From Crenothrix sp. D3 (GTDB lineage: Bacteria; Pseudomonadota; Gammaproteobacteria; Methylococcales; Methylomonadaceae): 64,000 bases of DNA. The translations under genes were made by a program, and so were the position numbers. A model generated the notes under the pieces. It was not told the DNA's origin, made no database searches, and saw only the letters and a list, made by a program, of their open reading frames with translations. Below, in pieces: positions 1-64,000 of the stretch. Position 1 is the first letter of the stretch. Every line of letters starts with the position of its first letter. The DNA lies in NCBI GenBank assembly GCA_002134785.1, contig MBQZ01000018.1, positions 248,001-312,000 of the forward strand, written 5' to 3'.

Positions 1-36
1 AAAACGAATATCTGACATTAGAGAACTAATAAAGTA

Positions 37-56
37 GGCGCGAATTTATTCGCGCC
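37..56 (-). terminator. Hairpin downstream of aroE
   Basis: GGCGCGAAT pairs with ATTCGCGCC just after the aroE stop. Read on the minus strand the hairpin is followed by TACTTTATT, a weak T-rich tail, so it may work as a terminator. It could also be a short dispersed palindrome. Confidence 0.5.
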
Positions 57-62
57 GACCTA

Positions 63-893
63 TCACCGTTCTGCATTTAACAAGGCAATCACAGGCAAGG
101 TCTCAGGACGTACCCCGCGCCAAATAAAAAACGCTTCCGCCGCTTGTTCGACCAACATTCCTAAACCATCCAGACTTTTTAACGCGCCTTGTTCCACACC
201 CCAGCGCACAAACGCCGTCGGTTCATTGCTGTATGCCAAATCATAACAAACGCCTTGTTCAGCTAATAAACCCGCTGGCAACGGTGGCAACTGCCCGCTT
301 AAACTCGCCGAAGTTGCATTTAAAATCACCTCAAACGGCGCGTGATGACTTAAATCCGCAAACCCACAACCAGACACATCGCCCTTATGAGCAAACTCCG
401 CTGCCAAAGCAACCGCCTTATCAATGGTGCGATTAGCAATCACAATACACGCGGGTAATTGTTCCAACAACGGCAACAAAATTCCGCGACTTGCCCCGCC
501 TGCACCCAGCAACAAAATCCGCTTTCCAACTAAAGCAATACCATGATTTACCAACAAATCCCGCACCAAACCACAACCATCGGTATTATCGCCCAACACC
601 GACCCATCTGCCTGCAAAGCCAAGGTATTCAATGCCTTAGCCAATTCTGCCCGTTCCGTTTTCCGCACCGCCCACGCCCAAGCCAACTCCTTCAACGGCA
701 CAGTACAATTCAAACCCTTACCGCCCTGAGCAAAAAACGCCTCCGCTGTCGAGTTAAATTCATCCGCCGAAACCTCCTCAGCCGTATACACCAACGCCTG
801 CCCCGTCTGCTCCGCAAATAATTGATGAATACGCGGTGATTTACTGTGTTTAATCGGTTGCCCAAAAACCGCGTAGCGGTCTAGTAATGTCAT
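63..893 (-). CDS. aroE: Shikimate 5-dehydrogenase
   Basis: Reduces 3-dehydroshikimate to shikimate with NADPH in the cytoplasmic shikimate pathway to aromatic amino acids. The N-terminal HSKSP motif (about residues 16-20) carries the substrate-binding serines. NCTVPLK holds the catalytic lysine, DNTDG the partner aspartate, and GAGGASRG is the NADP-binding loop. From the ATG at 893 the protein has 276 residues, normal for AroE. This start was chosen over an upstream in-frame start near 959 because an AGGA box lies about 9 bases before it and the extension is unlike AroE. It is transcribed away from the next gene, and its 3' end runs to a hairpin at the window edge. Confidence 0.95.
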   Translation of the reverse strand: MTLLDRYAVFGQPIKHSKSPRIHQLFAEQTGQALVYTAEEVSADEFNSTAEAFFAQGGKGLNCTVPLKELAWAWAVRKTERAELAKALNTLALQADGSVLGDNTDGCGLVRDLLVNHGIALVGKRILLLGAGGASRGILLPLLEQLPACIVIANRTIDKAVALAAEFAHKGDVSGCGFADLSHHAPFEVILNATSASLSGQLPPLPAGLLAEQGVCYDLAYSNEPTAFVRWGVEQGALKSLDGLGMLVEQAAEAFFIWRGVRPETLPVIALLNAER

Positions 894-1208
894 TATTGTT
901 ATGTCCTTTTTTTTAAAAAAGTAGTCATGAAAGCAGTGATAAGGTTTAGTTTGTTGCAAATAATAGCATAAACGCTAACGTGTCTGAGATAGTGATGAAT
1001 TGATGTAAAATCATGAAAGCAGCTTTTTTTGGGTGAAAAATTACGAATAACTTTTGCATAGATGCTTACATTATTTTTGAGTGCTAAAAAAATTCTGATT
1101 ACCTGAGTAGGTTTCTGTACACTATCCTCAGCATTTTAAAATGCGTTACTGTGTTTTAAAAGCAAACAGCCAATGTACAACCCAATAAGAATAAGAGGGA
1201 TAACCATA
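894..1208. other. Divergent intergenic region, no gene seen
   Basis: About 315 bases of AT-rich sequence between aroE (leftward) and a secreted-protein gene (rightward). It holds a perfect 14-base palindrome GCATTTTAAAATGC at 1131-1144 and runs of T that could contain promoters for both directions. No convincing coding sequence or RNA gene was found. Confidence 0.5.
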
Positions 1209-1616
1209 ATGAATAAATCAAAATTATTAGCTTTGTTGTTTGTTACCTTTAATCTAAGCATTGCTAATGCAGTAGATCACAGTGCGCATGGTGGTGGAAG
1301 TGGTGGAAGTAGCAGCCCTACAACGTGTGAAAAGCCGCATTTGTCTAAATTTTTACCTGTGAATTTAGCCTTAGTTGCACCTAACTCTGAACTTTCTTTT
1401 AGAGTCAGCAACATTGCCAATCCTGAGCAAATTACTGTCACAGTAAAAAATATTCCAGTTGATATTGTTGCCGAATTTAAAGACCCATTTTACGCCGTAA
1501 CTGCAAAATTACCTGAGTCACTACGCAATACAGTGGCGCGAATTAATATAAAGGTCAGCGGGAAAAATGCTCATTGCGAAGCAGAAAATGGCTGGCTGGT
1601 AAAAATATCCGAGTAA
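1209..1616 (+). CDS. Secreted protein of unknown function, His/Gly-rich N-terminus
   Basis: Not assigned to a family. The product is about 135 residues. A signal peptide with a cut after NANA or nearby is clear (MNKSK, hydrophobic core, SIANA). The mature protein begins with a DHSAHGGGSGG stretch, which may bind metal, then a compact probable beta-rich domain with two cysteines (TCEK and HCEAE) that could form a disulphide. The start at 1209 was preferred over an upstream ATG at 1173 because an AGAGGGA box precedes it and it opens directly into the signal peptide. It has its own intergenic promoter region and lies 30 bases before rlmJ, so the two may be cotranscribed. Confidence 0.7.
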   Translation: MNKSKLLALLFVTFNLSIANAVDHSAHGGGSGGSSSPTTCEKPHLSKFLPVNLALVAPNSELSFRVSNIANPEQITVTVKNIPVDIVAEFKDPFYAVTAKLPESLRNTVARINIKVSGKNAHCEAENGWLVKISE

Positions 1617-1646
1617 TTATTCACTTTACGCAAACCGCAAAAAAAT

Positions 1647-2489
1647 ATGCTCAGTTATCGACACTCCTTTCATGCGGGCAATTTTGCTGATGTATTGAAA
1701 CACATTGTTTTACTACAACTGCTTGAACATTTTGGCAAAAAAGACCAACCATTTTGTTGTATTGATACGCACGCGGGAGCTGGCGATTACCGACTCGACA
1801 GCGGTTACGCACTAAAAAATAGCGAATTTGAAAATGGCATCGGTAAACTGTGGCATCGTCATGATTTACCCGATGCCGTTGCTCGTTATGTACAGCTTAT
1901 CAAATGTGCTAATAGTGATGGCAAGCTAACACATTATCTTGGTTCACCACTGATTGCTCAACAGTTATTACGCACTAAAGATCGTCTGTGTTTGTATGAA
2001 CTGCATTCGACGGACGTTGATTTTTTAACCGCCTCAATAGGTAAAGATAAGCGTGTCAAAATATTTCACGCCGATGGTTTAAAAAATGCGTTAGGTTTAT
2101 TACCGCCACCAGAACGTCGTGGCTTAGTGCTGATTGATCCAAGTTATGAATTAAAAACCGATTACGTTGATGTGGTCAATGCGTTAATAGCCATGCACAA
2201 ACGTTTTGCTACGGGTACTTACGCACTCTGGTATCCTGTCGTAGATCGTCGCCGCAATCAAACATTAGAACGCGCCATACAAACCAGCGGCATCAAAAAT
2301 GTACAGTTAGTTGAATTGGGTATTGCTGCCGATACCACCGAACACGGCATGACAGCGAGTGGACTCATTATTATTAATCCACCGTGGACATTAACCGCGC
2401 AAATGCAAACTATTTTACCTTGGTTGACGAATGTATTAGGTGATAATGGCGTAAGTTTTTATCGTATACAAACTTTAGTTGAAGAATAA
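1647..2489 (+). CDS. rlmJ: 23S rRNA (adenine-2030-N6)-methyltransferase
   Basis: Methylates A2030 of 23S rRNA using S-adenosylmethionine. The 280-residue length and the N-terminal MLSYRHSFHAGNFADVLKH block are typical of RlmJ. The SAM-binding strand follows as IDTHAGAGDY, and the catalytic DPSYE motif (the NPPY equivalent) lies near residue 165. The start at 1647 matches the conserved MLSYRH N-terminus. It is a single housekeeping gene with nothing unusual in motif content. Confidence 0.95.
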   Translation: MLSYRHSFHAGNFADVLKHIVLLQLLEHFGKKDQPFCCIDTHAGAGDYRLDSGYALKNSEFENGIGKLWHRHDLPDAVARYVQLIKCANSDGKLTHYLGSPLIAQQLLRTKDRLCLYELHSTDVDFLTASIGKDKRVKIFHADGLKNALGLLPPPERRGLVLIDPSYELKTDYVDVVNALIAMHKRFATGTYALWYPVVDRRRNQTLERAIQTSGIKNVQLVELGIAADTTEHGMTASGLIIINPPWTLTAQMQTILPWLTNVLGDNGVSFYRIQTLVEE

Positions 2490-2607
2490 TCCAGTACAAC
2501 AAAGACTTATTCGACCCGTCCAGATAGGTATTCTGATAGTAGTCAATAGCTATCAAATCTAAAGCAGTATTTTTCCACTAATCTTATGGATTTCTGAGAG
2601 CAGCATC

Positions 2608-4173
2608 ATGAATTTTGAAGCGTTTATATTCATTTTTTTATTAATCGTTATGTTGTTTAACGATTATCTATCAGCAAGGACAAAGTTTATTAAGCAATTA
2701 TTGAAAAAATCACCTTACCCTAGCTACTTAGCTTTGCTACTAATCTCATTATTACCCTCTGTGGCTTTAGCGGCAGAAGAGTCGGTAAAACCGTTAAATT
2801 TAACTCAGAATTGGGCAGGTTATGCGGCTTTGGTTATCTTTGCCATTGCCTATTTATTTGCAATGATTGAAGAAGTTACTGAATTAAAAAAATCCAAGCC
2901 GATGGTATTTGCTGCCAGTATTATCTGGATATTTATCGCCATTGTTTATGCCAATCAGGGATTGAGTGAACAAGCAGGGTTAGTATTTCGTTCTTCTTTA
3001 GAAGCGTATGCCGAGCTGTTTTTGTTTATTATGGTTTCAATGACGTATTTAAACGCAATGGAAGACCGAGGTGTATTTGAAAACTTGCGGGTTTGGCTGT
3101 TAAGCAAAAACTTTAGTTATCGCAAATTGTTTTGGATTACGGGTTTTCAAGCGTTTTTTATTTCCTCGGCGTGTAACAACTTAACCACCGCATTATTGAT
3201 GGGGTCAGTTATTATTGCGATGGGGAAAAATAACCGCCAATTTGTGACACTATCCTGTATTAACGTCGTGGTAGCATCAAATGCAGGCGGTTCATTCAGC
3301 CCGTTTGGTGATATTACCACGCTATTAGTTTGGCAAAAAGGCGTAGTACCGTTTACTGATTTCTTTTCACTACTACTGCCAGCAATCATTAATTTTGTGT
3401 TACCCGCAGCCATCATGAACTTCTTTATTTCTAAAGAAAGTCCAGCCGCCGTGATGGAAGCACAAGCGATGAAGCGCGGTGGCTGGGTTATCATCGGGCT
3501 ATTTGTATTGACGATTATTACCTCAGCGTGTTTTGAAAATTTCCTAAGTTTACCGCCTGCCGCAGGAATGATGCTGGGCTTAACCTATCTATCATTTTTC
3601 AGTTATTATTTACAAAAAACTAACTCATCAATCCACATTTTTGCGCCAGTAAAAGTGGATTATTTTGCGCCAATGAAATACATGAATAAGCCAAAAACAT
3701 CCGTAACAGCTGATGCAGAAATAGACCAATCATTCGATGTATTTCACAAAGTCGCCAATTTAGAATGGGATACTTTATTGTTTTTTTACGGCGTGATGGT
3801 GTGTGTTGGTGGCTTGAGTTTTATTGGTTATTTAGAACTTACCTCACATTATTTGTATGGTGCGACCGTTGACCCTACTATTGCCAATATTGCCGTTGGT
3901 ATTGCATCGGCATTTGTTGATAACGGTACCATCATGTTAGCCGTATTAACGATGAATCCTGATATTTCTCAAGGTCAATGGCTATTAGTGACACTAACTG
4001 CTGGCGTAGGGGGTAGTTTGTTGGCGGTCGGCTCAGCCGCTGGAGTTGGTTTAATGGGGCAGGCAAAAGGTGTTTATACATTTACTAGTCATTTAAAATG
4101 GACACCTGTTATTGCACTAGGCTATGTAGCAAGTATCGCGGTTCATTTTCTTATTAATGGTCGTTATTTTTAG
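2608..4173 (+). CDS. nhaD: Na+/H+ antiporter, NhaD family
   Basis: Inner-membrane sodium:proton antiporter of the ion-transporter superfamily, exchanging cytoplasmic Na+ for H+ in salt and pH homeostasis. The 521-residue protein has about a dozen hydrophobic segments. Characteristic NhaD stretches include SSACNNLTTALLMG, SNAGGSFSPFGDITT, and a C-terminal FVDNGTIM followed by GGSLLAVGSAAGVG. The N-terminal ~55 residues hold a hydrophobic segment, a basic stretch and a second signal-like segment ending SVALAAEES, so the start at 2608 may include an extra membrane anchor. A weak GAG element precedes the ATG. No operon partner is obvious, although a rhomboid gene follows after 74 bases. Confidence 0.92.
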   Translation: MNFEAFIFIFLLIVMLFNDYLSARTKFIKQLLKKSPYPSYLALLLISLLPSVALAAEESVKPLNLTQNWAGYAALVIFAIAYLFAMIEEVTELKKSKPMVFAASIIWIFIAIVYANQGLSEQAGLVFRSSLEAYAELFLFIMVSMTYLNAMEDRGVFENLRVWLLSKNFSYRKLFWITGFQAFFISSACNNLTTALLMGSVIIAMGKNNRQFVTLSCINVVVASNAGGSFSPFGDITTLLVWQKGVVPFTDFFSLLLPAIINFVLPAAIMNFFISKESPAAVMEAQAMKRGGWVIIGLFVLTIITSACFENFLSLPPAAGMMLGLTYLSFFSYYLQKTNSSIHIFAPVKVDYFAPMKYMNKPKTSVTADAEIDQSFDVFHKVANLEWDTLLFFYGVMVCVGGLSFIGYLELTSHYLYGATVDPTIANIAVGIASAFVDNGTIMLAVLTMNPDISQGQWLLVTLTAGVGGSLLAVGSAAGVGLMGQAKGVYTFTSHLKWTPVIALGYVASIAVHFLINGRYF

Positions 4174-4247
4174 ATTATCTTGCTCATTGTTAATTTAGTT
4201 GGAAATTTATATGGCAGTCACGTTTCAATACATACAAGGTAGACATC

Positions 4248-4913
4248 ATGATACCGATTAGAGATACCGCACCTTGTCACAACAAACCTTGGGTTACTTG
4301 GAGTTTATGCGTCATTTGTGCTGGTATTTTTATTACCATGAAATTAATGCCCTTCGAGTTAAGTTCTCAACTGATTAATCAGTATGGCATGGTGTCTCTT
4401 CGTTACTCCAATCCACAATGGGCTATTAATACTGGTTTGCCGTTTGACTATTATTTATCGTTTGTCACCAACTTATTTTTACACGCAGATTGGGTGCATT
4501 TGATGGTCAATCTATGGTTTTTGTGGATTTTTGCTGACAATGTCGAAGACCGAATGGGGCGATTGCCTTTTTTGGTTTTTTATCTATTATGTGGTGCTTT
4601 TGCGAGTGCCTTGCAATGGTATTCTAATCCTAATATTGACATTCCTCTGGTGGGGGCATCAAGCGCAGTCGCAGGCATATTGGCGGCTTACTTCTTCCTT
4701 TATCCACTTGAACGGGTTGTGTTGTGGCTACCGCCGTTTTTTTTGATTCATGTCCCCGCTATTATGTTTTTAGGCGTATGGGTTATTATTCAATTGGACA
4801 ATATCACCACGTCAATTGGCACTGAACACGTTGCATGGTGGGCGCATTTAGGTGGATTTATTGCAGGTTCACTACTCTATCGCTTTTTTGTTAAAAAACC
4901 GTCCGTTGAATAA
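4248..4913 (+). CDS. Rhomboid-family intramembrane serine protease
   Basis: Polytopic inner-membrane protease that cleaves transmembrane helices. The catalytic serine lies in GASS (G136-S139, Ser138) and the partner histidine is H200 in WWAHLGGF. The HADWVHLMVN segment matches the rhomboid L1/H2 region. At 221 residues with about six hydrophobic segments it is a minimal bacterial rhomboid. It starts with a soluble MIPIRDTAPC leader common to the GlpG-like and Aq-type bacterial subfamily. The substrate is unknown. It follows nhaD on the same strand. Confidence 0.9.
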   Translation: MIPIRDTAPCHNKPWVTWSLCVICAGIFITMKLMPFELSSQLINQYGMVSLRYSNPQWAINTGLPFDYYLSFVTNLFLHADWVHLMVNLWFLWIFADNVEDRMGRLPFLVFYLLCGAFASALQWYSNPNIDIPLVGASSAVAGILAAYFFLYPLERVVLWLPPFFLIHVPAIMFLGVWVIIQLDNITTSIGTEHVAWWAHLGGFIAGSLLYRFFVKKPSVE

Positions 4914-5043
4914 ATTAAAGTATTTTTAAGCTGTTAAGGTATAATTCGCCGCTATCAAAAATAGGTTTTTGACAAAAATAATCAGCGTCAGTCATTGTGA
5001 ACTGACCAAAAAACTTCTTAAAGTTATCAGGATCGAAAGTAAT

Positions 5044-5373
5044 ATGAAAAAAGTTAATATTGTGTTGGTAAGGTTGCTTCAGTTTGTCGTTTTTGTAGTT
5101 TTTACCTTTACGGTCATCGTCTATTTTGGTGCGATGGTGTTATTACCATTGGATGCTATTGTATTACTCACAAAATTATTGGGAGTCGTTGGTCTACACG
5201 GTTTTATTGGTGCGCTAATCGCGATTCCAGCAATCGGTTATTTATGCTTAACTGTTTATAAAATGCCTACACTTTGCAAATTGATTATTGATACGGGTAT
5301 TGAGCTAGTCACAACAGGCAAAGCCAAAATTGAAGCCTTTAATGAAATAGCTAACGCGCTACCACAAGACTAA
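5044..5373 (+). CDS. Small membrane protein of unknown function
   Basis: Unassigned 109-residue protein with two strong hydrophobic segments (about residues 8-32 and 50-75) followed by an amphipathic C-terminal tail. The start at 5044 (MKKVNIVLV) was preferred to an upstream start at 4969, because the upstream extension is not hydrophobic-leader-like and an AGGATCGAA element precedes 5044. No conserved motif was recognised. Confidence 0.55.
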   Translation: MKKVNIVLVRLLQFVVFVVFTFTVIVYFGAMVLLPLDAIVLLTKLLGVVGLHGFIGALIAIPAIGYLCLTVYKMPTLCKLIIDTGIELVTTGKAKIEAFNEIANALPQD

Positions 5374-5409
5374 ACGTCTATCAATAAACCCCGCGTCAAT
5401 CGCTTTGCC

Positions 5410-5494
5410 GTAGGATGGGCAGAGGCGATAGCCGAAACCCATTATAATTGGGTTTCACTTCTGATTTACAAATTGCTATCGCTTTCCATCCTAC
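5410..5494. repeat. Dispersed palindromic repeat, family A copy 1
   Basis: GTAGGATGGG...GAAACCCATTATAATTGGGTTTC...CCATCCTAC forms one long imperfect hairpin. Relatives lie at 11365-11442, 18376-18450 and, degraded, at 18730-18808. All are intergenic. No coding capacity; the form is that of a REP or MITE-like element. Confidence 0.8.
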
Positions 5495-5539
5495 TCGGTT
5501 ATCTCCCCTCGCAGGCTGAATACGATTAAGGAAAAACTC

Positions 5540-6112
5540 ATGCGCGTCCTCATGCTGTTGATGCTATTACTGACTACTACACTCTCTTTTGCAACGGAAA
5601 ACAAAATGTCTGATACCAAAGTTAAATTAACCACCTCATTAGGTGACATCGTTATTCAATTAAATAGCGAAAAAGCACCGATTTCAGCGGCTAACTTTTT
5701 AACCTATGTCACCGAAGGCTTTTATAACGGTACAATTTTTCACCGTATTATTCCTGATTTCATGGCACAAGGCGGTGGTTTTGATACCAGCTTTAACCAA
5801 AAAGAAGTCCACGCCCCGATTCAAAATGAAGCTGATAATGGGCTAAAAAATACACGCGGCACATTAGCAATGGCGCGTACTAATGCACCTAACTCTGCTA
5901 CTGCCCAGTTTTTTATCAACTACAAAGATAATTCATTTTTGAACCATACAGGCAAAAATGCCAGCGGTTGGGGTTATGCAGTGTTTGCTGAAGTCATTGA
6001 AGGTATGGACGTGGTTGACGCGATGGCTAAACAAGCGACTGGCAACCGTGGCGGACATTCAGATGTACCTAAAACTGACATCGTGATTGAAAAAGCCGAA
6101 GTTTTAAAATAA
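5540..6112 (+). CDS. Secreted cyclophilin-type peptidyl-prolyl isomerase
   Basis: Catalyses cis-trans isomerisation of proline peptide bonds. The cyclophilin core shows FHRIIPDFMAQGG (catalytic Arg in FHR) and the GTLAMART and AQFFINYKDN blocks, as in PpiA/PpiB. From the first ATG the product has a hydrophobic leader (MRVLMLLMLLLTTTLSFA), so a periplasmic PpiA-like location is expected. An in-frame Met at residue 23 (MSDTKVKLTTS) would give a leaderless, PpiB-like cytoplasmic form. An AGGAA-type box precedes 5540. lpxH follows after about 70 bases on the same strand. Confidence 0.92.
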   Translation: MRVLMLLMLLLTTTLSFATENKMSDTKVKLTTSLGDIVIQLNSEKAPISAANFLTYVTEGFYNGTIFHRIIPDFMAQGGGFDTSFNQKEVHAPIQNEADNGLKNTRGTLAMARTNAPNSATAQFFINYKDNSFLNHTGKNASGWGYAVFAEVIEGMDVVDAMAKQATGNRGGHSDVPKTDIVIEKAEVLK

Positions 6113-6185
6113 GTTATTAATTAGAACGACTGCCAATCATCAAAGGACTGGTAGTCGTTGCAGTAACTCGCCCTCAATCAGGCTT

Positions 6186-6911
6186 ATGAATCAAGACACC
6201 CTCTTCATTTCTGACCTACATCTGTCATTAGATAAGCCCGAAATTACCCGCCGTTTTCTTAATTTCCTAGCACATCGTGCCAAAAAAGCCAAAGCCGTCT
6301 ATATTCTTGGTGATTTATTCGATACTTGGATAGGCGATGATGACTTCATGCCACCCAATAACAAAATACGGCAACAGCTCAAGCACACAACCGATTCGGG
6401 TATTCCTGTTTTTCTACAGCAAGGCAACCGTGATTTTTTACTGGGCAGCCGCTTTGCTCAAGATACAGGCGTGACGTTGCTGGATGACTACACAGTCATT
6501 GATTTACATGGCACACCGACACTGATAACCCACGGTGATTTATTGTGTACTGATGACCTGCCTTATCAAGCATTTCGTGTTAAATCACATACATTAGAAT
6601 GGCAACACAACGTGCTGTCAAAACCGCTGTTATTACGCCTATTAGCCGCCCGTTGGTACCGCTTACGCAGTTACTTTCATAAACGTAAAAAATCGCAGGA
6701 TATAATGGATGTTAATCAGGACACGGTAGCGACTGTCATGCGTGAATACGGCACATTGCGCTTGATTCATGGGCATACCCACCGCCCTACTATGCACGGC
6801 TTTGAAATCAACGGACAAGCGGCTCAACGTTTCGTATTAGCGGCATGGACTAAAGACTCAGGCAAAGTTTTATGTTGGAATAATGATGGTTATCACATTG
6901 AAGTAGTTTAA
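6186..6911 (+). CDS. lpxH: UDP-2,3-diacylglucosamine diphosphatase
   Basis: Hydrolyses UDP-2,3-diacylglucosamine to lipid X and UMP at the cytoplasmic face of the inner membrane in lipid A synthesis. This calcineurin-type metallophosphatase shows its metal ligands in order: SDLHL, GDLFDTWIGDD, GNRDFLLG, THGDLLCTDD and HGHTHRP. The length of 241 residues is typical. It lies just after the cyclophilin gene, an arrangement (ppi then lpxH) common in gammaproteobacteria. Confidence 0.96.
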   Translation: MNQDTLFISDLHLSLDKPEITRRFLNFLAHRAKKAKAVYILGDLFDTWIGDDDFMPPNNKIRQQLKHTTDSGIPVFLQQGNRDFLLGSRFAQDTGVTLLDDYTVIDLHGTPTLITHGDLLCTDDLPYQAFRVKSHTLEWQHNVLSKPLLLRLLAARWYRLRSYFHKRKKSQDIMDVNQDTVATVMREYGTLRLIHGHTHRPTMHGFEINGQAAQRFVLAAWTKDSGKVLCWNNDGYHIEVV

Positions 6912-7110
6912 GAAACAATGAGCTAAGTTCAATCATTGCGCCTTTCCCCTATTAAAAGTTGACTTTTAAGCCAAAATCATTAAATCTAGGCACTTGGTGT
7001 GAAAAATTCCTAAGCATGGAGGAATTAAAAACTTCACCCCAAAAACTAATATTAGTCTAATAACATAACCAGTATTTTGTTTTACATAAAATACGCAAGG
7101 AGAATCATAT

Positions 7111-9042
7111 ATGATGAAAAAGCCTTTAAAAAGCTGGCTGCTCGCTTCCAGCGTTGCCGCTTTATTAGCTGCACCTGCCATTTCAACTGCGAATCAAGGC
7201 GTTGAAACATTGACTAAAAACCCAGCTAACTGGGCGACTTGGGGCGGTGATTATGCAGGCACTCGTTATAGCGAATTAAAAGAAATCACTGCTGATAACG
7301 TTAAAACTTTACAACCTGCTTGGTCTTTCTCAACAGGTGTATTGCGTGGTCATGAAGGTGGTCCATTAGTTGTTGATGATGTTATTTACATTCACACACC
7401 TTTTCCAAACAAAGTTTACGCATTAGATCAAAAAACCCAAGCGGTTATTTGGGAATTTGAACCGACTCAAGATGCAGATGTAACTATTCCTGTTATGTGC
7501 TGTGACACTGTTAACCGTGGTTTGGCTTACGGCGACGGCAAAATCTTCCTACAACAATCTAACACTGTTTTAACTGCATTGGATGCAAAAACAGGTAAAA
7601 GAGTGTGGAGCGTACAAAACGGTGATCCTAAATTAGGTATGACCAACACAAACGCGCCTTTAGTTGTTAAAGACAAAGTCTTAACAGGTATTTCAGGTGG
7701 TGAATTTGGTGTGCGTGGTTTCTTAGCCGCTTATGACATCAACACTGGCAAATTGGCATGGAAAGGTTATAGCATCGGTCCCGATAAAGACACTTTAATC
7801 AATGCTGCTAAAACCACTACTTGGGAAGACGGCAAAGTTGCTAAAGTTGGCGAAAACTCAAGCATCAAAACATGGGAAGGCGACCAATGGAAAATTGGCG
7901 GCGGAACTACTTGGGGCTGGACTAGCTACGATTCTAAATTGAACTTGATTTACTACGGATCAGGCAACCCATCCACTTGGAACCCAGTACAACGTCCGGG
8001 TGACAACAAATGGTCTATGTCATTGTGGGCGCGTGATGCGGACACAGGTGAAGTTAAATGGGTTTACCAAATGACTCCACATGACGAATGGGACTTTGAC
8101 GGTATCAACGAAACTGTCCTAGTTGACCAAGAAGTGAAAGGCAAAATGCACAAAACTATCGTGCATTTCGACCGTAACGGTTTTGGCTATACACTGGATC
8201 GTGAAACAGGTGAATTGTTAGTTGCTGAAAAATTCGACAAATCAGTCAACTGGGCTTCTCATGTTGATATGAAAACAGGTCGTCCAGCAGTCGTTGCTAA
8301 ATACTCAACTGAACAAAACGGCGAAGATGTTAAATCTGAAGGCGTATGTCCAGCTGCGTTAGGTTCTAAAAACCAACAACCTGTGTCTTACTCTCCACAA
8401 ACTGGTTTGTTCTACATTTCAGGCAACCACTTATGTATGAACTACGAACCCTTCCAAGTTTCATACACAGCAGGTCAACCTTATGTCGGCGCAACGCTAG
8501 ACATGATGCCAGCTGGTGCAGACGTTATCACTGGCAAACCAGATGGTACGCATAACTTAGGTCAGTTCACTGCGTTTGATGCTAAAACAGGCAAAATTGC
8601 TTGGTCTAACAAAGAAGCGTTCTCTGTCTGGTCAGGTTCAGTTGCAACTGCGGGTGGCATCGTATTCTACGGTACATTAGAAGGTTACTTGAAAGCAGTT
8701 GATGCAAAAACAGGTAAAGAATTGTACAAATTCAAAACCCCATCAGGCATCATCGGTAACGTTAATACTTGGAGCTACGAAGGCAAACAATATGTTGGCG
8801 TATTGTCAGGTATTGGCGGCTGGGCAGGTATCGGTATCGCAACTGATTTTGGCAAACAGTTAGAAGAAGCAGAAGCGAAAGCGGCAGCAGAAACTGATCC
8901 AGTGAAAAAAGCAGAGCTACAAAAAATCGCTCTGAAAATCTCACAAGAAGGTTTAGGTGCTAACGGCGCGTATGCAAGCCTAGGTTCATTCACCAAACAA
9001 GGTGGCGTGTTCACAGTATTTGCATTGCCAGACAACAAATAA
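7111..9042 (+). CDS. xoxF: Lanthanide-dependent PQQ methanol dehydrogenase, XoxF type
   Basis: Periplasmic quinoprotein oxidising methanol with PQQ and a lanthanide, passing electrons to a cytochrome c. The 643-residue protein has a signal peptide (to about ISTAN), repeated propeller AxDxKTGK tryptophan-docking motifs, and the vicinal disulphide C130-C131 in VMCCD. It has the catalytic D328 followed by D330 in DEWDFDG; that second aspartate replaces the MxaF alanine and is the known marker of lanthanide enzymes. An AAGGAG box lies 8 bases before 7111, with a possible second start at 7114. An extra charged helical stretch (about residues 581-613, many Glu/Lys/Ala) lies near the C-terminus. No XoxG cytochrome or XoxJ gene is adjacent. 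A strong terminator follows. Confidence 0.96.
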
Positions 9043-9071
9043 GCTAATCGCTTTTTGATTGCTTGATTAAG

Positions 9072-9107
9072 AGCCTTGGTTGATTCGTTGACCAAGGCTT
9101 TTTTTTG
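9072..9107 (+). terminator. Rho-independent terminator after xoxF
   Basis: AGCCTTGGT and ACCAAGGCT form a perfect stem with a 10-base loop, followed by eight T. A near-identical stem-loop recurs at 9980-10012. Confidence 0.9.
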
Positions 9108-9214
9108 GCGTAGTGTTACGGATTGAGATAAGTTACGAAACCCCGAAAATGCTTGTTTTTTGAGTTTACAAATTCGTCTCAACCAACAAACTATCATAAT
9201 TTTGGAGATTCACA

Positions 9215-9730
9215 ATGAAAATAAAAATACTCTTAACAGTTGCTCTTGCTAGTATTGTATCTATCAGCTACGCGGCTGATAAGAACTTAGATGCTTGCAT
9301 TGCTGCTGTCCAAAAACAACAAGCGGGTGATTTCATTAAATTGGAAAAACTCAGTGTTGCTAATAAGCCCTTCTATGAACTTGAAATCAAAGACAGCAAA
9401 GGCATGGAATCGGAATTTATGTGCGATGCTAAAACAGGAAAAATAACCGAACAAGAAACCGAAGCCAATAGTGCGAGTGATGAGGCATTTAAAAAGTTGA
9501 TGAAAGTCAGTGAAGAAGATGCCAAAGCGACTGCTTTAAAAGCTCATGCGGGTACAATCACCGAAGTTGAATATGAAATTGAAGCCAATGGCAATCCAAG
9601 CTATGAGTTTGATATTAACGATGACAAAGGCGTAGAAACCAAAGTTGAAGTTGATGCAATCAGCGGTAAAATCATTGAAACATCAACTGAAAGCTGGGAA
9701 ATCGGTGAGGAAGCAGACGAAAAAAGATAA
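9215..9730 (+). CDS. Secreted PepSY-domain protein, candidate lanthanide-binding LanPepSY
   Basis: The product is 171 residues: a signal peptide (to about SISYAA), then two PepSY-like repeats (about 25-78 and 95-158). Each ends in a short acidic hairpin of the form KGMESEF-CDAKTGKI or KGVETKVEVDAISGKI. The mature protein is rich in Asp and Glu and has two cysteines. PepSY proteins are usually secreted inhibitors or binding proteins. In methylotrophs a two-domain PepSY protein, LanPepSY, has been shown to bind lanthanides. The position directly downstream of xoxF suggests the same role here, but that is inference. A TTTGGAG box precedes the ATG. It has its own promoter region, being separated from xoxF by a terminator. 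Confidence 0.8.
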   Translation: MKIKILLTVALASIVSISYAADKNLDACIAAVQKQQAGDFIKLEKLSVANKPFYELEIKDSKGMESEFMCDAKTGKITEQETEANSASDEAFKKLMKVSEEDAKATALKAHAGTITEVEYEIEANGNPSYEFDINDDKGVETKVEVDAISGKIIETSTESWEIGEEADEKR

Positions 9731-9781
9731 TTCATCTTTCCCATGCGCTGGAAACTGTGGAAGCCCATAGTCGGTAAGTTG

Positions 9782-9840
9782 ACCCAACATAATACCAATA
9801 CATACGAGGATTTTGTTGGGTTGGCTGTCGTCAGCGGCGT
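9782..9840. repeat. Degenerate family B palindromic repeat
   Basis: CCCAACATAA and TTTTGTTGGGTTGGCTGTCG resemble the two central arms of the family B element at 43927-44015. The outer GTAGGTTGGG arms are missing here, so this looks like an eroded copy. Confidence 0.5.
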
Positions 9841-9854
9841 AGATACCGAAGCGT

Positions 9855-9942
9855 GACGGGGTATTCACCCCGTCGCAACGTTTCTAATACTTGGGACATC
9901 GTGTCGGAATCCAAACGTTCGAGGCGGGTTGAATAACCCGCC
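9855..9942. other. Two tight hairpins of unknown role
   Basis: GACGGGG/CCCCGTC (9855-9861 and 9868-9874) and GGCGGGTT/AACCCGCC (9923-9930 and 9935-9942) are perfect stems with 4-6 base loops. They lie in a 390-base stretch (9731-10120) without any gene. They could be RNA structures in the 3' untranslated region of the PepSY gene, or repeats. Confidence 0.5.
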
Positions 9943-9979
9943 CCGCTCAGGTCTAAGCTGTTTTTAGATTGCTAGTTGA

Positions 9980-10012
9980 AGCCTTGGTCGAGTAATTGAC
10001 CAAGGCTTTTTT
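9980..10012 (+). terminator. Terminator after the PepSY gene
   Basis: GCCTTGGTC and GACCAAGGC form a stem followed by TTTTTT. The stem repeats the sequence of the xoxF terminator, so the two probably arose by duplication or conversion. It lies 250 bases past the PepSY stop, which would give that mRNA a long structured 3' end. Confidence 0.85.
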
Positions 10013-10120
10013 GTTTATAGCGGAGGTTTGGGTTAGCTATTAGACTTATAGATTAGAATAAGTCTGTTTAAGCGTAAGTGAAAACAGGGGTTTCCAACAA
10101 ACTACTAACCACCCCCTGAA

Positions 10121-11299
10121 TTAGGATAAAAACCGATTAAACAGACTTTTTCTTTTTTCTTGAAACTCAACTTTTCCGAGGTTTTTGGCAAGTTCCTTTA
10201 TATCCTGAGCAATTTTTGAATTGGGCGACGATTCACAGAGTGGAATACCTAGATTAGATGCACTTGCTACACGTTCAAAGTCATTGGCAATGGTATAAAC
10301 TTTGTTATGATTAACGATGTTTTTTAAATCTTCTATGCGTAAACTATTTTTTGGATCATATCGATTAATGACAATTGATATTTTATCTAAAGGAATATCT
10401 AGGTCTTTATTTAATATATGGATTAATCTGCGTCCATCCCTGAATTGCGCTAGATTCTGCTGAACAACCAGCGTAACCTGATCCGCTTGTTCCATAATCA
10501 TACTGGATACAGGATCAATTAATCTCGGCAAATCAACAACTGTCTGACTGTAATTGATTTTCAGTAATTCTAGCAACCGTTGTAAATAAGAAACGTTAAT
10601 TTCTCCAGGCAATAAAATATCTGCGGGTGATGGCAATAATAGACTTAAATTTTCATTATATTTTGACATATAAGCCTCTAATGAAATTGAATCTAAATCT
10701 TCTATCGCATTTAACGCTTCCGCAATTGAATATTTTGGCACTTTGTCAAAGTTGAGTCCTAATGAGCCAAATTGCAAATCAAGATCGACCAATGCTACTT
10801 TTAAATTGGCTTCTTTTGATAAAGTATAAGCCACGTTACTGGCTATAAAACTGGCTCCGCTACCACCCTTGGCATTAATAATTGCGTTTAACTGCTTAAC
10901 ATTGTTTTTATTGTAAACGTGAGAGATACTTTTTTTAATATTACAGAAAACACCATCCAGCTTACTTTCAAAATCCCTGTAATCAATAAAATCCTTAACA
11001 CCTGCACGAATTGCTTGGCTTAATAATTCAATATTTTGTTGATCTCCAATAATAATAATAGCGGATTTCTTGCTATCAATATTATTCAGAAATTGTAATT
11101 CTTGTAATCCATTGGTCGTTAAATTAATAATAACGATACTGTGTTCATCCTGAGTATGTTTACTGATAGAATCAATAATAGATTTACTACAGATAATCTT
11201 ACTTTTAGTATCATGCGCATAAGAAAGAATAGACAGTTGTTTTTCGAGAATACGCTCATCATCGCCGATTAGTACCAAATTGATTTTATTTTCTGCCAT
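10121..11299 (-). CDS. tadZ: Tad pilus localisation ATPase, TadZ/CpaE
   Basis: Places the Tad pilus machine at its cellular site. N-terminal residues 1-120 form an atypical receiver-like domain (LVLIGDDERIL...IIIIGD). The rest is a MinD/ParA-type ATPase with an atypical P-loop, NAKGGSGASF, in which the second lysine is alanine, as is common in TadZ/CpaE. The 392-residue length fits. It is the last gene of the leftward Tad block, about 160 bases after tadE across a family A repeat, so it may be separately expressed. Confidence 0.9.
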   Translation of the reverse strand: MAENKINLVLIGDDERILEKQLSILSYAHDTKSKIICSKSIIDSISKHTQDEHSIVIINLTTNGLQELQFLNNIDSKKSAIIIIGDQQNIELLSQAIRAGVKDFIDYRDFESKLDGVFCNIKKSISHVYNKNNVKQLNAIINAKGGSGASFIASNVAYTLSKEANLKVALVDLDLQFGSLGLNFDKVPKYSIAEALNAIEDLDSISLEAYMSKYNENLSLLLPSPADILLPGEINVSYLQRLLELLKINYSQTVVDLPRLIDPVSSMIMEQADQVTLVVQQNLAQFRDGRRLIHILNKDLDIPLDKISIVINRYDPKNSLRIEDLKNIVNHNKVYTIANDFERVASASNLGIPLCESSPNSKIAQDIKELAKNLGKVEFQEKRKSLFNRFLS

Positions 11300-11364
11300 G
11301 TGGTTTAGTTATTATTTTAAAAATTCAGCTTGGAGTATAACAAATTCATTAATCATTGAGAATT

Positions 11365-11442
11365 GTAGGATGGGTGGAGCGGTCGTGAAATCCATCATTT
11401 GCAGATGTGATGGGTTTCAGTTATCACTTCTACCCATCCTAC
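11365..11442. repeat. Dispersed palindromic repeat, family A copy 2
   Basis: GTAGGATGGGTGGAGCG on the left faces CTACCCATCCTAC on the right, with an AAATCCATCA...TGATGGGTTT inner stem. It lies between tadE and tadZ and may act as a transcript-end hairpin inside the Tad block. Confidence 0.85.
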
Positions 11443-11461
11443 GCGCTAATTTAAAAGGTAA

Positions 11462-11971
11462 TCAAAATTTACAATCTGGATCAATCTTCTTGTCACCTGG
11501 ATAGGTTGGGACAGCACCCAGACTTTCAGTGGGTAAAGTGGTTTTGAATGCTTGATTCATTGGAAAAGGCTGTACAACATCGAACAGAGGAATAATAAAT
11601 TGATGTTGATAGCCAGTGATACTTACTTCAGTAAACTTTATCTCAGATTGTTTTGTAGTATCTAAAATTTCAACATGATTATTATCAAAATAGTGTACTT
11701 TCACCATGCCAGTTGTCAAGCCACCAATAATGGGGCTAGATCCTAATGATCCATTAATGACATCAAATATAGCAACTTTCGCTGGAATTGTACTTTGATA
11801 GGGACAAACAACTGCCATTCTCGCACCTCTGCGGGTTGCTTCTGTCAACGCGTTCCAGACAAACAATGCCCTGCTGAATTCTATGATAGCGAATAGTACC
11901 GCAAACAACAGCAAAGCAACCATTGCAAATTCAACGGTTTCCGCACCTTTTTGTTTATGTTTGCTTATCAT
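11462..11971 (-). CDS. tadE: TadE-like pseudopilin
   Basis: A minor pseudopilin of the Tad/Flp system. The N-terminus KGAETVEFAMVALLLFAVLF has the short basic leader, the cleavage site before a Glu-containing hydrophobic helix, and the single transmembrane segment of TadE/TadF. The 169-residue length is typical. The TadE motif continues as EFSRALFVWNALTEATRRGARMA. Its start overlaps the stop of the previous gene by four bases (ATGA), so they are translationally coupled. Expected to be processed by the locus's own prepilin peptidase. Confidence 0.88.
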   Translation of the reverse strand: MISKHKQKGAETVEFAMVALLLFAVLFAIIEFSRALFVWNALTEATRRGARMAVVCPYQSTIPAKVAIFDVINGSLGSSPIIGGLTTGMVKVHYFDNNHVEILDTTKQSEIKFTEVSITGYQHQFIIPLFDVVQPFPMNQAFKTTLPTESLGAVPTYPGDKKIDPDCKF

Positions 11972-12405
11972 TGGGTAAACCTCATTACGCTACTGGCTGT
12001 AAGATCCATAGGTAGACCCGATAGCTTGAGGAATCCTTTAACTGCGTTAGGTAATATCCAGTCTGCTGAATAGGTTGCTGATACGGTGACATGATCTGAA
12101 GCTGCACTCACGGTTAATTTATTATCGGGTATTTTATTTATGCAATCTGGTAAGACTTCTGTTCCAGTATTACCAGTATTTCCATAACAAACTAGGTGTT
12201 TAATTGTAGTCTTGGTTAAGGTAATTTTTTTATTAAGCGAGACATCGGACAAATAACGACTAGCAACTTGTACCGATTTAGTTAACGCATTCAGGCGATA
12301 AAACATAGTTCCTAATTCAGACACCATAAAAACCAGTATTAACAGTATCGGTACCATCATCGCAAACTCGACGGTAGCCGACCCTTTTTGTTTGATAATA
12401 TTCAT
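11968..12405 (-). CDS. tadF: TadF-like (TadE family) pseudopilin
   Basis: A second pseudopilin of 145 residues. The leader KQKGSATVEFAMMVPILLIL has the processing site and hydrophobic helix, followed by ELGTMFYRLNALTKSVQVASRYLSD, the conserved TadE-family amphipathic region. Its stop overlaps the tadE start and its own start overlaps the tadG stop, each by four bases. The tadF label rests on gene order; by sequence TadE and TadF are hard to tell apart. Confidence 0.85.
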   Translation of the reverse strand: MNIIKQKGSATVEFAMMVPILLILVFMVSELGTMFYRLNALTKSVQVASRYLSDVSLNKKITLTKTTIKHLVCYGNTGNTGTEVLPDCINKIPDNKLTVSAASDHVTVSATYSADWILPNAVKGFLKLSGLPMDLTASSVMRFTQ

Positions 12406-13613
12406 GAGTCGCCACTCGCTGGGCTTTTAAATAACACGATTTTGTAGGGACCGTTTAATACGGAATTGGTTGCCTTAAAATCTCCAGGTCCAGGACAGAT
12501 ACCAGTTAGTTCCCCTATGATTTCATTGTCCTGTCCATTATGTATAGCTTTTTCTGTCAGAAGAAAACAGCCTGCTGCAATAATTTTGAGGGGGGGGGAA
12601 GCAACACAACTCTCAACAATTGGAATTGCCATAATCCTTCTGTATGCGATGCCTTTGGTGTTTTTAGCTAGTTCGATCTTAGTATCCTCGTCATATACGG
12701 GATTGTAGCCCTCATCTGGATATGGGTATTTAGGGGGTTTATATTCTGTTTTCACTATATCCGTTACAAATCTATCGTTTATTGCATCTACGATACCTAC
12801 GCTATTTCCAGGCTTCCATTCAGCATTATTTGTACAAGTACTAGCAGTACCCGCCAACATCACTTTCTCGTCTTTACCTGCATTAAATCCTTCAAATTTC
12901 AATAACCCAAAGTTTCCGCTGGGTAGACTTGGATTTTGGCATTCACCCGATTTTTTTGCATCAACACCTCCCTTTAAACAAACTTTTTTATGAAAAGGAA
13001 TACCGTTGCAACCAGTCGCATCACATCCTCTTTGTACATCACCCTCACCCTCACCCTCACCCTCATCATCATCATCATCATCATCCTTAACCTCACCCTT
13101 TGGGCAAACTACTAATGGTACGAGTTCACAGTTATTTCCCACAGGACCTGCTGTAGCAACGGCTGGAATCTTTAGTTCAACGGAGCTGAGAATTCTTATT
13201 AACCAAGGTGTCAACTGCAAATTATTTTTTTTTGATGTGACTCTAACAAACGCAAAATCATCTTTTTTAGCGTCAAAAGATCCCCAAGGTTTTAGTTTTC
13301 TGGAGTATTCAAATGTTAAATCAGTCGCCTTCAAGTTTTTTAATTCACCATTACCTGAAGCTGCTATGAATTTTTTAAACGTATCTTGCCCATCACTCGT
13401 TGCTTTATCTTTATCTTTCTTAGTAGCTCCATTAATGGTTATGGCCGCACTTAAAGCAGTAGCATCAAGGGCATTTTGCAAGCGTGTTTTATTAACGAAG
13501 ACATGAGCAAAATCTAACGCTAACCCCATAATGAGTAACAATATCGGTAAGGCAATAGTAACCACTACAACTACGCTACCACGCTGTTTTTTTGAACAAT
13601 GTATTTTCATCAT
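12402..13613 (-). CDS. tadG: TadG-like pilus protein
   Basis: A 403-residue TadG-family protein. RGSVVVVVTIALPILLLIMG is a TadG-type leader and membrane helix, then DFAHVFVNKTRLQNALDATALSAA, the hallmark of TadG, and a large extracytoplasmic domain. An acidic low-complexity stretch (seven Asp then Glu-Gly repeats, near residues 177-195) is encoded by tandem ACCCTC/ATC repeats. A run of nine C lies in the coding strand near the 3' end. Cysteines are frequent in the last two thirds. An AGGAG box precedes 13613. The role is assembly or anchoring of Tad pili at the surface. Confidence 0.88.
   Translation of the reverse strand: MMKIHCSKKQRGSVVVVVTIALPILLLIMGLALDFAHVFVNKTRLQNALDATALSAAITINGATKKDKDKATSDGQDTFKKFIAASGNGELKNLKATDLTFEYSRKLKPWGSFDAKKDDFAFVRVTSKKNNLQLTPWLIRILSSVELKIPAVATAGPVGNNCELVPLVVCPKGEVKDDDDDDDEGEGEGEGDVQRGCDATGCNGIPFHKKVCLKGGVDAKKSGECQNPSLPSGNFGLLKFEGFNAGKDEKVMLAGTASTCTNNAEWKPGNSVGIVDAINDRFVTDIVKTEYKPPKYPYPDEGYNPVYDEDTKIELAKNTKGIAYRRIMAIPIVESCVASPPLKIIAAGCFLLTEKAIHNGQDNEIIGELTGICPGPGDFKATNSVLNGPYKIVLFKSPASGDS
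12590..12598. repeat. Nine-base homopolymer inside tadG
   Basis: A run of nine G on the plus strand (C9 in the coding strand) encodes Ser-Pro-Pro-Leu. Slippage would frameshift the last ~65 residues of TadG. Confidence 0.9.
13041..13084. repeat. Tandem microsatellites inside tadG
   Basis: Four copies of ACCCTC followed by about seven copies of ATC. In the tadG frame these give (Glu-Gly)n and poly-Asp. Both units are multiples of three, so copy-number change would alter length without frameshift. Confidence 0.9.
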
Positions 13614-13684
13614 CTTGCTCCTGTTAATTGGATATTGTTACGGCATCTGCCTTTCAATAATTAACCTGCATCCGATTTATATTT

Positions 13685-13993
13685 CTAATTTCCGCTGTCT
13701 ACCCCAAAATTAGTGACAGCTTGCTTAGCATCTTCAAGTTTCCCCGAAGCAGGTTGCCGATAAGCCTTGATAATGCCTTGGGCTTTTTGTCCATCCATGC
13801 CTAGAGTTGGTTTATCATTCTGACCATGTTCAGGATACAAAGTCTGGTTTTTGACCATGTTATGGTATGCCCGTCCGAAATTTTGATCGACAACGACTGG
13901 GTGTGAATTCCACTCAGTGCAAGCTGTCAGTGATGTTAATAACAATAAACCTGTCACACACTGCCCGATATTCGCTTTTTTGAGAGTTTTCAT
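13685..13993 (-). CDS. Small Tad-locus lipoprotein
   Basis: A 102-residue lipoprotein with a basic leader and lipobox LTAC, so the mature protein starts at Cys25. The mature part contains DQNFGRAYHNMVKNQTLYP, a pattern seen in small lipoproteins that follow the secretin in Tad loci (the RcpB/CpaD position). It starts at the base where the secretin gene ends, so they are cotranscribed. A role as secretin pilotin or partner is inferred from position only. Confidence 0.7.
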   Translation of the reverse strand: MKTLKKANIGQCVTGLLLLTSLTACTEWNSHPVVVDQNFGRAYHNMVKNQTLYPEHGQNDKPTLGMDGQKAQGIIKAYRQPASGKLEDAKQAVTNFGVDSGN

Positions 13994-15579
13994 TAGTGAA
14001 CTCCTTGCATTAATTGCTGACCATAGTCGCCATCAAGACCACCTTTATTGCTGCCCGTAGACTGGATTTCATTTTTTACCCAGCGGTTTCTAACGTTTCT
14101 TGATTCAGTTCTGCCCAATACATAAAAATCAACATCATCGGGTGGAACAAAGCTGTCGGTTGGTAATTGTACATTTTGCGCCAATATCGGTTTAGCTAAA
14201 CGGGGGGTGACAAAAATCACTAATTCGGTTTGCTGATTTAAGAAGGCAGAACTACGAAACAATGCCCCCAAACCAGGTATATCACCTAGCCCTGGAAATT
14301 TGTTGATGTTTTCACGCAAGGTATCACTGATTAAGCCTGCAATACTCATGGTTTGCCCATCTGCTAACTCCAGTGTACTGCTGGCTTCACGTTTAGTTAG
14401 TGAGGGGATGGTAAATTCTGTATTGGTATTTCCTGCACCCGCTACCACAGCGGCAGCCCCTGATAATTCGCTAACACTGATATTCATGTTGAGATTAATT
14501 CGTCCAGAATCCAGCACGACAGGAACAAATTTTAAACCAATGCCGAACTCTTTAAACTCAACGGTGATTGCTCCGCTATTATTGCCACCTTGTGGTACTG
14601 GAACAGGAAACTCACCACCCGAAATAAAGGTTGCAGGTTGTCCTGATAAGGTTGTCAATGTAGGTTGAGCCAAAATTTTCGCTAATTGCTGGTCATTAGC
14701 AGCATCAATAGTTAAGTTAAATAAAAATTCACCGCTAATTGCCTGTAAAAAAACCGCACCAGCATTAAAGCTGTGTTGGTTAAGCAATCCACCTATACCT
14801 GTTGAATTTGCAAGCCCACCGCCATTAACAGCCCCAACTGAAAAGGTATTGGATGTTTGCAAGGCACTAAACTTGATATTCAGACCTTTAATTAATCGTC
14901 TATCAATCTCGGCTATTTTGACATCCAGCATCACTTGTTGTGCGCCGCCAATACTCATTAAATTAATAACACCTGGCCCACCACTTGGGTCAACTTTGGG
15001 CGAGGCATTTGTTGCAACAGAGATGTTACCACTACCCGAACCTGCGCCACTACTACCTCCCCCAAGAACCTGAGAAGCACCTTGAAAACTTGATGCCACA
15101 TCCAGTGCAGCTTGCATATTCGTTAGATTACTGACTTCGCCGCTAAGAATGATTTTTTTCTGTGCTGAACGGACGGCTATATTTTCATTAGGGAGCATTT
15201 CATGTAATTTGGCTTTTAATGAAGCCAAATCAAGCACTACTTCAACATCTAGGGCGGTTATTAATGCGCCATTGGCACCCCACAAATAAAAATTAGTCGT
15301 GCCTACTGATTTTCCACTGATTAATATTTTTTTCGGCGATATTAAACTCGTTTCTGCCGACTGTGCATCAGGTTTATAACCCGCAACCGCTAAATTACCT
15401 TCTGATATTTCTGCTATTACTTTGTCCAGCGTAATCAACTTGGATTTATTGACTAAGACCTGCACCTTTAGCGTTTTAATGTCTTCACTTTTAATGCCAC
15501 TCACTGCGACAACTGAATAAGAAAGAAGGCATAACACGATAATTGAGAAAATACTGGTTAGTTTTTTATTATTTTTCAT
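13993..15579 (-). CDS. rcpA: Tad pilus outer-membrane secretin, RcpA/CpaC
   Basis: Forms the outer-membrane channel for the Flp pilus. Of 528 residues, the signal peptide is at 1-25. An N-terminal pilus/BON-like domain follows (VLVNKSKLITLDK, GKSVGTTNFYLWG). The secretin domain starts near residue 205 (QVMLDVKIAEIDRRLIKGL), with LAQPTLTTLSGQPATFISGGEFPVPVPQ and the C-terminal VIFVTPRLAKP. A Gly/Ser-rich linker sits near residue 170-185. Length and motifs match RcpA/CpaC. Confidence 0.93.
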   Translation of the reverse strand: MKNNKKLTSIFSIIVLCLLSYSVVAVSGIKSEDIKTLKVQVLVNKSKLITLDKVIAEISEGNLAVAGYKPDAQSAETSLISPKKILISGKSVGTTNFYLWGANGALITALDVEVVLDLASLKAKLHEMLPNENIAVRSAQKKIILSGEVSNLTNMQAALDVASSFQGASQVLGGGSSGAGSGSGNISVATNASPKVDPSGGPGVINLMSIGGAQQVMLDVKIAEIDRRLIKGLNIKFSALQTSNTFSVGAVNGGGLANSTGIGGLLNQHSFNAGAVFLQAISGEFLFNLTIDAANDQQLAKILAQPTLTTLSGQPATFISGGEFPVPVPQGGNNSGAITVEFKEFGIGLKFVPVVLDSGRINLNMNISVSELSGAAAVVAGAGNTNTEFTIPSLTKREASSTLELADGQTMSIAGLISDTLRENINKFPGLGDIPGLGALFRSSAFLNQQTELVIFVTPRLAKPILAQNVQLPTDSFVPPDDVDFYVLGRTESRNVRNRWVKNEIQSTGSNKGGLDGDYGQQLMQGVH

Positions 15580-15673
15580 GGCTAATTCATCTGATGTTAA
15601 ATAAAGGCAGCAAGTTCACTTACAACCAGCGTCACGGTCACAGCTCTTAAGTCTGTTGTTCCACTGTATTTCA

Positions 15674-16444
15674 TTACCACGGAATCACTCTTAACATCCG
15701 TTTTTTAGGTGGTAGTTTCTCAACAGCAGGTGGTACAACTCTATATTCGGCAGCTTTAACAGGTGTATCTTCGACTTTAACAGCTGGCTCTTCTACTACT
15801 ACGCTGTCTAAGGGATTTCTTAAGGTCAGTTGTATTGTGCCTTCCTGCATCGCCTGAACCATTATCTCAGTCTGTTCTGGTTTTAATTCCAGCGTAACGG
15901 CTCTAACAATCGAGGGCTTTTCTTTTTCTTGAGAGGCTTCCTGATCGACCGCCAAGACTTTAATATTTTGCAATAACGTAGTCGTCTCTGCTTTATTGTC
16001 AGTCCTGTCCTTTTTGGTAACAAGAATATCAACTCTGTTACCAGGTAAAATAAACCCTGATACCCCCACTACATCATCGACTCGCACGGAAATAGCACGG
16101 TATTCTTTGGCAATCAATGCAGATAGCGTACTGCCACCCAAATATTCTGAAATTCTTTTTTCCGTGATGATTTCATCAGGATAGAATTTATTCATAGAAA
16201 CTTTACCAACAACTTGTTCTTTTGATGAATAAGTACCTTGTGGTACGGCATTTTCTGGCCAAGAAACAATTTTAACGTGAGTTTCTTCCAACTTGACACC
16301 AAAGGGTATTTCAACCGCAGCAACAACAACAGATACCGCTTTATCAGGTATTGTTTTGTTTTGTATCCAACGGTTGGCAACCCACGCAGCCAATAGTGCC
16401 AGCATTAAGGCAATACTCAGCATCATAATAAAACGCTTGTTCAT
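15674..16444 (-). CDS. cpaB: Flp pilus assembly protein CpaB/RcpC
   Basis: A membrane-anchored periplasmic protein of 256 residues that stabilises the Tad secretin. One N-terminal helix (MMLSIALMLALLAAWVANRW) is followed by a SAF domain (VVAAVEIPFGVKLEETHVKI, GKVSMNKFYPDEII) and the RcpC domain (RAISVRVDDVVGVSGFILPGNRVDIL). The Pro-rich, charged C-terminus is variable in the family. It lies upstream of the secretin with a 94-base gap. Confidence 0.92.
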   Translation of the reverse strand: MNKRFIMMLSIALMLALLAAWVANRWIQNKTIPDKAVSVVVAAVEIPFGVKLEETHVKIVSWPENAVPQGTYSSKEQVVGKVSMNKFYPDEIITEKRISEYLGGSTLSALIAKEYRAISVRVDDVVGVSGFILPGNRVDILVTKKDRTDNKAETTTLLQNIKVLAVDQEASQEKEKPSIVRAVTLELKPEQTEIMVQAMQEGTIQLTLRNPLDSVVVEEPAVKVEDTPVKAAEYRVVPPAVEKLPPKKRMLRVIPW

Positions 16445-16457
16445 TTTTCACCTTTCC

Positions 16458-17726
16458 CTATATATCAATAAAATATGTATTCCACGCGAGCATCATGTTT
16501 TCTTTGCTTAACTGCCCCTTTTTATTTTTAAATGCCGCTATATCAAGCGCGAGACCAATTAAGTCACGCGGTTGGCACGGAAAAAAAAGTTTTTCGGTCT
16601 GAATATACAATTCAAAAACACACTCTAATACGCCTTGCTCTGCTATTGCATTATGTTCTCGGCACACGTTCTCCCAAATTAGCGTGAAGTGCTGCTTTGA
16701 AATATCGGTAAAATGAATCTTATAGCCCAAACGCCTTAAAAATGCTTCATCAGCTAATTTAAGTGGATGTATATTAGTTGAAAATATCAGCACAGTATCA
16801 AATGGCACAGGAAAATGTTGACCTGTCCCCAATGTTAGATAATCGATATGCTCTTCCATTGGCACAATCCAACGATTTAATAAGTCAACAGGCGGCATAC
16901 GTTGCCGCCCCATATCATCAATGATATAAATGCCATTATTCGCTTTAAGCTGGATAGGTGCTTGATTTAAACGAGTGACAGGATCATAGCGTAACTCTAG
17001 CCTATCCATTGTTAATTCACCGCCGCTGATAGCCACGGGACGCTCACATAAAATTAAGCGTTGATCGGTACGCGTATCAAAGTGATAACTGGATTTCTCG
17101 CTAACGTCATAAATAGGGATATGTGTTAACGGATCAAAAAACTGGATGATTTCCCTACCGACAGCAATCGAGTATGGCAGATGAATGGGGTCGCCTAAAC
17201 AGCGTGCTAGGTGTTTGCAAATAAAGGTTTTACCCGTACCTGCCGCACCATAAATCATGATTGCTCTACCAGAATGTAGAGCAGGCCCTAATTGGTCGTA
17301 TAACTGTTCGTTAATAACAACATTAGTAAATACGTTTTTTAACTGTTCTTTGCTGACGGTGCAGTTGAAGATTGATTGCGCCTCAACTAATTGCCTGTAG
17401 TGGTCAATGGTAATCGGTGCGCGACCAATATAGCCGCTACGCAAATAAGCATTTTTTGCGACCGCACTGCCTAACTCTGTCAATTGATAACGCAGACCTG
17501 CACTATTTTCTTTCGCACCCAGAATTTCTATTCGGGCATCTTTACGCAACACTGCCAAAATGGCTTCTATCACGTTGCCTGTCAGTGCCATTCTATCGAC
17601 TAACTGCTGCAAATCCAGCGCACCACCGTCATAAAGATGCTTGAGCGTTAAATCAAGCAACAGCTCTCTGTCAAGAGCCGTTTCTTCTAGCATTCGTGGT
17701 TGTTTAATTAGCTCTAAAAGTGACAT
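16458..17726 (-). CDS. AAA-family ATPase in the Tad locus
   Basis: A 422-residue ATPase not part of the core Tad set. The N-terminal ~130 residues look like a winged-helix or regulatory domain. An AAA module follows with Walker A GAAGTGKT (about residue 161), Walker B-like IYIIDDMGRQ and sensor STNIHPL, and the C-terminal lid is helical. It resembles MoxR/GvpN-like ATPases that remodel protein complexes. It lies between tadV and cpaB with 13-27 base spacings, so it should be cotranscribed. A possible role in pilus assembly or control is inferred from position. Confidence 0.7.
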   Translation of the reverse strand: MSLLELIKQPRMLEETALDRELLLDLTLKHLYDGGALDLQQLVDRMALTGNVIEAILAVLRKDARIEILGAKENSAGLRYQLTELGSAVAKNAYLRSGYIGRAPITIDHYRQLVEAQSIFNCTVSKEQLKNVFTNVVINEQLYDQLGPALHSGRAIMIYGAAGTGKTFICKHLARCLGDPIHLPYSIAVGREIIQFFDPLTHIPIYDVSEKSSYHFDTRTDQRLILCERPVAISGGELTMDRLELRYDPVTRLNQAPIQLKANNGIYIIDDMGRQRMPPVDLLNRWIVPMEEHIDYLTLGTGQHFPVPFDTVLIFSTNIHPLKLADEAFLRRLGYKIHFTDISKQHFTLIWENVCREHNAIAEQGVLECVFELYIQTEKLFFPCQPRDLIGLALDIAAFKNKKGQLSKENMMLAWNTYFIDI

Positions 17727-17753
17727 ACATTAACCTAATCCATTTTGATAACT

Positions 17754-18350
17754 TCAAAATCTCAAATATGCCCTTATTGGGTCTGCGCATTCAGAGGGTA
17801 GCCAAAGCGTAACGCCAAGAAAACTAAACCCTAATTTACAAAACGTTGGATATAAAACATAACAGGTGGCTAAGGTAATTGCGGGAGCGAGCGGCATTCG
17901 GCGACCAGCGGCTTCTGAGCTGTCTGGTTTTTGGTAAGTCATTACGCCAGTGACTAGCCCATAAAAAAACACTTTATACCTACGCAACAACTTAAATAAA
18001 TCACCCTGCACGGTTATAAACACGATAGCCATGACGAACATGATCATATAGCCACAAAAGACAACTTCTAATACTTTATTAAAACCAACCACACTCCCTA
18101 TCGCTGCCATTAATTTGGTGTCACCTGCACCCATGCTACCAAAAATATAACCTAGCAACATCAACGAAAAACCAGCACCCAACCCCGCACTACTGTCTTT
18201 TAAACCTAAACCTTCTGGAGAAAAAGTGTTCCAACTTAAACCCAACACCAAGATAAATAATGAAAGCCAATTGGGTATTCTGTGAGTAGCTGCATCGTAA
18301 ACAGACGCAACCAGCAAACTGATAATGAGGAGAGAATAAATAATCAGCAT
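17754..18350 (-). CDS. tadV: Prepilin peptidase, TadV/CpaA (A24 family)
   Basis: Inner-membrane aspartic peptidase that cleaves Flp prepilins and the TadE/F pseudopilins. Catalytic aspartates are in VYDAATHRIPNW and the GAGDTKL motif. About six hydrophobic segments are present. The ATG at 18350 (MLIIYSLLI) was chosen because the longer frame to 18401 starts at TTG and runs into a family A repeat. The result is 198 residues, somewhat longer than minimal TadV, with an extended C-terminus. Confidence 0.88.
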   Translation of the reverse strand: MLIIYSLLIISLLVASVYDAATHRIPNWLSLFILVLGLSWNTFSPEGLGLKDSSAGLGAGFSLMLLGYIFGSMGAGDTKLMAAIGSVVGFNKVLEVVFCGYMIMFVMAIVFITVQGDLFKLLRRYKVFFYGLVTGVMTYQKPDSSEAAGRRMPLAPAITLATCYVLYPTFCKLGFSFLGVTLWLPSECADPIRAYLRF

Positions 18351-18375
18351 GAATTCGAAAGGTTTGATTGAGCCT

Positions 18376-18450
18376 GTAGGACGGGCATAGGCGGTAGCCA
18401 AAACCCATCATTAATGAGGACGGGTTTCGCTATCGCTCCACCCATCCTAC
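18376..18450. repeat. Dispersed palindromic repeat, family A copy 3
   Basis: GTAGGACGGGCATAGGCGG pairs with CGCTATCGCTCCACCCATCC via an AAACCCATCATTAATGAGGACGGGTTT-like core. It lies between flp and tadV, where a hairpin could damp read-through from the highly expressed pilin gene. Confidence 0.85.
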
Positions 18451-18453
18451 GCA

Positions 18454-18645
18454 CTAACAAGTTCCATTTGTCACATTTTCTATACAACCTGTTATCTTAA
18501 TTATAGAGGCATTAACCGCATCTTTTAATATGTCCCAAGAAGCAATTGCTATAATACCCGCTAAAACCGCAGCAATCATCACCCACTCGACCGTTTCAGC
18601 ACCCTGCTCATCAGCTAAAAATACTCTCGCATTGAAGTACCTCAT
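18454..18645 (-). CDS. flp: Flp pilin
   Basis: A 63-residue prepilin of the Flp family. A short leader ending in DEQG is followed by AETVEWVMIAAVLAGIIAIA, the Flp hydrophobic helix with its conserved Glu, and a C-terminus with two cysteines (CIENVTNGTC) that may form a disulphide. It would be cleaved after Gly by TadV and polymerised into the pilus. The leader and helix are almost identical to those of the next flp gene, showing gene duplication. Confidence 0.92.
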   Translation of the reverse strand: MRYFNARVFLADEQGAETVEWVMIAAVLAGIIAIASWDILKDAVNASIIKITGCIENVTNGTC

Positions 18646-18729
18646 GACATTTCCTTAAAAATACACCCAACACAACCCGCGCTTGAGCGACACTACATTT
18701 GTTGCTCTCACTTCTAAGCCAGCAGAAAA

Positions 18730-18808
18730 GATGGGTAGAGGCAACAAGCAGAAACCCATTCTCGACGCAGGGGCGAGATGGGTCTCGCTATCGCTCCACC
18801 CAGCCTAT
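18730..18808. repeat. Degenerate family A repeat between the two flp genes
   Basis: GATGGGTAGAGGC...AGAAACCCATTC...GAGATGGGTCTCGCTATCGCTCCACCCAGCCTA retains the right arm of family A. Its left arm is diverged. Together with the copy at 18376-18450, each flp gene is followed by one repeat, as if the unit flp+repeat had been duplicated. Confidence 0.7.
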
Positions 18809-18811
18809 ATG

Positions 18812-19012
18812 CTACCCAGTGAACTTACAAGCCCCTCCACCCATGCAGGTAGATATATCAGTTATGGCATTGTTAACAGCACCTTTCAATGTAGTCCAAA
18901 AAGCAATAGCAATAATGCCCGCCAGAACAGCAGCAATCATCACCCACTCTACCGTTTCAGCACCCTGCTCATCGGCAAGAAATGCTGATATTTTATTTAT
19001 TAACGTTTTCAT
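18812..19012 (-). CDS. flp: Flp pilin, second copy
   Basis: From the ATG at 19012 (MKTLINKIS) this is a 66-residue prepilin with the same ADEQG/AETVEW processing region and hydrophobic helix as its neighbour. A longer ORF to 19051 was rejected because a GGAG box lies 6-8 bases before 19012. The C-terminus differs (STCMGGGACKFTG) but keeps two cysteines. It is the first gene downstream of the 19185-19229 dyad element, hence probably the promoter-proximal pilin. Confidence 0.9.
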   Translation of the reverse strand: MKTLINKISAFLADEQGAETVEWVMIAAVLAGIIAIAFWTTLKGAVNNAITDISTCMGGGACKFTG

Positions 19013-19184
19013 GATATTTCTCCAATAAAAAATCAAAAACACATTTAACATCCTTGGTTCGAAAATCGCACAAGCTCCTTTTTTGAAGTCTTCAACTTAC
19101 AGAATACACACCATCGTGCTGTAATCATCAAACTTCCGACAAAGCCGATTGTCCTCCTAAACAATAGAAATGACAATCACTTAA

Positions 19185-19229
19185 AATGGAGTATTAATGG
19201 ATAGAAAATAGATACTAAAAATATCCATT
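19185..19229 (-). promoter_or_regulatory. Dyad element upstream of flp, shared with the tadA operon
   Basis: AATGGAGTATT and AATATCCATT form an imperfect inverted repeat 173 bases upstream of flp. Ungapped comparison with 29462-29506 gives 33 of 45 identical bases at nearly the same distance from a Tad gene start. A common operator for both pilus transcripts is inferred. Confidence 0.6.
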
Positions 19230-19321
19230 GAAAATTAAGTAGCCAGTGGATAATTGGTTAAAAACTATTTATTAAAAATTTCACTACCTAGAAGAATCAA
19301 GGTGTTTAGAAATAAAAATAA

Positions 19322-20314
19322 ACGCGATGTTCGACTTTTAAATCTCAACTAATGCTTCAAAATGCAAAAGTGGATTACCCAATAATTTATTCAAAAAGAC
19401 ACCTACAGTGTGGGCAAGTAATTTGCGAATAAACCGATTTGCCAAATGCCAACGATCTCGTGCCCAAACCTTCTCAATATGGAGGCGTTGAGTTAGTTGA
19501 CCAATAACAGTTTCAACCAATCGCCTGATTTTCATAAGCTGTGTAACAAAAACTTTAGGTCGAGAATCGTTCATATTTTTTCGCAAAGGTGTTTGTAAAT
19601 CAAGACCTTGATTGGCTAAGTCCTCTGTTAAACTGGGGCGAATGTAGCCCTTGTCACCGATCAACAAACCACTTAAGCCCTTGGTTATATCCTGTAGTAC
19701 GTCGCGCTCATCAATGTTGGCGGCAGCAAACGTATAGCCACAAATGACACCTTCAGAGCTAATCAACACATGACCTTCAAAACCGTAGTATTTTTCGTCT
19801 TTTGCGGCACAGTAGCTATACCCCGCTTCCCCTTGAAAGCAATGACTTCGAGCAGCGCGGGTTATTTTACAGACAGGCATTGGAAAACCATCAACAAGAT
19901 GTATAGCTTGCTCTAATGCGTTCATTTTCTCAACCAAGTGTTGCTGAATAAGCCCTTTTAAGTGCCATAGATTGGCACTTTGTTTCACAAAATTCGAGCG
20001 CGATCCTAAATCGGGAAACCAAGAATGCCAATGTGCGTGGAAATATCGCCAGATACTTTTGTCTTGGTCTTTTCCCATAAACTCACCAATAATTTCCATC
20101 GTAATAACTTCACTGTCTGTTAGTTTGGGTGGAAATCCTCGGCGGCGAAGCGGGGTTTTCACAATCTCACGGTAAGCATCCTCTACACAACAGTAGACAT
20201 AAATGATAAAGTCTTCGACAGGCATGGCTTTTCCCCTTTTTTAGTTGCTTTTGGTAAAACAACCTTACAGGGAGAGAGTCGTGCTTTCAACTAATTAAAA
20301 GTCGAACATCGCGT
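19322..20314. mobile_element. IS982-family insertion sequence
   Basis: A 993-base element bounded by perfect 20-base inverted repeats (ACGCGATGTTCGACTTTTAA at 19322-19341 and its complement at 20295-20314). It is flanked by the 6-base direct repeat AAATAA (19316-19321 and 20315-20320), likely a target duplication though in AT-rich sequence. One intact transposase gene fills it. Confidence 0.92.
19338..20225 (-). CDS. IS982-family transposase
   Basis: A 295-residue DDE transposase. LVDGFPMPVCKI contains the first catalytic Asp and is typical of IS982, GDKGY carries the second Asp, and the ETVIGQL region the Glu. It appears full-length and undamaged, so the element could still be mobile. The 3' end of the gene overlaps the left inverted repeat, as is usual in this family. 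Confidence 0.92.
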   Translation of the reverse strand: MPVEDFIIYVYCCVEDAYREIVKTPLRRRGFPPKLTDSEVITMEIIGEFMGKDQDKSIWRYFHAHWHSWFPDLGSRSNFVKQSANLWHLKGLIQQHLVEKMNALEQAIHLVDGFPMPVCKITRAARSHCFQGEAGYSYCAAKDEKYYGFEGHVLISSEGVICGYTFAAANIDERDVLQDITKGLSGLLIGDKGYIRPSLTEDLANQGLDLQTPLRKNMNDSRPKVFVTQLMKIRRLVETVIGQLTQRLHIEKVWARDRWHLANRFIRKLLAHTVGVFLNKLLGNPLLHFEALVEI

Positions 20315-20325
20315 AAATAACTGAT

Positions 20326-20745
20326 TTAATGAGGATTCTTACTGACAATTAATTGCTTAGTTCGAAAAACCCAATGCTTATTCATCTCATAATTAACCAA
20401 CAGAGCAACGATAGAACCAAAGCCAACGCCGATTGCGGGATAGGAATGTACGACTTCCAGTGTTCCGAGACATAAGGCGTAGATTCCATAGTTAATGCCC
20501 CCGCCAATGATATTAAAAATGAGGTAACGCCCCCATTCATGATGAGCGCAACCACTTTTTCGATTTATAAATGTGAACCTTCGGTTCATAAGCCAAGTAC
20601 AGGTTGTAGCAAACAGATAAGACACAATTCTTCCAAGATAAAGATCGAAGTCAGTAAACGACCCGATGAGTTGCATAATGCCTGCATCGACTAAAAAGCC
20701 AATTGAACCGACCAGACAAAATCGTGTGAACTGTTTACAGAACAT
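20326..20745 (-). CDS. GtrA-family membrane protein
   Basis: A 139-residue protein with four predicted membrane helices and the GtrA pattern FTRFCLVGSIGFLVDAGIMQ near the start and LMNRRFTF in the middle. GtrA proteins are thought to flip undecaprenyl-phosphate-linked sugars across the inner membrane. It lies 7 bases after a GT2 gene and near a GT-C-like gene, so the three fit the Gtr three-component glycosylation pattern. The downstream side was later invaded by the IS982 element 11 bases beyond its stop. Confidence 0.88.
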   Translation of the reverse strand: MFCKQFTRFCLVGSIGFLVDAGIMQLIGSFTDFDLYLGRIVSYLFATTCTWLMNRRFTFINRKSGCAHHEWGRYLIFNIIGGGINYGIYALCLGTLEVVHSYPAIGVGFGSIVALLVNYEMNKHWVFRTKQLIVSKNPH

Positions 20746-20752
20746 TTGAATA

Positions 20753-21697
20753 TTATGCTTGTGAATCGTTGCCGATGGCAGGAATTGACAAATACATTAA
20801 GCGTTTTAATTCCTGCCGTCCACGAGTAACTGTTTCGAGTATTAACCCTGAAGCTAGGCTGAGAAAAGCCAGTAACATTAATCCTGTTGATAAAATGGCA
20901 GTAGGAATACGAGGGACTAAACCTGTTTTCAGGAAAGTTTCAAAGAGAGGATAAGCCAAAATTACTGAAGCTAAAGCCAATGCGAAAGCAATTATCGAAA
21001 AGAAAGTTTGCGGATGTTCGTCCTTGTAAAGTCGCAGAATAGTTGACAAAATGCGAAATCCGTCACGATAGGTATTCAGCTTGCTGATTGAGTCTTGAGG
21101 GCGAGACCTGTAGAAAGTTAGCAGCTCCGCAGTGGGCATTCTCAGCTCTAGGGCGTGTACTGTCAGCTCTGTTTCTATTTCAAAACCTTTGGTAAGTGCG
21201 GGGAATGATTTGACGAAACGACGGGACATAACGCGATAGCCAGAAAGCATATCAGTAAAAGTGTGTCCGAAAATGACTGCAACTAAGCCAGTTAGCAGCG
21301 CATTCCCCAGCTTATGCCCTTTACGGTATGATGTCTCTTCACTGGTCTGGCGAACACCAACCACCATATCGAGATGGTTTGCAACAAGTTTTTCAATCAT
21401 TGGCAAAACTGTTGTTGCATCGTAAGTATCATCACCATCAACAAGAATGTAAATATCTGCTTCGACATCGGCAAACATCCTACGAATAACGTTACCTTTC
21501 CCTGAATGGGATTCGGTACGGACAATTGCGCCAGCTTCTTTTGCTACCTGTTTGGTTTGATCGCTGGAGTTGTTATCAAACACATAAATCGCGGCATCGG
21601 GGAGAATTGTCTGAAAATCCTTTACTACTTTTCTAATGGTTTTCTCCTCATTGTAACAAGGCACTAAAACGGCAACATTTTTTTGTAGTAGGAACAT
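20753..21697 (-). CDS. Family 2 glycosyltransferase, GtrB-like
   Basis: A 314-residue cytoplasmic-facing glycosyltransferase with the GT-A fold. LVPCYNEEKTI starts the domain and LVDGDDTYD carries the nucleotide-sugar/metal DXD. Two C-terminal membrane helices follow, as in GtrB and DPM1-like enzymes that load a sugar on undecaprenyl phosphate. It is followed at once by gtrA. Expected product: a lipid-linked sugar donor for surface-glycan or protein modification. The sugar is not predictable. Confidence 0.88.
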   Translation of the reverse strand: MFLLQKNVAVLVPCYNEEKTIRKVVKDFQTILPDAAIYVFDNNSSDQTKQVAKEAGAIVRTESHSGKGNVIRRMFADVEADIYILVDGDDTYDATTVLPMIEKLVANHLDMVVGVRQTSEETSYRKGHKLGNALLTGLVAVIFGHTFTDMLSGYRVMSRRFVKSFPALTKGFEIETELTVHALELRMPTAELLTFYRSRPQDSISKLNTYRDGFRILSTILRLYKDEHPQTFFSIIAFALALASVILAYPLFETFLKTGLVPRIPTAILSTGLMLLAFLSLASGLILETVTRGRQELKRLMYLSIPAIGNDSQA

Positions 21698-21795
21698 TAA
21701 TTACTCCATGAGAACTGATTAGTAGTTTAGTCGCTATCAGTCAATAAAACGATTATAAATCTGTTCGCACTGAACCTTGCGCTTTCATAACATTT

Positions 21796-22224
21796 TTAAT
21801 CGGGATAGAAGCTGTTGTCAAACAGTTGAGTCATGGTATACGGACATTGTTCTGGGAAATGGTCTTCATCTAATCCTGTCTCTTTAGCGGCTTCTATTTT
21901 TGCACGGCTGTATAATCTAGCAAATAGTTCATCAAGTTTATTTTTTAGACTTGGGTTGTCATCCAGTACATCTACGCAATTCGCCCGTTGTCCCTTGATG
22001 GTCAATTCCCAACTTTTGCCCCGCCTTGTAGGTTGATATTGCCATTTGAGTAAGTGGGTCAGTAATACTATCAATCGGCTTTCTAATGCCCGCTTTTCAC
22101 TTCTACCCATCGTTTCCAGTTCCTCTATGATGTTCTCTAGGTCTGCGTTTTGTACCTGCCCTGTCCTTAACAATTGGGCTTGTTCATTCGTCCATGCGTA
22201 ATAGTCAATGTGGTAATCTGTCAT
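21796..22224 (-). CDS. DUF29-family protein
   Basis: A 142-residue DUF29 protein. The family pattern is clear: YAWTNEQAQLLR, ADLENIIEELETMGRSEKRAL and RLIVLLTHLLKWQYQP, with a C-terminal FPEQCPYT motif. Its function is unknown. DUF29 genes are frequent in accessory DNA of cyanobacteria and proteobacteria, often near toxin-antitoxin genes, which matches this neighbourhood. It stands alone between two glycosyltransferase genes on the same strand. Confidence 0.85.
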   Translation of the reverse strand: MTDYHIDYYAWTNEQAQLLRTGQVQNADLENIIEELETMGRSEKRALESRLIVLLTHLLKWQYQPTRRGKSWELTIKGQRANCVDVLDDNPSLKNKLDELFARLYSRAKIEAAKETGLDEDHFPEQCPYTMTQLFDNSFYPD

Positions 22225-22283
22225 GGTCTTTCTCGTTGTTAGTTGCGCTTAAATTACACTCAAATTGTACAACTAATTCTTGC

Positions 22284-22340
22284 GAAGATTAGCCTGTCGA
22301 AGTATGAATGTGGTTCGATATAATCTCACCACGAAAGGTA
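22284..22340. repeat. Degenerate family C repeat
   Basis: AGCCTGTCGAAGTATGAATGTGG...TTCGATATAATCTCACCACGAAAGGT resembles the copy at 23908-23967 with several changes. It flanks the GT-C gene on one side as that copy does on the other, so the pair brackets that gene. Confidence 0.7.
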
Positions 22341-22365
22341 TCATTTTACTCTACAAGTCTAAAAC

Positions 22366-23850
22366 TTATTTTGATAAAACAGGTTTGGCGATAAACACAG
22401 CGGCTACACTATCTTCATATACCAAATTAAATCGCTGATCAAATCGAAGTAATGATGCCAAGGGCATATTTATTTGAGCGATGACCAATTTAGACTGAGC
22501 CAATTCAGAATTATCAGCCCAATCATGCGCCCCCCGCCAAGTTTTAAGTGATTTCTCAATTCTTTCTTCACCATGAAGCTGAGTTCTACCATCCATACTG
22601 ACTAGAAGTTGTGGTAGATGCCAAATCAGGTAGCCGCCCCAATTGGTATAATTGTAGAGTGAGCCTGTGTAACCGCGTGTTTTAACAATCTCCACAGCAG
22701 CAGCGGGATATACTTTCGCCACTGCATCATTCAATCCATTTTCTGTGAGCTTACGATGATGAACGAAAAAAATAACAACTAGACAGCTAATGATGAAGGC
22801 TACTAGCATTTGGGATTTCTTTATTTTAATACGCTTATCTATTGAGGGGGCAGGGCGGACTGAAGCAATGATAATAATAGCGGGTAACACCACGAACCAG
22901 ACATCTCTCATAGAACGAAAAGAGATAAAAATGCCTGTTATCAACATCAATATAGGGAAAGGTTTTATTTGCGTTTTTTGTCCTAGCAAGAGCGTTGCGC
23001 CTAATATCAAACCAAGAACAACCCAATCTGGAAACCAACGAAAAGACATGGACTGGAGTTCATTAATATATTGGTAAATCTCAGTTTGACCCATAGTATC
23101 AATAACTGTTTCATATAAATGAATATGATAAGGGGTTGCTAAGGTGGCGACGAAACAGGATAGTACGATTAACCATTGTCGCGTATTAAAAGCCGACTTT
23201 ACATTACTAAATGAAAAAGGTTGTTTAAGTGCTTGCTCAATTAAGGGGTCTATTGAAAAAATCACCAATGTAAACAGCCCGTAAATAAACTGAATATGGA
23301 GGTTTGCCCACAATGCAAAAAGGAAAGGTAGCGCGATCAAATAGCGATAATTCCCTGTTCTTCTGGCTGTTAGCAATATGTCTAACTCAATAATAAATAA
23401 CAATATGGTGAATAACCAAGGGCGTGGTGTTTGGAGTAATGGTGCCATTCCAATAATGCCCAACGCGGTAAGTCCAATTACAATGCTGACATTCTGCTCG
23501 ATTTTCCGAATCAGTGTAAACAGCGCGAAGGTGATACCCAGTGATAGGGTGACGGTATAAATTAGCAGCCCAACCATGCCAAATGTCTGAACTAATCTAT
23601 AAACGATTAGCTCAAAAAGCCAACTATAAGCAACCCACGGTTTTCCTTGCCCGTAAAGAGAAAAAGGATCAGTAGTCGGAACAGTACCATGCTCAACCAT
23701 CCATCGCCCAGTGCTGAGATGCCATCCCGTATCTGACTCCAGTATCACATTTTGTGTCATTGATGTTGCCAAGGCTAAGCAGTAAAGACTCGCAAAAAGA
23801 AATGAACGGCGAAATAGTTCTTCATATAGTCCAATATTGATTGATTTCAT
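22366..23850 (-). CDS. Multi-spanning GT-C-like membrane protein
   Basis: A 494-residue protein with about ten to twelve hydrophobic segments. Near residue 38 it has ESDTGWHLSTGRWM, like the first-loop acidic motif of GT-C glycosyltransferases. A C-terminal soluble region follows (NYTNWGGYLIWHLPQLLVSMD). In the three-component Gtr scheme this would be the extracytoplasmic enzyme that moves the sugar from lipid carrier to acceptor (O-antigen, pilin or another surface polymer). That role is inferred from topology and from the GT2 and GtrA genes downstream. Confidence 0.7.
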   Translation of the reverse strand: MKSINIGLYEELFRRSFLFASLYCLALATSMTQNVILESDTGWHLSTGRWMVEHGTVPTTDPFSLYGQGKPWVAYSWLFELIVYRLVQTFGMVGLLIYTVTLSLGITFALFTLIRKIEQNVSIVIGLTALGIIGMAPLLQTPRPWLFTILLFIIELDILLTARRTGNYRYLIALPFLFALWANLHIQFIYGLFTLVIFSIDPLIEQALKQPFSFSNVKSAFNTRQWLIVLSCFVATLATPYHIHLYETVIDTMGQTEIYQYINELQSMSFRWFPDWVVLGLILGATLLLGQKTQIKPFPILMLITGIFISFRSMRDVWFVVLPAIIIIASVRPAPSIDKRIKIKKSQMLVAFIISCLVVIFFVHHRKLTENGLNDAVAKVYPAAAVEIVKTRGYTGSLYNYTNWGGYLIWHLPQLLVSMDGRTQLHGEERIEKSLKTWRGAHDWADNSELAQSKLVIAQINMPLASLLRFDQRFNLVYEDSVAAVFIAKPVLSK

Positions 23851-23907
23851 TGCGTTATGTCGTAGTAGTTGGTAAGAATTGGTAGTCCTAAAAAGCGAGT
23901 GGTTTAG

Positions 23908-23967
23908 ACCGTTCGCCCTGAGCTTGTCGAAGGGTGAATGTGGTTCGACAAGCTCACCACGAACGGT
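23908..23967. repeat. Family C palindromic repeat
   Basis: ACCGTTCGCCCTGAGC...TTGTCGAAGGG and GGTTCGACAAGCTCACC...GAACGGT make a long imperfect hairpin. Relatives lie at 22284, 34795, 34905 and inside the element at 37101-37272. The core is a widespread bacterial intergenic repeat. Confidence 0.85.
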
Positions 23968-23987
23968 ATTATTTAGCTATATTAAGA

Positions 23988-24272
23988 TTAAGCCGCTAAA
24001 TGGTGAACACCTAAAGTCTCACGTTTTTCTTGCCATTGCCAAACATCATAAGCGGCTTGGGCAGCAAGCCACGATTCTGCACTTTTACCGAATGCCAGTT
24101 CCAGACGCACCGCCATTTCTGGACTGAGTCCTGTTTTACCATTGACTAGCGCGGACACGGTTTTACGCGTTACATTCAAGTGTTTAGCTGTTTGGGTAAT
24201 ACTTAAACCCAACGGTTCAAGCCACAGTTCGGCTAATAGCTCACCTGGATGGGGGGGGTTAAACTGCTTCAT
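23988..24272 (-). CDS. higA: HigA-type antitoxin
   Basis: A 94-residue XRE-family antitoxin. The PPHPGELL start and the helix-turn-helix [22 protein letters not shown] with [14 protein letters not shown] are the HigA/VapI signature. It should neutralise the upstream HigB and repress the operon. Eight consecutive C in its fifth to eighth codons form a possible slippage tract. It lies 15 bases downstream of the toxin gene, the usual inverted higB-higA order. Confidence 0.93.
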
Positions 24273-24287
24273 CTCATTAATACCTCG

Positions 24288-24566
24288 TTAGTGATAGTCC
24301 AGATAATCGACAACGTACACATCGCCATCCTCAAACTGAAAAATAACACGCCAATTGGCTTGCACTGTCACTGCAAAGAATCCAGACCGTTTGCCTTTGA
24401 GAGCGTGCAAGCGCAAAGCAGGTGCTTTTAAATCACTCAATTGCTTTGCATCATTCAGCAATGCCAGAATCAACCGTAACTGTTTGCTATGAATTGCCTG
24501 AATGCTAACTGAGTTACCTGTAGTAAAGAATTTTTCCAGCCCTTTGTGCGCGAAACTTTTAATCAT
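24288..24566 (-). CDS. higB: HigB-type toxin (RelE/ParE superfamily)
   Basis: A 92-residue probable ribosome-dependent mRNA endonuclease. MIKSFAHKGLEKFFTTG, LHALKGKRSGFFAVTVQANWRV and the C-terminal DVYVVDYLDYH match HigB. It is complete, and with higA forms an intact type II module inserted between tadD and the glycosylation genes. Confidence 0.93.
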   Translation of the reverse strand: MIKSFAHKGLEKFFTTGNSVSIQAIHSKQLRLILALLNDAKQLSDLKAPALRLHALKGKRSGFFAVTVQANWRVIFQFEDGDVYVVDYLDYH

Positions 24567-24614
24567 GCTGGATATTGTAACCAGATTGGTTGCATAGCAC
24601 GAATGGATTCATAG

Positions 24615-25529
24615 CTACTGTGTATCCCTATTTTCCAACCGCATTAAATTATCATTGGCTTTTTTATAAAACAGGGGTGATGTTTCTATTGCCGCTTGCA
24701 AATAATTGTTTGCTTCTATGTAATCGCCGTTCATCATGGCAATATAGCCTGTGTTATTACTGGCTTCGGCAGGTGTAGATACTTTAGTGAAGGAATTGTA
24801 TGCCTGTTCATAGCGACCTAAACGTGCTTGTAGTAGAGCATAGTTATAGATCGCTTTTTTAAAGCTGGGATTGATTTGCAGAGCTTTAACATAATAAGGC
24901 TCAGCTGCATCGAATTTATCAGCTGAATAGAGTGCGAATCCTATATTGTTGAGCAATTCGGGTGAATTTGGGAAAATGCGATCTGCTTTTTTAAAAAAAT
25001 CTTCAGCTTTTAGTGGGTTGCCTTGTAAATTGGCAATAATACCCAAGCCGTTATAAGCAGACCAGCTCTGCTGTTTGGCGACAACTCGAGTAAGATTTTT
25101 TTCTGCGTCAGGGTAGTTTTTCAACTTAATTAGCAATAAGCCGTACTGTTCAGTTGCCTTTAAATTATCGGGCTGTTGTTTTAATAGTAAGTTAAGGCTG
25201 ACTTCTGCTAAGTTATATTTTTTTAGTTCGATATACAAGTCAGCCATTTTTTGTAAGAGTTGAACATTGTTTGGTTCTAAATTGTATGCTTTTACATAAT
25301 AGAGTTGTGCTAAGTCCATTTTACCGCCCTGTATTGCTTTTTCGGCTTTTAACAGAGCGTCATCTACTGAGGCTACCGTAAGCCCTGTACTTTGCAACAC
25401 CTCTTCGGTTTCTTGTTTATCGCGGCTAATTTCTGCTTCTTTAAGGTTGTTAGAGCTGCACGCGGTTAATAGTAGACAGCTTAAAATGCCTAGAAAAATT
25501 GGATTCGTTGGTGTTTTTCTTTGTTTCAT
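24615..25529 (-). CDS. tadD: TPR lipoprotein TadD
   Basis: A Tad-pilus assembly lipoprotein of 304 residues. The start at 25529 (MKQRKTP) overlaps the tadC stop by four bases, and the longer ORF runs inside tadC. The leader ends in the lipobox LTAC. The mature protein contains about five tetratricopeptide repeats (for example AYNGLGIIANLQGNPLKAEDFF, LLNNIGFALYSADKFDAAEPYY), a scaffold for protein-protein contact. It is the last gene of the tadABCD transcript before the accessory insertion. Confidence 0.9.
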   Translation of the reverse strand: MKQRKTPTNPIFLGILSCLLLTACSSNNLKEAEISRDKQETEEVLQSTGLTVASVDDALLKAEKAIQGGKMDLAQLYYVKAYNLEPNNVQLLQKMADLYIELKKYNLAEVSLNLLLKQQPDNLKATEQYGLLLIKLKNYPDAEKNLTRVVAKQQSWSAYNGLGIIANLQGNPLKAEDFFKKADRIFPNSPELLNNIGFALYSADKFDAAEPYYVKALQINPSFKKAIYNYALLQARLGRYEQAYNSFTKVSTPAEASNNTGYIAMMNGDYIEANNYLQAAIETSPLFYKKANDNLMRLENRDTQ

Positions 25530-26482
25530 CTCATAGAACTCATATTTTGAATCATAAGCAGGCCAGGTATCATGACAACCATTAGGAATGCGGGTAATAA
25601 ACAAACTGCCAATGGAAAAATTAACTTGGTGCCGATTTTTGCAGCGATGGCTTCGGCAGCTTGTGTTCTTTTATCTCTAAGGTCTTCGGAATACACTTTT
25701 AATGTTTCGACGATGCTGGTGCCAAAACGCATACTTTGTGACAGTGCGGAAACTAAGCCTTTGAGGTCTTCCACCCCCGTTCTTTCTACTAATCTTTGTA
25801 GGGCTTTATGACGGTCAATACCTGCTCGCGTTTCGACGATAACAATCTCTAGTTCATCCGCTAATACAGGTTGACTGAGGTTGATTTCAGTCGCCACTTT
25901 TTGTATTGCCGCATCCAAACTCAAGCCCGCTTCGGAACAGACTACCAATAAATCAAGTGCGTCTGGAAAGGCTCTGCGTATAGATTTTTGCCGATTGGCA
26001 ATGAGTTTGTCTAATATAAAACTGGGACCCATATAACCGATTATTATTACTATAATTACCGCCTGAAATGTTGTTTCGCCGTTCATACTAGACATGAATG
26101 GCGCAATCATTATTACCAATAGAGGTAGTGAAATCATTAATAACATTCGTATCGCATAATAATGTAATAAACTGTTTTTGCTATGAAAGCCTGCATAATG
26201 AAGACGCGTGGTGGTTCTTCCTAGTAATGGCATATTGCTAGGTAGAAAAACCTTACTGTGTGTTTTCAATTTTTCCGATAGGATGTCAGATTCAACCATA
26301 GCCAGTGTATTGATATTAATTTCACGCTTAAAACGAGAGCGTACGGGATCAAAAAAATCAAACAACGACATCAATGCGAAAGCGAACATAAACACTGCCG
26401 CAGAGACTATCAAAATAACAACCCATTGGTTTTCTTGCTTATTTTCTGCCAATCCTGTCAGTAATTGCATTAAAAAATCCAT
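25526..26482 (-). CDS. tadC: Tad pilus inner-membrane platform TadC
   Basis: GspF-like inner-membrane protein that pairs with TadB as assembly platform. The GspF domain is visible as RRAFPDALDLLVVCSEAGLSLDAAIQ, with membrane segments near residues 14-35, 110-150 and the C-terminus. The ATG at 26482 (MDFLMQLLT) was chosen because a GAGGA box lies 8 bases upstream, while the longer frame begins at TTG 26503 inside tadB. This gives 318 residues. Confidence 0.92.
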   Translation of the reverse strand: MDFLMQLLTGLAENKQENQWVVILIVSAAVFMFAFALMSLFDFFDPVRSRFKREININTLAMVESDILSEKLKTHSKVFLPSNMPLLGRTTTRLHYAGFHSKNSLLHYYAIRMLLMISLPLLVIMIAPFMSSMNGETTFQAVIIVIIIGYMGPSFILDKLIANRQKSIRRAFPDALDLLVVCSEAGLSLDAAIQKVATEINLSQPVLADELEIVIVETRAGIDRHKALQRLVERTGVEDLKGLVSALSQSMRFGTSIVETLKVYSEDLRDKRTQAAEAIAAKIGTKLIFPLAVCLLPAFLMVVMIPGLLMIQNMSSMR

Positions 26483-26492
26483 TTGTTTTTCC

Positions 26493-27467
26493 TCATGCGT
26501 CAATAGTAATAATAACCCGTATCCATAAAGCGGCGACGAACTCTAAACCCATAAATATGTAGAGATACATCAGTCTATCGGGTGATTCATAAACGGGTTT
26601 AAAATAGTCAGGTGCCATTAGACTTAATAGCCCAAACAACCCCAGCGGCAAAAAAAGCAGTATCCACGCCGAGAATATGCCATCCGCTGACAGGGTTTTT
26701 ATACGTCGTTGTAATTTAAATCGCCCGTTGAGTACCGCGCTAATTTTTAACAGCACTTCGGCAAGATTACCGCCTGTTTCGCGTTGAATGATAATCGCGG
26801 TACTCATGGCGATTAAACTAAGACTCGGTACGCGCTCTATCATCAAGGCAAATGCTACTTCAACATCACGTCCATAATTAATTTCTTCATAAGTCATGCC
26901 AAATTCTACACTGATAGGTTCACTCATTTCAGTCGCAACTATTTTCATACATTCAGTGAATGGATAACCCGTTTGCAATGCTCTGGACATCATCTGTAAC
27001 GCTTCAGGTAGTTGTTCTTCAAACTTATCTAGGCGTTTATTTTTTTGTTTTTTTAGCCATATAATCGGCAGAATTGTGACAAAAACAAAGGCACCTGAGG
27101 TAAATATCGGATCATGAAAATACAACCAGACGACTGTCGCTATACCCGCTGCAAAAAGTAGTGAAATTAAGGCGAATCGATAAGCCTTATGTTGCTTGCC
27201 AGCCTGTTCCAATAATGTTTTTAATGCGGGCATACCTGGCAAATACTCAAGGGTGCGCTCAATAGGTCCTAAGCGTTTGAGGTATTTTGCTTTTATAATC
27301 GAGGTTTCAGAATCGCCATGTGCATGAACAATGCCTTCTAAACGTTGTTTTAGTTTACGGCTGTCTGTTCTGCTGGTTCCTAAGGTGGGTAATACGAGAA
27401 TTTGTGATGCCATGAAGACTGTTAAAAAGACTAATCCCACAAATACTAGCGTCATGTCACTGGTCAT
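26493..27467 (-). CDS. tadB: Tad pilus inner-membrane platform TadB
   Basis: A 324-residue GspF-family protein. The domain includes FEEQLPEALQMMSRALQTGYPFTECM and a C-terminal pair of helices (ILLFLPLGLFGLLSLM, LMYLYIFMGLEFVAALWI). An AGGAG box lies directly before 27467. It is placed between tadA and tadC with short spacing, as in most Tad loci. Confidence 0.93.
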   Translation of the reverse strand: MTSDMTLVFVGLVFLTVFMASQILVLPTLGTSRTDSRKLKQRLEGIVHAHGDSETSIIKAKYLKRLGPIERTLEYLPGMPALKTLLEQAGKQHKAYRFALISLLFAAGIATVVWLYFHDPIFTSGAFVFVTILPIIWLKKQKNKRLDKFEEQLPEALQMMSRALQTGYPFTECMKIVATEMSEPISVEFGMTYEEINYGRDVEVAFALMIERVPSLSLIAMSTAIIIQRETGGNLAEVLLKISAVLNGRFKLQRRIKTLSADGIFSAWILLFLPLGLFGLLSLMAPDYFKPVYESPDRLMYLYIFMGLEFVAALWIRVIITIDA

Positions 27468-27482
27468 ATTATTCTCCTGCGT

Positions 27483-28886
27483 TTAACTGAGATTATTGGT
27501 AAAAATGCTCAGGTCTGCTTTGAGTCCTCTTTGTTTGAAATTCGCCATACATTTGGGAATGAGTCCAGTGGAACAATATTGACCTAATACTGTGCCTTTT
27601 TCATCGACCCCGCGTCGATTGTATTTGAAAATTTCAGACAAAGTAATCACTTCGCCTTCCATACCCTCTATTTCCTGAATACTAATAACCCGCCTACTAC
27701 CATCTTCCAGTCTGCTGAGCTGAATAATAATATGAATAGCCGAGGCAATTTGTTTTCTTATGGCTTTAACGGGCATATCCAATCCTGCCATAGAGACCAT
27801 GTTCTCAAGACGCGCTAAGGCATCTCTGGGATTGTTAGCATGAACGGTGGTTAGCGAGCCTTCATGACCTGTATTCATCGCTTGTAACATATCAAATGCT
27901 TCTCCGCTTCTGACTTCGCCTATGACAATGCGATCTGGGCGCATTCTAAGGCTGTTACGCACCAAATCGCGTAAGGTTACTTCGCCCTTGCCGTCAACAT
28001 TGGCAGGTCTGGTTTCTAAACGCAATACATGGGGTAATTGCAACTGTAACTCTGCGGAATCTTCTAGGGTAATAACGCGTTCATTATTGGGAATATAATT
28101 TGAAATAGCGTTTAACATCGTTGTTTTACCTGAACCCGTTCCCCCAGAAATCAGGATATTCAATTTAGACTGTGCCGCTTCTTTGAGGAATGTAGCCATG
28201 TAGTCTGTTAAAGCATTTTTTTCCACTAAATCATCCAATGCCATTTTATCCACTGCAAACCGCCGTATTGATAGGGTAGGACCGTCTATAGCTAACGGTG
28301 GAATAATAACGTTTACGCGCGAACCATCTTTTAATCTAGCATCTACCATCGGTGACGATTCATCAATTCGGCGACCCACTCTTGATACTATTCGATCAAT
28401 AATTTTCATCAGATGATTGTCATCATTAAATCTGACGGGGGTGAGTTCCAACTTACCAAACCGTTCAACGTACACGTTTTTGTAACCATTAACCAGAATA
28501 TCGGCAATAGTCGGGTCGTACAACAAGGCTTCTAACGGACCAAGACCTAAGACATCATCTTCAATTTCTTTAATTATCTGATTGCGTGTCTGTGTATTGA
28601 GCGGAATAGAGTCTTCGTCAATTAATTTTTGCGCAACAGAGCGAATCTGTTTTCTGGCTTCTTTTTCTTCTATGCCACTGATTAACGACAAATCAAGAAT
28701 ATCAAGCAACCTAGAATGGATGCTTTCTTTAAATTCCAACTCTACGGGAGAAAGAATTTTGAGTAGCAGCGGTGCAAAAGTGTCTGCTGGTTTTTCAGTT
28801 GATTGATTCGTTTTAGCTACTTTATCATCCGTATTCGCTGTCGATTTAGCCAGAACAAAACCTTGCATTCTTGTTTTTAATTCCAT
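27483..28886 (-). CDS. tadA: Tad pilus assembly/retraction ATPase TadA/CpaF
   Basis: Hexameric secretion ATPase powering Flp pilus assembly and retraction. Of 467 residues, the N-terminal regulatory part is about 130. The core has Walker A ISGGTGSGKTT, an Asp-box region (TLEDSAELQL), Walker B RMRPDRIVIGEVRSGEA and the His box TGHEGSLTTVHANN. All catalytic motifs are intact. It is preceded by a small secreted-protein gene. Confidence 0.95.
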   Translation of the reverse strand: MELKTRMQGFVLAKSTANTDDKVAKTNQSTEKPADTFAPLLLKILSPVELEFKESIHSRLLDILDLSLISGIEEKEARKQIRSVAQKLIDEDSIPLNTQTRNQIIKEIEDDVLGLGPLEALLYDPTIADILVNGYKNVYVERFGKLELTPVRFNDDNHLMKIIDRIVSRVGRRIDESSPMVDARLKDGSRVNVIIPPLAIDGPTLSIRRFAVDKMALDDLVEKNALTDYMATFLKEAAQSKLNILISGGTGSGKTTMLNAISNYIPNNERVITLEDSAELQLQLPHVLRLETRPANVDGKGEVTLRDLVRNSLRMRPDRIVIGEVRSGEAFDMLQAMNTGHEGSLTTVHANNPRDALARLENMVSMAGLDMPVKAIRKQIASAIHIIIQLSRLEDGSRRVISIQEIEGMEGEVITLSEIFKYNRRGVDEKGTVLGQYCSTGLIPKCMANFKQRGLKADLSIFTNNLS

Positions 28887-28931
28887 AATAAATCCCCATC
28901 AATTAGTTAGCGTCAACATAATTACAATTAT

Positions 28932-29279
28932 TTATTGTTCATTACGAGGACGTGAATCATAACTAGAATTACCTGTAGGTCGTACAAACGTATAGTTAGC
29001 TGGTCTAACCACCAGATAGTCGCCTGCTTGTTGTATTGCGTTATGCGGACGAAACGCCGTCATTATGCCAGTAATGGGGCTTGTGCCAATAAAAATCCCC
29101 GTACCGACTAACGTCATAACAAATCCACCTAGACGTAATGGTATATCTAAGACGGTATCAACCCCAGTTGTTTCCACAGTGGTAATACGCTCTCTTCCAT
29201 CGCCTACATTGTCTCCTGCAAAACTTGAAGCAGAATAAGCGAATGTTAAAACAAGCACTAAAAACTTAACTATGTTCAT
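28932..29279 (-). CDS. Small secreted protein at the head of the tadABCD transcript
   Basis: Unassigned, 115 residues from the ATG at 29279, which has a GGAG box 6 bases upstream (the longer frame starts at TTG). A signal peptide ends near SSFAG. A hydrophobic Gly-rich stretch (GGFVMTLVGTGIFIGTSPITG) could be a membrane segment, and the C-terminus is polar (RPTGNSSYDSRPRNEQ). Its position as first gene before tadA suggests a pilus accessory role, by inference only. Confidence 0.65.
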   Translation of the reverse strand: MNIVKFLVLVLTFAYSASSFAGDNVGDGRERITTVETTGVDTVLDIPLRLGGFVMTLVGTGIFIGTSPITGIMTAFRPHNAIQQAGDYLVVRPANYTFVRPTGNSSYDSRPRNEQ

Positions 29280-29461
29280 TGATTTCTCCAAATTTTTTTA
29301 ACTTCTGTGGGATTGTATCATTTATTTTCTCTGAGTCTTTAGTTGGTTAAATTAATCGACTGATGTTTACGCGCTATTTGTAGGTAACGTCAGTTATAAA
29401 AAAATAGCTATAAAACCTTATCACATTTTCCTTAATAAAAGTCAAAGATACAACAAGTTAG

Positions 29462-29506
29462 AATGGGATATTAGATGTTATAAATTAGATATAAAAAGTA
29501 CCCATT
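29462..29506 (-). promoter_or_regulatory. Dyad element upstream of the tadA operon, shared with flp
   Basis: AATGGGATATT and AGTACCCATT form an imperfect inverted repeat 183 bases before the first gene of this transcript. It matches the flp-upstream element at 19185-19229 at 33 of 45 positions. The rest of the 371-base gap (29280-29650) holds no gene. Confidence 0.6.
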
Positions 29507-29534
29507 TTAAGAAAACAGCATAATGGTATTGTTC

Positions 29535-29572
29535 GTGACTACTTGGTCGTGCATATCAGTGACTACTTGGTC
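29535..29572 (+). promoter_or_regulatory. Direct repeat upstream of the parA-like gene
   Basis: GTGACTACTTGGTC occurs twice, at 29535-29548 and 29559-29572, with starts 24 bases apart, about 80 bases before the gene. Two-copy spacing near two helical turns suggests an operator for a DNA-binding protein. The gap also serves the leftward tad operon. Confidence 0.5.
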
Positions 29573-29650
29573 AGAATCAATCCAAACAACGCGACTTATT
29601 TACGCTAAAATACAACGTCGTTAACGACTTTATTATTGCAGGAATAGACA

Positions 29651-30403
29651 ATGAAAATAGTGGCGTTATATAGCATTAAAGGGGGGGTTGGTAAAACGTC
29701 AAGTGCAGTCAACTTAGCTTTTGTCGCGGCGCGTGCGGGTTATCGAACTTTAGTGTGGGATTTAGATCCACAAGGCGCGAGTAGTTATTATTTTCGTATT
29801 CAGCCTAAAGTTAAAGGCGGTAGTAAAGATTTAATCGCGGGTAAACGTCCTTTAGACGGGCTAATTAAAGGCACTGATTTTGATAATCTGGATTTATTGC
29901 CTGCTGATTTTTCGTTTCGCAATCTGGATTTAGTGTTGGATGTGAAGAAAAAACCGACGCGCCAACTTAAAAAACTGCTTGAACCGTTGTCGGTGGGTTA
30001 TGATTTTATTTTTTTAGATTGCCCACCTAATATTTCTTTATTATCGGAAGCCATTTTTGAAGCCGCTGATGTGTTGTTGTCACCGATTATTCCTACGACA
30101 TTGTCGATAAGAACCTTAGACCAACTACAAAAATTTATTACCGACAATCAGCTAAACAACCTGCTATTACTGCCGTTTTTTTCAATGGTAGATTGCCGCA
30201 AGAAAATGCACCTCGACATTATGGCGCATCTTAATGAAACCTACCAAGACACCTTAAACACCGCTATTCCCTACGCCAGTGATATTGAACGCATGGGGCT
30301 AGAACAATGTCCACTGGGTGCGTATAGTCAAAAAGGTCGGTCAGTAACTGCTTACGATAAGCTATGGCAAGAAATTTTGACGCGCATTAATGCCACCGAT
30401 TAA
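29651..30403 (+). CDS. ParA-family ATPase
   Basis: A 250-residue ParA/Soj-like ATPase with the deviant Walker A KGGVGKTSSAVNLA, the switch motif DLDPQGASSYYF and Walker B FIFLDCPPNISLL. There is no ParB partner beside it and no N-terminal HTH, so it is an orphan ParA of the kind that positions cargo or partitions cell structures. An AGGA box lies 8 bases before the ATG. Its stop lies just before the mgtE start, so the two are cotranscribed. Confidence 0.85.
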   Translation: MKIVALYSIKGGVGKTSSAVNLAFVAARAGYRTLVWDLDPQGASSYYFRIQPKVKGGSKDLIAGKRPLDGLIKGTDFDNLDLLPADFSFRNLDLVLDVKKKPTRQLKKLLEPLSVGYDFIFLDCPPNISLLSEAIFEAADVLLSPIIPTTLSIRTLDQLQKFITDNQLNNLLLLPFFSMVDCRKKMHLDIMAHLNETYQDTLNTAIPYASDIERMGLEQCPLGAYSQKGRSVTAYDKLWQEILTRINATD

Positions 30404-30407
30404 CACT

Positions 30408-31856
30408 ATGACGCAATCATCCGCTGGCAAACTTCATTCTGAACAGTTTCTACAACAGCAACTACAAGAAGTCATCACGCTGTTAGAAAAGCAGGGATTG
30501 GAAAAATCACTGGTTCATCGGGAATTAGCGACCACTGATTTAGTTGAAACAGTGCTGCATAAGCAACAGCAAACTCGGTTACAAGAAAAATTTGCCCAAT
30601 TACACCCTGCTGATATTGCTGCTATTCTGGAATCGTTACCGCTGGATCAGCGGCAAATCGCATGGGATGCAATTAAAAAAGATCACGAAGGACAGGTATT
30701 ATTAGAAGTCTCCGATGCGGTTCGGCAAACGCTGATTTCATGTATGGCAGCAGAAGAACTCGCCAGCGTTGCCAGTCAATTAAATACCGATGAAATAGCC
30801 GATATTGCGGCTGATATTCCTAAAAGGACGATGCTGAAAATTCTACGCTCTTTAAATAGTAAAGAGCGTAGTGATTTAAATGCCATTTTGGCGTATTCAG
30901 AAAATCAAGTCGGCTCCTTAATGGATTTTGGCATGATAACGATTCGGGATGATTTGAATTTAAAAGCCGTGATTGCCTATATTCGTAAATTGGGCAAATT
31001 ACCCAGTCACACCGATAAATTATTTGTTGTTAATCAATATGATGTCGTTTTAGGCATACTGCCCTTACAACGCTTATTAACGCATAGACCCACGCTACAA
31101 GTGGCAGATGTGATGGTAACGGATTTTGTCCGTTTTGAAGTCACTCAAGAAGCGGCAGAAGTAGCGCGTGCCTTTGAACGCTATGATTTAATTTCCGCGC
31201 CTGTGGTTGATAGCGCGGGCAAACTACAAGGTCGCTTGTGTATCGACAATATCTTACATTTTGTTCGTGAAAAATCGGATGAAGAGTTGCTAAGCCAAGC
31301 AGGTGTTGGTGAAGAAGAAGATTTATTTTCCAGCGTTTGGAAAAGTGCCAGAAATCGCTGGGGTTGGTTACTGATTAATATCGTTACCGCGTTTGTCTCC
31401 ACACGCATTATTGGCTTGTTTGAAAATATTATTTTGCAATTAGTCGCGCTGGCTTCGCTCATGCCTATTATTGCCGCAATGGGCGGTAACACGGGCAATC
31501 AAACCAGTATGTTGATTATTCGCTCGCTGGCATTAGGGCAAATTACCCCCGCTAATGTCTCGCGCATGATTAAAAAAGAACTGACGTTAGCGATTATTAA
31601 CGGTACATTCATCGGGTTAATTATCGGTGTGTTAAGTCTATTACTGTATCAAGATTTGGCATTATCGGGAGTCATGGCAACCGCGATGTTTATTAATATG
31701 TTAGTCGCGGTCGTGGTTGGATTAGCCATTCCGTTGGTACGGCATAAATTCGGGCGTGACCCAGCGGTAGGCACTAGCGTTATCCTTACTGCCATCACCG
31801 ACTCGATGGGCTTTTTTATTTTCCTCGGCTTAGCGAGTTTATTTTTAATTCATTGA
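30408..31856 (+). CDS. mgtE: Magnesium transporter MgtE
   Basis: Mg2+-gated inner-membrane channel. An N-terminal superhelical MgtE_N domain (LHPADIAAILESLPLDQRQ) is followed by two CBS domains (about residues 135-260). Five membrane helices then carry the pore motif GGNTGNQTSMLIIRSLALGQI. No clear ribosome-binding site separates the candidate starts. The ATG at 30408 lies just after the parA stop, and an alternative at 30390 would overlap it. Length is about 482 residues, normal for MgtE. Confidence 0.93.
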   Translation: MTQSSAGKLHSEQFLQQQLQEVITLLEKQGLEKSLVHRELATTDLVETVLHKQQQTRLQEKFAQLHPADIAAILESLPLDQRQIAWDAIKKDHEGQVLLEVSDAVRQTLISCMAAEELASVASQLNTDEIADIAADIPKRTMLKILRSLNSKERSDLNAILAYSENQVGSLMDFGMITIRDDLNLKAVIAYIRKLGKLPSHTDKLFVVNQYDVVLGILPLQRLLTHRPTLQVADVMVTDFVRFEVTQEAAEVARAFERYDLISAPVVDSAGKLQGRLCIDNILHFVREKSDEELLSQAGVGEEEDLFSSVWKSARNRWGWLLINIVTAFVSTRIIGLFENIILQLVALASLMPIIAAMGGNTGNQTSMLIIRSLALGQITPANVSRMIKKELTLAIINGTFIGLIIGVLSLLLYQDLALSGVMATAMFINMLVAVVVGLAIPLVRHKFGRDPAVGTSVILTAITDSMGFFIFLGLASLFLIH

Positions 31857-31960
31857 GGTCGTTTTAAGTGGCTACTGAATTTTATCGAAGCTGCTGACTT
31901 ATTCAATCGACTACTACACGCTACAACTTAAATAATGACAGGTCAGTTTTTAGCTCACGG

Positions 31961-34699
31961 CTATTTTTTTAACGTAACTTCTAGCATCGTTTTTGAATCA
32001 CTTTTAATCTCAACAGTTTCCGAATGTGCCGCTTGACCATCTGGTATCAATTGATACTTGCCTTGATGCAAGCTATCAATAAAGAAAACGCCTGCGCCGT
32101 TGGAAATGGCAGAGCCTTTGTTACCTTTCTCTGATAGCACAGCGTCTACTTTCACACCGTCAACAGGATTGCCTTGAGCATCTAGCACTCTACCCGCGAT
32201 GGTATAGGTCACTGAAAAGGGAATTAAGACCGTGGCATAAGCCCCCGACGGCACTTCAACTGCATAGCTTTCTTGACTGGGTTTCCCCTCTACTGGATAG
32301 CCAGCTGGATCGAGGTCTAAGCGACATTTCCCTGCTTGTTGGCGAATATAAAGCCCTTGTAAGCCGATTTCTATATTGTGTTTAGTGACAGGATAACCAT
32401 CTATTTGCAGTAAGCGATCCGAATTTTCGATGTAAAGACTGTCCTCGTCGTCATATTGTCCGTTGTCATTTTTATCCAAAAAAGGCTGAATAAATAAGCC
32501 ACCGATACCGCGTAATTCTTGAACACTGGAACTTCGATTGCTTAAACCCAGTGTGGGTTCTACTCTGCCGTTCATATAGATATTCAGGGAAAACTGCCTG
32601 TCCTTGGATGCAATTGAAATATCTTGATAATTGGCACTCAGTTCAACACCTGGAATCATGACCGTTGATAAACTGGCTAATAAACCTTGTCCTTGCGTTC
32701 CCATACCATAGCCTACTTGGACATCCGCTAATATACGCCCGTCATTCAGCGCAGCAGGAGGGCGATATTGCCAAACAATCATTCCAAATTTATTCACGCT
32801 GGTAGTCGTTTTATTAGTTTCCGCGCTGATATTGAGTGAATGCCCGTTAGCATACTCAAACTCAGACTCAGGAAATTTATAAGATAAATCCAGTTTTTGC
32901 CTGCTACCATCCCATTGATAACCAACCGCCCACGCATCTCGATTGACTGAGCTACTAATGCGCAACACCGCATTACTATCAAAATTAGCATTAATCGATG
33001 CAAAGGTTTCGTAAAAACGTCCATTAGCGGTTGTGCCTGCAAACCACGTTCTGGGTTTAACGGTGGCAGTGGTGCTTGAATTCACTGCGCCACCTGCGCT
33101 AAACGTTAACCAAGATAACGCATTCCAATTTAAAAACGCCTGTTTTGCTAAAGGTGTACTGGTAAAGTTAGCACTGAGATTGTCCAATAACTGTAATTGC
33201 GCTTGGCTGTTATAGTCATACTTACCTGTTTTAAAATCATATAATGCCACTATGTTTGAAACATAAGGAAACCATGACGGACTGTAAAAATACTCTGCTA
33301 AAAGTTGCCAACCATTTGAATAAACTAAACCTGCACCAACCGTTAATGACTCAAATAACCCATAGCGATAACTCGCACCGCCTGCAAAACCAATGGGGTG
33401 TCCCCATGAGTCAAGCATACTATAAGGAGTTTTACTCTTAGTAGTTGTGCCATTTCCCTGATTTAATTGATTATTGCTCCCGTTGGCAGTGTTTGTTGAC
33501 TGTGAACGATTAATCCCACCGCTAACGACCCAAGTCGATGTACCTTGCTGTAACTGCGTAGCACGGCTGACAAAACTGGATCTAACCCGTTCAGGTTCTG
33601 CGGTTAAAATGCCATTCGGGTACAGCAAAATATCATACTCATTGATACTGCCCGCATTGCTTAATACATTATTAAATGTATACAGCCCACTAGAATCAAC
33701 AAACACTTCAGCAATCATCCGATCATTAGAAGACCGATCAACCAATCTGGCTAAGGTATTGGGCTGAGCTTGACCTGTAATCGTGCGTCCAATACTGCCA
33801 GTGGTGCGGCGAGAAACAGGATCAAAACCACCCGTTGATTGCGGCACATTTTTAAAATCATCACGCTTTAACAGTGTCACTCCCCAAAAATCACCACCTG
33901 ATTGGTTCTGCCAAAAAGTAGGCTGTGAGCCGATGACATAATCCGCGTCATCGGTTTTCCAAAAATATTGCAAATCCTGCACACGCCAGCTTTCTGGCTT
34001 ATCCATAACCGCTTGGTTAATATCAACATACCAACTACCGTGATCCAAATTACCCACCGCCAATAAATTACCGCTGATATTAACGGTCTTTTTTTGACTG
34101 CTAACGTGCAGGTGTTGAGTAACCGCTGAGAAATTAAAACTGTCTGGCTGTATGGTTTCCAGCCCCTCAAACGAAATAACTTTTTTAGTTTCTTGTTGCG
34201 TATCATTGGTAGATGCTGCCCCCGCTGGCAATTTCAACACCAGTGCATATTGACCAATATCAAACGAAACCGTGGCATTGAGTAAGTGGGTAATATAGGC
34301 GACCGATAAAGCCGTGCCTATTTCTTTATCCTTGTGTATTTGTTGTTCAGATAAGCGCACCGCTATTTCAGGCGAGCGTAACTCGATTTGCCCATCATCT
34401 AAAGTGCGCGTTTTAATATTTAACGCGGTGGTGACAGCCTCCAAAGGAATCAGCCAGTCCTCTAAATTAATCGCTTGTTTACCGTCTTCTGCACCCCGCA
34501 CTAAGGCAGACGGAACGATATTACGGCTATCATTATTGATGCCAATAGGGAAAACGTAGAATTCAGGCGTTTTTGTGGCGGGTGATTTTTCGGTAGCAGG
34601 GGGAGTGGGTTTTTCAGCTATTTCATCTGCATAACCGTCATTGCCAGAGAGTATTAACATGGCAAAAAAAGTGATTTTAAGCGCGTCATACATTTTCAC
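31961..34699 (-). CDS. Usher-like outer-membrane protein of a fimbrial system
   Basis: A 912-residue secreted protein. A signal peptide (cut near GYADE) is followed by a beta-rich N-terminal region with a copper-amine-oxidase-like SALVRGAEDGKQAINLEDWL segment. A long beta-strand-rich middle is typical of a fimbrial usher barrel (YVIGSQPTFWQNQSGGDFWG; NEYDILLYPNGI). The C-terminal carboxypeptidase-regulatory-like Ig domain is about residues 825-905 (YTIAGRVLDAQGNPVDGV, FFIDSLHQGKYQL). It should export and anchor the pilins encoded upstream. The start is GTG at 34699 with a GAG box; ATG at 34693 is possible. It resembles alternative (non-FimD) ushers, so the exact clade is uncertain. Confidence 0.75.
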   Translation of the reverse strand: MKMYDALKITFFAMLILSGNDGYADEIAEKPTPPATEKSPATKTPEFYVFPIGINNDSRNIVPSALVRGAEDGKQAINLEDWLIPLEAVTTALNIKTRTLDDGQIELRSPEIAVRLSEQQIHKDKEIGTALSVAYITHLLNATVSFDIGQYALVLKLPAGAASTNDTQQETKKVISFEGLETIQPDSFNFSAVTQHLHVSSQKKTVNISGNLLAVGNLDHGSWYVDINQAVMDKPESWRVQDLQYFWKTDDADYVIGSQPTFWQNQSGGDFWGVTLLKRDDFKNVPQSTGGFDPVSRRTTGSIGRTITGQAQPNTLARLVDRSSNDRMIAEVFVDSSGLYTFNNVLSNAGSINEYDILLYPNGILTAEPERVRSSFVSRATQLQQGTSTWVVSGGINRSQSTNTANGSNNQLNQGNGTTTKSKTPYSMLDSWGHPIGFAGGASYRYGLFESLTVGAGLVYSNGWQLLAEYFYSPSWFPYVSNIVALYDFKTGKYDYNSQAQLQLLDNLSANFTSTPLAKQAFLNWNALSWLTFSAGGAVNSSTTATVKPRTWFAGTTANGRFYETFASINANFDSNAVLRISSSVNRDAWAVGYQWDGSRQKLDLSYKFPESEFEYANGHSLNISAETNKTTTSVNKFGMIVWQYRPPAALNDGRILADVQVGYGMGTQGQGLLASLSTVMIPGVELSANYQDISIASKDRQFSLNIYMNGRVEPTLGLSNRSSSVQELRGIGGLFIQPFLDKNDNGQYDDEDSLYIENSDRLLQIDGYPVTKHNIEIGLQGLYIRQQAGKCRLDLDPAGYPVEGKPSQESYAVEVPSGAYATVLIPFSVTYTIAGRVLDAQGNPVDGVKVDAVLSEKGNKGSAISNGAGVFFIDSLHQGKYQLIPDGQAAHSETVEIKSDSKTMLEVTLKK

Positions 34700-34794
34700 A
34701 CGCTAGTAATCTCAATGAATATCTGACAAACAGGCGGCGTACAAACCTAAGTAGCCATTAAAAAGTGTTTTAACAAACCTAGCAAACAGACCTA

Positions 34795-34842
34795 ACCGTT
34801 CGTCCTTCGACTGTTCGACAGGCTCACAGCTCACCACAAAAG
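34795..34842. repeat. Family C repeat fragment
   Basis: AACCGTTCGTCCTTCGACTG...TTCGACAGGCTCACAGCTCACCAC is a diverged, incomplete family C copy in the 376-base gap between the usher and KfrA-like genes. That gap contains no gene of its own. Confidence 0.7.
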
Positions 34843-34904
34843 ACTTAACAATCCTGCCAGTCAAAACATTAAAAGATATATAGCTGAAGCACAATAAAAT
34901 GATC

Positions 34905-34962
34905 CCGTTCGTGGTGAGCTTGTCGAACCACCACAGCCCTTCGACAAGCTCAGGGCGAACGG
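34905..34962. repeat. Family C palindromic repeat
   Basis: CCGTTCGTGGTGAGC...TTGTCGAACC and CCCTTCGACAAGCTCAGGGC...GAACGGT form a long hairpin in reverse orientation to the 23908 copy. It lies in the gap 34700-35075. Confidence 0.85.
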
Positions 34963-35070
34963 TTTTTTAATCAATTTATACTGCGTTAGCTATATGAGCT
35001 GCTCTTAAGTTTGTACGCCTGTGCTATTCAAATTCGAATTTTTAACTTAGTAAGCGACCATAAGTCTTTT

Positions 35071-35094
35071 AAATTCTAAATTCTAAATTCTAAA
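35071..35094. repeat. 7-base tandem repeat at the end of the KfrA-like gene
   Basis: On the coding strand TTTAGAA is repeated about 3.4 times and includes the stop codon. Changes in copy number would shift the reading frame at the C-terminus. Confidence 0.8.
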
Positions 35095-35477
35095 CTTAAG
35101 TGTTTTTCTAGCACGGATTTTTCCCTGTATACATACTCCAGCTCCATTCGTAATTGGTTAATTATTACCTCTGCCTTAGCTATTTTCATTTGTAACGTTG
35201 CCTGTGCTTCTCCCTGATTTTTTTTAGCATTATGGTAATGATTATTAAGTGCCTTACATATTAAAAGCGTGGTTTTCTGGTTAATAATGGCTATCTCATT
35301 GGGTAAATCAATCACATAAGGATCGGGGTGCGTCATTCTATCTTCTTTCCACTGCCTAAAAAAAGGACTAATGGTTGAAAAACTACCACCGCCTAGTGCA
35401 TTACGCACTTGGGCAAGCGTAGGTTTAACACCTTGTTTTGTTAATTGATTACAAGCAGTAAAAACGCGTTCTTTCAT
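35076..35477 (-). CDS. KfrA_N-type DNA-binding protein, short form
   Basis: A 133-residue protein. The N-terminal half matches the KfrA_N DNA-binding domain (VFTACNQLTKQGVKPTLAQVRNALGGGSFSTISPFFRQW). The second half is a short helical, coiled-coil-like stretch ending in tandem repeat DNA. Full KfrA proteins have much longer coiled coils, so this is a short or truncated form. It is embedded between the chaperone and usher genes, where a local regulator or a stray plasmid-type gene are both possible. An AGGT box precedes the ATG. Confidence 0.75.
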   Translation of the reverse strand: MKERVFTACNQLTKQGVKPTLAQVRNALGGGSFSTISPFFRQWKEDRMTHPDPYVIDLPNEIAIINQKTTLLICKALNNHYHNAKKNQGEAQATLQMKIAKAEVIINQLRMELEYVYREKSVLEKHLSLEFRI

Positions 35478-35627
35478 AATATTACCTATGTGGTTTTTAC
35501 ACTTAAATTTGTTACGAAAAATCAGACTGTATGTTGCGTTTTAGCTGTCATTGCTGTAGTCAAAAGAGAAGCCATAATTTTTGGAGACCTCATAAACTAA
35601 AATATTAAAAGACTTTTGAGCGACTAC

Positions 35628-36416
35628 TTAATGCCCGACGACCAAAGGTTGGTCAAATTTCAAGGTATTTTCATCATGCTCACCCCAAAATAACGTACCG
35701 ATTAACTGATAATTACCAGCGGCAAGTTTACTTAACGCATCATCATTTAATTCAATAGTGCGTTTGCCTTCGGCAATCACCGTGATTGCGTCAAAGGCGG
35801 TTTTATGAGCCGCATTGGTGGCAACTGTTTTACCTGCTTGTTCTAACGTCCATTCCATACGCGGACGTGCGCTGGCTTTGCCTGCATTGGTAACGGCCAA
35901 TAAAACTTTTTTATCTTTGTAGCTGGTACTCTGCACGGCTAACTCTGCTTTTACTCCGCCTACTCGTACATAGATAGCAGAACCGATGCGTGGAATGATT
36001 GACGTTGCAGAACCTGCACTTTTCTCGGCTGCCGCTTGTTCAACAAACACCATCGCTCGGTATTCACCTGCTGCCGTGCTGGGTAAAAACCGCGCATTAA
36101 AACGTATTTGTCTACTTTCGTTGGGTTTAAGTGTTACCGATTTAGGTGAAAAAACCAAATAACTGCTTAAATCATTAGGGCTAGATTTCAGGGCTTCAAA
36201 GCCTTTGTCATTGTAAGTAAAAGGCATACTATACAGTTTTGCTTCTTGTTCAGTTGACTCGGCGTTAGTCACGGTAATAACGCCGCTCACGCCTTCATTA
36301 GTCGCATCTGACTGAATCACAATAGGCGAAACCCCTAAGGCATAGCTGTTACCCAGAAAAAAAAGGCTGCCTAAAAATAGCATTGTTTTAATCGTTGTTT
36401 TCATTATTTTTTTCAT
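35628..36416 (-). CDS. Periplasmic fimbrial chaperone-like protein
   Basis: About 262 residues with a signal peptide ending near NSYALG. The mature start LGVSPIVIQ...SGVITVTNAESTEQEAKLY and SPKSVTLKPNESRQIRFNAR are the PapD-like first immunoglobulin domain, including the G1/F1-strand donor edge. The second domain is shorter and divergent. It should hold pilin subunits from the neighbouring genes for delivery to the usher. Several nearby ATG codons (36419, 36416, 36404) could start it; none has a strong ribosome-binding site, so the start is uncertain. Confidence 0.82.
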   Translation of the reverse strand: MKKIMKTTIKTMLFLGSLFFLGNSYALGVSPIVIQSDATNEGVSGVITVTNAESTEQEAKLYSMPFTYNDKGFEALKSSPNDLSSYLVFSPKSVTLKPNESRQIRFNARFLPSTAAGEYRAMVFVEQAAAEKSAGSATSIIPRIGSAIYVRVGGVKAELAVQSTSYKDKKVLLAVTNAGKASARPRMEWTLEQAGKTVATNAAHKTAFDAITVIAEGKRTIELNDDALSKLAAGNYQLIGTLFWGEHDENTLKFDQPLVVGH

Positions 36417-36463
36417 CATTATTGTTAGCAAAGGTTAATAGAAATGTTTTTACATGGTCAGCG

Positions 36464-36994
36464 TTAGTTGGCTAATAAAGTTGTGGTAACAGAGACGGTA
36501 TAATCACCTGCTGGCAACGGTGTCGTGCCGCCATCTATCCAAACACTGACAGTAAAATTACCTAAGGGTATAGATGAAGGAGCAGACGACCCTCCTTTTG
36601 AGGCAGCGACAATTAAATTGCCATTTTGATGAATTTGCGCACCATACTGCGTATTACCTGCAAATGCGGCAATTGCGGCCGCGCCTATTGGCACAGGATT
36701 GGCTACCGATATGCTCATAGATCGGTTTGCAGCATTACTGGTCATCGAATAACTGACATCTGACCCTGTGCCTTCAGTTGGCTTGGAGGAGATGCGAGTA
36801 GAACTTGCTCTTGTGAACGCCATTTCGCCACCTGAGCCACCTGAGTGACCTGAGCCATTGACTATTGGCTCCACGGTAAATACGTCGATGATCGATCCAG
36901 AAAAATTCGTGGTTGCGTCTAGTGCAAATGCCATGCTACACACCGCGAATAAATTAACAACCAGCGTTGTTTTTAACAAAAAAATTGTTTTTAT
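36464..36994 (-). CDS. Minor pilin-like protein with probable ATA start
   Basis: A secreted 176-residue subunit. Read from ATA at 36994, the leader (x)KTIFLLKTTLVVNLFAV matches the MKTHTFLKTALVAG leaders of the two major pilins upstream. An ideal AAGGAG box lies 6 bases before this ATA. The only conventional alternative is TTG at 36979, which loses the basic leader. The mature protein has a Gly/Ser-rich loop and ends LPAGDYTVSVTTTLLAN, like the C-terminal strands of fimbrial subunits. It lacks the two cysteines of the major pilins. Tip or minor subunit role is inferred. Confidence 0.7.
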   Translation of the reverse strand: MKTIFLLKTTLVVNLFAVCSMAFALDATTNFSGSIIDVFTVEPIVNGSGHSGGSGGEMAFTRASSTRISSKPTEGTGSDVSYSMTSNAANRSMSISVANPVPIGAAAIAAFAGNTQYGAQIHQNGNLIVAASKGGSSAPSSIPLGNFTVSVWIDGGTTPLPAGDYTVSVTTTLLAN

Positions 36995-37000
36995 GATCGT

Positions 37001-37006
37001 CTCCTT
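37001..37006 (-). promoter_or_regulatory. Shine-Dalgarno that fixes the minor pilin start at ATA
   Basis: AAGGAG on the minus strand, spaced 6 bases from ATA (36994-36992) and in frame with the pilin. Spacing to the TTG at 36979 would be 21 bases, too far. Confidence 0.7.
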
Positions 37007-37100
37007 TATGAATTAAATTGACTAAACAATAAAATATCACCCTTTTTTATCATCGGTGTGAACTAACGGCTACTGTTTGATGCAATGACACCCTTTAACA

Positions 37101-37272
37101 CACTGCCATTAAGTTAAGGATTTTTCCGTTCGCCCTGAGCCTGTCGAAGCCTGTCATGAGCTTGTCGAATGGGGTGAATGGAAAAATCCGAAGCCCGACG
37201 TTAAGCCATTCATGCTTCGACTGTTCGACAAGCTCACAGCTCAGCACGAACGGCTTAACTTAATGGCAGTGA
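37101..37272. mobile_element. MITE-like palindromic element with 10-base target duplication
   Basis: A 172-base non-coding element. Perfect 18-base terminal inverted repeats lie at 37101-37118 (CACTGCCATTAAGTTAAG) and 37254-37271, enclosing a family C repeat. It is flanked by direct repeats CCCTTTAACA at 37091-37100 and 37273-37282. The homologous spacer behind the sister pilin gene (37815-37824, TCCTTTAACA) lacks it and shows the empty site. Confidence 0.85.
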
Positions 37273-37287
37273 CCCTTTAACAGGATG

Positions 37288-37761
37288 TTAGTTAGGCGTT
37301 ATAGTGGTGACTACACTGGAAGCGTAATCACCAGTCGCTAGTACTACTCCAGCACCAACTCCCATGCCAACTGTATAAATCCCTGATGGTTGAGATACAG
37401 CGGTAGCATTACCAGTACCACTGGCTATCTCTGTGCCAGCTGGTGAGTAAAGGAAAGATGTCTTAACATAGGGTGCAGCGTTAACACCTCCTGTAACATT
37501 TGGTACAGCGATAGTCATATTAGCGGTACCTGTACAAGTAAGCGTAAACGATCCTGCCGTACCACCCAGATTACTTGTTTTCATCGACATACCATTAGCA
37601 CTTAGTGCAAGGACACCAACAGCACCTGTTGCCATTGAACAACTATTAGCTATAGTGCCAGTAAAAGTGGTGGTTACTGTTGATGAAGCTGCAAAAGAAG
37701 TCCCGCTAATCGCCAATAAACCCGCAACTAACGCTGTTTTTAAAAAAGTATGTGTTTTCAT
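37288..37761 (-). CDS. Major pilin-like subunit, copy 2
   Basis: A 157-residue secreted subunit with a signal peptide (MKTHTFLKTALVAG...GTSFA). The mature part VTTTFTGTIANSCSM...GSFTLTCTGTANM carries the paired cysteines of chaperone-usher pilins, and it ends LATGDYASSVVTTITPN, a likely donor-strand-compatible C-terminus. The start at 37761 has a GAGAG box; a longer frame to 37815 was rejected. It is a recent tandem duplicate of the next gene upstream: leader, spacer and cysteine regions are nearly identical while the middle differs. Confidence 0.82.
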   Translation of the reverse strand: MKTHTFLKTALVAGLLAISGTSFAASSTVTTTFTGTIANSCSMATGAVGVLALSANGMSMKTSNLGGTAGSFTLTCTGTANMTIAVPNVTGGVNAAPYVKTSFLYSPAGTEIASGTGNATAVSQPSGIYTVGMGVGAGVVLATGDYASSVVTTITPN

Positions 37762-37810
37762 TATTTTTACTCTCAAAATATAGGTTTCAACGGCTACTGT
37801 TTGATGCAAT

Positions 37811-37831
37811 GGCATCCTTTAACAGGATGCC
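37811..37831 (-). other. Intercistronic hairpin between the two pilin genes
   Basis: GGCATCC/GGATGCC stem with a 7-base loop and no T tail. It may set mRNA processing or relative pilin levels. Its diverged counterpart behind copy 2 was disrupted by the MITE-like element. Confidence 0.6.
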
Positions 37832-37844
37832 ATCACCGTTAAAC

Positions 37845-38342
37845 TTAGTTAGGCGTTACTGTGGTGATTACACTGGAAGCGTAATCACCAGTCGCTAGTA
37901 CTGATGTACTAGCAAGCGACATATCAACTAGATAAGTCCCTGAAGATTTCGAGGTAGCGGTTGTTGTACCATCACCAGTGGCTATAGCTACGGTAGGTGC
38001 TGTGGATAAGTAAAGGAAAGATTTCTTAGTAGTCAACAAAGCTATGTTAGTAGCTGCTGTAGTCCCCGCATTAGGAATAGGTTCAGCGATAGACATATTA
38101 GCAGTACCTGTACAAGTAAGCGTAAACGATCCTTTCGCACCATTTGTCTGAGCAGTACCCATTGTCTTACCATCAGTAGATAGTCCGAGGGTACCAACAG
38201 TACCTGCTACCATTGAACAACTATTAGCTATAGTGCCAGTAAAAGTGGTGGTTACTGTTGTTGATGGGGCTGCAAAAGAAGTCCCGCTAATCGCCAATAA
38301 ACCCGCAACTAACGCTGTTTTTAAAAAGATATGTGTTTTCAT
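37845..38342 (-). CDS. Major pilin-like subunit, copy 1
   Basis: A 165-residue secreted subunit, first gene of the leftward pilus transcript. Signal peptide MKTHIFLKTALVAG...GTSFA; cysteines in NSCSM and LTCTG; C-terminus DYASSVITTVTPN. The start at 38342 has the same GAGAG box and leader as copy 2. Variation between the copies is concentrated in the exposed middle (about residues 85-135), as expected of surface subunits under diversifying selection. Confidence 0.82.
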   Translation of the reverse strand: MKTHIFLKTALVAGLLAISGTSFAAPSTTVTTTFTGTIANSCSMVAGTVGTLGLSTDGKTMGTAQTNGAKGSFTLTCTGTANMSIAEPIPNAGTTAATNIALLTTKKSFLYLSTAPTVAIATGDGTTTATSKSSGTYLVDMSLASTSVLATGDYASSVITTVTPN

Positions 38343-38575
38343 TATTTTTACTCTCAAAGTTATATTAAAATACCCGCTTTTGTTCTTAGCTAGAACTAAA
38401 AACGCGAACAGTACTGGCTAAATTCCATTATTGGTTACTAATTTTTGTTAACTGCCGCGTAACGTCTGGTAAAACTAATCGTTGACGGTAGTTTCGAGGC
38501 ACTAAACGCAAAATTTTTCTTCTACTCTCATTGCGTTTTAAATTCTACAGAGATAGCACGTTATCGTGATTTATT

Positions 38576-38624
38576 TTTGTAACAACGTGTAACAATTGCC
38601 TCTTTTGTTACACGTTGTTACAAA
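38576..38624. promoter_or_regulatory. Doubled OmpR-type binding site between pilin and ompR-like genes
   Basis: Two 20-base arms (38576-38595 and 38605-38624) are exact inverted repeats separated by 9 bases. Each arm holds two TGTAACA half-sites 10 bases apart, the tandem spacing used by OmpR-family regulators. The site lies about 235 bases from the pilin start and 260 from the response-regulator start in a 543-base gene-free gap (38343-38885). A second small inverted repeat, AAACGCAA/TTGCGTTT, lies at 38504-38538. Confidence 0.75.
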
Positions 38625-38885
38625 TCTTTTTAAAAAACTGTAAACCGTAAACTATGGAGGGTAGTATTTTTGCCCAATAGACGAAAATACACGCGTTACT
38701 TGGCGCATAGCAATATGCTGTCAATACAGGTAAACTTTTTGTCAAGCGCGGCAATGCGCAACTTATGTGATTTCTTGATCGTGTAAAGAGAAAAAATAAT
38801 TAAGCAATCATTCTGGCTTTATTTTTTCTCTCGGCACACGCAAATAATCACCCCGAATCAGGTTAAAGCATCCTTATTTTAAATT

Positions 38886-39608
38886 ATGACCCAAAGAATT
38901 CTGATTGTTGACGACGACGCTCGTCTTCGAAATTTAGTATCCTGTTACCTTGAAAAACAAGGCTTTGAAACCTTGGTTGCGGCAGACGGTGTCGAAATGG
39001 AAAAACTACGGGCGCGTTTTGACTGCCATCTTTTAGTGATGGATGTGAATATGCCTGGAGAAAATGGCTTAGCCATTTGTCAAAGACTGAGAGCTGAAGG
39101 CGATATAACACCGATTATTATTCTTACGGCGCGTGATGAAACCGTTGATTGCATTATCGGTTTGGAATTTGGTGCCGACGATTATCTGGTCAAGCCTTTT
39201 AATCCACGAGAACTGGTTGCACGCATCAAATCAGTGCTTCGTCGAACGACTGATCTCATTGCTGACGCGAATGAAGCCAAACCCCTCCAATTAAAATTTG
39301 GCCCTTTCCTGTTGGATGGACAAACCAAACAATTGTCATGCAATGGTCAACCCGTCGCATTAAGTTCGGATGAATTTACGTTATTGATGCTTCTAGCCAG
39401 CTCGCCTGGCAAGCCATTATCCCGAAACCAATTGGCAAGCCAGATCAATGGTAAGGGGGATCAAACACCTGATCAACGTAATATTGATATGTTGATCTCA
39501 CGTCTGCGTAAACGCTTGGAAGATAATCCTACACAGCCTATTTACATCAATACTGTGCGAAGTTTGGGCTATGCTTTTACTACCTCAATTCAACTTATAG
39601 ACTCATGA
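38886..39608 (+). CDS. OmpR-family response regulator
   Basis: A 240-residue two-component regulator. The receiver domain has the acidic pocket VDDD, the phosphoacceptor D53 in VMDVNMPGENG and the conserved lysine in DDYLVKPFNPRE. The C-terminal winged-helix domain (ALSSDEFTLLMLLASSPGKPLSRNQL...INTVRSLGYAF) is of the OmpR/PhoB type. Sequence around VDDDARLRNLVSCYLEKQGF is close to OmpR itself. It is translationally coupled to the kinase gene (ATGA overlap). It probably controls the divergent pilin operon through the 38576-38624 site. Confidence 0.93.
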   Translation: MTQRILIVDDDARLRNLVSCYLEKQGFETLVAADGVEMEKLRARFDCHLLVMDVNMPGENGLAICQRLRAEGDITPIIILTARDETVDCIIGLEFGADDYLVKPFNPRELVARIKSVLRRTTDLIADANEAKPLQLKFGPFLLDGQTKQLSCNGQPVALSSDEFTLLMLLASSPGKPLSRNQLASQINGKGDQTPDQRNIDMLISRLRKRLEDNPTQPIYINTVRSLGYAFTTSIQLIDS

Positions 39609-40933
39609 GCAATTGCTGGCAAAAGAGTTTTATTAGTCAAATCTGGCGACGGTTCGTGTTATTTGTGGTTAGCATACAACTCATTGTTATCGCCTTTTTT
39701 TATATTGAAGGCAGTACGCTAATGGGTATTCGGTTGGGAACCAGCATGGTTACTTTACTAAACATCGTGGATGTCGTCTTTCGTCAAGACGATCCAGTCC
39801 TGTTGAAGCAGGTAGTTGAAGCACTTGATAAGGATGCTGGCATTAAATTTCTGTCAGGCACTGTTGTGAAAGAGGTCATTGATCTGCCACCGTACCAACC
39901 CTCCTTGCCAGTGTTTGCAAAAACGGTTAACACGCTATTGAATAAAAAAATCGTCATTAGCTATCAGCGCGATCCTTCTCCCGTCATCTGGCTACAAAAA
40001 AACGAACCATACGCTTTTGCCTTAGGCGTTCCGTTCGTCGGAAATCGCTTCCTTCTGATTTTTATAGGCTCGGCTTTATTTATTATCTTTTTGGGGGCAA
40101 CTTTTATGGGGTGGTGGATTACCAAGCGCATCAGTCAACCACTGCTAAAAATCGGCAATGAAGCCTTACAAATGGCGAATGACCCTGAAGCTGATAGAAT
40201 CATTCTGGAACGGGGGAGTTTATCGGAAATTATCGTGCTTGCTGATTCATTAAATAAAATGCACACGAATATTTATCGAATGATTAAAGAACATGAAGTT
40301 TTTTTGGCGGAAATTTCTCATGACTTACGCACACCGTTAAGCCGTTTACGAGTAGCCTTGGAAATGCTTGATTCAGATTCACCAGAATTTGTAGACGGTA
40401 TGAAAGAGGATATTGAAGAAATGACTGCCATTTTGAAGCAAACGATAGAGCTGGCTCATATTAATCTCGAAGAAAATGGACACTGGATTGAAGGTGATAT
40501 TAATGAGCTTTTATCAGAGGTGCATACTAAATATCAGCGTGCTGGCTTCTCATTAGAGTTAAATTTGGCACCTATGCCCAACATTAGATTTAGAAAAGTT
40601 GCATTAACCCGATTGCTTTACAATTTGGTGGATAATGGTTTGAAGTATGGTAATGGTTCAGTGTCTCTGATTTCTTATATGGTTAATGATACGCCGACCA
40701 TATCCATCACAAATAGTCACAAGGTATTGAATAACAACGATCAACTGAATTCATTTCAGGCATTTAATAAACACGACATATCAATGAGTAATGGACTCGG
40801 TCTGCAAATCGTTGAACGCATTGCCCTAATGCACGGAATCACATTGAAAACCACCGAGAATACTGATAATGCGACCCGTCAGGTTAGTTTGAGCTTTACA
40901 GCGCATCATTTGCAGTCGCTAAAAGTCTTTTAA
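39605..40933 (+). CDS. Sensor histidine kinase, EnvZ-like
   Basis: A 442-residue membrane kinase. First helix is about residues 14-35, then a ~110-residue periplasmic sensor region, a second helix near 150-172, then HAMP (WWITKRISQPL). The HisKA box EISHDLRTPLSRLRVALEM has its phospho-accepting His, followed by the HATPase domain with NLVDNGLKYG and the G box NGLGLQIVERIALMHG. All motifs are intact. It overlaps the response-regulator gene by four bases. Confidence 0.93.
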   Translation: MSNCWQKSFISQIWRRFVLFVVSIQLIVIAFFYIEGSTLMGIRLGTSMVTLLNIVDVVFRQDDPVLLKQVVEALDKDAGIKFLSGTVVKEVIDLPPYQPSLPVFAKTVNTLLNKKIVISYQRDPSPVIWLQKNEPYAFALGVPFVGNRFLLIFIGSALFIIFLGATFMGWWITKRISQPLLKIGNEALQMANDPEADRIILERGSLSEIIVLADSLNKMHTNIYRMIKEHEVFLAEISHDLRTPLSRLRVALEMLDSDSPEFVDGMKEDIEEMTAILKQTIELAHINLEENGHWIEGDINELLSEVHTKYQRAGFSLELNLAPMPNIRFRKVALTRLLYNLVDNGLKYGNGSVSLISYMVNDTPTISITNSHKVLNNNDQLNSFQAFNKHDISMSNGLGLQIVERIALMHGITLKTTENTDNATRQVSLSFTAHHLQSLKVF

Positions 40934-40990
40934 CAAAATGGAAAACAGGCTTAAAACCCACATTGAATTCTAGCGACTTTAAGCGTGCAA

Positions 40991-42286
40991 TTAGGGCTTG
41001 TATTTCCTAACAACTAAACTTTTTAACTGATGGTTTTCAAAAAACTTTAAGCCTTTAAATGTCACCCATCCAACAATAATTAAGCCAATAGTGAAGCTGG
41101 CATAAGAAACTTCCCAAGGCAAACCTTGCGTCATCATGGAATATTCCGACATACCCCCCACCCCTGCTAGTAGATTCAGTGGCATAAAAATAACGCTGAT
41201 AATGGTCAATCGCTTAAGGTCTTTGTTCTGATTGATATTGATAAAACCGACCGTAGCATCCATTTGAAAATTAATCTTGTTAAATAAAAACGCGGTGTGT
41301 CCGTCGATTGATTCAATATCACGCAAAATTTCACGCACTTCCTCATGTTGTGTTTTCGACAAAAAACGTCCACGCATCAAAAACGATAAGGCACGGCGGG
41401 TATCAAGAACATTACGGCGTATGCGACCATTAAGGTCTTCTTCAGCGGCAATGGCGGCGAGAATTTTTGCCGCTTCTTCATCGGTCATCTGCGATTTAAA
41501 AACTTGCCGTCCGACTTCTTCTAGTTCGATATAGACATCTTCCAGCGCGTTAGCGGAATATTCTACTTCCGCAGCATAAAGGTCGAGCAACAAATCCCTT
41601 GCCTCTGAAACATAACCCGACTGGGCGCGGGCGCGTAGTCGTTGTAAACGAAATACGGGTAATTCTTTACTCCTCACTGAGAATAACGTTTCTTTATTGA
41701 GAATAAAAGCAACCGCGACGTTGCGTGATTCATCTTTGAGATCAAGCAGGAAATCAGAATGCAGATGGATTTCGCCATTGTCTTCGACATAAAACCGCGC
41801 ACTGGTTTCTAAGTCGGTTAAGTCATGAGGATTAGGCAGTTCCACACCAAAAATATCCCGCGCCCATGCGATTGATTCCTCTTCTGGCATGACTAAATCC
41901 ACCCAGATGGGCTGAGCGTTAGCTAAATCTTCTTTAGTTTCGATAGCAATTTGCCGTAAGCGTCCTTCATGTAAATCAAACACGCGAATCGTCATATTAG
42001 GGTTACGATGTTTAACCTCAGAGAGTAATTCGGTGCGTGTTAATGCCGACATTACGACCAGAATTTTCTCTTTACGGTCATCTCGAATCAGTTGCCAGAC
42101 AATTTGACGGTCATCGACGGAAAAATCCTCAAAAATATGGGCAATGATTTCTACATCAAGTTGTTCCAGCAGTCTTTGTAAGTCGGCTAAATTTTGTTTG
42201 TGAACAAGGCCTTCTATTAATTTATGCCGACCGAGTAGGTTTTTTATTTCCAGCAAATGATGTTTAAAGTGTTCGTTATCGTGCAT
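40991..42286 (-). CDS. CorA-family cation transporter with MgtE_N-like N-terminus
   Basis: A 431-residue protein. Residues about 20-90 (LADLQRLLEQLDVEIIAHIFEDFSVDDRQIVW region) resemble the MgtE N-terminal superhelix, as in the mgtE gene at 30408. The rest is a CorA-type cytoplasmic funnel with two C-terminal membrane helices. At the end of the first helix the usual YGMN is replaced by VGGMSEYS, a variant filter. A divalent-cation channel is likely, but the ion (Mg, Co, Ni or Zn) cannot be told. Confidence 0.82.
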   Translation of the reverse strand: MHDNEHFKHHLLEIKNLLGRHKLIEGLVHKQNLADLQRLLEQLDVEIIAHIFEDFSVDDRQIVWQLIRDDRKEKILVVMSALTRTELLSEVKHRNPNMTIRVFDLHEGRLRQIAIETKEDLANAQPIWVDLVMPEEESIAWARDIFGVELPNPHDLTDLETSARFYVEDNGEIHLHSDFLLDLKDESRNVAVAFILNKETLFSVRSKELPVFRLQRLRARAQSGYVSEARDLLLDLYAAEVEYSANALEDVYIELEEVGRQVFKSQMTDEEAAKILAAIAAEEDLNGRIRRNVLDTRRALSFLMRGRFLSKTQHEEVREILRDIESIDGHTAFLFNKINFQMDATVGFININQNKDLKRLTIISVIFMPLNLLAGVGGMSEYSMMTQGLPWEVSYASFTIGLIIVGWVTFKGLKFFENHQLKSLVVRKYKP

Positions 42287-42410
42287 TGGTTATGCCTTAT
42301 GAGTAAGAGTTCAGCTATTAATGCCTTGTAACAATGATTTCAGTTTGTGGATTGCTACCGTGTTATTTTTTGTATACTGAACCAATTATATTATCAACCA
42401 AGGAGAGATT

Positions 42411-43070
42411 ATGGATTTTCAATGTGACATCGTAAACGTATCGGGCGAGGATGCACTGGCTACTTATCAACGACTGAAAACCGAAACAGGTGTTATTCCT
42501 GTTATTTTAGGCGATAACGATGATATGGCATCAATGGATGAAGCGATGAATTATATCACTGACTCATTTAGCCAACTATTGCAGCAAGCGGAAAATATCG
42601 ACCCGTTAGACTGGTTTAGTAAACGCCAAGCCCAAGACGCAGAATATTACGATTTAAGCACAGGCGAATGGCAGGATTTATCACCGTCTAACGATATTTC
42701 TGTGCATTTGGATGTGCTAACGGGCGAACCAAAACCTACCGTTTATATTGCCTTAGTCCCTGTCGCAAACAGTTGGATGATCCCTGCGTTTTTAAAAATA
42801 GGCGGTTGGAATGACTGCCCGACCGCAGCAGAACACGCCGCCATTTTTAAATACTGGGATGAATGTTACGGCATTACCGTCGCAGGTATCGCAGGCGATG
42901 TCATTGAGCTGGAAGTACAACGTCCACCCACAACACGCGAACAGGCATTGCAACTCGCCGAACAACAATTCATTTACTGCCCCGATATTGTTTATCAAGG
43001 CACACAAACCATTGCAGCCTTAGCCTCAACATTATTAAATGGGCGCGTGTGGTTTTTTTGGTGGGATTAA
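42411..43070 (+). CDS. DUF4253-family protein
   Basis: A 219-residue soluble protein. The C-terminal ~110 residues show the DUF4253 pattern: GGWNDCPTAAEHAAIFKYW, YGITVAGIAGDVIELEV, ALQLAEQQFIYCPDIVYQG and the terminal FFWWD. Its function is unknown; the family is linked in places to immunity-like or toxin-neighbour proteins. An AAGGAGA box precedes the ATG. No operon partner is clear. Confidence 0.85.
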   Translation: MDFQCDIVNVSGEDALATYQRLKTETGVIPVILGDNDDMASMDEAMNYITDSFSQLLQQAENIDPLDWFSKRQAQDAEYYDLSTGEWQDLSPSNDISVHLDVLTGEPKPTVYIALVPVANSWMIPAFLKIGGWNDCPTAAEHAAIFKYWDECYGITVAGIAGDVIELEVQRPPTTREQALQLAEQQFIYCPDIVYQGTQTIAALASTLLNGRVWFFWWD

Positions 43071-43179
43071 TCTGTTTGGCAAGCCCATTTGTACTATGTT
43101 AATCTGAATACACTCAGGCAGTAGCCTGAGTAAAACAGCGCGAAACGCGTTTCAATATTTATTTTATAAGGTGATAACA

Positions 43180-43392
43180 ATGGCAGAATGGCGCAAAGTA
43201 GCTAAAGCATTTGCTTTAGGCGACGGACATATTTCACAAAAAGAAGTAGAAACGCTTCGTGTACAACTATTAGCCGATGGGGCTGTGTCTAAAAGTGAAC
43301 TGGATTTTTTGCTGGAAATCAAAGCCGAAGCAACATCAGCGGTAAAACTGTTAGATGATTTAATTGCGGACTGCCAAGCACTGATCAAGTAA
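43180..43392 (+). CDS. Small helical protein of unknown function
   Basis: A 70-residue acidic, helical protein (MAEWRKVAKAFALGDGHISQKEVETLR...LLEIKAEATSAVKLLDDLI) with a short Gly-Asp-Gly-His turn, faintly TerB-like. The start at 43180 has an AAGG box 8 bases upstream; the GTG at 43171 overlaps that box and was rejected. No further assignment. Confidence 0.6.
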   Translation: MAEWRKVAKAFALGDGHISQKEVETLRVQLLADGAVSKSELDFLLEIKAEATSAVKLLDDLIADCQALIK

Positions 43393-43502
43393 GTTTCTAC
43401 AAGTACGAAGCACATCATTCGATAAATATGACGCGAATGATGCGCTTCCTACTCTCAGCACATTCTATAGCACTAAAAACATTCACATTAGGACGTAAAA
43501 TC

Positions 43503-43901
43503 ATGCGTAGAATTTTATTAGCGTTTGCTCTGTTAAGTTATTCAGTTATCAGCATTGCGGATAATGTGGGGTCACCTATCATGGTAGGTGGCGATGACGA
43601 CTTAGATGCTTGCGCCAGTCTTGGTGTTGTTTCAGGTCTCGCAGCCGATGGAGATGGCTTTCTTGCGGTGCGTTCTGGCGCAAATGCCGACTATAAATTG
43701 CTGGATAAATTGCACAATGGACAAGAAGTTTTTGTTTGTAATACCTCATCAGACAGCAAGTGGTTCAGCATTATTTATACTAAAGGGCAGAAAGATATAG
43801 ATTGCGGCGTAGCCAGCCCAATAAGTCCCGCGCAACCCTATCAAGGTAAATGCAGCTCTGGTTGGGTCAGTAAGCGGTGGATTAAAATAATTGCGGGGTA
43901 A
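43503..43901 (+). CDS. Secreted SH3-like domain protein
   Basis: A 132-residue exported protein. Signal peptide MRRILLAFALLSYSVISIA, then an SH3b-like fold (FLAVRSGANADYKLLDKLHNGQEVFVCN, WFSIIY, GWVSKRWIKII) with four cysteines likely in two disulphides. Such domains bind cell-wall or surface ligands. The ATG at 43503 has an AGGA box; the longer frame from 43428 was rejected since it only prefixes a second, weaker leader. Confidence 0.75.
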   Translation: MRRILLAFALLSYSVISIADNVGSPIMVGGDDDLDACASLGVVSGLAADGDGFLAVRSGANADYKLLDKLHNGQEVFVCNTSSDSKWFSIIYTKGQKDIDCGVASPISPAQPYQGKCSSGWVSKRWIKIIAG

Positions 43902-43926
43902 TGATTAATTGTTGGTTGCGTAGTGT

Positions 43927-44015
43927 GTAGGTTGGGCTGCCGCTTTTTGGCAACCCAACATAAAATCGACAGTGTCACAAGTTTTGTTGGGTTGGCTATC
44001 GCCAGCCCAACCTAC
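43927..44015. repeat. Family B palindromic repeat
   Basis: GTAGGTTGGGCTG...GGCAACCCAACA and TTTTGTTGGGTTGGC...GCCAGCCCAACCTAC form nested stems. A degenerate relative lies at 9782-9840. Confidence 0.85.
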
Positions 44016-44162
44016 GCTGCTTTCTGTCCCCAATTATTACTTCGAGCGCATTTAAATATTAGGCTGTACTAATATACTGTGCTAATGTAACCATAGTCTC
44101 TGAAAGGGTTGCTGGGGCTACAGTTGCAAATTTAACAACCCATATTAAAGGGGTTTACACTG

Positions 44163-44468
44163 ATGAAACGAATATTAATAATGTCCGCGTTAGCAACTGT
44201 GTTATTTCTGTCTACAGAGTTTGCATTGGCGGTTGATCAAGCTCCAGCCCAAGAAAAAGCTCAAACTCAAGTCTATGGAAGTCAATTGATGACACAGCAA
44301 GAGCGTACCGAGCATCAAGCCAAAATGCGTGCTGCAAAAACCACCGAAGAGCGAGAACAAATTCGCAAAGAACATCATAACAGTATGCAGGAACGAGCTA
44401 AAGAACAAGGTTTAACATTGCCAGACGAGCCACCTGCCAGAGGCAATGGCATGGGATATAGCAAATAG
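44163..44468 (+). CDS. Small periplasmic helical protein
   Basis: A 101-residue protein with a signal peptide ending EFALA and a mature, highly charged helical region: GSQLMTQQERTEHQAKMRAA, TTEEREQIRKEHHNSMQERA. The spacing of Glu/Gln/Arg/His is like the Spy/CpxP-type LTxxQ-like helices, but the protein is too short to call. It recurs in my recollection as a conserved hypothetical in proteobacteria; no function is known to me. Two hairpins follow the stop. Confidence 0.65.
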   Translation: MKRILIMSALATVLFLSTEFALAVDQAPAQEKAQTQVYGSQLMTQQERTEHQAKMRAAKTTEEREQIRKEHHNSMQERAKEQGLTLPDEPPARGNGMGYSK

Positions 44469-44478
44469 TCGGGGGTTA

Positions 44479-44550
44479 GCAAACGGCTCTATCGTTTGCC
44501 AATACGGAACTGCCGAGATCAGTGGGCAAGCAAAAAGACGTTTGCCCACT
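44479..44550 (+). terminator. Two tandem hairpins after the 44163 gene
   Basis: GCAAACG/CGTTTGC (44479-44485 and 44493-44499) and AGTGGGCAA/TTGCCCACT (44521-44529 and 44542-44550). The second is followed by CTTGTATTATAGTTT, a loose T-rich end, so it may terminate transcription. Confidence 0.5.
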
Positions 44551-44633
44551 CTTGTATTATAGTTTCACCTGAGAGCAAGACTCAGGGAAAAGCGCGTAGA
44601 ATGGTGTATCACCTACTACGCTAACTTAATAAT

Positions 44634-45107
44634 TTAACGCTGTGGTGAGTGCATATCATAGATAACAGAGGCATCACGTCTTTTTTTGCCATCATCCGTT
44701 TTGCCATCTTTAAAATCATCCTCTTCTTTGCCTTTTCTTAAATTATTCTGATCTAGTCTGTCTTTACCAAACTTGGTAATCATGGCTTCCCATGAGGCAT
44801 ATTGATCATACTCTTTAAAACCAGCGGTTTTGCGTTCTTGATACAGTGCTTTACCCATTTCAATGATTTGTTGAGGCGTTTTACCATCAACAACATCCAG
44901 AAAAACTTTGTCATCTTTATTCGCGTCACGCAACATCCAAAATGACACTTCAAATTCTAATTGTGTTTCGGTAGGCATATATCTTTTTAAGCCTTTTACT
45001 GAGCGATAAGCGGTTTTAGTGCTATGACCGTTTATTTCGCTACCTTTGCCACACGCACCTAGGGTGGTGCAGCTTAAAACCAGTAAGAAAATAACTAATT
45101 TTTTCAT
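44634..45107 (-). CDS. Putative lipoprotein of unknown function
   Basis: A 157-residue protein with leader MKKLVIFLLVLSCTTLGAC: lipobox LGAC, so lipidated at Cys19. The mature part includes ETQLEFEVSFWMLRDANKDDKVFLDVVDGKTPQQIIEMGK, helical and charged, and a very hydrophilic tail (EEDDFKDGKTDDGKKRRD). The middle resembles small lipoproteins of the DUF6694 kind, weakly. It is divergent from the GTPase pair. Confidence 0.65.
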   Translation of the reverse strand: MKKLVIFLLVLSCTTLGACGKGSEINGHSTKTAYRSVKGLKRYMPTETQLEFEVSFWMLRDANKDDKVFLDVVDGKTPQQIIEMGKALYQERKTAGFKEYDQYASWEAMITKFGKDRLDQNNLRKGKEEDDFKDGKTDDGKKRRDASVIYDMHSPQR

Positions 45108-45212
45108 TATGAATAACCTCGATTTAAGTTCAGGTAGATGTGATGGTTTTTATAAACACCAGTTCATTAAACAACGTAAAATGGTCGGTTATTATAACCT
45201 TGAGCAACATTT

Positions 45213-46952
45213 ATGCTTGAATTTATCCAGCTACTAAAACAGCGTTATCAAAGCGTGCTAAGCCAACAAGGCAATGAGGCGCGTCGAACCCTGTATCAAC
45301 TTCGTATCGATCAACTGATTTTAGCGGAAGCTTTTATGCGCAAACAGCAGTTGTTAAATTCATCTGCTGTGCAACCGTTACAATTCGCCGTTATCGGGCC
45401 TACGCAAGCAGGTAAAAGTTCGCTGGTGAATGTGTTATTAAATACCGAGGCGGCAGGTGTGAGTCCGTTGGCAGGTTATACCGTGCATCCGCAAGGTTTT
45501 TGTCACGGAATTAAATTAGCTGATTGCCACGATTTGCCGCATTATTTTGGGCGATTTCAGCAGTTGCAACAAAGCCAATTGAGCAAAGAACGCTATGATT
45601 GTTATTCGCTCACCGAACTCAACAGTAAATCGCCTTATTTACCACACGGTGTGTTATGGGACACGCCTGATTTTGATTCCATTGATTCAGCGACGTATCG
45701 CGAAGGTGTGATTCGCGCCATTGCGTTGGCAGATGTGTTAATTTTAGTAGTTAGTAAAGAAAAATACGCCGATCAATCCGTTTGGGACATGATGGCGTTT
45801 TTGGAAATATTGCATCAACCGACGGTTATTTGTTTAAACAAACTCACCGAAGGTTCTGAGGCGATATTAACTCACTCGTTACAAGAAAAATGGCGATTAG
45901 CCAGAAGTGATGATTTTCCTACCGTTGTACCCTTATTTTATGAAAAACAATCAGGCGCACCGCTGTGGTCTGTTACACAAAGCGCGTTATTACAACAGTT
46001 AGCCCAACAAGTCAGCCATAAAAAACAGGCGCGGTTCACCCAAGATTTACTCCAAAAACATTGGCAAGCATGGTTAGAACCTGTCCGCGCTGAGCATCAA
46101 TGTATCGCTGACTGGCAAATTCTGTGTCATGACATGATGCAAGCGGCACTGGACAGTTATCAACGAGATTTTTTAAATCATCCACATCATTATGAAACCT
46201 TTCAGCACGCCTTAGCGGAATTACTGATTTTATTGGAAGTTCCTTATTTAGCGGGTTTTCTGGCAGGAGCGCGTAAAACACTCACTTGGCCTGTGCGGCA
46301 ATTGATGAAATTAGGCGGTAAACGCCAACACATTACCAATAGCAGTCACGAAGTGGCATTATTAAAGCAAATCGCCGAACATACATTGATTCAACTCACT
46401 GATAGACTGCTAGATAAAGCGGAACAACATCAACAGAATGACTGGTGGAAAGCATTAAACACTGTCTTGCGCACGCACCGCCCTCACCTACTCACTGATT
46501 TTTCGGCGGCGGCAAATACTTATCATCTTAATTTTCAGCAAGACGTAGAACAGACTGCCCAACGGCTTTATCATAAACTGCAACAACAGCCGCTGGTATT
46601 AAACACCCTACGCGCCACGCGTGTGACTGCGGATGCTGCCGTCATTGCTTTAACGCTACACACAGGCGGTATTGGTGTGCAAGATTTAGTCATTGCGCCT
46701 GCGATGTTGACGGTAACGGCTATGCTCACCGAAAGCGCGATAGGTAGTTATATGCACAAAGTTGAAAATGAACTCAAGCAACAACAACTTACTACCATTA
46801 AACAAAGTCTGTTTATCGACAGCCTGATTAAACAGCTATTAGCATTGCCTGAACAACTTTCTACGCTTACTTATTTTAACATTTCGCAAGAGTCGCTAGA
46901 CGCGGCGGAGCGACAACTAACAGACAAACGTCATGGCTTACGATTACTCTGA
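45213..46952 (+). CDS. Dynamin-like GTPase, first of a tandem pair
   Basis: A 579-residue GTPase. G1 GPTQAGKSS (residues 62-70), G3 DTPDFDS, G4 NKLT. Long helical regions follow the G domain, with a hydrophobic stretch near residues 470-510 that may insert in membrane. The domain order fits bacterial dynamin-like or YfjP/EngA-like stress GTPases. No ribosome-binding site is strong. Its end overlaps the next GTPase gene by 20 bases, so the two are coupled and probably form a complex. Confidence 0.82.
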   Translation: MLEFIQLLKQRYQSVLSQQGNEARRTLYQLRIDQLILAEAFMRKQQLLNSSAVQPLQFAVIGPTQAGKSSLVNVLLNTEAAGVSPLAGYTVHPQGFCHGIKLADCHDLPHYFGRFQQLQQSQLSKERYDCYSLTELNSKSPYLPHGVLWDTPDFDSIDSATYREGVIRAIALADVLILVVSKEKYADQSVWDMMAFLEILHQPTVICLNKLTEGSEAILTHSLQEKWRLARSDDFPTVVPLFYEKQSGAPLWSVTQSALLQQLAQQVSHKKQARFTQDLLQKHWQAWLEPVRAEHQCIADWQILCHDMMQAALDSYQRDFLNHPHHYETFQHALAELLILLEVPYLAGFLAGARKTLTWPVRQLMKLGGKRQHITNSSHEVALLKQIAEHTLIQLTDRLLDKAEQHQQNDWWKALNTVLRTHRPHLLTDFSAAANTYHLNFQQDVEQTAQRLYHKLQQQPLVLNTLRATRVTADAAVIALTLHTGGIGVQDLVIAPAMLTVTAMLTESAIGSYMHKVENELKQQQLTTIKQSLFIDSLIKQLLALPEQLSTLTYFNISQESLDAAERQLTDKRHGLRLL

Positions 46953-48546
46953 ATTAGTACAACAAACCCAACACTGGACTCAGCAAGCTCAGGCAGCGGG
47001 TTGGATAAACAGCGACACCGCTCACACGCTCAATGAAGTCGATACGCAATCACCCTATGCGTTATTTGGTAATCGCTTAGCGAATGCACGCCCGTTAATT
47101 GTCGCTTTTATGGGCGGCACAGGCGTGGGCAAAAGCGCGTTACTGAATCGCTTAGCAGGTAAAGCTGTTGCTAAATCGGGCATAGAACGACCTACTTCGC
47201 GTGAAGTTACCCTGTTTTATCACCACAGTGTCGCCCTGCCCTCACTGGCTGAATCACTGCCGATGGCTAAAATTAATCTGGCTAATCACGATGATGACCG
47301 CAAAAAAAATATCATCTGGATTGATATGCCCGATTTTGACAGCACCGAACTGAGCAATAAACAACAAGTATTGAGCTGGCTACCGCATATCGACATTCTG
47401 ATTTATGTGGTGAGTCCTGAGCGGTATCGCGACGAAAAAGCGTGGCGATTATTGCTGGCTGAAGGCGGTCGGCACGCGTGGTTATTTGTATTAAATCAAT
47501 GGGACAGAGGACAACCCGCACAACTTGCCGATTTTAATCAGCAACTACACAAAGCAGGTTTTGTTGAACCGATGATATTTAAAACTGTCTGCACCGATGA
47601 AAATCTAGTGGATGATTTTGCCGAATTAGAAAGCCTGATTATTTCTCTGGCTAATCAACACACGATAGAACAACTGGAACAACGCGGTTCACAAGTGCGC
47701 AAACAAGCACTCAAGCAAATTCTACAAACCACACTACTCACATTAGGTTCACCGCAGCAAGCCCAACAACTAAAAGCCCAATGGCAAACGCAATGGCAAG
47801 TAACCAGCGAACAACTGCAACAAGGCTTTGCGTGGTCTTGCCAACAACTGGCTCAACACTATGCCAGCCATGCCAGCGATTTGATTGCGCCACCTGCATT
47901 AGCTAACTATACCAGTGAGAATCACACAACACTGTGGGATGAGTGGGCGGAGAGCCGTTTTAATGATGCGATTGATGAATTTATCAGCACTGCGGATCAA
48001 GCAGGTTTACCTGTATTACCACTTAAAAAACAGTTGGCTGGGTTGCGCGAAAAAGCCGAAAAAATTGTCCACACCCAAAGTCAACTATTCGCACGTCTCG
48101 CCTTAGCCACACCAGGAAGTGCATTACATCGTGGTTTTTTAAAAGTCATGCGCTTATGTGAAATTACCCTGCCATTGGCGGCAATGTCGTGGGCAATTTA
48201 TCAAGTTTTTATCGGCTATTACCACAGCAATATGGCTGCCGTTCCCTATTTAGGCGTTGATTTTGCAGTACATAGCAGTTTACTCATCGCGCTAACGTGG
48301 TTAATCCCATTTTTCATTCTAAAAAAAGCCCAACCGTCGTTACAAAAGAGCGCGTTAAATGGACTTAACAAAGGTATCACCACCGCATTCAGTCTTATAG
48401 AAAGTGACGTGTCCGCTGTTATTGATAACATAAACCAGCAACACGCCGCGCAGTGTCAACAACTCACTGAACTGATTAAACACTGCGACAGTGCCGAACC
48501 ACTAGTCATCGACGATAATAGCCCTTTAATAAGAATGTTGGTATAA
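46933..48546 (+). CDS. Dynamin-like GTPase, second of a tandem pair
   Basis: A 537-residue GTPase paralogous in layout to its neighbour. G1 GGTGVGKSA (61-69), switch region ERPTSREV, G3 DMPDFDST, G4 NQWD. Two hydrophobic segments near residues 415-465 (LPLAAMSWAIYQVFIGYY; SSLLIALTWLIPFFIL) suggest membrane anchoring. Membrane remodelling or septal functions are possible. Paired dynamin-like genes are also known from anti-phage systems, but neither is shown. Confidence 0.82.
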   Translation: MAYDYSELVQQTQHWTQQAQAAGWINSDTAHTLNEVDTQSPYALFGNRLANARPLIVAFMGGTGVGKSALLNRLAGKAVAKSGIERPTSREVTLFYHHSVALPSLAESLPMAKINLANHDDDRKKNIIWIDMPDFDSTELSNKQQVLSWLPHIDILIYVVSPERYRDEKAWRLLLAEGGRHAWLFVLNQWDRGQPAQLADFNQQLHKAGFVEPMIFKTVCTDENLVDDFAELESLIISLANQHTIEQLEQRGSQVRKQALKQILQTTLLTLGSPQQAQQLKAQWQTQWQVTSEQLQQGFAWSCQQLAQHYASHASDLIAPPALANYTSENHTTLWDEWAESRFNDAIDEFISTADQAGLPVLPLKKQLAGLREKAEKIVHTQSQLFARLALATPGSALHRGFLKVMRLCEITLPLAAMSWAIYQVFIGYYHSNMAAVPYLGVDFAVHSSLLIALTWLIPFFILKKAQPSLQKSALNGLNKGITTAFSLIESDVSAVIDNINQQHAAQCQQLTELIKHCDSAEPLVIDDNSPLIRMLV

Positions 48547-48557
48547 CCTTAAATTAC

Positions 48558-48920
48558 TCATCCAATAACAGTGGCAATTTTTTCAATAGACTGCTTTAAG
48601 TTAAAGTTCAATTGTTCATAATCAGTATAAGGTTTGATAATAACAGCCAATATAAGCTCTTCGCCTGCATGAGTGATGACAATAGATTTTTCCTTACATT
48701 TAATTGACACCTGCTCTAACATACCGACAACACATTCCTTTGACGTATGATGCCCAAGTAAAAATGCACCCGCACAGATTGCGCCGATATTATCAGCGGC
48801 TGTCTCGAATGGTAAAGTTGTTGATATGACTAAGCCATCAGTAGATGCCAGTATTGATGCTTCAATATCAATGGATGAATTGTCCAAATCTTTAAGATGA
48901 AGCAATGTTTTTGCGTACAT
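48558..48920 (-). CDS. Roadblock/LC7-domain protein
   Basis: A 120-residue protein with the Roadblock fold pattern: IEASILASTDGLVISTTLPF, NIGAICAGAFLLGHHTSKE, SIVITHAGEELILAVII. Such proteins act as regulators (GAP-like or scaffold) of small GTPases, as MglB does for MglA. It converges on the tandem GTPase genes, 11 bases from the second. A functional link is plausible but its partner GTPases are usually Ras-like rather than dynamin-like. Confidence 0.8.
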   Translation of the reverse strand: MYAKTLLHLKDLDNSSIDIEASILASTDGLVISTTLPFETAADNIGAICAGAFLLGHHTSKECVVGMLEQVSIKCKEKSIVITHAGEELILAVIIKPYTDYEQLNFNLKQSIEKIATVIG

Positions 48921-49158
48921 GATCTTGTCCTGTAGATTAATTTAACTTAAAAAACAAATGGATAACTTGATGAGCTTATTTATTCAGTAGCAATTAGTGC
49001 ATATATTTATTTCTTTTAACTTCTAACTTTAATCTCAATACAAGAAACATTGTCCTACTAAAAAGTGACAGACTTATGTCAATAAAATATTTAATGTTAT
49101 TAACAATGAATTTCTATAATTAAACACACATCGCTAAACTTAGCTGTAGGAGCATCAC

Positions 49159-49446
49159 ATGAGTAAATGTCCATCTTGTGGTCATGAACGGATTAAAACC
49201 GAGACACGCTGCCTTGAATGCGGCGTATTTTATCCAACCATTGCGGAATTAATTGCGGAAGAAGAAGCCTTCGAAGCCGCGCATTCATTGCGTGGTCGGT
49301 GGAAAAAAATACTTGAATCCCCCGATAGGAAACAAGCCTTATTAACCGAGTTAAAACTCGTCTGGACAACGTTATCAAACACCGCACGTTTTACTCTGTT
49401 TGTTATTTTTGTGTTTGTATTCGCATTAATTATTACCGTGTTATAG
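49159..49446 (+). CDS. Small zinc-ribbon membrane protein
   Basis: A 95-residue protein. An N-terminal zinc ribbon with two CxxC knuckles (CPSC, CLEC) is followed by an acidic helix (AELIAEEEAFEAAHS) and a single C-terminal membrane helix (FTLFVIFVFVFALIITVL). Tail-anchored with the ribbon in the cytoplasm is likely. Role unknown. It is followed after 18 bases by the DUF3455 gene. Confidence 0.72.
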   Translation: MSKCPSCGHERIKTETRCLECGVFYPTIAELIAEEEAFEAAHSLRGRWKKILESPDRKQALLTELKLVWTTLSNTARFTLFVIFVFVFALIITVL

Positions 49447-49464
49447 GCACAAAGGAAAATTATC

Positions 49465-49965
49465 ATGTTAAAAATGGCCTGTTTATTACTCTTATTCCCC
49501 GCTGTCGTGTGCGCCAAAACGGTTATTCCTGAAGAAATTGCCGTGCCGACGAGTGATGACTTTAATCTATTATCTTTGCACGCTAACGGTCAGCAAATTT
49601 ATCAATGTGTCAGTCATAAAGGCGAATATTCATGGCAGTTGCAAGCCCCGAATGCTCAATTGTTTGATACGAAAGGTCACGCTGTGGGCAGTCATTCAGC
49701 AGGGCCTGAATGGTATTATCAAGACGGTAGCCGCGTATTAGGTCGAGTACTTAAAAAAGTTGACGTGAATCCTGATTCGGCAATCGCTTGGGTGCTATTA
49801 GAAGCGATTGAACATCACGGTGCGGGTGTATTTGCTAATACGCGTTTTATTCAGCGTATTAACACACACGGCGGTTTAGCTCCTGTATCTGCGTGTAACA
49901 GCAATCATCTAGGCACGGAAAAACCGATTGCTTATTCAGCCGATTATATTTTTTACACTCGATGA
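49465..49965 (+). CDS. Secreted DUF3455-family protein
   Basis: A 166-residue exported protein: signal peptide to VVCAK, then the DUF3455 blocks (HANGQQIYQC, YSWQLQAPNAQLFD, AGPEWYYQDGSRVLGRV, AIAWVLLEAIEHHGAGVFAN, YSADYIFYTR). Two cysteines. Function is not known. It overlaps the uracil-DNA glycosylase start by four bases, so translation is coupled. Confidence 0.85.
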   Translation: MLKMACLLLLFPAVVCAKTVIPEEIAVPTSDDFNLLSLHANGQQIYQCVSHKGEYSWQLQAPNAQLFDTKGHAVGSHSAGPEWYYQDGSRVLGRVLKKVDVNPDSAIAWVLLEAIEHHGAGVFANTRFIQRINTHGGLAPVSACNSNHLGTEKPIAYSADYIFYTR

Positions 49966-50600
49966 ACACGCCAATATTCAATCAACAGTGCCGTTTATGC
50001 CCACGTTTAGCTAGCTTTCTGGATGACGTAAAACAAAAATACCCAGACTACCACGCCCGTCCTGTCGCGCCGTTTGGTGATGTTAATGCTCAATTATTAG
50101 TCGTCGGTTTAGCACCTGGAATGCACGGTGCGAATGCCTCAGGACGACCGTTTACAGGTGATTATGCAGGGCTATTACTCTATGAAGCATTGCATGAATT
50201 TGGCTACAGCAATCAACCCACATCTGAATCTTTACACGATGGGCTGATGCTTACTAACTGTCGTATCAGCAACGCCGTCAAATGTTTACCACCACAAAAT
50301 AAACCCACGGGCGAAGAAATCACCCAATGCAATTCTTTTTTAGCCGCTGAATTAACAACGCTACCAGAAAACGGGGTAATCCTTGCCCTAGGCACAGTCG
50401 CCCACCAAGCCGTCTTAAAAGCCCTAGGCTTAAAAGCTAACAGCGCGAAATTCGCCCATAACGTCCAACACGCTTTACCCAACGGTTTAACACTGGTCGA
50501 TTCCTACCATACCAGCCGCTACAACGTACAAACTAAACGCCTAACTAAAGCGAGGTTTACTGAGGTTTTTCAGCGTATTGAGCAGCTCTTAAAAGCGTAG
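49962..50600 (+). CDS. Family 5 uracil-DNA glycosylase, UdgB type
   Basis: A 212-residue 4Fe-4S uracil-DNA glycosylase. Cluster cysteines are visible at C10 and C13 (CRLC) and in NAVKCLPPQNKP and ITQCNSF. The uracil-binding loop is GLAPGMHGANASGRPFTGD, and the catalytic-site histidine region is DSYHTSRYN. This enzyme removes uracil and deaminated bases from DNA. It is coupled to the DUF3455 gene. Confidence 0.9.
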   Translation: MNTPIFNQQCRLCPRLASFLDDVKQKYPDYHARPVAPFGDVNAQLLVVGLAPGMHGANASGRPFTGDYAGLLLYEALHEFGYSNQPTSESLHDGLMLTNCRISNAVKCLPPQNKPTGEEITQCNSFLAAELTTLPENGVILALGTVAHQAVLKALGLKANSAKFAHNVQHALPNGLTLVDSYHTSRYNVQTKRLTKARFTEVFQRIEQLLKA

Positions 50601-50676
50601 ACTGGACACTCAGTAAATCACCTATTTTTGTCAGGTTAGGTTATCGCTAATCTGAATGACACCATTGGATTCATAA

Positions 50677-51939
50677 ATGTCCGAACTAGAAAACTTTAAA
50701 CTACTGGGGGTTGCCTTAGCAATCGGTTTGCTAATCGGCTTGGAACGTGGCTGGCGGGCGCGTGATCGCGTTGAGGGAATGCGTGTTGCAGGGCTGCGTA
50801 CTTACGGGCTTATTGGCTTGTTGGGTGGCTTGTCGGGTATTTTAGCTCAACAAGGTAACGCCTTTTTAATGGGGTTTGTATTTCTAGGTCTAACCCTTGT
50901 TTTGCTGGTTGCTTACAGTAAAAGTATCGATAAGTTTGAAGATGTCAGCATCACCAGCCTCATTGCCTCGTTGATTACCTTTACTTTAGGGGCATTGACA
51001 GTTTTCAATCATATTACGCTGGCTTCTGCCAGTGCCGTAGTCATTACCTCGCTACTCAGTTTTAAGCCTTTGCTACATGGTTGGCTAAAAAAACTCGAAC
51101 AGCATGAATTGAATGCAACGCTGGAATTACTGCTAATTTCGGTCGTTATTTTGCCCACACTACCCAATCAGGGTTATGGCCCGTGGGCAGCGTTTAATCC
51201 TTATCATATTTGGTGGATGGTGGTGCTGATTGCGGGCATTTCCTATCTGGGCTATTTCGCCATAAAAATTGGCGGCAATCAGCATGGCCCCGTGTTGACA
51301 GGCGCATTAGGTGGGCTGGTGTCTTCGACCGCTGTTACGCTTAACTTATCCAAGTTATCAACCCAATATCCAAACATGGAAAATGTGTTAGCGGCAGGAA
51401 TTTTAACGGCTTGCGCCACACTATTTGCCCGCACGTTGCTGATAACGTGGGTCATGAATCCAGTCTTGTGCCAAACATTACTGCCTGCCTTTTTAGTCAT
51501 GAGCCTTGTTACTTATCTGATTGCTTTTCTATTATGGAAAAATGCCCGCGACTTTCGTACTCACGAAGAATTAGCCCTAAAAAACCCGTTTCAATTAGGC
51601 ATGGCATTAAAGTTTGCGGCATTTTTAGTCCTCATTATGTTACTGTCCAAGTTACTAAAAGATTATTTTGGCGATACGGGAAGTTACTTTTTAGCCGCCA
51701 TTTCAGGTCTAGCCGATGCTGATCCTATTATTATTTCGATGTCGCAAATGAGTAAACAAGGTTTGGACGTTGGCGTTGCGGCTAAAGCAATTCTTATTGC
51801 CGTCTCTGTTAATTCGGGTATCAAAAGTATTTTTTCAGCAGTGATAGGCAATCGCGCCTTAGGGTTTAGAGTGGGCGGTACGTTAATAGGAGCTGTTAGT
51901 GCAGGGTTATTGATTACTTATAAAATCAACGCGCTTTAA
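50677..51939 (+). CDS. MgtC/DUF4010-family membrane protein
   Basis: A 420-residue inner-membrane protein with about eleven helices. An N-terminal MgtC-like half (GVALAIGLLIGLERGW, GLRTYGLIGLLGGLSG) is fused to a DUF4010 half (GPVLTGALGGLVSSTAVTLNLSK; AAISGLADADPIIISM). The transported ion or role is unknown. The gene ends 37 bases before the broken uvrC copy, so it was probably the native left neighbour of uvrC. Confidence 0.88.
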   Translation: MSELENFKLLGVALAIGLLIGLERGWRARDRVEGMRVAGLRTYGLIGLLGGLSGILAQQGNAFLMGFVFLGLTLVLLVAYSKSIDKFEDVSITSLIASLITFTLGALTVFNHITLASASAVVITSLLSFKPLLHGWLKKLEQHELNATLELLLISVVILPTLPNQGYGPWAAFNPYHIWWMVVLIAGISYLGYFAIKIGGNQHGPVLTGALGGLVSSTAVTLNLSKLSTQYPNMENVLAAGILTACATLFARTLLITWVMNPVLCQTLLPAFLVMSLVTYLIAFLLWKNARDFRTHEELALKNPFQLGMALKFAAFLVLIMLLSKLLKDYFGDTGSYFLAAISGLADADPIIISMSQMSKQGLDVGVAAKAILIAVSVNSGIKSIFSAVIGNRALGFRVGGTLIGAVSAGLLITYKINAL

Positions 51940-51976
51940 ATGGATAAGTTATATAACAAAACAGGTGGATTAAGCG

Positions 51977-52078
51977 GTGTTCGATAGCGCGACATTTCTA
52001 AAGAATCTAACCACACGCTCTGGCATTTATAAAATGTTGAATGCAGACGGGGAGATTATTTATATTGGTGAAGAATGA
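51977..52078 (+). pseudogene. uvrC: Truncated 5' fragment of uvrC
   Basis: GTG start and 33 codons encoding MFDSATFLKNLTTRSGIYK and on to YIGEE, then TGA. It aligns codon by codon with the first 31 codons of the intact uvrC at 58855 at roughly 86% nucleotide identity and then breaks within the GIY-YIG domain. It marks the left edge of the 52-58.8 kb island. Confidence 0.9.
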
Positions 52079-52140
52079 TAGTAGGCTGTTAATATCAAGT
52101 TAGTATTACAATTTAATTAACTTCACGGAAAGATATAATC

Positions 52141-55100
52141 ATGTCGTTTTTTCAAATCGGACAATTCGTTGCCCTCAAATCCAATCCCAACAAGCAATTT
52201 CCTGTAATTGACATTTTACCTAGTCTAAACACAGAAACTCGATACAAAGTTTTTGTCGATAATGCGCCAGAAATTTATTATCAAAGCCAACTAATCAGCA
52301 TTACCAACGCATCAGTAAAACGACACAGCCTAACCGCCAACGCCCTAAAAGCCCGAATCACCGCACTACAACTACAAAACCCCTCCGCTTCACGCATTTA
52401 TTCCTTAAATTCGGGACGCATTCAATTTGTTCCTTATCAATATCGCCCTGTTTTAAAACTAATTCGTGCTGATAGACCGCGCTTATTAATCGCCGATGAA
52501 GTGGGTGTGGGTAAAACCATTGAAGCAGGTTTGATTTTAAAAGAACTCAAGGCGCGAATGGACATCAATTCCGTGCTGATTATCTGCCCAAAAGCCTTAG
52601 TCGCAGAGCAAAAATGGCATAATGAAATGAAACGTTTTGATGAAGACTTTGAGGCGTTAGACGGTACAACATTACGCTCTCGCCTTAAAGAAGCCGATTT
52701 AGAAGGGCAATGGTCACGCAAACATAATTACGTTATTTTGCCATTTTCTCTGTTTAACAGTGATTTAGTAGAAGGTAAAAAACCCAAAGGGTTATTAAAC
52801 CTAGACCCACCGCCCAAATTTGACCTAATCATCGTTGACGAAGCCCACCATTTACGCAACAGCGACACATGGTTACATCGTGGCGTTTCCCTGTTATGCG
52901 AACACGCACAAGCGGTAATTTTTTTATCAGCAACTCCGATTCAACTCGGCGCAGACGATTTATACACCCTGCTAAATTTATTACGCCCTGACCTCATTAT
53001 TGATAAAGCCAGTTTTAAAGCAATGGCAGAACCTAATCCACACTTAAACACTGCCATAGCCTGTTGTCGGAAAAAATCGGAAAACTGGCAAAACCAAGCC
53101 CAAGACGCATTACAAAACGCCGCCAATACCGATTGGGGACAGCATTTTTTACAGCATGACCCAGACTTTCAAGCGACTCAAACCGCGCTCAGTGATACCA
53201 ACCTCACTGAAACCCAGCGTGTTAAATTGGTACGCAACATTGAATCTTTTTACACCTTTAATTCATTGATTAATCGCACACGCCGCCGTGATATTGGCAA
53301 CTTCACCCAACGCAAACCACAAACCATTGAAGTTGATTACACCGCGCCACAACGCCAACTGCATGATTGCTTGCTCGACATCATGGCGGACATTTACGCC
53401 TACAGTCATGGTGAACGTAGCGTTAAATTTATGCTCAGCACCATTCGCCGCCAAGCCGCCAGTTGTTTGCATGGACTCGCGCCATTATTGAAAGATATGC
53501 TAGAACGCAAACTAAACGCCTTGCAAATAACCGAACTTGCAGACGATGAAGACGATTTGTCTTTAGATATTCCCGAAAATATCAAACAAGACATTGAAAA
53601 AGTCATAGCCTTAGCCGAAGACTTGCCAACGGATGACCCAAAAGTAGAACGACTGTTAGCTTTAATCAAAGATAAACAGCAACAAGCCAATAACAAAATC
53701 CTGTTATTTTCCAGCTTTCGCCATACCTTACGTTATCTGGTCAACAACCTACCACAAGACGGTACGCGCTTTGGTTTGATACACGGTGAAATCAATCACG
53801 AAGACCGCGCCGATTTACGCAGCCGTTTTGCCTTACCGCGTGAAGACCAACACGCCATTGATTGTTTACTCTCATCGGAAGTCGGTTGCGAAGGCTTGGA
53901 TTTTCAATTTTGCGATTATTTAATCAACTATGATTTGCCGTGGAATCCCATGCGTATTGAACAACGCATAGGACGTATAGACCGCTACGGACAAAAAAGC
54001 GAAACCGTGGCAATCGTCAATTTCATCACACCAGACACTGTAGACGCTGATATTTATAACCGTTGCTTATTGCGTATTGGGGTATTTGAATCCGCTATTG
54101 GTGGTTGTGAAGCCATATTAGGTGACATTACTCAACAGATACACAGTATCAGCGAACAATTTGAACTCACCGAAGCTGAACGCCAAGAACGTTTACAACA
54201 GCTCGCCGACAACGACATCCGCATAATGCACGAACAAGAAGCCCTAGAAAATAGCGAAGCCGAATTGTTTGGCATTGATATAAGCAAACAAGCATGGGAT
54301 GAAACTTTAGCACAAGCGACTAGCCCATTTTTAACCTCTGAAGCCATGCAACGCCTTGTTTCCCATTATCTACAACAACGCTTAGCCAAAGAACACGAGC
54401 TTATTCAAGGTGAAAAACCCACCAAAACCCTGCGTTTAACCAAAGAAGACCGACAACAATTATTAGCCGACAATGCCAAACTCAACGCCCACAGCAAAGA
54501 AACCGTTGCTAGAGATTGGGAACACTGGCTTAAAGGCAGTGAACTTACTCTAGCCATTAGCTTTACTCAGGAAGGCGCAGCTGAACACAGCAAAGTACAA
54601 TTGATTGATACCTTGCATCCTTTAACACGTCTAGCCATGCAAGCCGTATTAACCGAACCACAAGCTTACAGTTCCTTAACCGCCAATAGTACCGACATTG
54701 CCGCTGGACTATACCCGTTTGCCATCTATCGCTGGGACAGCAAAGGCGTTAAAGCTGACCAAGAATTTATCGCCGTCACAGAAAACCCCGATTTACGCGC
54801 ACAACTCATGACCTTACTTGCTGATGCCGACACAGGAACAGCCGACTTACCCGAACAAAGCGTATTTGATGACTTGGAACAACACCATTACCAACTCTGG
54901 CAACACGCCCAAGCCGAACATCAAGCCAAAAATCGCCAACGGGTTGAACATCGTTTACAAAGTTTGCGTAACAGTCACGCGGCGCGTGTCGCCTTGTTGC
55001 GTGATACTATCCAGCGCAATACCAATCCGCTGATTCAAACCATGAAACAAGCGGAACTACACAATGCTGAAGCGGATTATCAATACCGTGTTAGTCAGTT

Positions 55101-55188
55101 AGAAAATGACCGTGATGCGGGCGATATACACGCGCAAGCGGTGTTATTTGGGATTTTAGAAATCAGAGCTTCTGAGGAAAAACAATGA
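52141..55188 (+). CDS. SNF2-family helicase, putative defence gene
   Basis: A 1015-residue superfamily 2 ATPase. Motif I ADEVGVGKTIEAG (Walker A 119-127), DEAHH (233-237), motif III SATPIQ and motif VI QRIGRIDRYGQ (608-618) are all intact. The N-terminal ~100 residues look like a small beta-barrel domain (FQIGQFVALKSNPNKQFPV). The long C-terminus (700-1015) is Gln/Glu-rich and helical. It resembles the HepA/RapA-like helicases of DISARM (DrmD) and related defence loci. A GGAAAG box precedes 52141. It overlaps the next gene by four bases. Confidence 0.88.
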   Translation: MSFFQIGQFVALKSNPNKQFPVIDILPSLNTETRYKVFVDNAPEIYYQSQLISITNASVKRHSLTANALKARITALQLQNPSASRIYSLNSGRIQFVPYQYRPVLKLIRADRPRLLIADEVGVGKTIEAGLILKELKARMDINSVLIICPKALVAEQKWHNEMKRFDEDFEALDGTTLRSRLKEADLEGQWSRKHNYVILPFSLFNSDLVEGKKPKGLLNLDPPPKFDLIIVDEAHHLRNSDTWLHRGVSLLCEHAQAVIFLSATPIQLGADDLYTLLNLLRPDLIIDKASFKAMAEPNPHLNTAIACCRKKSENWQNQAQDALQNAANTDWGQHFLQHDPDFQATQTALSDTNLTETQRVKLVRNIESFYTFNSLINRTRRRDIGNFTQRKPQTIEVDYTAPQRQLHDCLLDIMADIYAYSHGERSVKFMLSTIRRQAASCLHGLAPLLKDMLERKLNALQITELADDEDDLSLDIPENIKQDIEKVIALAEDLPTDDPKVERLLALIKDKQQQANNKILLFSSFRHTLRYLVNNLPQDGTRFGLIHGEINHEDRADLRSRFALPREDQHAIDCLLSSEVGCEGLDFQFCDYLINYDLPWNPMRIEQRIGRIDRYGQKSETVAIVNFITPDTVDADIYNRCLLRIGVFESAIGGCEAILGDITQQIHSISEQFELTEAERQERLQQLADNDIRIMHEQEALENSEAELFGIDISKQAWDETLAQATSPFLTSEAMQRLVSHYLQQRLAKEHELIQGEKPTKTLRLTKEDRQQLLADNAKLNAHSKETVARDWEHWLKGSELTLAISFTQEGAAEHSKVQLIDTLHPLTRLAMQAVLTEPQAYSSLTANSTDIAAGLYPFAIYRWDSKGVKADQEFIAVTENPDLRAQLMTLLADADTGTADLPEQSVFDDLEQHHYQLWQHAQAEHQAKNRQRVEHRLQSLRNSHAARVALLRDTIQRNTNPLIQTMKQAELHNAEADYQYRVSQLENDRDAGDIHAQAVLFGILEIRASEEKQ

Positions 55189-58100
55189 GCAAAATAGATT
55201 ACGAAAAAATCCGCCAAGATAATATTGAAGAATACGGCAAAGGCACACGCCACCTTTCTTATCTTGCTGATATTTATAACACTCGAACTCATTTTATTTT
55301 TGAAGTTTTGCAAAATGCCGAAGATGCGCTTTCACGCCGTGTATCATCAAAGGATTCGGGGTATGTGCGCTTTCATTTATATGACGATAAACTTGAAATT
55401 TATCACAACGGTAAAGCATTTGATGAACGCGATGTAATAGGTATTTGCGGCATTGGCGAAGGGACTAAAGCAGACGATTACACGCAAATCGGTAAATTTG
55501 GTATTGGTTTCAAGTCTGTTTATAACTACAGTTTTTTTCCACAAATTCATTCCGAAAACGAACATTTTGAAATAAGCCGATTCGTTGAACCTTATGCTAT
55601 CGAAGCAACAACCAATAAAGATACCTTGATTGTTTTGCCGTTTGACAAACCAGAAAAAAGACCTGAATGGGCGACGAAGTTTCGTGACAATGTGAATGCT
55701 GATGATGCGGTATCAGAAATCAGCGAAGCAATTAATAAACTGAGTATTCGCACCTTGCTGTTTTTACAGTACGTTGAAAAAATTGAATGGATATTGCCAG
55801 ATGGAAAACAGGGAATATTAGCCAGAAAAAATAAATCTAAAAATAAACGAGATAATTGGTGTATTGTTGAAGTTAGCGACCATTTAGCAAAAACGGAACA
55901 ATGGCAAATTTTTTCAAACGATATTGATGTTACAGAGAGCAATAAAAAACACTCTGCAAAAATTGAAATTGCTTTTTTACTTGAAAAAGGCAAAGTGATT
56001 AAAGCGCATGATACTGAATTGGTTGTTTCATTTCCGACTAAAGAGAAAACAGAACTTGGTTTTTTGATTCAAGCCCCCTTTAAAGTCACTAAATCGCGTG
56101 ACAATATCAAAAGCGATTATGATTCGGCAAACCATCAAATGATTAACACTGCCGCGCAATTGGTCACTGATAGTTTATTGATTTTGCGCGATGCCAAAAA
56201 ATTAAATGTTGCTAGTTATAACGCACTGCCTTTAAACGAAGAGAATTTTTCAGAAAATAGTTTTTTCCGTCCTGTTTATGACCAAGTGCGTGAAGCACTG
56301 AAAACACAAGCCTTATTGCCTGCACATAATGGTAGTTTTATTAAAGCGAATGAAGCAAAACTCGCACGCATTCAACCATTAGTGGATTTATTTTCACCTA
56401 AACAATTGGGTGCATTATTCAATAAAAAACAGTTATTTTGGTTGGATTCATCTATCACTGAAAGTGGTATTTATAAAGATATTTACGACTATTTGAAGCA
56501 TCTTGTTTCTGATATTGAAGTATCCGTTGATAATAAATTAACATCAAAATTAACGGATGAGTTTTTTAGCAAACGATCAATAAATTGGCTAATTCAATTT
56601 ATTTTATACGCAGAGCAAGGAGCTAAACCTCTTAAAAACCTTCCTTTTGTTCGTCTTCAATCAGGCAAGCAAGTAAAAACAAAAAGCGACACTCCAAACG
56701 AAGTAACAGCTTGGTTTAAACCGAATAATACCGAAGGCTTGGATTTAACAATATTTGAAATAGTACATGATAAATTAGCTAAAAACATAGATGTTAAAAC
56801 CTTTTTGAACAAAGAAGGTATTGATAAAATTAAACTTGAAGATATAGTTGTTAATTGTTTATTGCCAAAATATAAAAATTCTGTTGAGTTTAATTCTGAT
56901 GATTATCTAAAAGATTTACAGCAAATTGCAGAAGCGTATGTGCATGGTAATGACAATACAAAGGTATATCTTGAAGAAAAATTAAACGAAACAGCATGGT
57001 TAGCTTGTATTAAGTTCGGCGACAATGAAACAGAAATTTTCTGGAAAAAACCAAAGAGTAATTTATTCGATAAACCAAGCGATATTGAAATGCCATCATC
57101 TATAACAGAAGATAGCCAAGTCTATTTTTTGCATTCGATTTTTGAACATGAATCATTTAATTCATGTCACTCATTTAAAAAGTTTTTAGATAAATGCGTC
57201 CATGAAATGGATACGGTAGCTATTGTTGAAAAGTTTATATTACCAAAATATCCGCTAGAAAATTTCAATGAAGAAGAATATCACGCGGATTTACAGTTGA
57301 TTTCAAAAGCCCGTTATGCAATTGATTTAAAAACAGTTAATTGGGTCGCTTGTATTCATGCTAGTGGCAATATGTCCGATATTGTTTGGAAAAAAACTAA
57401 TGAGCCAGCTTTATATAAAAAGGATGGCAACTGTGAAACATGGTTTAAAGGATTAATAAATATTGATGCTTATTTTTTGCATCAATCAATTATTGAAGAA
57501 TTAGACGAAAATTACATAAATCAAGTAATTAACCCTGCTAATACCTTAATTAAAAACCTATCCTCATCTGACAACGAAACAATTTGCTTAGTAAATGCAA
57601 TTCCTAGAAATGAACATTGTAAATATTTAAAAGGTAGCAATAATTCTTATTATCAAGGTCTAAACGGATTTAAACCTAACGTACTAATTTATGGTTTAGA
57701 ACAGGCATTTAATTCATGGAATATTGATAGATTTAGAATTTTTTGGAGAATATTACTTTCTGCACCAAGAATTATTAACGGAGAAATCCGTTCTGAAACC
57801 AGAAAAACTCTTTTATCCACTGCAATACCTAAATCAATGGATACCGAAGTTGGCAAGTTATGCTATAGCAATCAATGGATTCCAGACAAAACTGGTAACT
57901 GGCATAAACCCAGTGAATTATTACTCACCGATTTACCCGATGAATTTGAAACAAGTTCTATTAGTGCCAAAGAAGTCGCTGAAAAATTGGGCATGAAAAA
58001 GCCAGAGGTTGAGCAAGCTATTAATATTATTGCAAGAGATGACCACGATTTAAGACGATTAATTGAGCGTTATCAATCAGGTTCAGATGCTGAACGGCAA

Positions 58101-58739
58101 AAAATTCTCAAAATGATTCCACAAGAAGAAATCCCACCACAATCAGCCCTATCTTTTAAAAAAGGAATTAGTAATTTATTCCGTCCACAAAGGGGCAGTA
58201 TTTCAGCAAGTGATGCAGATAATTCAAACTACGCAATACCTGATACCAACCGTTATCAGAACAAATTGGATAAAGCAGTAGAAGAAGATGTAGAACATCA
58301 CCAAACTACACCGCAAACAATTCGTTTTTCACCAGTACGTCAATCACAATCAAATAAAGAAGCGCGTGATTTTCTCTATGAGCAATATCAAGGTTACTGC
58401 CAAATAACAAGTAATACCTTTCCCAAAGCCTCGGTGAATGCTAACGGTGAAGCTGAAAACTATTTTGAAGCCTGTTCACTGCTTTCTTATAGCAATGCTG
58501 ATTATCTAAACAATGAAGGCAATATGTTGTGTGTCAGTGCCGATACAATGGCAAAGTTGAAAACTGCCAGCTTTGAATGGTTGGATGATTTAGAAACAAT
58601 TATTAAGGATTTTGAACAAAGAGAAATTGGAGAAATGGACACAGTAGCTGTAAAGATTCGCTTAGCAGGTGAAGAATGTCAAATCACTTGGAGTGAACGC
58701 CATTTTCCCCGTTTTGTCGCTTTATGGAACGAAGCATGA
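55185..58739 (+). CDS. Sacsin-like GHKL/HSP90-type ATPase, putative defence gene
   Basis: An 1184-residue protein. The N-terminal GHKL domain has the N box EVLQNAEDA (E40, N44), HNGKAF, GICGIGEGTK and G2 IGKFGIGFK (102-110), as in sacsin-type ATPases. The large middle (250-1050) has weakly repeated segments (KPKSNLFDKPSD; KKTNEPALYKKDG), each with a WLACI/WVACI core. The C-terminal ~1060-1150 resembles a zinc/HNH-type domain but lacks most metal ligands. It is translationally coupled to the helicase. It is more AT-rich in the middle than neighbouring housekeeping genes. Nucleic-acid sensing or an anti-phage role is inferred. Confidence 0.85.
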   Translation: MSKIDYEKIRQDNIEEYGKGTRHLSYLADIYNTRTHFIFEVLQNAEDALSRRVSSKDSGYVRFHLYDDKLEIYHNGKAFDERDVIGICGIGEGTKADDYTQIGKFGIGFKSVYNYSFFPQIHSENEHFEISRFVEPYAIEATTNKDTLIVLPFDKPEKRPEWATKFRDNVNADDAVSEISEAINKLSIRTLLFLQYVEKIEWILPDGKQGILARKNKSKNKRDNWCIVEVSDHLAKTEQWQIFSNDIDVTESNKKHSAKIEIAFLLEKGKVIKAHDTELVVSFPTKEKTELGFLIQAPFKVTKSRDNIKSDYDSANHQMINTAAQLVTDSLLILRDAKKLNVASYNALPLNEENFSENSFFRPVYDQVREALKTQALLPAHNGSFIKANEAKLARIQPLVDLFSPKQLGALFNKKQLFWLDSSITESGIYKDIYDYLKHLVSDIEVSVDNKLTSKLTDEFFSKRSINWLIQFILYAEQGAKPLKNLPFVRLQSGKQVKTKSDTPNEVTAWFKPNNTEGLDLTIFEIVHDKLAKNIDVKTFLNKEGIDKIKLEDIVVNCLLPKYKNSVEFNSDDYLKDLQQIAEAYVHGNDNTKVYLEEKLNETAWLACIKFGDNETEIFWKKPKSNLFDKPSDIEMPSSITEDSQVYFLHSIFEHESFNSCHSFKKFLDKCVHEMDTVAIVEKFILPKYPLENFNEEEYHADLQLISKARYAIDLKTVNWVACIHASGNMSDIVWKKTNEPALYKKDGNCETWFKGLINIDAYFLHQSIIEELDENYINQVINPANTLIKNLSSSDNETICLVNAIPRNEHCKYLKGSNNSYYQGLNGFKPNVLIYGLEQAFNSWNIDRFRIFWRILLSAPRIINGEIRSETRKTLLSTAIPKSMDTEVGKLCYSNQWIPDKTGNWHKPSELLLTDLPDEFETSSISAKEVAEKLGMKKPEVEQAINIIARDDHDLRRLIERYQSGSDAERQKILKMIPQEEIPPQSALSFKKGISNLFRPQRGSISASDADNSNYAIPDTNRYQNKLDKAVEEDVEHHQTTPQTIRFSPVRQSQSNKEARDFLYEQYQGYCQITSNTFPKASVNANGEAENYFEACSLLSYSNADYLNNEGNMLCVSADTMAKLKTASFEWLDDLETIIKDFEQREIGEMDTVAVKIRLAGEECQITWSERHFPRFVALWNEA

Positions 58740-58783
58740 ATTTTACCGAACGACGCACAGAAATCCGTGAATACACTTGCTAG
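58736..58783 (+). pseudogene. 15-codon stump of a third coupled island gene
   Basis: The ATG overlaps the TGA of the GHKL gene (ATGA). It encodes MNFTERRTEIREYTC, an ordinary-looking gene start, followed by TAG. The remaining bases to uvrC have no reading frame of note. This suggests an operon member lost when the island was joined to uvrC. Confidence 0.5.
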
Positions 58784-58854
58784 ATTTAAAAACCATTTTA
58801 AACCGTTTGGCAGCAGTGCAGTTTTTACAAGCGTAACTATGGGTAGGCTAAGCC

Positions 58855-60666
58855 GTGTTCGATAGCACAACATTTTTAAAAAATCTCACCACGCAAGCGG
58901 GCATTTATAAAATGCTGAATGCGGAGGGGGAGATTATTTATATTGGTAAGGCGAAGAATCTTAAAAATCGCGTTGCCAGTTATTTCAAAAACTCAGCCAC
59001 GACGCTGAAACAGCAGGCGATGGTGGCTAAAATTGCCGCTATTGAGGTGACAGTCACGCAGACCGAAAACGAGGCGTTGTTGCTGGAATGTCAGCAAATC
59101 AAGCTGCATAAGCCGCGTTATAATATTTGTTTGCGGGATGATAAATCTTACCCTTATATTTTTCTGTCTAATCACGAATTTCCGCAAATCAGTTTGCACC
59201 GTGGTGCGAAACGCAAGTTAGGGCGTTATTTTGGCCCGTATCCGAGTTCGGGGGCGGCGCGGGAAAGTTTGAAGTTGTTGCAGAGATTATTTCCTATTCG
59301 CCAATGTGAGGAATCAGTTTATAACAATCGCACGCGCCCTTGTTTGCAGTATCAAATCGGGCGTTGTACCGCGCCGTGTGTGGGGTTGATTGATAAAGCG
59401 AGTTACGCGCTGGATGTGAAAAATACGGTGCTGTTTTTGGAGGGTAAAAGTGGGCTATTAATTAATGAGTTAATTGTGAGTATGGATAAAGCCGCTGCTG
59501 AACTTAATTTTGAACACGCGGCACGATTGAGAGATCAAATTTCACGGTTGCGGTCGTTATTAGACACACAGTCTGTTAATGATGAGCAAGGAGATATGGA
59601 TATTATTGCCTGTGCGACGCAAGCCAATGTCGCGTGTGTGCAGGTGTTTTTTATTCGTAACGGTCAGCATTTAGGGCATAAGGTTTTTTTTCCGAAAATG
59701 ACTGAGGTGCATGAAGCGGCTGCGGTGTTGCAAGCCTTTATTCCCCAGTATTATTTCGATAAACCCATGCCGCATGAGTTAATTATTAGTCATGAGTTAG
59801 CGGAAATGGATTTGTTACGCGAGACCTTAGCCAGCCACGCTAATCACGCGTTGACAATTAGTTATAAAGCGAAAGATGAGCGGTTGAAGTGGCTAGAAAT
59901 GGCGCGTAACAATGCCGAAAATGCTTTATTAACTCACATTGCATCTAAGCAAAATCTACACGCTCGCTTTGTGAGTTTGCAGCAAATACTCGGTTGTAAA
60001 GACGTGCCTAATCGTCTGGAATGTTTTGATATTAGTCATACACAAGGCGAGCAAACGGTGGCATCTTGCGTGGTATTTGATAGAGAGGGCGCGGTTAAAT
60101 CGGCTTATCGGCGATTTAATATCACGGGTATTGCAGGTGGTGATGATTATGCAGCGATTCATCAAGCGGTTTTTAGACGCTTTAAACGCTTGCAACAAGG
60201 GGAACATCAAGCCCCCGATATAGTGTTTATCGACGGTGGCAAAGGTCAAGTGCATGAAGCGCAAAAGGCATTAGCAGAATTAGCTATAAACAATGTTATG
60301 ATAGTGGGTGTTGCAAAAGGAGAGCAGCGAAAGGCTGGCATGGAGAAACTAATTGTTCTAAATCAGAATCAGCCAATAGTAGCAGTGGGGTCTGGCGGTT
60401 TGTTGTTGATTCAACAAATTCGTGACGAAGCACATCGATTTGCCATCACAGGACATAGGCAAAGTCGAGCCAAGGCAAGTAAAAAATCAGTTTTAGAATC
60501 CATTTCAGGGTTAGGAACTAAGCGACGGCAGCTATTATTAAAACAGTTTGGGGGGTTGCAAGGTGTAGCACGCGCGAGTGTGGATGCGCTTTGTAACATA
60601 GATGGCATTAGCCGAACGTTGGCACAACGAATTTACGATACCTTTCATCATTCAGATGACCATTGA
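58855..60666 (+). CDS. uvrC: Excinuclease ABC subunit C
   Basis: Makes both incisions in nucleotide excision repair with UvrAB. Residues 16-90 form the GIY-YIG nuclease (AGIYKMLNAEGEIIYIGKAKNLKNR). The UVR domain that contacts UvrB is near 200-240 (AAAELNFEHAARLRDQI), then the RNase H-like nuclease (CFDISHTQGEQTVAS, FIDGGKGQ), and a C-terminal double helix-hairpin-helix (SISGLGTKRRQLLLKQFGG). The 603-residue length is normal. The start is GTG at 58855, as in the broken left copy; AGG lies about 9 bases before. It overlaps pgsA. Confidence 0.95.
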   Translation: MFDSTTFLKNLTTQAGIYKMLNAEGEIIYIGKAKNLKNRVASYFKNSATTLKQQAMVAKIAAIEVTVTQTENEALLLECQQIKLHKPRYNICLRDDKSYPYIFLSNHEFPQISLHRGAKRKLGRYFGPYPSSGAARESLKLLQRLFPIRQCEESVYNNRTRPCLQYQIGRCTAPCVGLIDKASYALDVKNTVLFLEGKSGLLINELIVSMDKAAAELNFEHAARLRDQISRLRSLLDTQSVNDEQGDMDIIACATQANVACVQVFFIRNGQHLGHKVFFPKMTEVHEAAAVLQAFIPQYYFDKPMPHELIISHELAEMDLLRETLASHANHALTISYKAKDERLKWLEMARNNAENALLTHIASKQNLHARFVSLQQILGCKDVPNRLECFDISHTQGEQTVASCVVFDREGAVKSAYRRFNITGIAGGDDYAAIHQAVFRRFKRLQQGEHQAPDIVFIDGGKGQVHEAQKALAELAINNVMIVGVAKGEQRKAGMEKLIVLNQNQPIVAVGSGGLLLIQQIRDEAHRFAITGHRQSRAKASKKSVLESISGLGTKRRQLLLKQFGGLQGVARASVDALCNIDGISRTLAQRIYDTFHHSDDH

Positions 60667-61219
60667 ATTTAATTTACCTACCAATCTGACTCTGTTAAGA
60701 ATTGCGTTAATTCCTCTATTAGCGGTCGTTTTCTATTTGCCTTGGCAGTATGCCAACGTGGCGTGTATGCTGATTTTTTTAGCAGCAGGTATTACCGACT
60801 GGTTAGATGGTTATCTGGCGCGAAAAATGCAGTTAGAAACGCCTTTTGGGGCTTTTTTAGATCCCGTTGCCGATAAATTGATGGTGGCTATTGTGTTGGT
60901 ATTGCTAGTGCAACAACAAGCAACCGCTTATTTAGCCATTCCTGCCGCTATTATTATTGGTCGGGAAATCACGATTGCGTCGTTACGCGAATGGATGGCA
61001 GAAATTGGTCAACGTGCAACGGTTAAAGTGTCTGACATCGGCAAATGGAAAACAACAGCACAAATGCTGGCGATAGGGTTTTTATTGTATCGTGAAGATT
61101 TATTGGGCTTACCGATTAACTCAATCGGCTATGTTCTATTGTATATTGCTGCCGCATTAACGTTATGGTCTATGATTAGCTATCTACGCGCGGCTTTAAC
61201 GGCTATTGCTGAAAAATAA
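60656..61219 (+). CDS. pgsA: CDP-diacylglycerol-glycerol-3-phosphate 3-phosphatidyltransferase
   Basis: Inner-membrane enzyme making phosphatidylglycerophosphate, the first step to PG and cardiolipin. The CDP-alcohol phosphatidyltransferase motif is intact: DGYLAR, then GAFLDPVAD. Four to five helices. The ATG at 60656 (MTIEFNLPTNLTLLRI) matches PgsA N-termini and overlaps the uvrC end by 11 bases; a longer frame from 60602 lies within uvrC. The uvrC-pgsA pairing is typical of gammaproteobacteria. Length 187. Confidence 0.95.
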   Translation: MTIEFNLPTNLTLLRIALIPLLAVVFYLPWQYANVACMLIFLAAGITDWLDGYLARKMQLETPFGAFLDPVADKLMVAIVLVLLVQQQATAYLAIPAAIIIGREITIASLREWMAEIGQRATVKVSDIGKWKTTAQMLAIGFLLYREDLLGLPINSIGYVLLYIAAALTLWSMISYLRAALTAIAEK

Positions 61220-61307
61220 CAACATTATTAACTCAAGGTTTTACTAACCTTCTATATTTTACTAACATTAAGCGATATAGCGCATTGACACGCTGTGAAA
61301 TAAGCAC

Positions 61308-61904
61308 ATGGATCAAGAAAAAGACACTCATACTAAAACTGAAATACAAGATGAAATTTTATTAGCCGCCTTAAAACTATTTGCTGAAAAAGGCTATTTC
61401 AATACATCATTAACCGATATTGCAGAAGCCGCAGGTATTAAAACAGCAGGGGCAATTTATCATCATTTTAAACATAAACAAATGATTGCCACGGCACTGT
61501 ATGCCAATATCTTGGATAGCTTAAATATATCTATTGATGAAATACGGCGTAAAAATCAAAAGCCTTCTGAACAATTACACGGTATCGTGGATTTATTCTT
61601 CAAGCTAACTGATGATGCTCCTGAGGTTATGCAGTTTTTGCTGATATTAAAAATCAATGAATTTTTACCCGAAGCCAAGCCGTTACTCGATACCGCCGCC
61701 TTCGTAAAAATCATCAAAATTATTCGTACAGGTATTAGCGAAGGCGATATACGCAATATTGACCCATTACTAGCTAATGCGTATTTTTTTGGTATTATTC
61801 ATAATACCCTGCGTATGGTACTGACAGGTGCGTTAGATAAAAAAGCCGAGTCCTATCAATCACAAACATGGTTGATTGCATGGAATGCAATTGTTAAAAA
61901 ATAA
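61308..61904 (+). CDS. TetR/AcrR-family transcriptional regulator
   Basis: A 198-residue regulator. N-terminal helix-turn-helix EILLAALKLFAEKGYFNTSLTDIAEAAGIKTAGAIYHHFKHKQ is standard TetR; the C-terminal ligand domain is not identifiable by family. No target is obvious: the following genes are ycgN and a BacA-like transporter, the latter a reasonable candidate target. A hairpin follows. Confidence 0.9.
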   Translation: MDQEKDTHTKTEIQDEILLAALKLFAEKGYFNTSLTDIAEAAGIKTAGAIYHHFKHKQMIATALYANILDSLNISIDEIRRKNQKPSEQLHGIVDLFFKLTDDAPEVMQFLLILKINEFLPEAKPLLDTAAFVKIIKIIRTGISEGDIRNIDPLLANAYFFGIIHNTLRMVLTGALDKKAESYQSQTWLIAWNAIVKK

Positions 61905-61927
61905 TAATCCACTCATCCTCGAATACA

Positions 61928-61946
61928 GACGTTGCCGTGCAACGTC
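61928..61946 (+). other. Hairpin between the TetR gene and ycgN
   Basis: GACGTTGC and GCAACGTC form a perfect 8-base stem with a 3-base loop, followed by TTTACG and the ycgN ATG at 61953. It may be a weak terminator, or may limit ycgN translation since no other ribosome-binding site is visible there. Confidence 0.45.
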
Positions 61947-61952
61947 TTTACG

Positions 61953-62390
61953 ATGAATTTTTGGAAAACCAAAACCCTGCCTGAAATGACGACCCAAGAA
62001 TGGGAGTCACTCTGTGATGGCTGCGCTAAATGTTGTCTGCACAAATTAGAAGACGAAGACACGGGTAATATTTACTTTACCAGTATCGCTTGTCGTCTCA
62101 TCGACCTAACTAGTTGTCGTTGTACGCGTTATGCAGAACGCACTCAAATTATTCCTGATTGTTTAGATTTAAGACAACTCGAAACCAGTCAATATCACTG
62201 GTTGCCTGTAACCTGTGCTTACCGATTAGTCCATGAAGGTAAAGAGTTACCCATGTGGCATCCTTTGGTGTCAAAAAACACAGCAAGCGTTGAAGCATCA
62301 GGGATTTCGATTCGCAGTTACGCACGCAAGGAACTAGAAAGTGATGATATAGATGATTTGGAAGATTTCATTATTGAATGGCTAGAGTAA
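61953..62390 (+). CDS. ycgN: YcgN-family cysteine-cluster protein
   Basis: A 145-residue cytoplasmic protein of the YcgN/UPF0260 family. The cysteine pattern CDGCAKCCLHKLEDEDTG, then ACRLIDL, CRCTRY, DCLDL and TCAY, suggests metal or Fe-S binding. Start at ATG 61953 (MNFWKTKTLPEM) was preferred over TTG 61932, which lies within the upstream hairpin. Function unknown but the family is conserved in proteobacteria. Confidence 0.9.
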   Translation: MNFWKTKTLPEMTTQEWESLCDGCAKCCLHKLEDEDTGNIYFTSIACRLIDLTSCRCTRYAERTQIIPDCLDLRQLETSQYHWLPVTCAYRLVHEGKELPMWHPLVSKNTASVEASGISIRSYARKELESDDIDDLEDFIIEWLE

Positions 62391-62481
62391 TAAACTTAAC
62401 TCATTGTATTTTTGTTCTTTACAAGTCATTATCACTTCTCCACTACCCTTTCCATTTTATTTTCAGCAAGGAGTCTCACTT

Positions 62482-64000
62482 ATGAAAAAAAGCAATTTTT
62501 TTGTGCAATTCATTCGTTTAGCTGGCGGTTTTTGGTGTTCAGAAAATCAGGCGACTGTACGCAGATCAGCTCTTATACTACTCATACTCACCATCGCACA
62601 AATCGCCGTCGCCGTTATTATCACTCAATGGAGTGCCGATTTATTTAACGCATTAGATCAACGATCCATGTCGGGGTTTTTCACCCAAGTCGGTATTATC
62701 GTTATTATCTTTGCCGCTAATATCATCGTTACCGTTAGTCATATAAAAGTAAAACGTAGCTTACAAATAGGCTGGCGCAAATGGCTGACAAATCGATTAA
62801 TTGATCTCTGGATGTCTCAAGGACGGCATTATTTGGTGACGCATACCGAAAAAGGTGAACACGATAATCCAGATGGTCGCATTGCCGAAGATATTCGGGT
62901 TGCGACTGAATCCGCTATTGATATGTGTCATTCTTTGCTGTACAGCGTGTTATTACTATTCAGTTTCAGTCAAATTTTATGGTCACTTTCGGGTGTAGTG
63001 GTACTGGATTTAGCGGTAGTAAAAATACCCATTTATGGGCATTTGGTTTGGCTAGCATTGCTTTATGCCAGTGCCGCTTCCTTATTGGGTTGGTGGATGG
63101 GGCAACCGCTAACTAAAGCCACCGATGCTAAACAAACTGCCGAAGCTAATTTTCGTTTCTCCTTAATCACCGCGCAAGAAAACTCTTTATCGATTGCCAT
63201 GATTCACGGCGAAGACAATGAACGCCAACGCTTTCGCTCTCTTTTTTCTGAAATAACGGGGGCTTGGCAACAACAAACAAAGGCATGGGAACGAATTTTA
63301 TTCTTCTCTTCAGGTTACTCAGTACTGTCGATGGCATTCCCCATTTTAGTCTCTGCACCGCGTTATATTTTGGGTAGTCTCAGCCTCGGTGCATTAATGC
63401 AATCTGCACAATCCTTTCAACAAATGGCTTCAGCGTTATCGTGGCCCGTTGATAATATGGCAAAAGTATTTGAGTGGCGAGCCTCAGTAGAACGTATATT
63501 AGGTCTAATCGAAGCCTTAGATTACTTAGAAGAAGAAATAGCTTGTCCTCATCTTAGTCGCATTTGCTTAGAAAAAACCGACCGATCAGTGTTGGGCTTT
63601 GAAAAACTCTGTATTTCTAAATTGAATGGTGAAGAAATTATTTCCTGCATTCAAGATGAAATTAAAGCAGGAGAACACGTCCTTATCACTGGCAACTCCT
63701 TTACGGGTTCTAAACTATTTAAAGCCATCACAGGCCTGTGGCCATGGGGTCATGGGTCTATTGGCTTACCTGATAATGAGACCTTGTTTTTTATGCCACC
63801 ACGCCCTTATCTACCCACAGGAACATTACGGTCAGCTATTTGTTATCCTGCGACTAATGGCACATTTAACGCTGAATTAGAAGCGACACTTAAGTTAGTC
63901 GGCTTGGACGAATTATTAACACAACTGGATCAAGTTGATACTTGGGGCAAAGTGTTATCACGCGAAATGCAGCAACGCCTAGGTTTAGTTCGTCTGCTAT
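62482..64000 (+). CDS. BacA/SbmA-type ABC transporter, partial, with degenerate ATPase
   Basis: Open to the window end (506 codons seen). The N-terminal ~300 residues are an SbmA/BacA/YddA-like membrane domain (ITQWSADLFNALDQ, SLQIGWRKWLTNRLIDLWM, NPDGRIAEDIRVATESAI). The start of an ABC ATPase follows. The P-loop reads GNSFTGSK, with Ser and Lys swapped relative to GxSGxGKS, and the signature reads LSREMQQRLGL in place of LSGGEQQR. GLWPWGHGSI and the Q-loop region FMPPRPYLPTGTLR are kept. AAGGAG precedes the ATG at about 12 bases. Import of peptides or vitamin-like molecules is the family role. Confidence 0.8.
   Translation, partial: MKKSNFFVQFIRLAGGFWCSENQATVRRSALILLILTIAQIAVAVIITQWSADLFNALDQRSMSGFFTQVGIIVIIFAANIIVTVSHIKVKRSLQIGWRKWLTNRLIDLWMSQGRHYLVTHTEKGEHDNPDGRIAEDIRVATESAIDMCHSLLYSVLLLFSFSQILWSLSGVVVLDLAVVKIPIYGHLVWLALLYASAASLLGWWMGQPLTKATDAKQTAEANFRFSLITAQENSLSIAMIHGEDNERQRFRSLFSEITGAWQQQTKAWERILFFSSGYSVLSMAFPILVSAPRYILGSLSLGALMQSAQSFQQMASALSWPVDNMAKVFEWRASVERILGLIEALDYLEEEIACPHLSRICLEKTDRSVLGFEKLCISKLNGEEIISCIQDEIKAGEHVLITGNSFTGSKLFKAITGLWPWGHGSIGLPDNETLFFMPPRPYLPTGTLRSAICYPATNGTFNAELEATLKLVGLDELLTQLDQVDTWGKVLSREMQQRLGLVRLL

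What the first reader, a model, noticed from the sequence alone, without database searches (positions are those of the whole stretch)
52079..58783. Two-gene SNF2 helicase plus sacsin-like GHKL ATPase island, with a stump of a third gene
Seen: a 1015-residue helicase with intact SF2 motifs and an 1184-residue GHKL ATPase, joined by an ATGA overlap, followed by another ATGA overlap into a 15-codon ORF that ends in TAG. Known: SNF2-like helicases and GHKL ATPases recur in prokaryotic defence loci (for example DISARM DrmD-like helicases and MORC/MutL-like systems). Inference: this is a two-protein defence module, or the surviving part of a larger one. The pairing does not match a named two-gene system that I can recall.
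Basis: partly seen in the sequence, partly recalled or inferred. Interest (0 to 1): 0.78.

Follow-up and report, generated by a model that had tools for sequence, protein, structure and literature searches.

The report
Helicase and sacsin-like ATPase gene pair
Two overlapping genes, a DNA helicase and a chaperone-like ATPase, travel together as a probably defensive pair in distant bacteria and some archaea; the ATPase partner is exchanged over time, and the odd third-gene stump is probably a leftover of an earlier partner.

Summary
In detail: helicase 52141-55188 and GHKL ATPase 55185-58739, ATGA overlap, then a 15-codon ORF. The pair is a conserved but patchy two-gene module: in 75 of 83 related loci (14 named phyla, one archaeal) the GHKL gene directly follows this helicase. 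It met no PADLOC/NCBIfam system I tested (not DISARM; only half of the Tiamat protein matches). Most relatives' helicases carry an N-terminal Swt1-like HEPN RNase domain; the window's does not. The island lies between a 106-nt copy of the 5' end of uvrC and intact uvrC, a spot that holds type II restriction-modification genes in 3 of 6 congeners. New: (1) helicase and GHKL histories disagree (window vs L034: helicase 77%, GHKL 33%; AU p 5e-49), so GHKL partners are exchanged; (2) GHKL tails are of two exchangeable HNH-fold types, and displaced tails persist downstream in L077 and L115 (E 5e-27, 2e-11); (3) the 'third-gene stump' is not a conserved gene and looks like such a relic of an L034-like tail (0 of 1401 random stretches and 0 of 1401 shuffles score as high; a stricter family-profile test gave only p about 0.005-0.03, and the match was noticed before it was tested). 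Defence is inferred from context, not tested.

The parts
51964..52078 (+). Truncated copy of the uvrC 5' end (106 nt, 84% identical to 58842-58947), reading frame from GTG 51977 closed by TGA 52076-52078; left edge of the island
   Evidence: frame read
52141..55188 (+). RapA/DrmD-like SNF2 (SF2) helicase, 1015 aa, all motifs intact, no N-terminal HEPN domain
55185..58739 (+). Sacsin/Hsp90-like GHKL ATPase, 1184 aa; GHKL plus transducer (S5-like) region about residues 15-340
58290..58736 (+). C-terminal HNH-fold tail of the GHKL protein (residues 1036-1184), type A; both catalytic histidines of the HNH motif appear replaced
58736..58835 (+). The 'third-gene stump': 15-codon ORF 58736-58783; matches in 58739-58771 and 58771-58803 the start and the end of the L034-like type-B GHKL tail, about 128 residues missing between, one-base frame offset
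58855..60666 (+). Intact uvrC (603 aa), right edge of the island

Best explanation
A horizontally mobile two-gene module, most likely an anti-phage or anti-plasmid immune system. Shown: the two genes are conserved as a tight operon; the helicase is the conserved partner; the GHKL gene is replaced as a whole and its tail as a cassette, leaving relics of displaced tails. Inferred mechanism: the helicase (RapA-like SNF2 motor) moves on duplex DNA and senses an abnormal or foreign DNA or transcription complex; the sacsin/Hsp90-like protein closes as an ATP-driven clamp on the helicase or its target; its variable body and HNH-fold tail read a feature of the invader, hence their exchange under an arms race. 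In the majority version the HEPN RNase fused to the helicase would be unleashed and stop translation (abortive infection). The window's version lacks HEPN and would act either by ATP-driven stalling or remodelling of the invader's DNA, or through the type-A HNH-like tail. The window's present GHKL gene replaced an L034-like one, and the stump is what is left of that gene's tail.
For: Patchiness: 0 of 40 other relatives. Context: restriction-modification genes at the same uvrC spot in G369, G370, G371; flanking proteins of relatives match type III RM, HamB, QatA, TIR-Argonaute-type and HEC/PDC models (no control). HEPN: 61 of 88 helicases, RNase motif kept in 60 of 61. Exchange: of 55 helicase pairs at >=75% identity, 16 have GHKL (residues 1-420) below 40%, 6 pairs without shared members; AU test rejects GHKL clades WIN+L034 (5e-49), L115+L066 (4e-11), L050+L059 (1e-63) although their helicases are 77%, 91% and 87% identical. 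Relics downstream: L077 4.7e-27, L115 1.9e-11, L062 1e-4; window stump 0 of 1401 and 0 of 1401.
Against: No functional data. No methylase or active nuclease in the window's island; the HNH-fold tail seems to lack both histidines, so the effector of the window's version is unknown. HEPN does not alternate strictly with tail type (L050 and L115 have HEPN and tail A). The stump's match was seen before it was tested; with a family profile 23 of 3000 random stretches and 14 of 3000 shuffles reach it, and the two-hit statistic 92 and 81 of 3000. The lower GC3 of the window's GHKL gene is weak support for a foreign origin, since GHKL is below helicase in 60 of 64 other pairs. The loci were chosen by helicase similarity, so 75 of 83 describes this helicase clade only. 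L073, L080, L097 and L044 break the pattern.
Confidence: 0.62

Rival explanations
1. A member or remnant of DISARM or of another DrmD/BrxH helicase system that lost its other genes.
For: Best PADLOC models are DrmD (E 4.4e-117) and BrxH (1e-60).
Against: NCBIfam DrmD equivalog cut-off not reached (323 of 610 bits); no DrmA/B/C or methylase among the 7 neighbouring proteins searched; no MZB domain in the whole genome; the partner in relatives is a GHKL ATPase in 75 of 83 loci.
Confidence: 0.05
2. A transcription- or repair-related accessory pair (RapA-like helicase plus Hsp90-like chaperone) of general stress use, not immunity.
For: RapA is the closest solved relative (E 2.8e-35); sacsin/Hsp90 fold of the partner; alphaproteobacterial versions have an extra upstream gene that looks sigma-factor-like to me (no Pfam hit).
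Against: RapA equivalog cut-off not reached (193 of 576); very patchy distribution; HEPN RNase in most; partner and tail exchange.
Confidence: 0.15
3. A restriction-like system of the MORC/paraMORC type: GHKL ATPase and SNF2 helicase working with a nuclease, in the sense of Iyer 2008 (PMC2292703), with the HNH-fold tail as nuclease.
For: PMC2292703 (sections 4 and 5 read) describes GHKL+S5 proteins beside SFII, including SWI2/SNF2, helicases in restriction operons and displacement of one GHKL family by another. Tail has an HNH fold (TagI Z 8.5).
Against: No methylase in the window's island or as a constant neighbour; histidines of the HNH motif replaced in both tail types (by inspection); the GHKL here is sacsin-like, a family those sections do not mention.
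Confidence: 0.15
4. The stump is a chance ORF or insertion-junction debris, and the GHKL discordance is fast evolution only.
For: Family-profile test of the stump is weak; GHKL evolves faster than the helicase in general.
Against: Identities are split, not graded: at helicase >=85% GHKL is 26-29% or 69-87%; AU tests; clear tail relics in L077 and L115; stump best matches L034, the helicase's own sister, of 64 tails tried.
Confidence: 0.2

Closest known systems
DISARM DrmD (SNF2-like helicase)
   Same: Same helicase superfamily, near full-length alignment (PADLOC PDLC02623, residues 7-908)
   Different: Below NCBIfam equivalog cut-off; no DrmA/B/C or methylase; constant partner is a sacsin-like ATPase
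Tiamat (PADLOC TmtA; that TmtA stands for Tiamat is recalled)
   Same: Residues 28-587 match TmtA (E 8.5e-60): same GHKL/sacsin-type front half
   Different: TmtA models are 1063-1782 positions and (recalled) a single-gene system; here the tail differs and the protein is tied to a helicase
MORC/paraMORC GHKL-helicase restriction operons (Iyer 2008, PMC2292703, sections 4-5 read)
   Same: GHKL ATPase beside SWI2/SNF2 helicase; displacement of GHKL types; lateral mobility
   Different: Sacsin-type GHKL, two-gene core, HEPN on the helicase in most, tail-cassette exchange with relics
BREX-related helicases (PMC12839542, passages seen)
   Same: RapA-like SNF2 helicase; that paper reports HEPN fused to a core DUF499 ATPase in type 1 BREX-related systems
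   Different: No PglX/PglZ/BrxC-type genes among the window's neighbours; HEPN sits on the helicase
Hachiman HamAB (PMC12278908, passages seen)
   Same: Two-gene helicase-based genome-integrity sensing as a working analogy
   Different: Different helicase family and no HamA-like nuclease
Human sacsin / Hsp90
   Same: Fold of residues about 15-340 (sacsin SR1 5v47 Z 15.2, rmsd 2.7, 166 aligned; Hsc82 Z 15.8, rmsd 4.9, 266 aligned)
   Different: Body and HNH-fold tail are not those of sacsin or Hsp90

Membership tests
DISARM | DrmD equivalog helicase | tested here: not met
   323 bits against cut-off 610
DISARM | DrmA, DrmB, DrmC and a methylase beside it | tested here: not met
   None among the 7 neighbouring proteins searched in Pfam; no MZB domain in the own genome (that DrmB bears MZB/DUF1998 is recalled)
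Tiamat | Full-length TmtA protein | tested here: not met
   Only residues 28-587 match positions 35-598 of 1302
Tiamat | Stand-alone gene (recalled) | tested here: not met
   Helicase directly upstream in 75 of 83 related loci
RapA | RapA equivalog | tested here: not met
   193 bits against cut-off 576; closest solved relative is RapA
Sacsin-type GHKL ATPases | SACS / sacsin N-terminal ATP-binding domain | tested here: met
   PF25794 65 bits against 32.8; NF047352 81 against 50; fold
MORC family | GhXhhpXXRhl motif in the S5 domain (PMC2292703) | not tested
   Motif not searched
HEPN-SNF2/sacsin majority version of this module | Swt1-like HEPN at the helicase N-terminus | tested here: not met
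   No HEPN hit in the window's helicase; 61 of 88 helicases have one
HNH endonucleases | HNH (beta-beta-alpha-metal) fold of the tail | tested here: inconclusive
   VIA best TagI Z 8.5 (rmsd 3.4, 102 aligned), further HNH folds at Z 4-7, but Foldseek none at E<=0.001 (best Cap5 0.034)
HNH endonucleases | Catalytic histidines | tested here: not met
   By inspection of alignments A7 and A8: S and D/T in type A, E and C/A in type B at those places; placement is mine
Anti-phage defence system | Protection against phage or plasmid | not testable with these tools
   Needs an experiment

The most novel reading that the evidence does not exclude
A widespread, undescribed immune system in which one conserved helicase motor works with interchangeable sacsin-like recognition subunits. 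Whole subunits are swapped between lineages, and their HNH-fold tips are exchanged as cassettes that leave orphan tails behind, a tip-replacement mode like that of polymorphic toxins (recalled analogy) but in a sensor ATPase; the HEPN RNase is a detachable killer domain, and the window shows a killer-less version carrying the fossil of its earlier partner.
Probability: 0.45. Interest if true: 0.85.

Novelty: new variant of a known kind. Interest (0 to 1): 0.72.

Why it matters
Helicase-based immune systems are many, but how they tell foreign from own DNA is mostly open. Here evolution itself seems to point at the recognition part: the helicase stays, the GHKL partner and its tail change, and old tails remain readable as relics. 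That makes a direct test possible: swap partners or tails between relatives and see whether phage range follows. It would also give prokaryotic sacsin-like ATPases, a family best known from a human ataxia protein, a first concrete role.

Tried and rejected
Third gene: the peptide of the 15-codon ORF was searched by tblastn in the loci held; only the own genome matched well, so a conserved third gene was dropped; weak hits to GHKL tails in that output (L034, L041) started the relic idea. Effector swap: I expected HEPN-less versions to carry the HNH-like tail and HEPN versions not to; this failed. A decayed tail in the window was considered and rejected, since type A is shared by five GHKL proteins at 59-63% identity. 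Foreign origin of the GHKL gene from GC3 (25.1 against 40.5, lowest of 36 ORFs of at least 200 aa) was downgraded after the control. An integrase or tRNA site: no tRNA in the window, no integrase in the island. The copied uvrC end could be insertion with long target duplication (term and Nobusato 2000 seen only as cited in PMC3031569, passages) or acquisition with a donor's flank; not resolved. First genome-contig scan with the GHKL protein found no relative. Flanking-gene defence counts have no control and list only 25 of 175 families. Literature: ten searches; those aimed at the pair showed no paper describing a HEPN-SNF2/sacsin pair in that library; PMC3710099 (passages) lists a Swt1-like HEPN fused to a SWI2/SNF2 ATPase (WQE_15321) without a sacsin partner in what I saw. 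The Tiamat papers were seen as listings and, for PMC11811056, passages. PMC10853773, PMC8195603 and PMC12458937: passages only. C-terminal Pfam scan of 61 GHKL tails gave no HNH family at 0.05. Structure of the helicase was not predicted.
Full report
1. What is there. The helicase gene is 52141-55188 and the GHKL gene 55185-58739, both on the + strand and joined by an ATGA overlap; a second ATGA opens a 15-codon ORF that ends at 58783. The helicase has SNF2-rel_dom and Helicase_C; the second protein has the SACS domain. Motif residues are invariant among relatives.

2. Where it sits. Left of the pair, 51964-52069 is an 84% copy of 58842-58947, the 5' end of the intact uvrC gene (58855-60666) that lies right of it. 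The copy's frame, from GTG 51977, stops at TGA 52076 (read). In six congeners with uvrC (G369, G370, G371, G372, G373, G375; G374 gave no match at the limit) similarity to the window begins at or up to about 25 nt before the uvrC start, with different genes upstream. In G370 these are a XamI-type restriction enzyme and its methylase, in G371 the same system at 97-99% identity with the restriction gene split into two ORFs, in G369 a D12 methylase and a type II restriction enzyme. In G372 and G375 the nearest genes searched are ordinary (lon, ychF), and the G373 contig ends soon. In the fetched stretches no second uvrC end was found. The window's left neighbour (MgtC/DUF4010) lies on other contigs in the five congeners that have it. 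So the spot is variable and has taken up defence genes at least twice besides the window.

3. The pair is a unit. In these 83 loci a GHKL gene (profile E<=1e-5) follows the helicase directly in 75; 67 of 75 start within 60 nt of its end and 29 overlap by four bases. Some of the 75 are cut by contig ends and one (L092) is only a fragment. Four loci could not be judged (L055, L076, L086, L109: contig ends). Four did not fit: L044 (helicase interrupted by what reads like a reverse-transcriptase gene), L073 and L080 (another ORF follows, then the contig ends), L097 (GHKL upstream). The 75 include 14 named phyla, one archaeal; an archaeal plasmid has the pair too. In plasmids 4 of 4 records with the helicase at E<=1e-50 have the GHKL next to it, one judged by coordinates only. 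Among 369 genomes of the class 4 have the helicase (the own one included) and all 4 have the GHKL; in G316 the two lie at contig ends. Among 398 of the phylum 5 have it: own, three with the pair, and G548 with one ORF that matches helicase, GHKL and HEPN profiles, a deletion remnant. None of 40 other genomes of the genus, family and order had the GHKL.

4. HEPN. Pfam finds a Swt1-like HEPN at the N-terminus of a relative's helicase (L012, E 7.9e-18). By a profile made from it, 61 of 88 helicases have it, 60 of the 61 with the RNase motif R[NDHK]x3-5H, usually RNxWAH. Of 65 complete pairs 44 have it; on the helicase tree its presence needs 9 changes, at least 7 by starred branches. A few 'HEPN-less' rows begin at a contig end (for example L077), so absence is overcounted. 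The window and its sister L034 lack it.

5. Partner exchange. Of 55 helicase pairs at 75% identity or more, 16 have GHKL (residues 1-420) under 40%; six such pairs share no member: L066-L115, L050-L059, L068-L085, L100-L106, window-L034, L062-L077. At helicase identity 85% or more (12 pairs) GHKL is 26, 27, 29 or 69-87%. On the helicase tree window+L034 and L050+L059 are starred at 100; on the GHKL tree the window joins L050 (99) and AU tests reject window+L034, L115+L066 and L050+L059. The helicase tree is a quick one with long branches flagged; this does not touch pairs this close.

6. Tail exchange and relics. Type A tails (window, L050, L077, L064, L115) and type B tails (55 of the other 60 have the CQxC motif) are homologous (hhalign probability 93, E 2.5e-7). 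L077 and L085 share 87, 81, 74 and 59% along the GHKL protein but 31% in the last fifth; L064 and L115 are 27-34% in front and 66% at the end. A search behind the GHKL genes of 65 loci with a type-B tail profile found leftover tails in L077 (4.7e-27), L115 (1.9e-11) and L062 (1e-4). The window scored 3.6 bits there (E 0.85; 3 of 2000 shuffles as high). Compared directly with the tail of L034, its helicase's sister, 58739-58771 (NFTERRTEIRE) matches NAPEKRTEMRE and 58771-58803 (IHLLDLKTILN) matches IHLMDLKAVLS in that order; score 77, reached by 0 of 1401 random window stretches and 0 of 1401 shuffles, and L034 is the best of 64 tails. Against it: I had noticed the likeness before testing, and a family profile gives 23 of 3000 random and 14 of 3000 shuffled stretches for one hit and 92 and 81 of 3000 for two. 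I hold the relic reading likely, not proven.

7. Structure. The GHKL model (mean pLDDT 74) matches Hsp90, type II topoisomerase ATPases and sacsin SR1 over about residues 15-340. The tail alone (pLDDT 85) is nearest to HNH enzymes: TagI Z 8.5, McrA, Cap5 and Cas9 HNH at 4-7; Foldseek gave nothing at E<=0.001, and Z 8.5 is little above what unrelated folds can give, so the weight lies in the consistency. The histidines of HNH appear replaced in both types (my reading).

8. How it may work. Shown: conserved operon, conserved motor, exchanged partner and tail, optional HEPN. Inferred: motor senses, GHKL clamp recognises, HEPN kills in most versions; the window's version lacks the killer, and its effector is open.

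9. Known or new. Helicase: near DrmD and RapA but below both cut-offs. GHKL: half of Tiamat's TmtA. Concept: GHKL beside SNF2 helicases in restriction operons is in print (PMC2292703, sections 4 and 5). A HEPN-SNF2/sacsin pair, its exchange of partners or tail relics were not in what my searches showed. Neighbours of relatives include known defence genes (150 of 183 flanking proteins from 49 loci; no control).

Noticed in passing
L044 10001-13559: Helicase 83% identical to the window's is interrupted after residue 619 by an ORF that reads like a reverse transcriptase (FYARYVGDIVVIY); not searched against a family library.
   Followed up: partly
L112 1-8614: GHKL genes on both sides of the helicase.
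   Followed up: no
L097 3-4656: Gene order reversed: GHKL fragment upstream of the helicase.
   Followed up: no
L165 570-2495: One ORF matching HEPN, helicase and GHKL profiles: an internal deletion that fused the two genes.
   Followed up: partly
L017 4133-4684, L082 9267-9815, L093 9294-9821, L015 4152-4679: Alphaproteobacterial versions have a conserved ~180-aa gene overlapping or just before the helicase; it looks sigma-factor-like to me but has no Pfam or PADLOC hit in the two members searched.
   Followed up: partly
L012 11480-13276: GmrSD_N protein directly behind the pair.
   Followed up: no
64 related loci: GHKL gene has lower GC3 than the helicase in 60 of 64 pairs, median -5 points; cause unknown.
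   Followed up: no
L148 2269-3346: XamI-type restriction gene split into two ORFs in G371, intact in G370.
   Followed up: partly
G371:C116:11106-11741: A second, partial uvrC match (residues 1-212, 90%) in G371.
   Followed up: no
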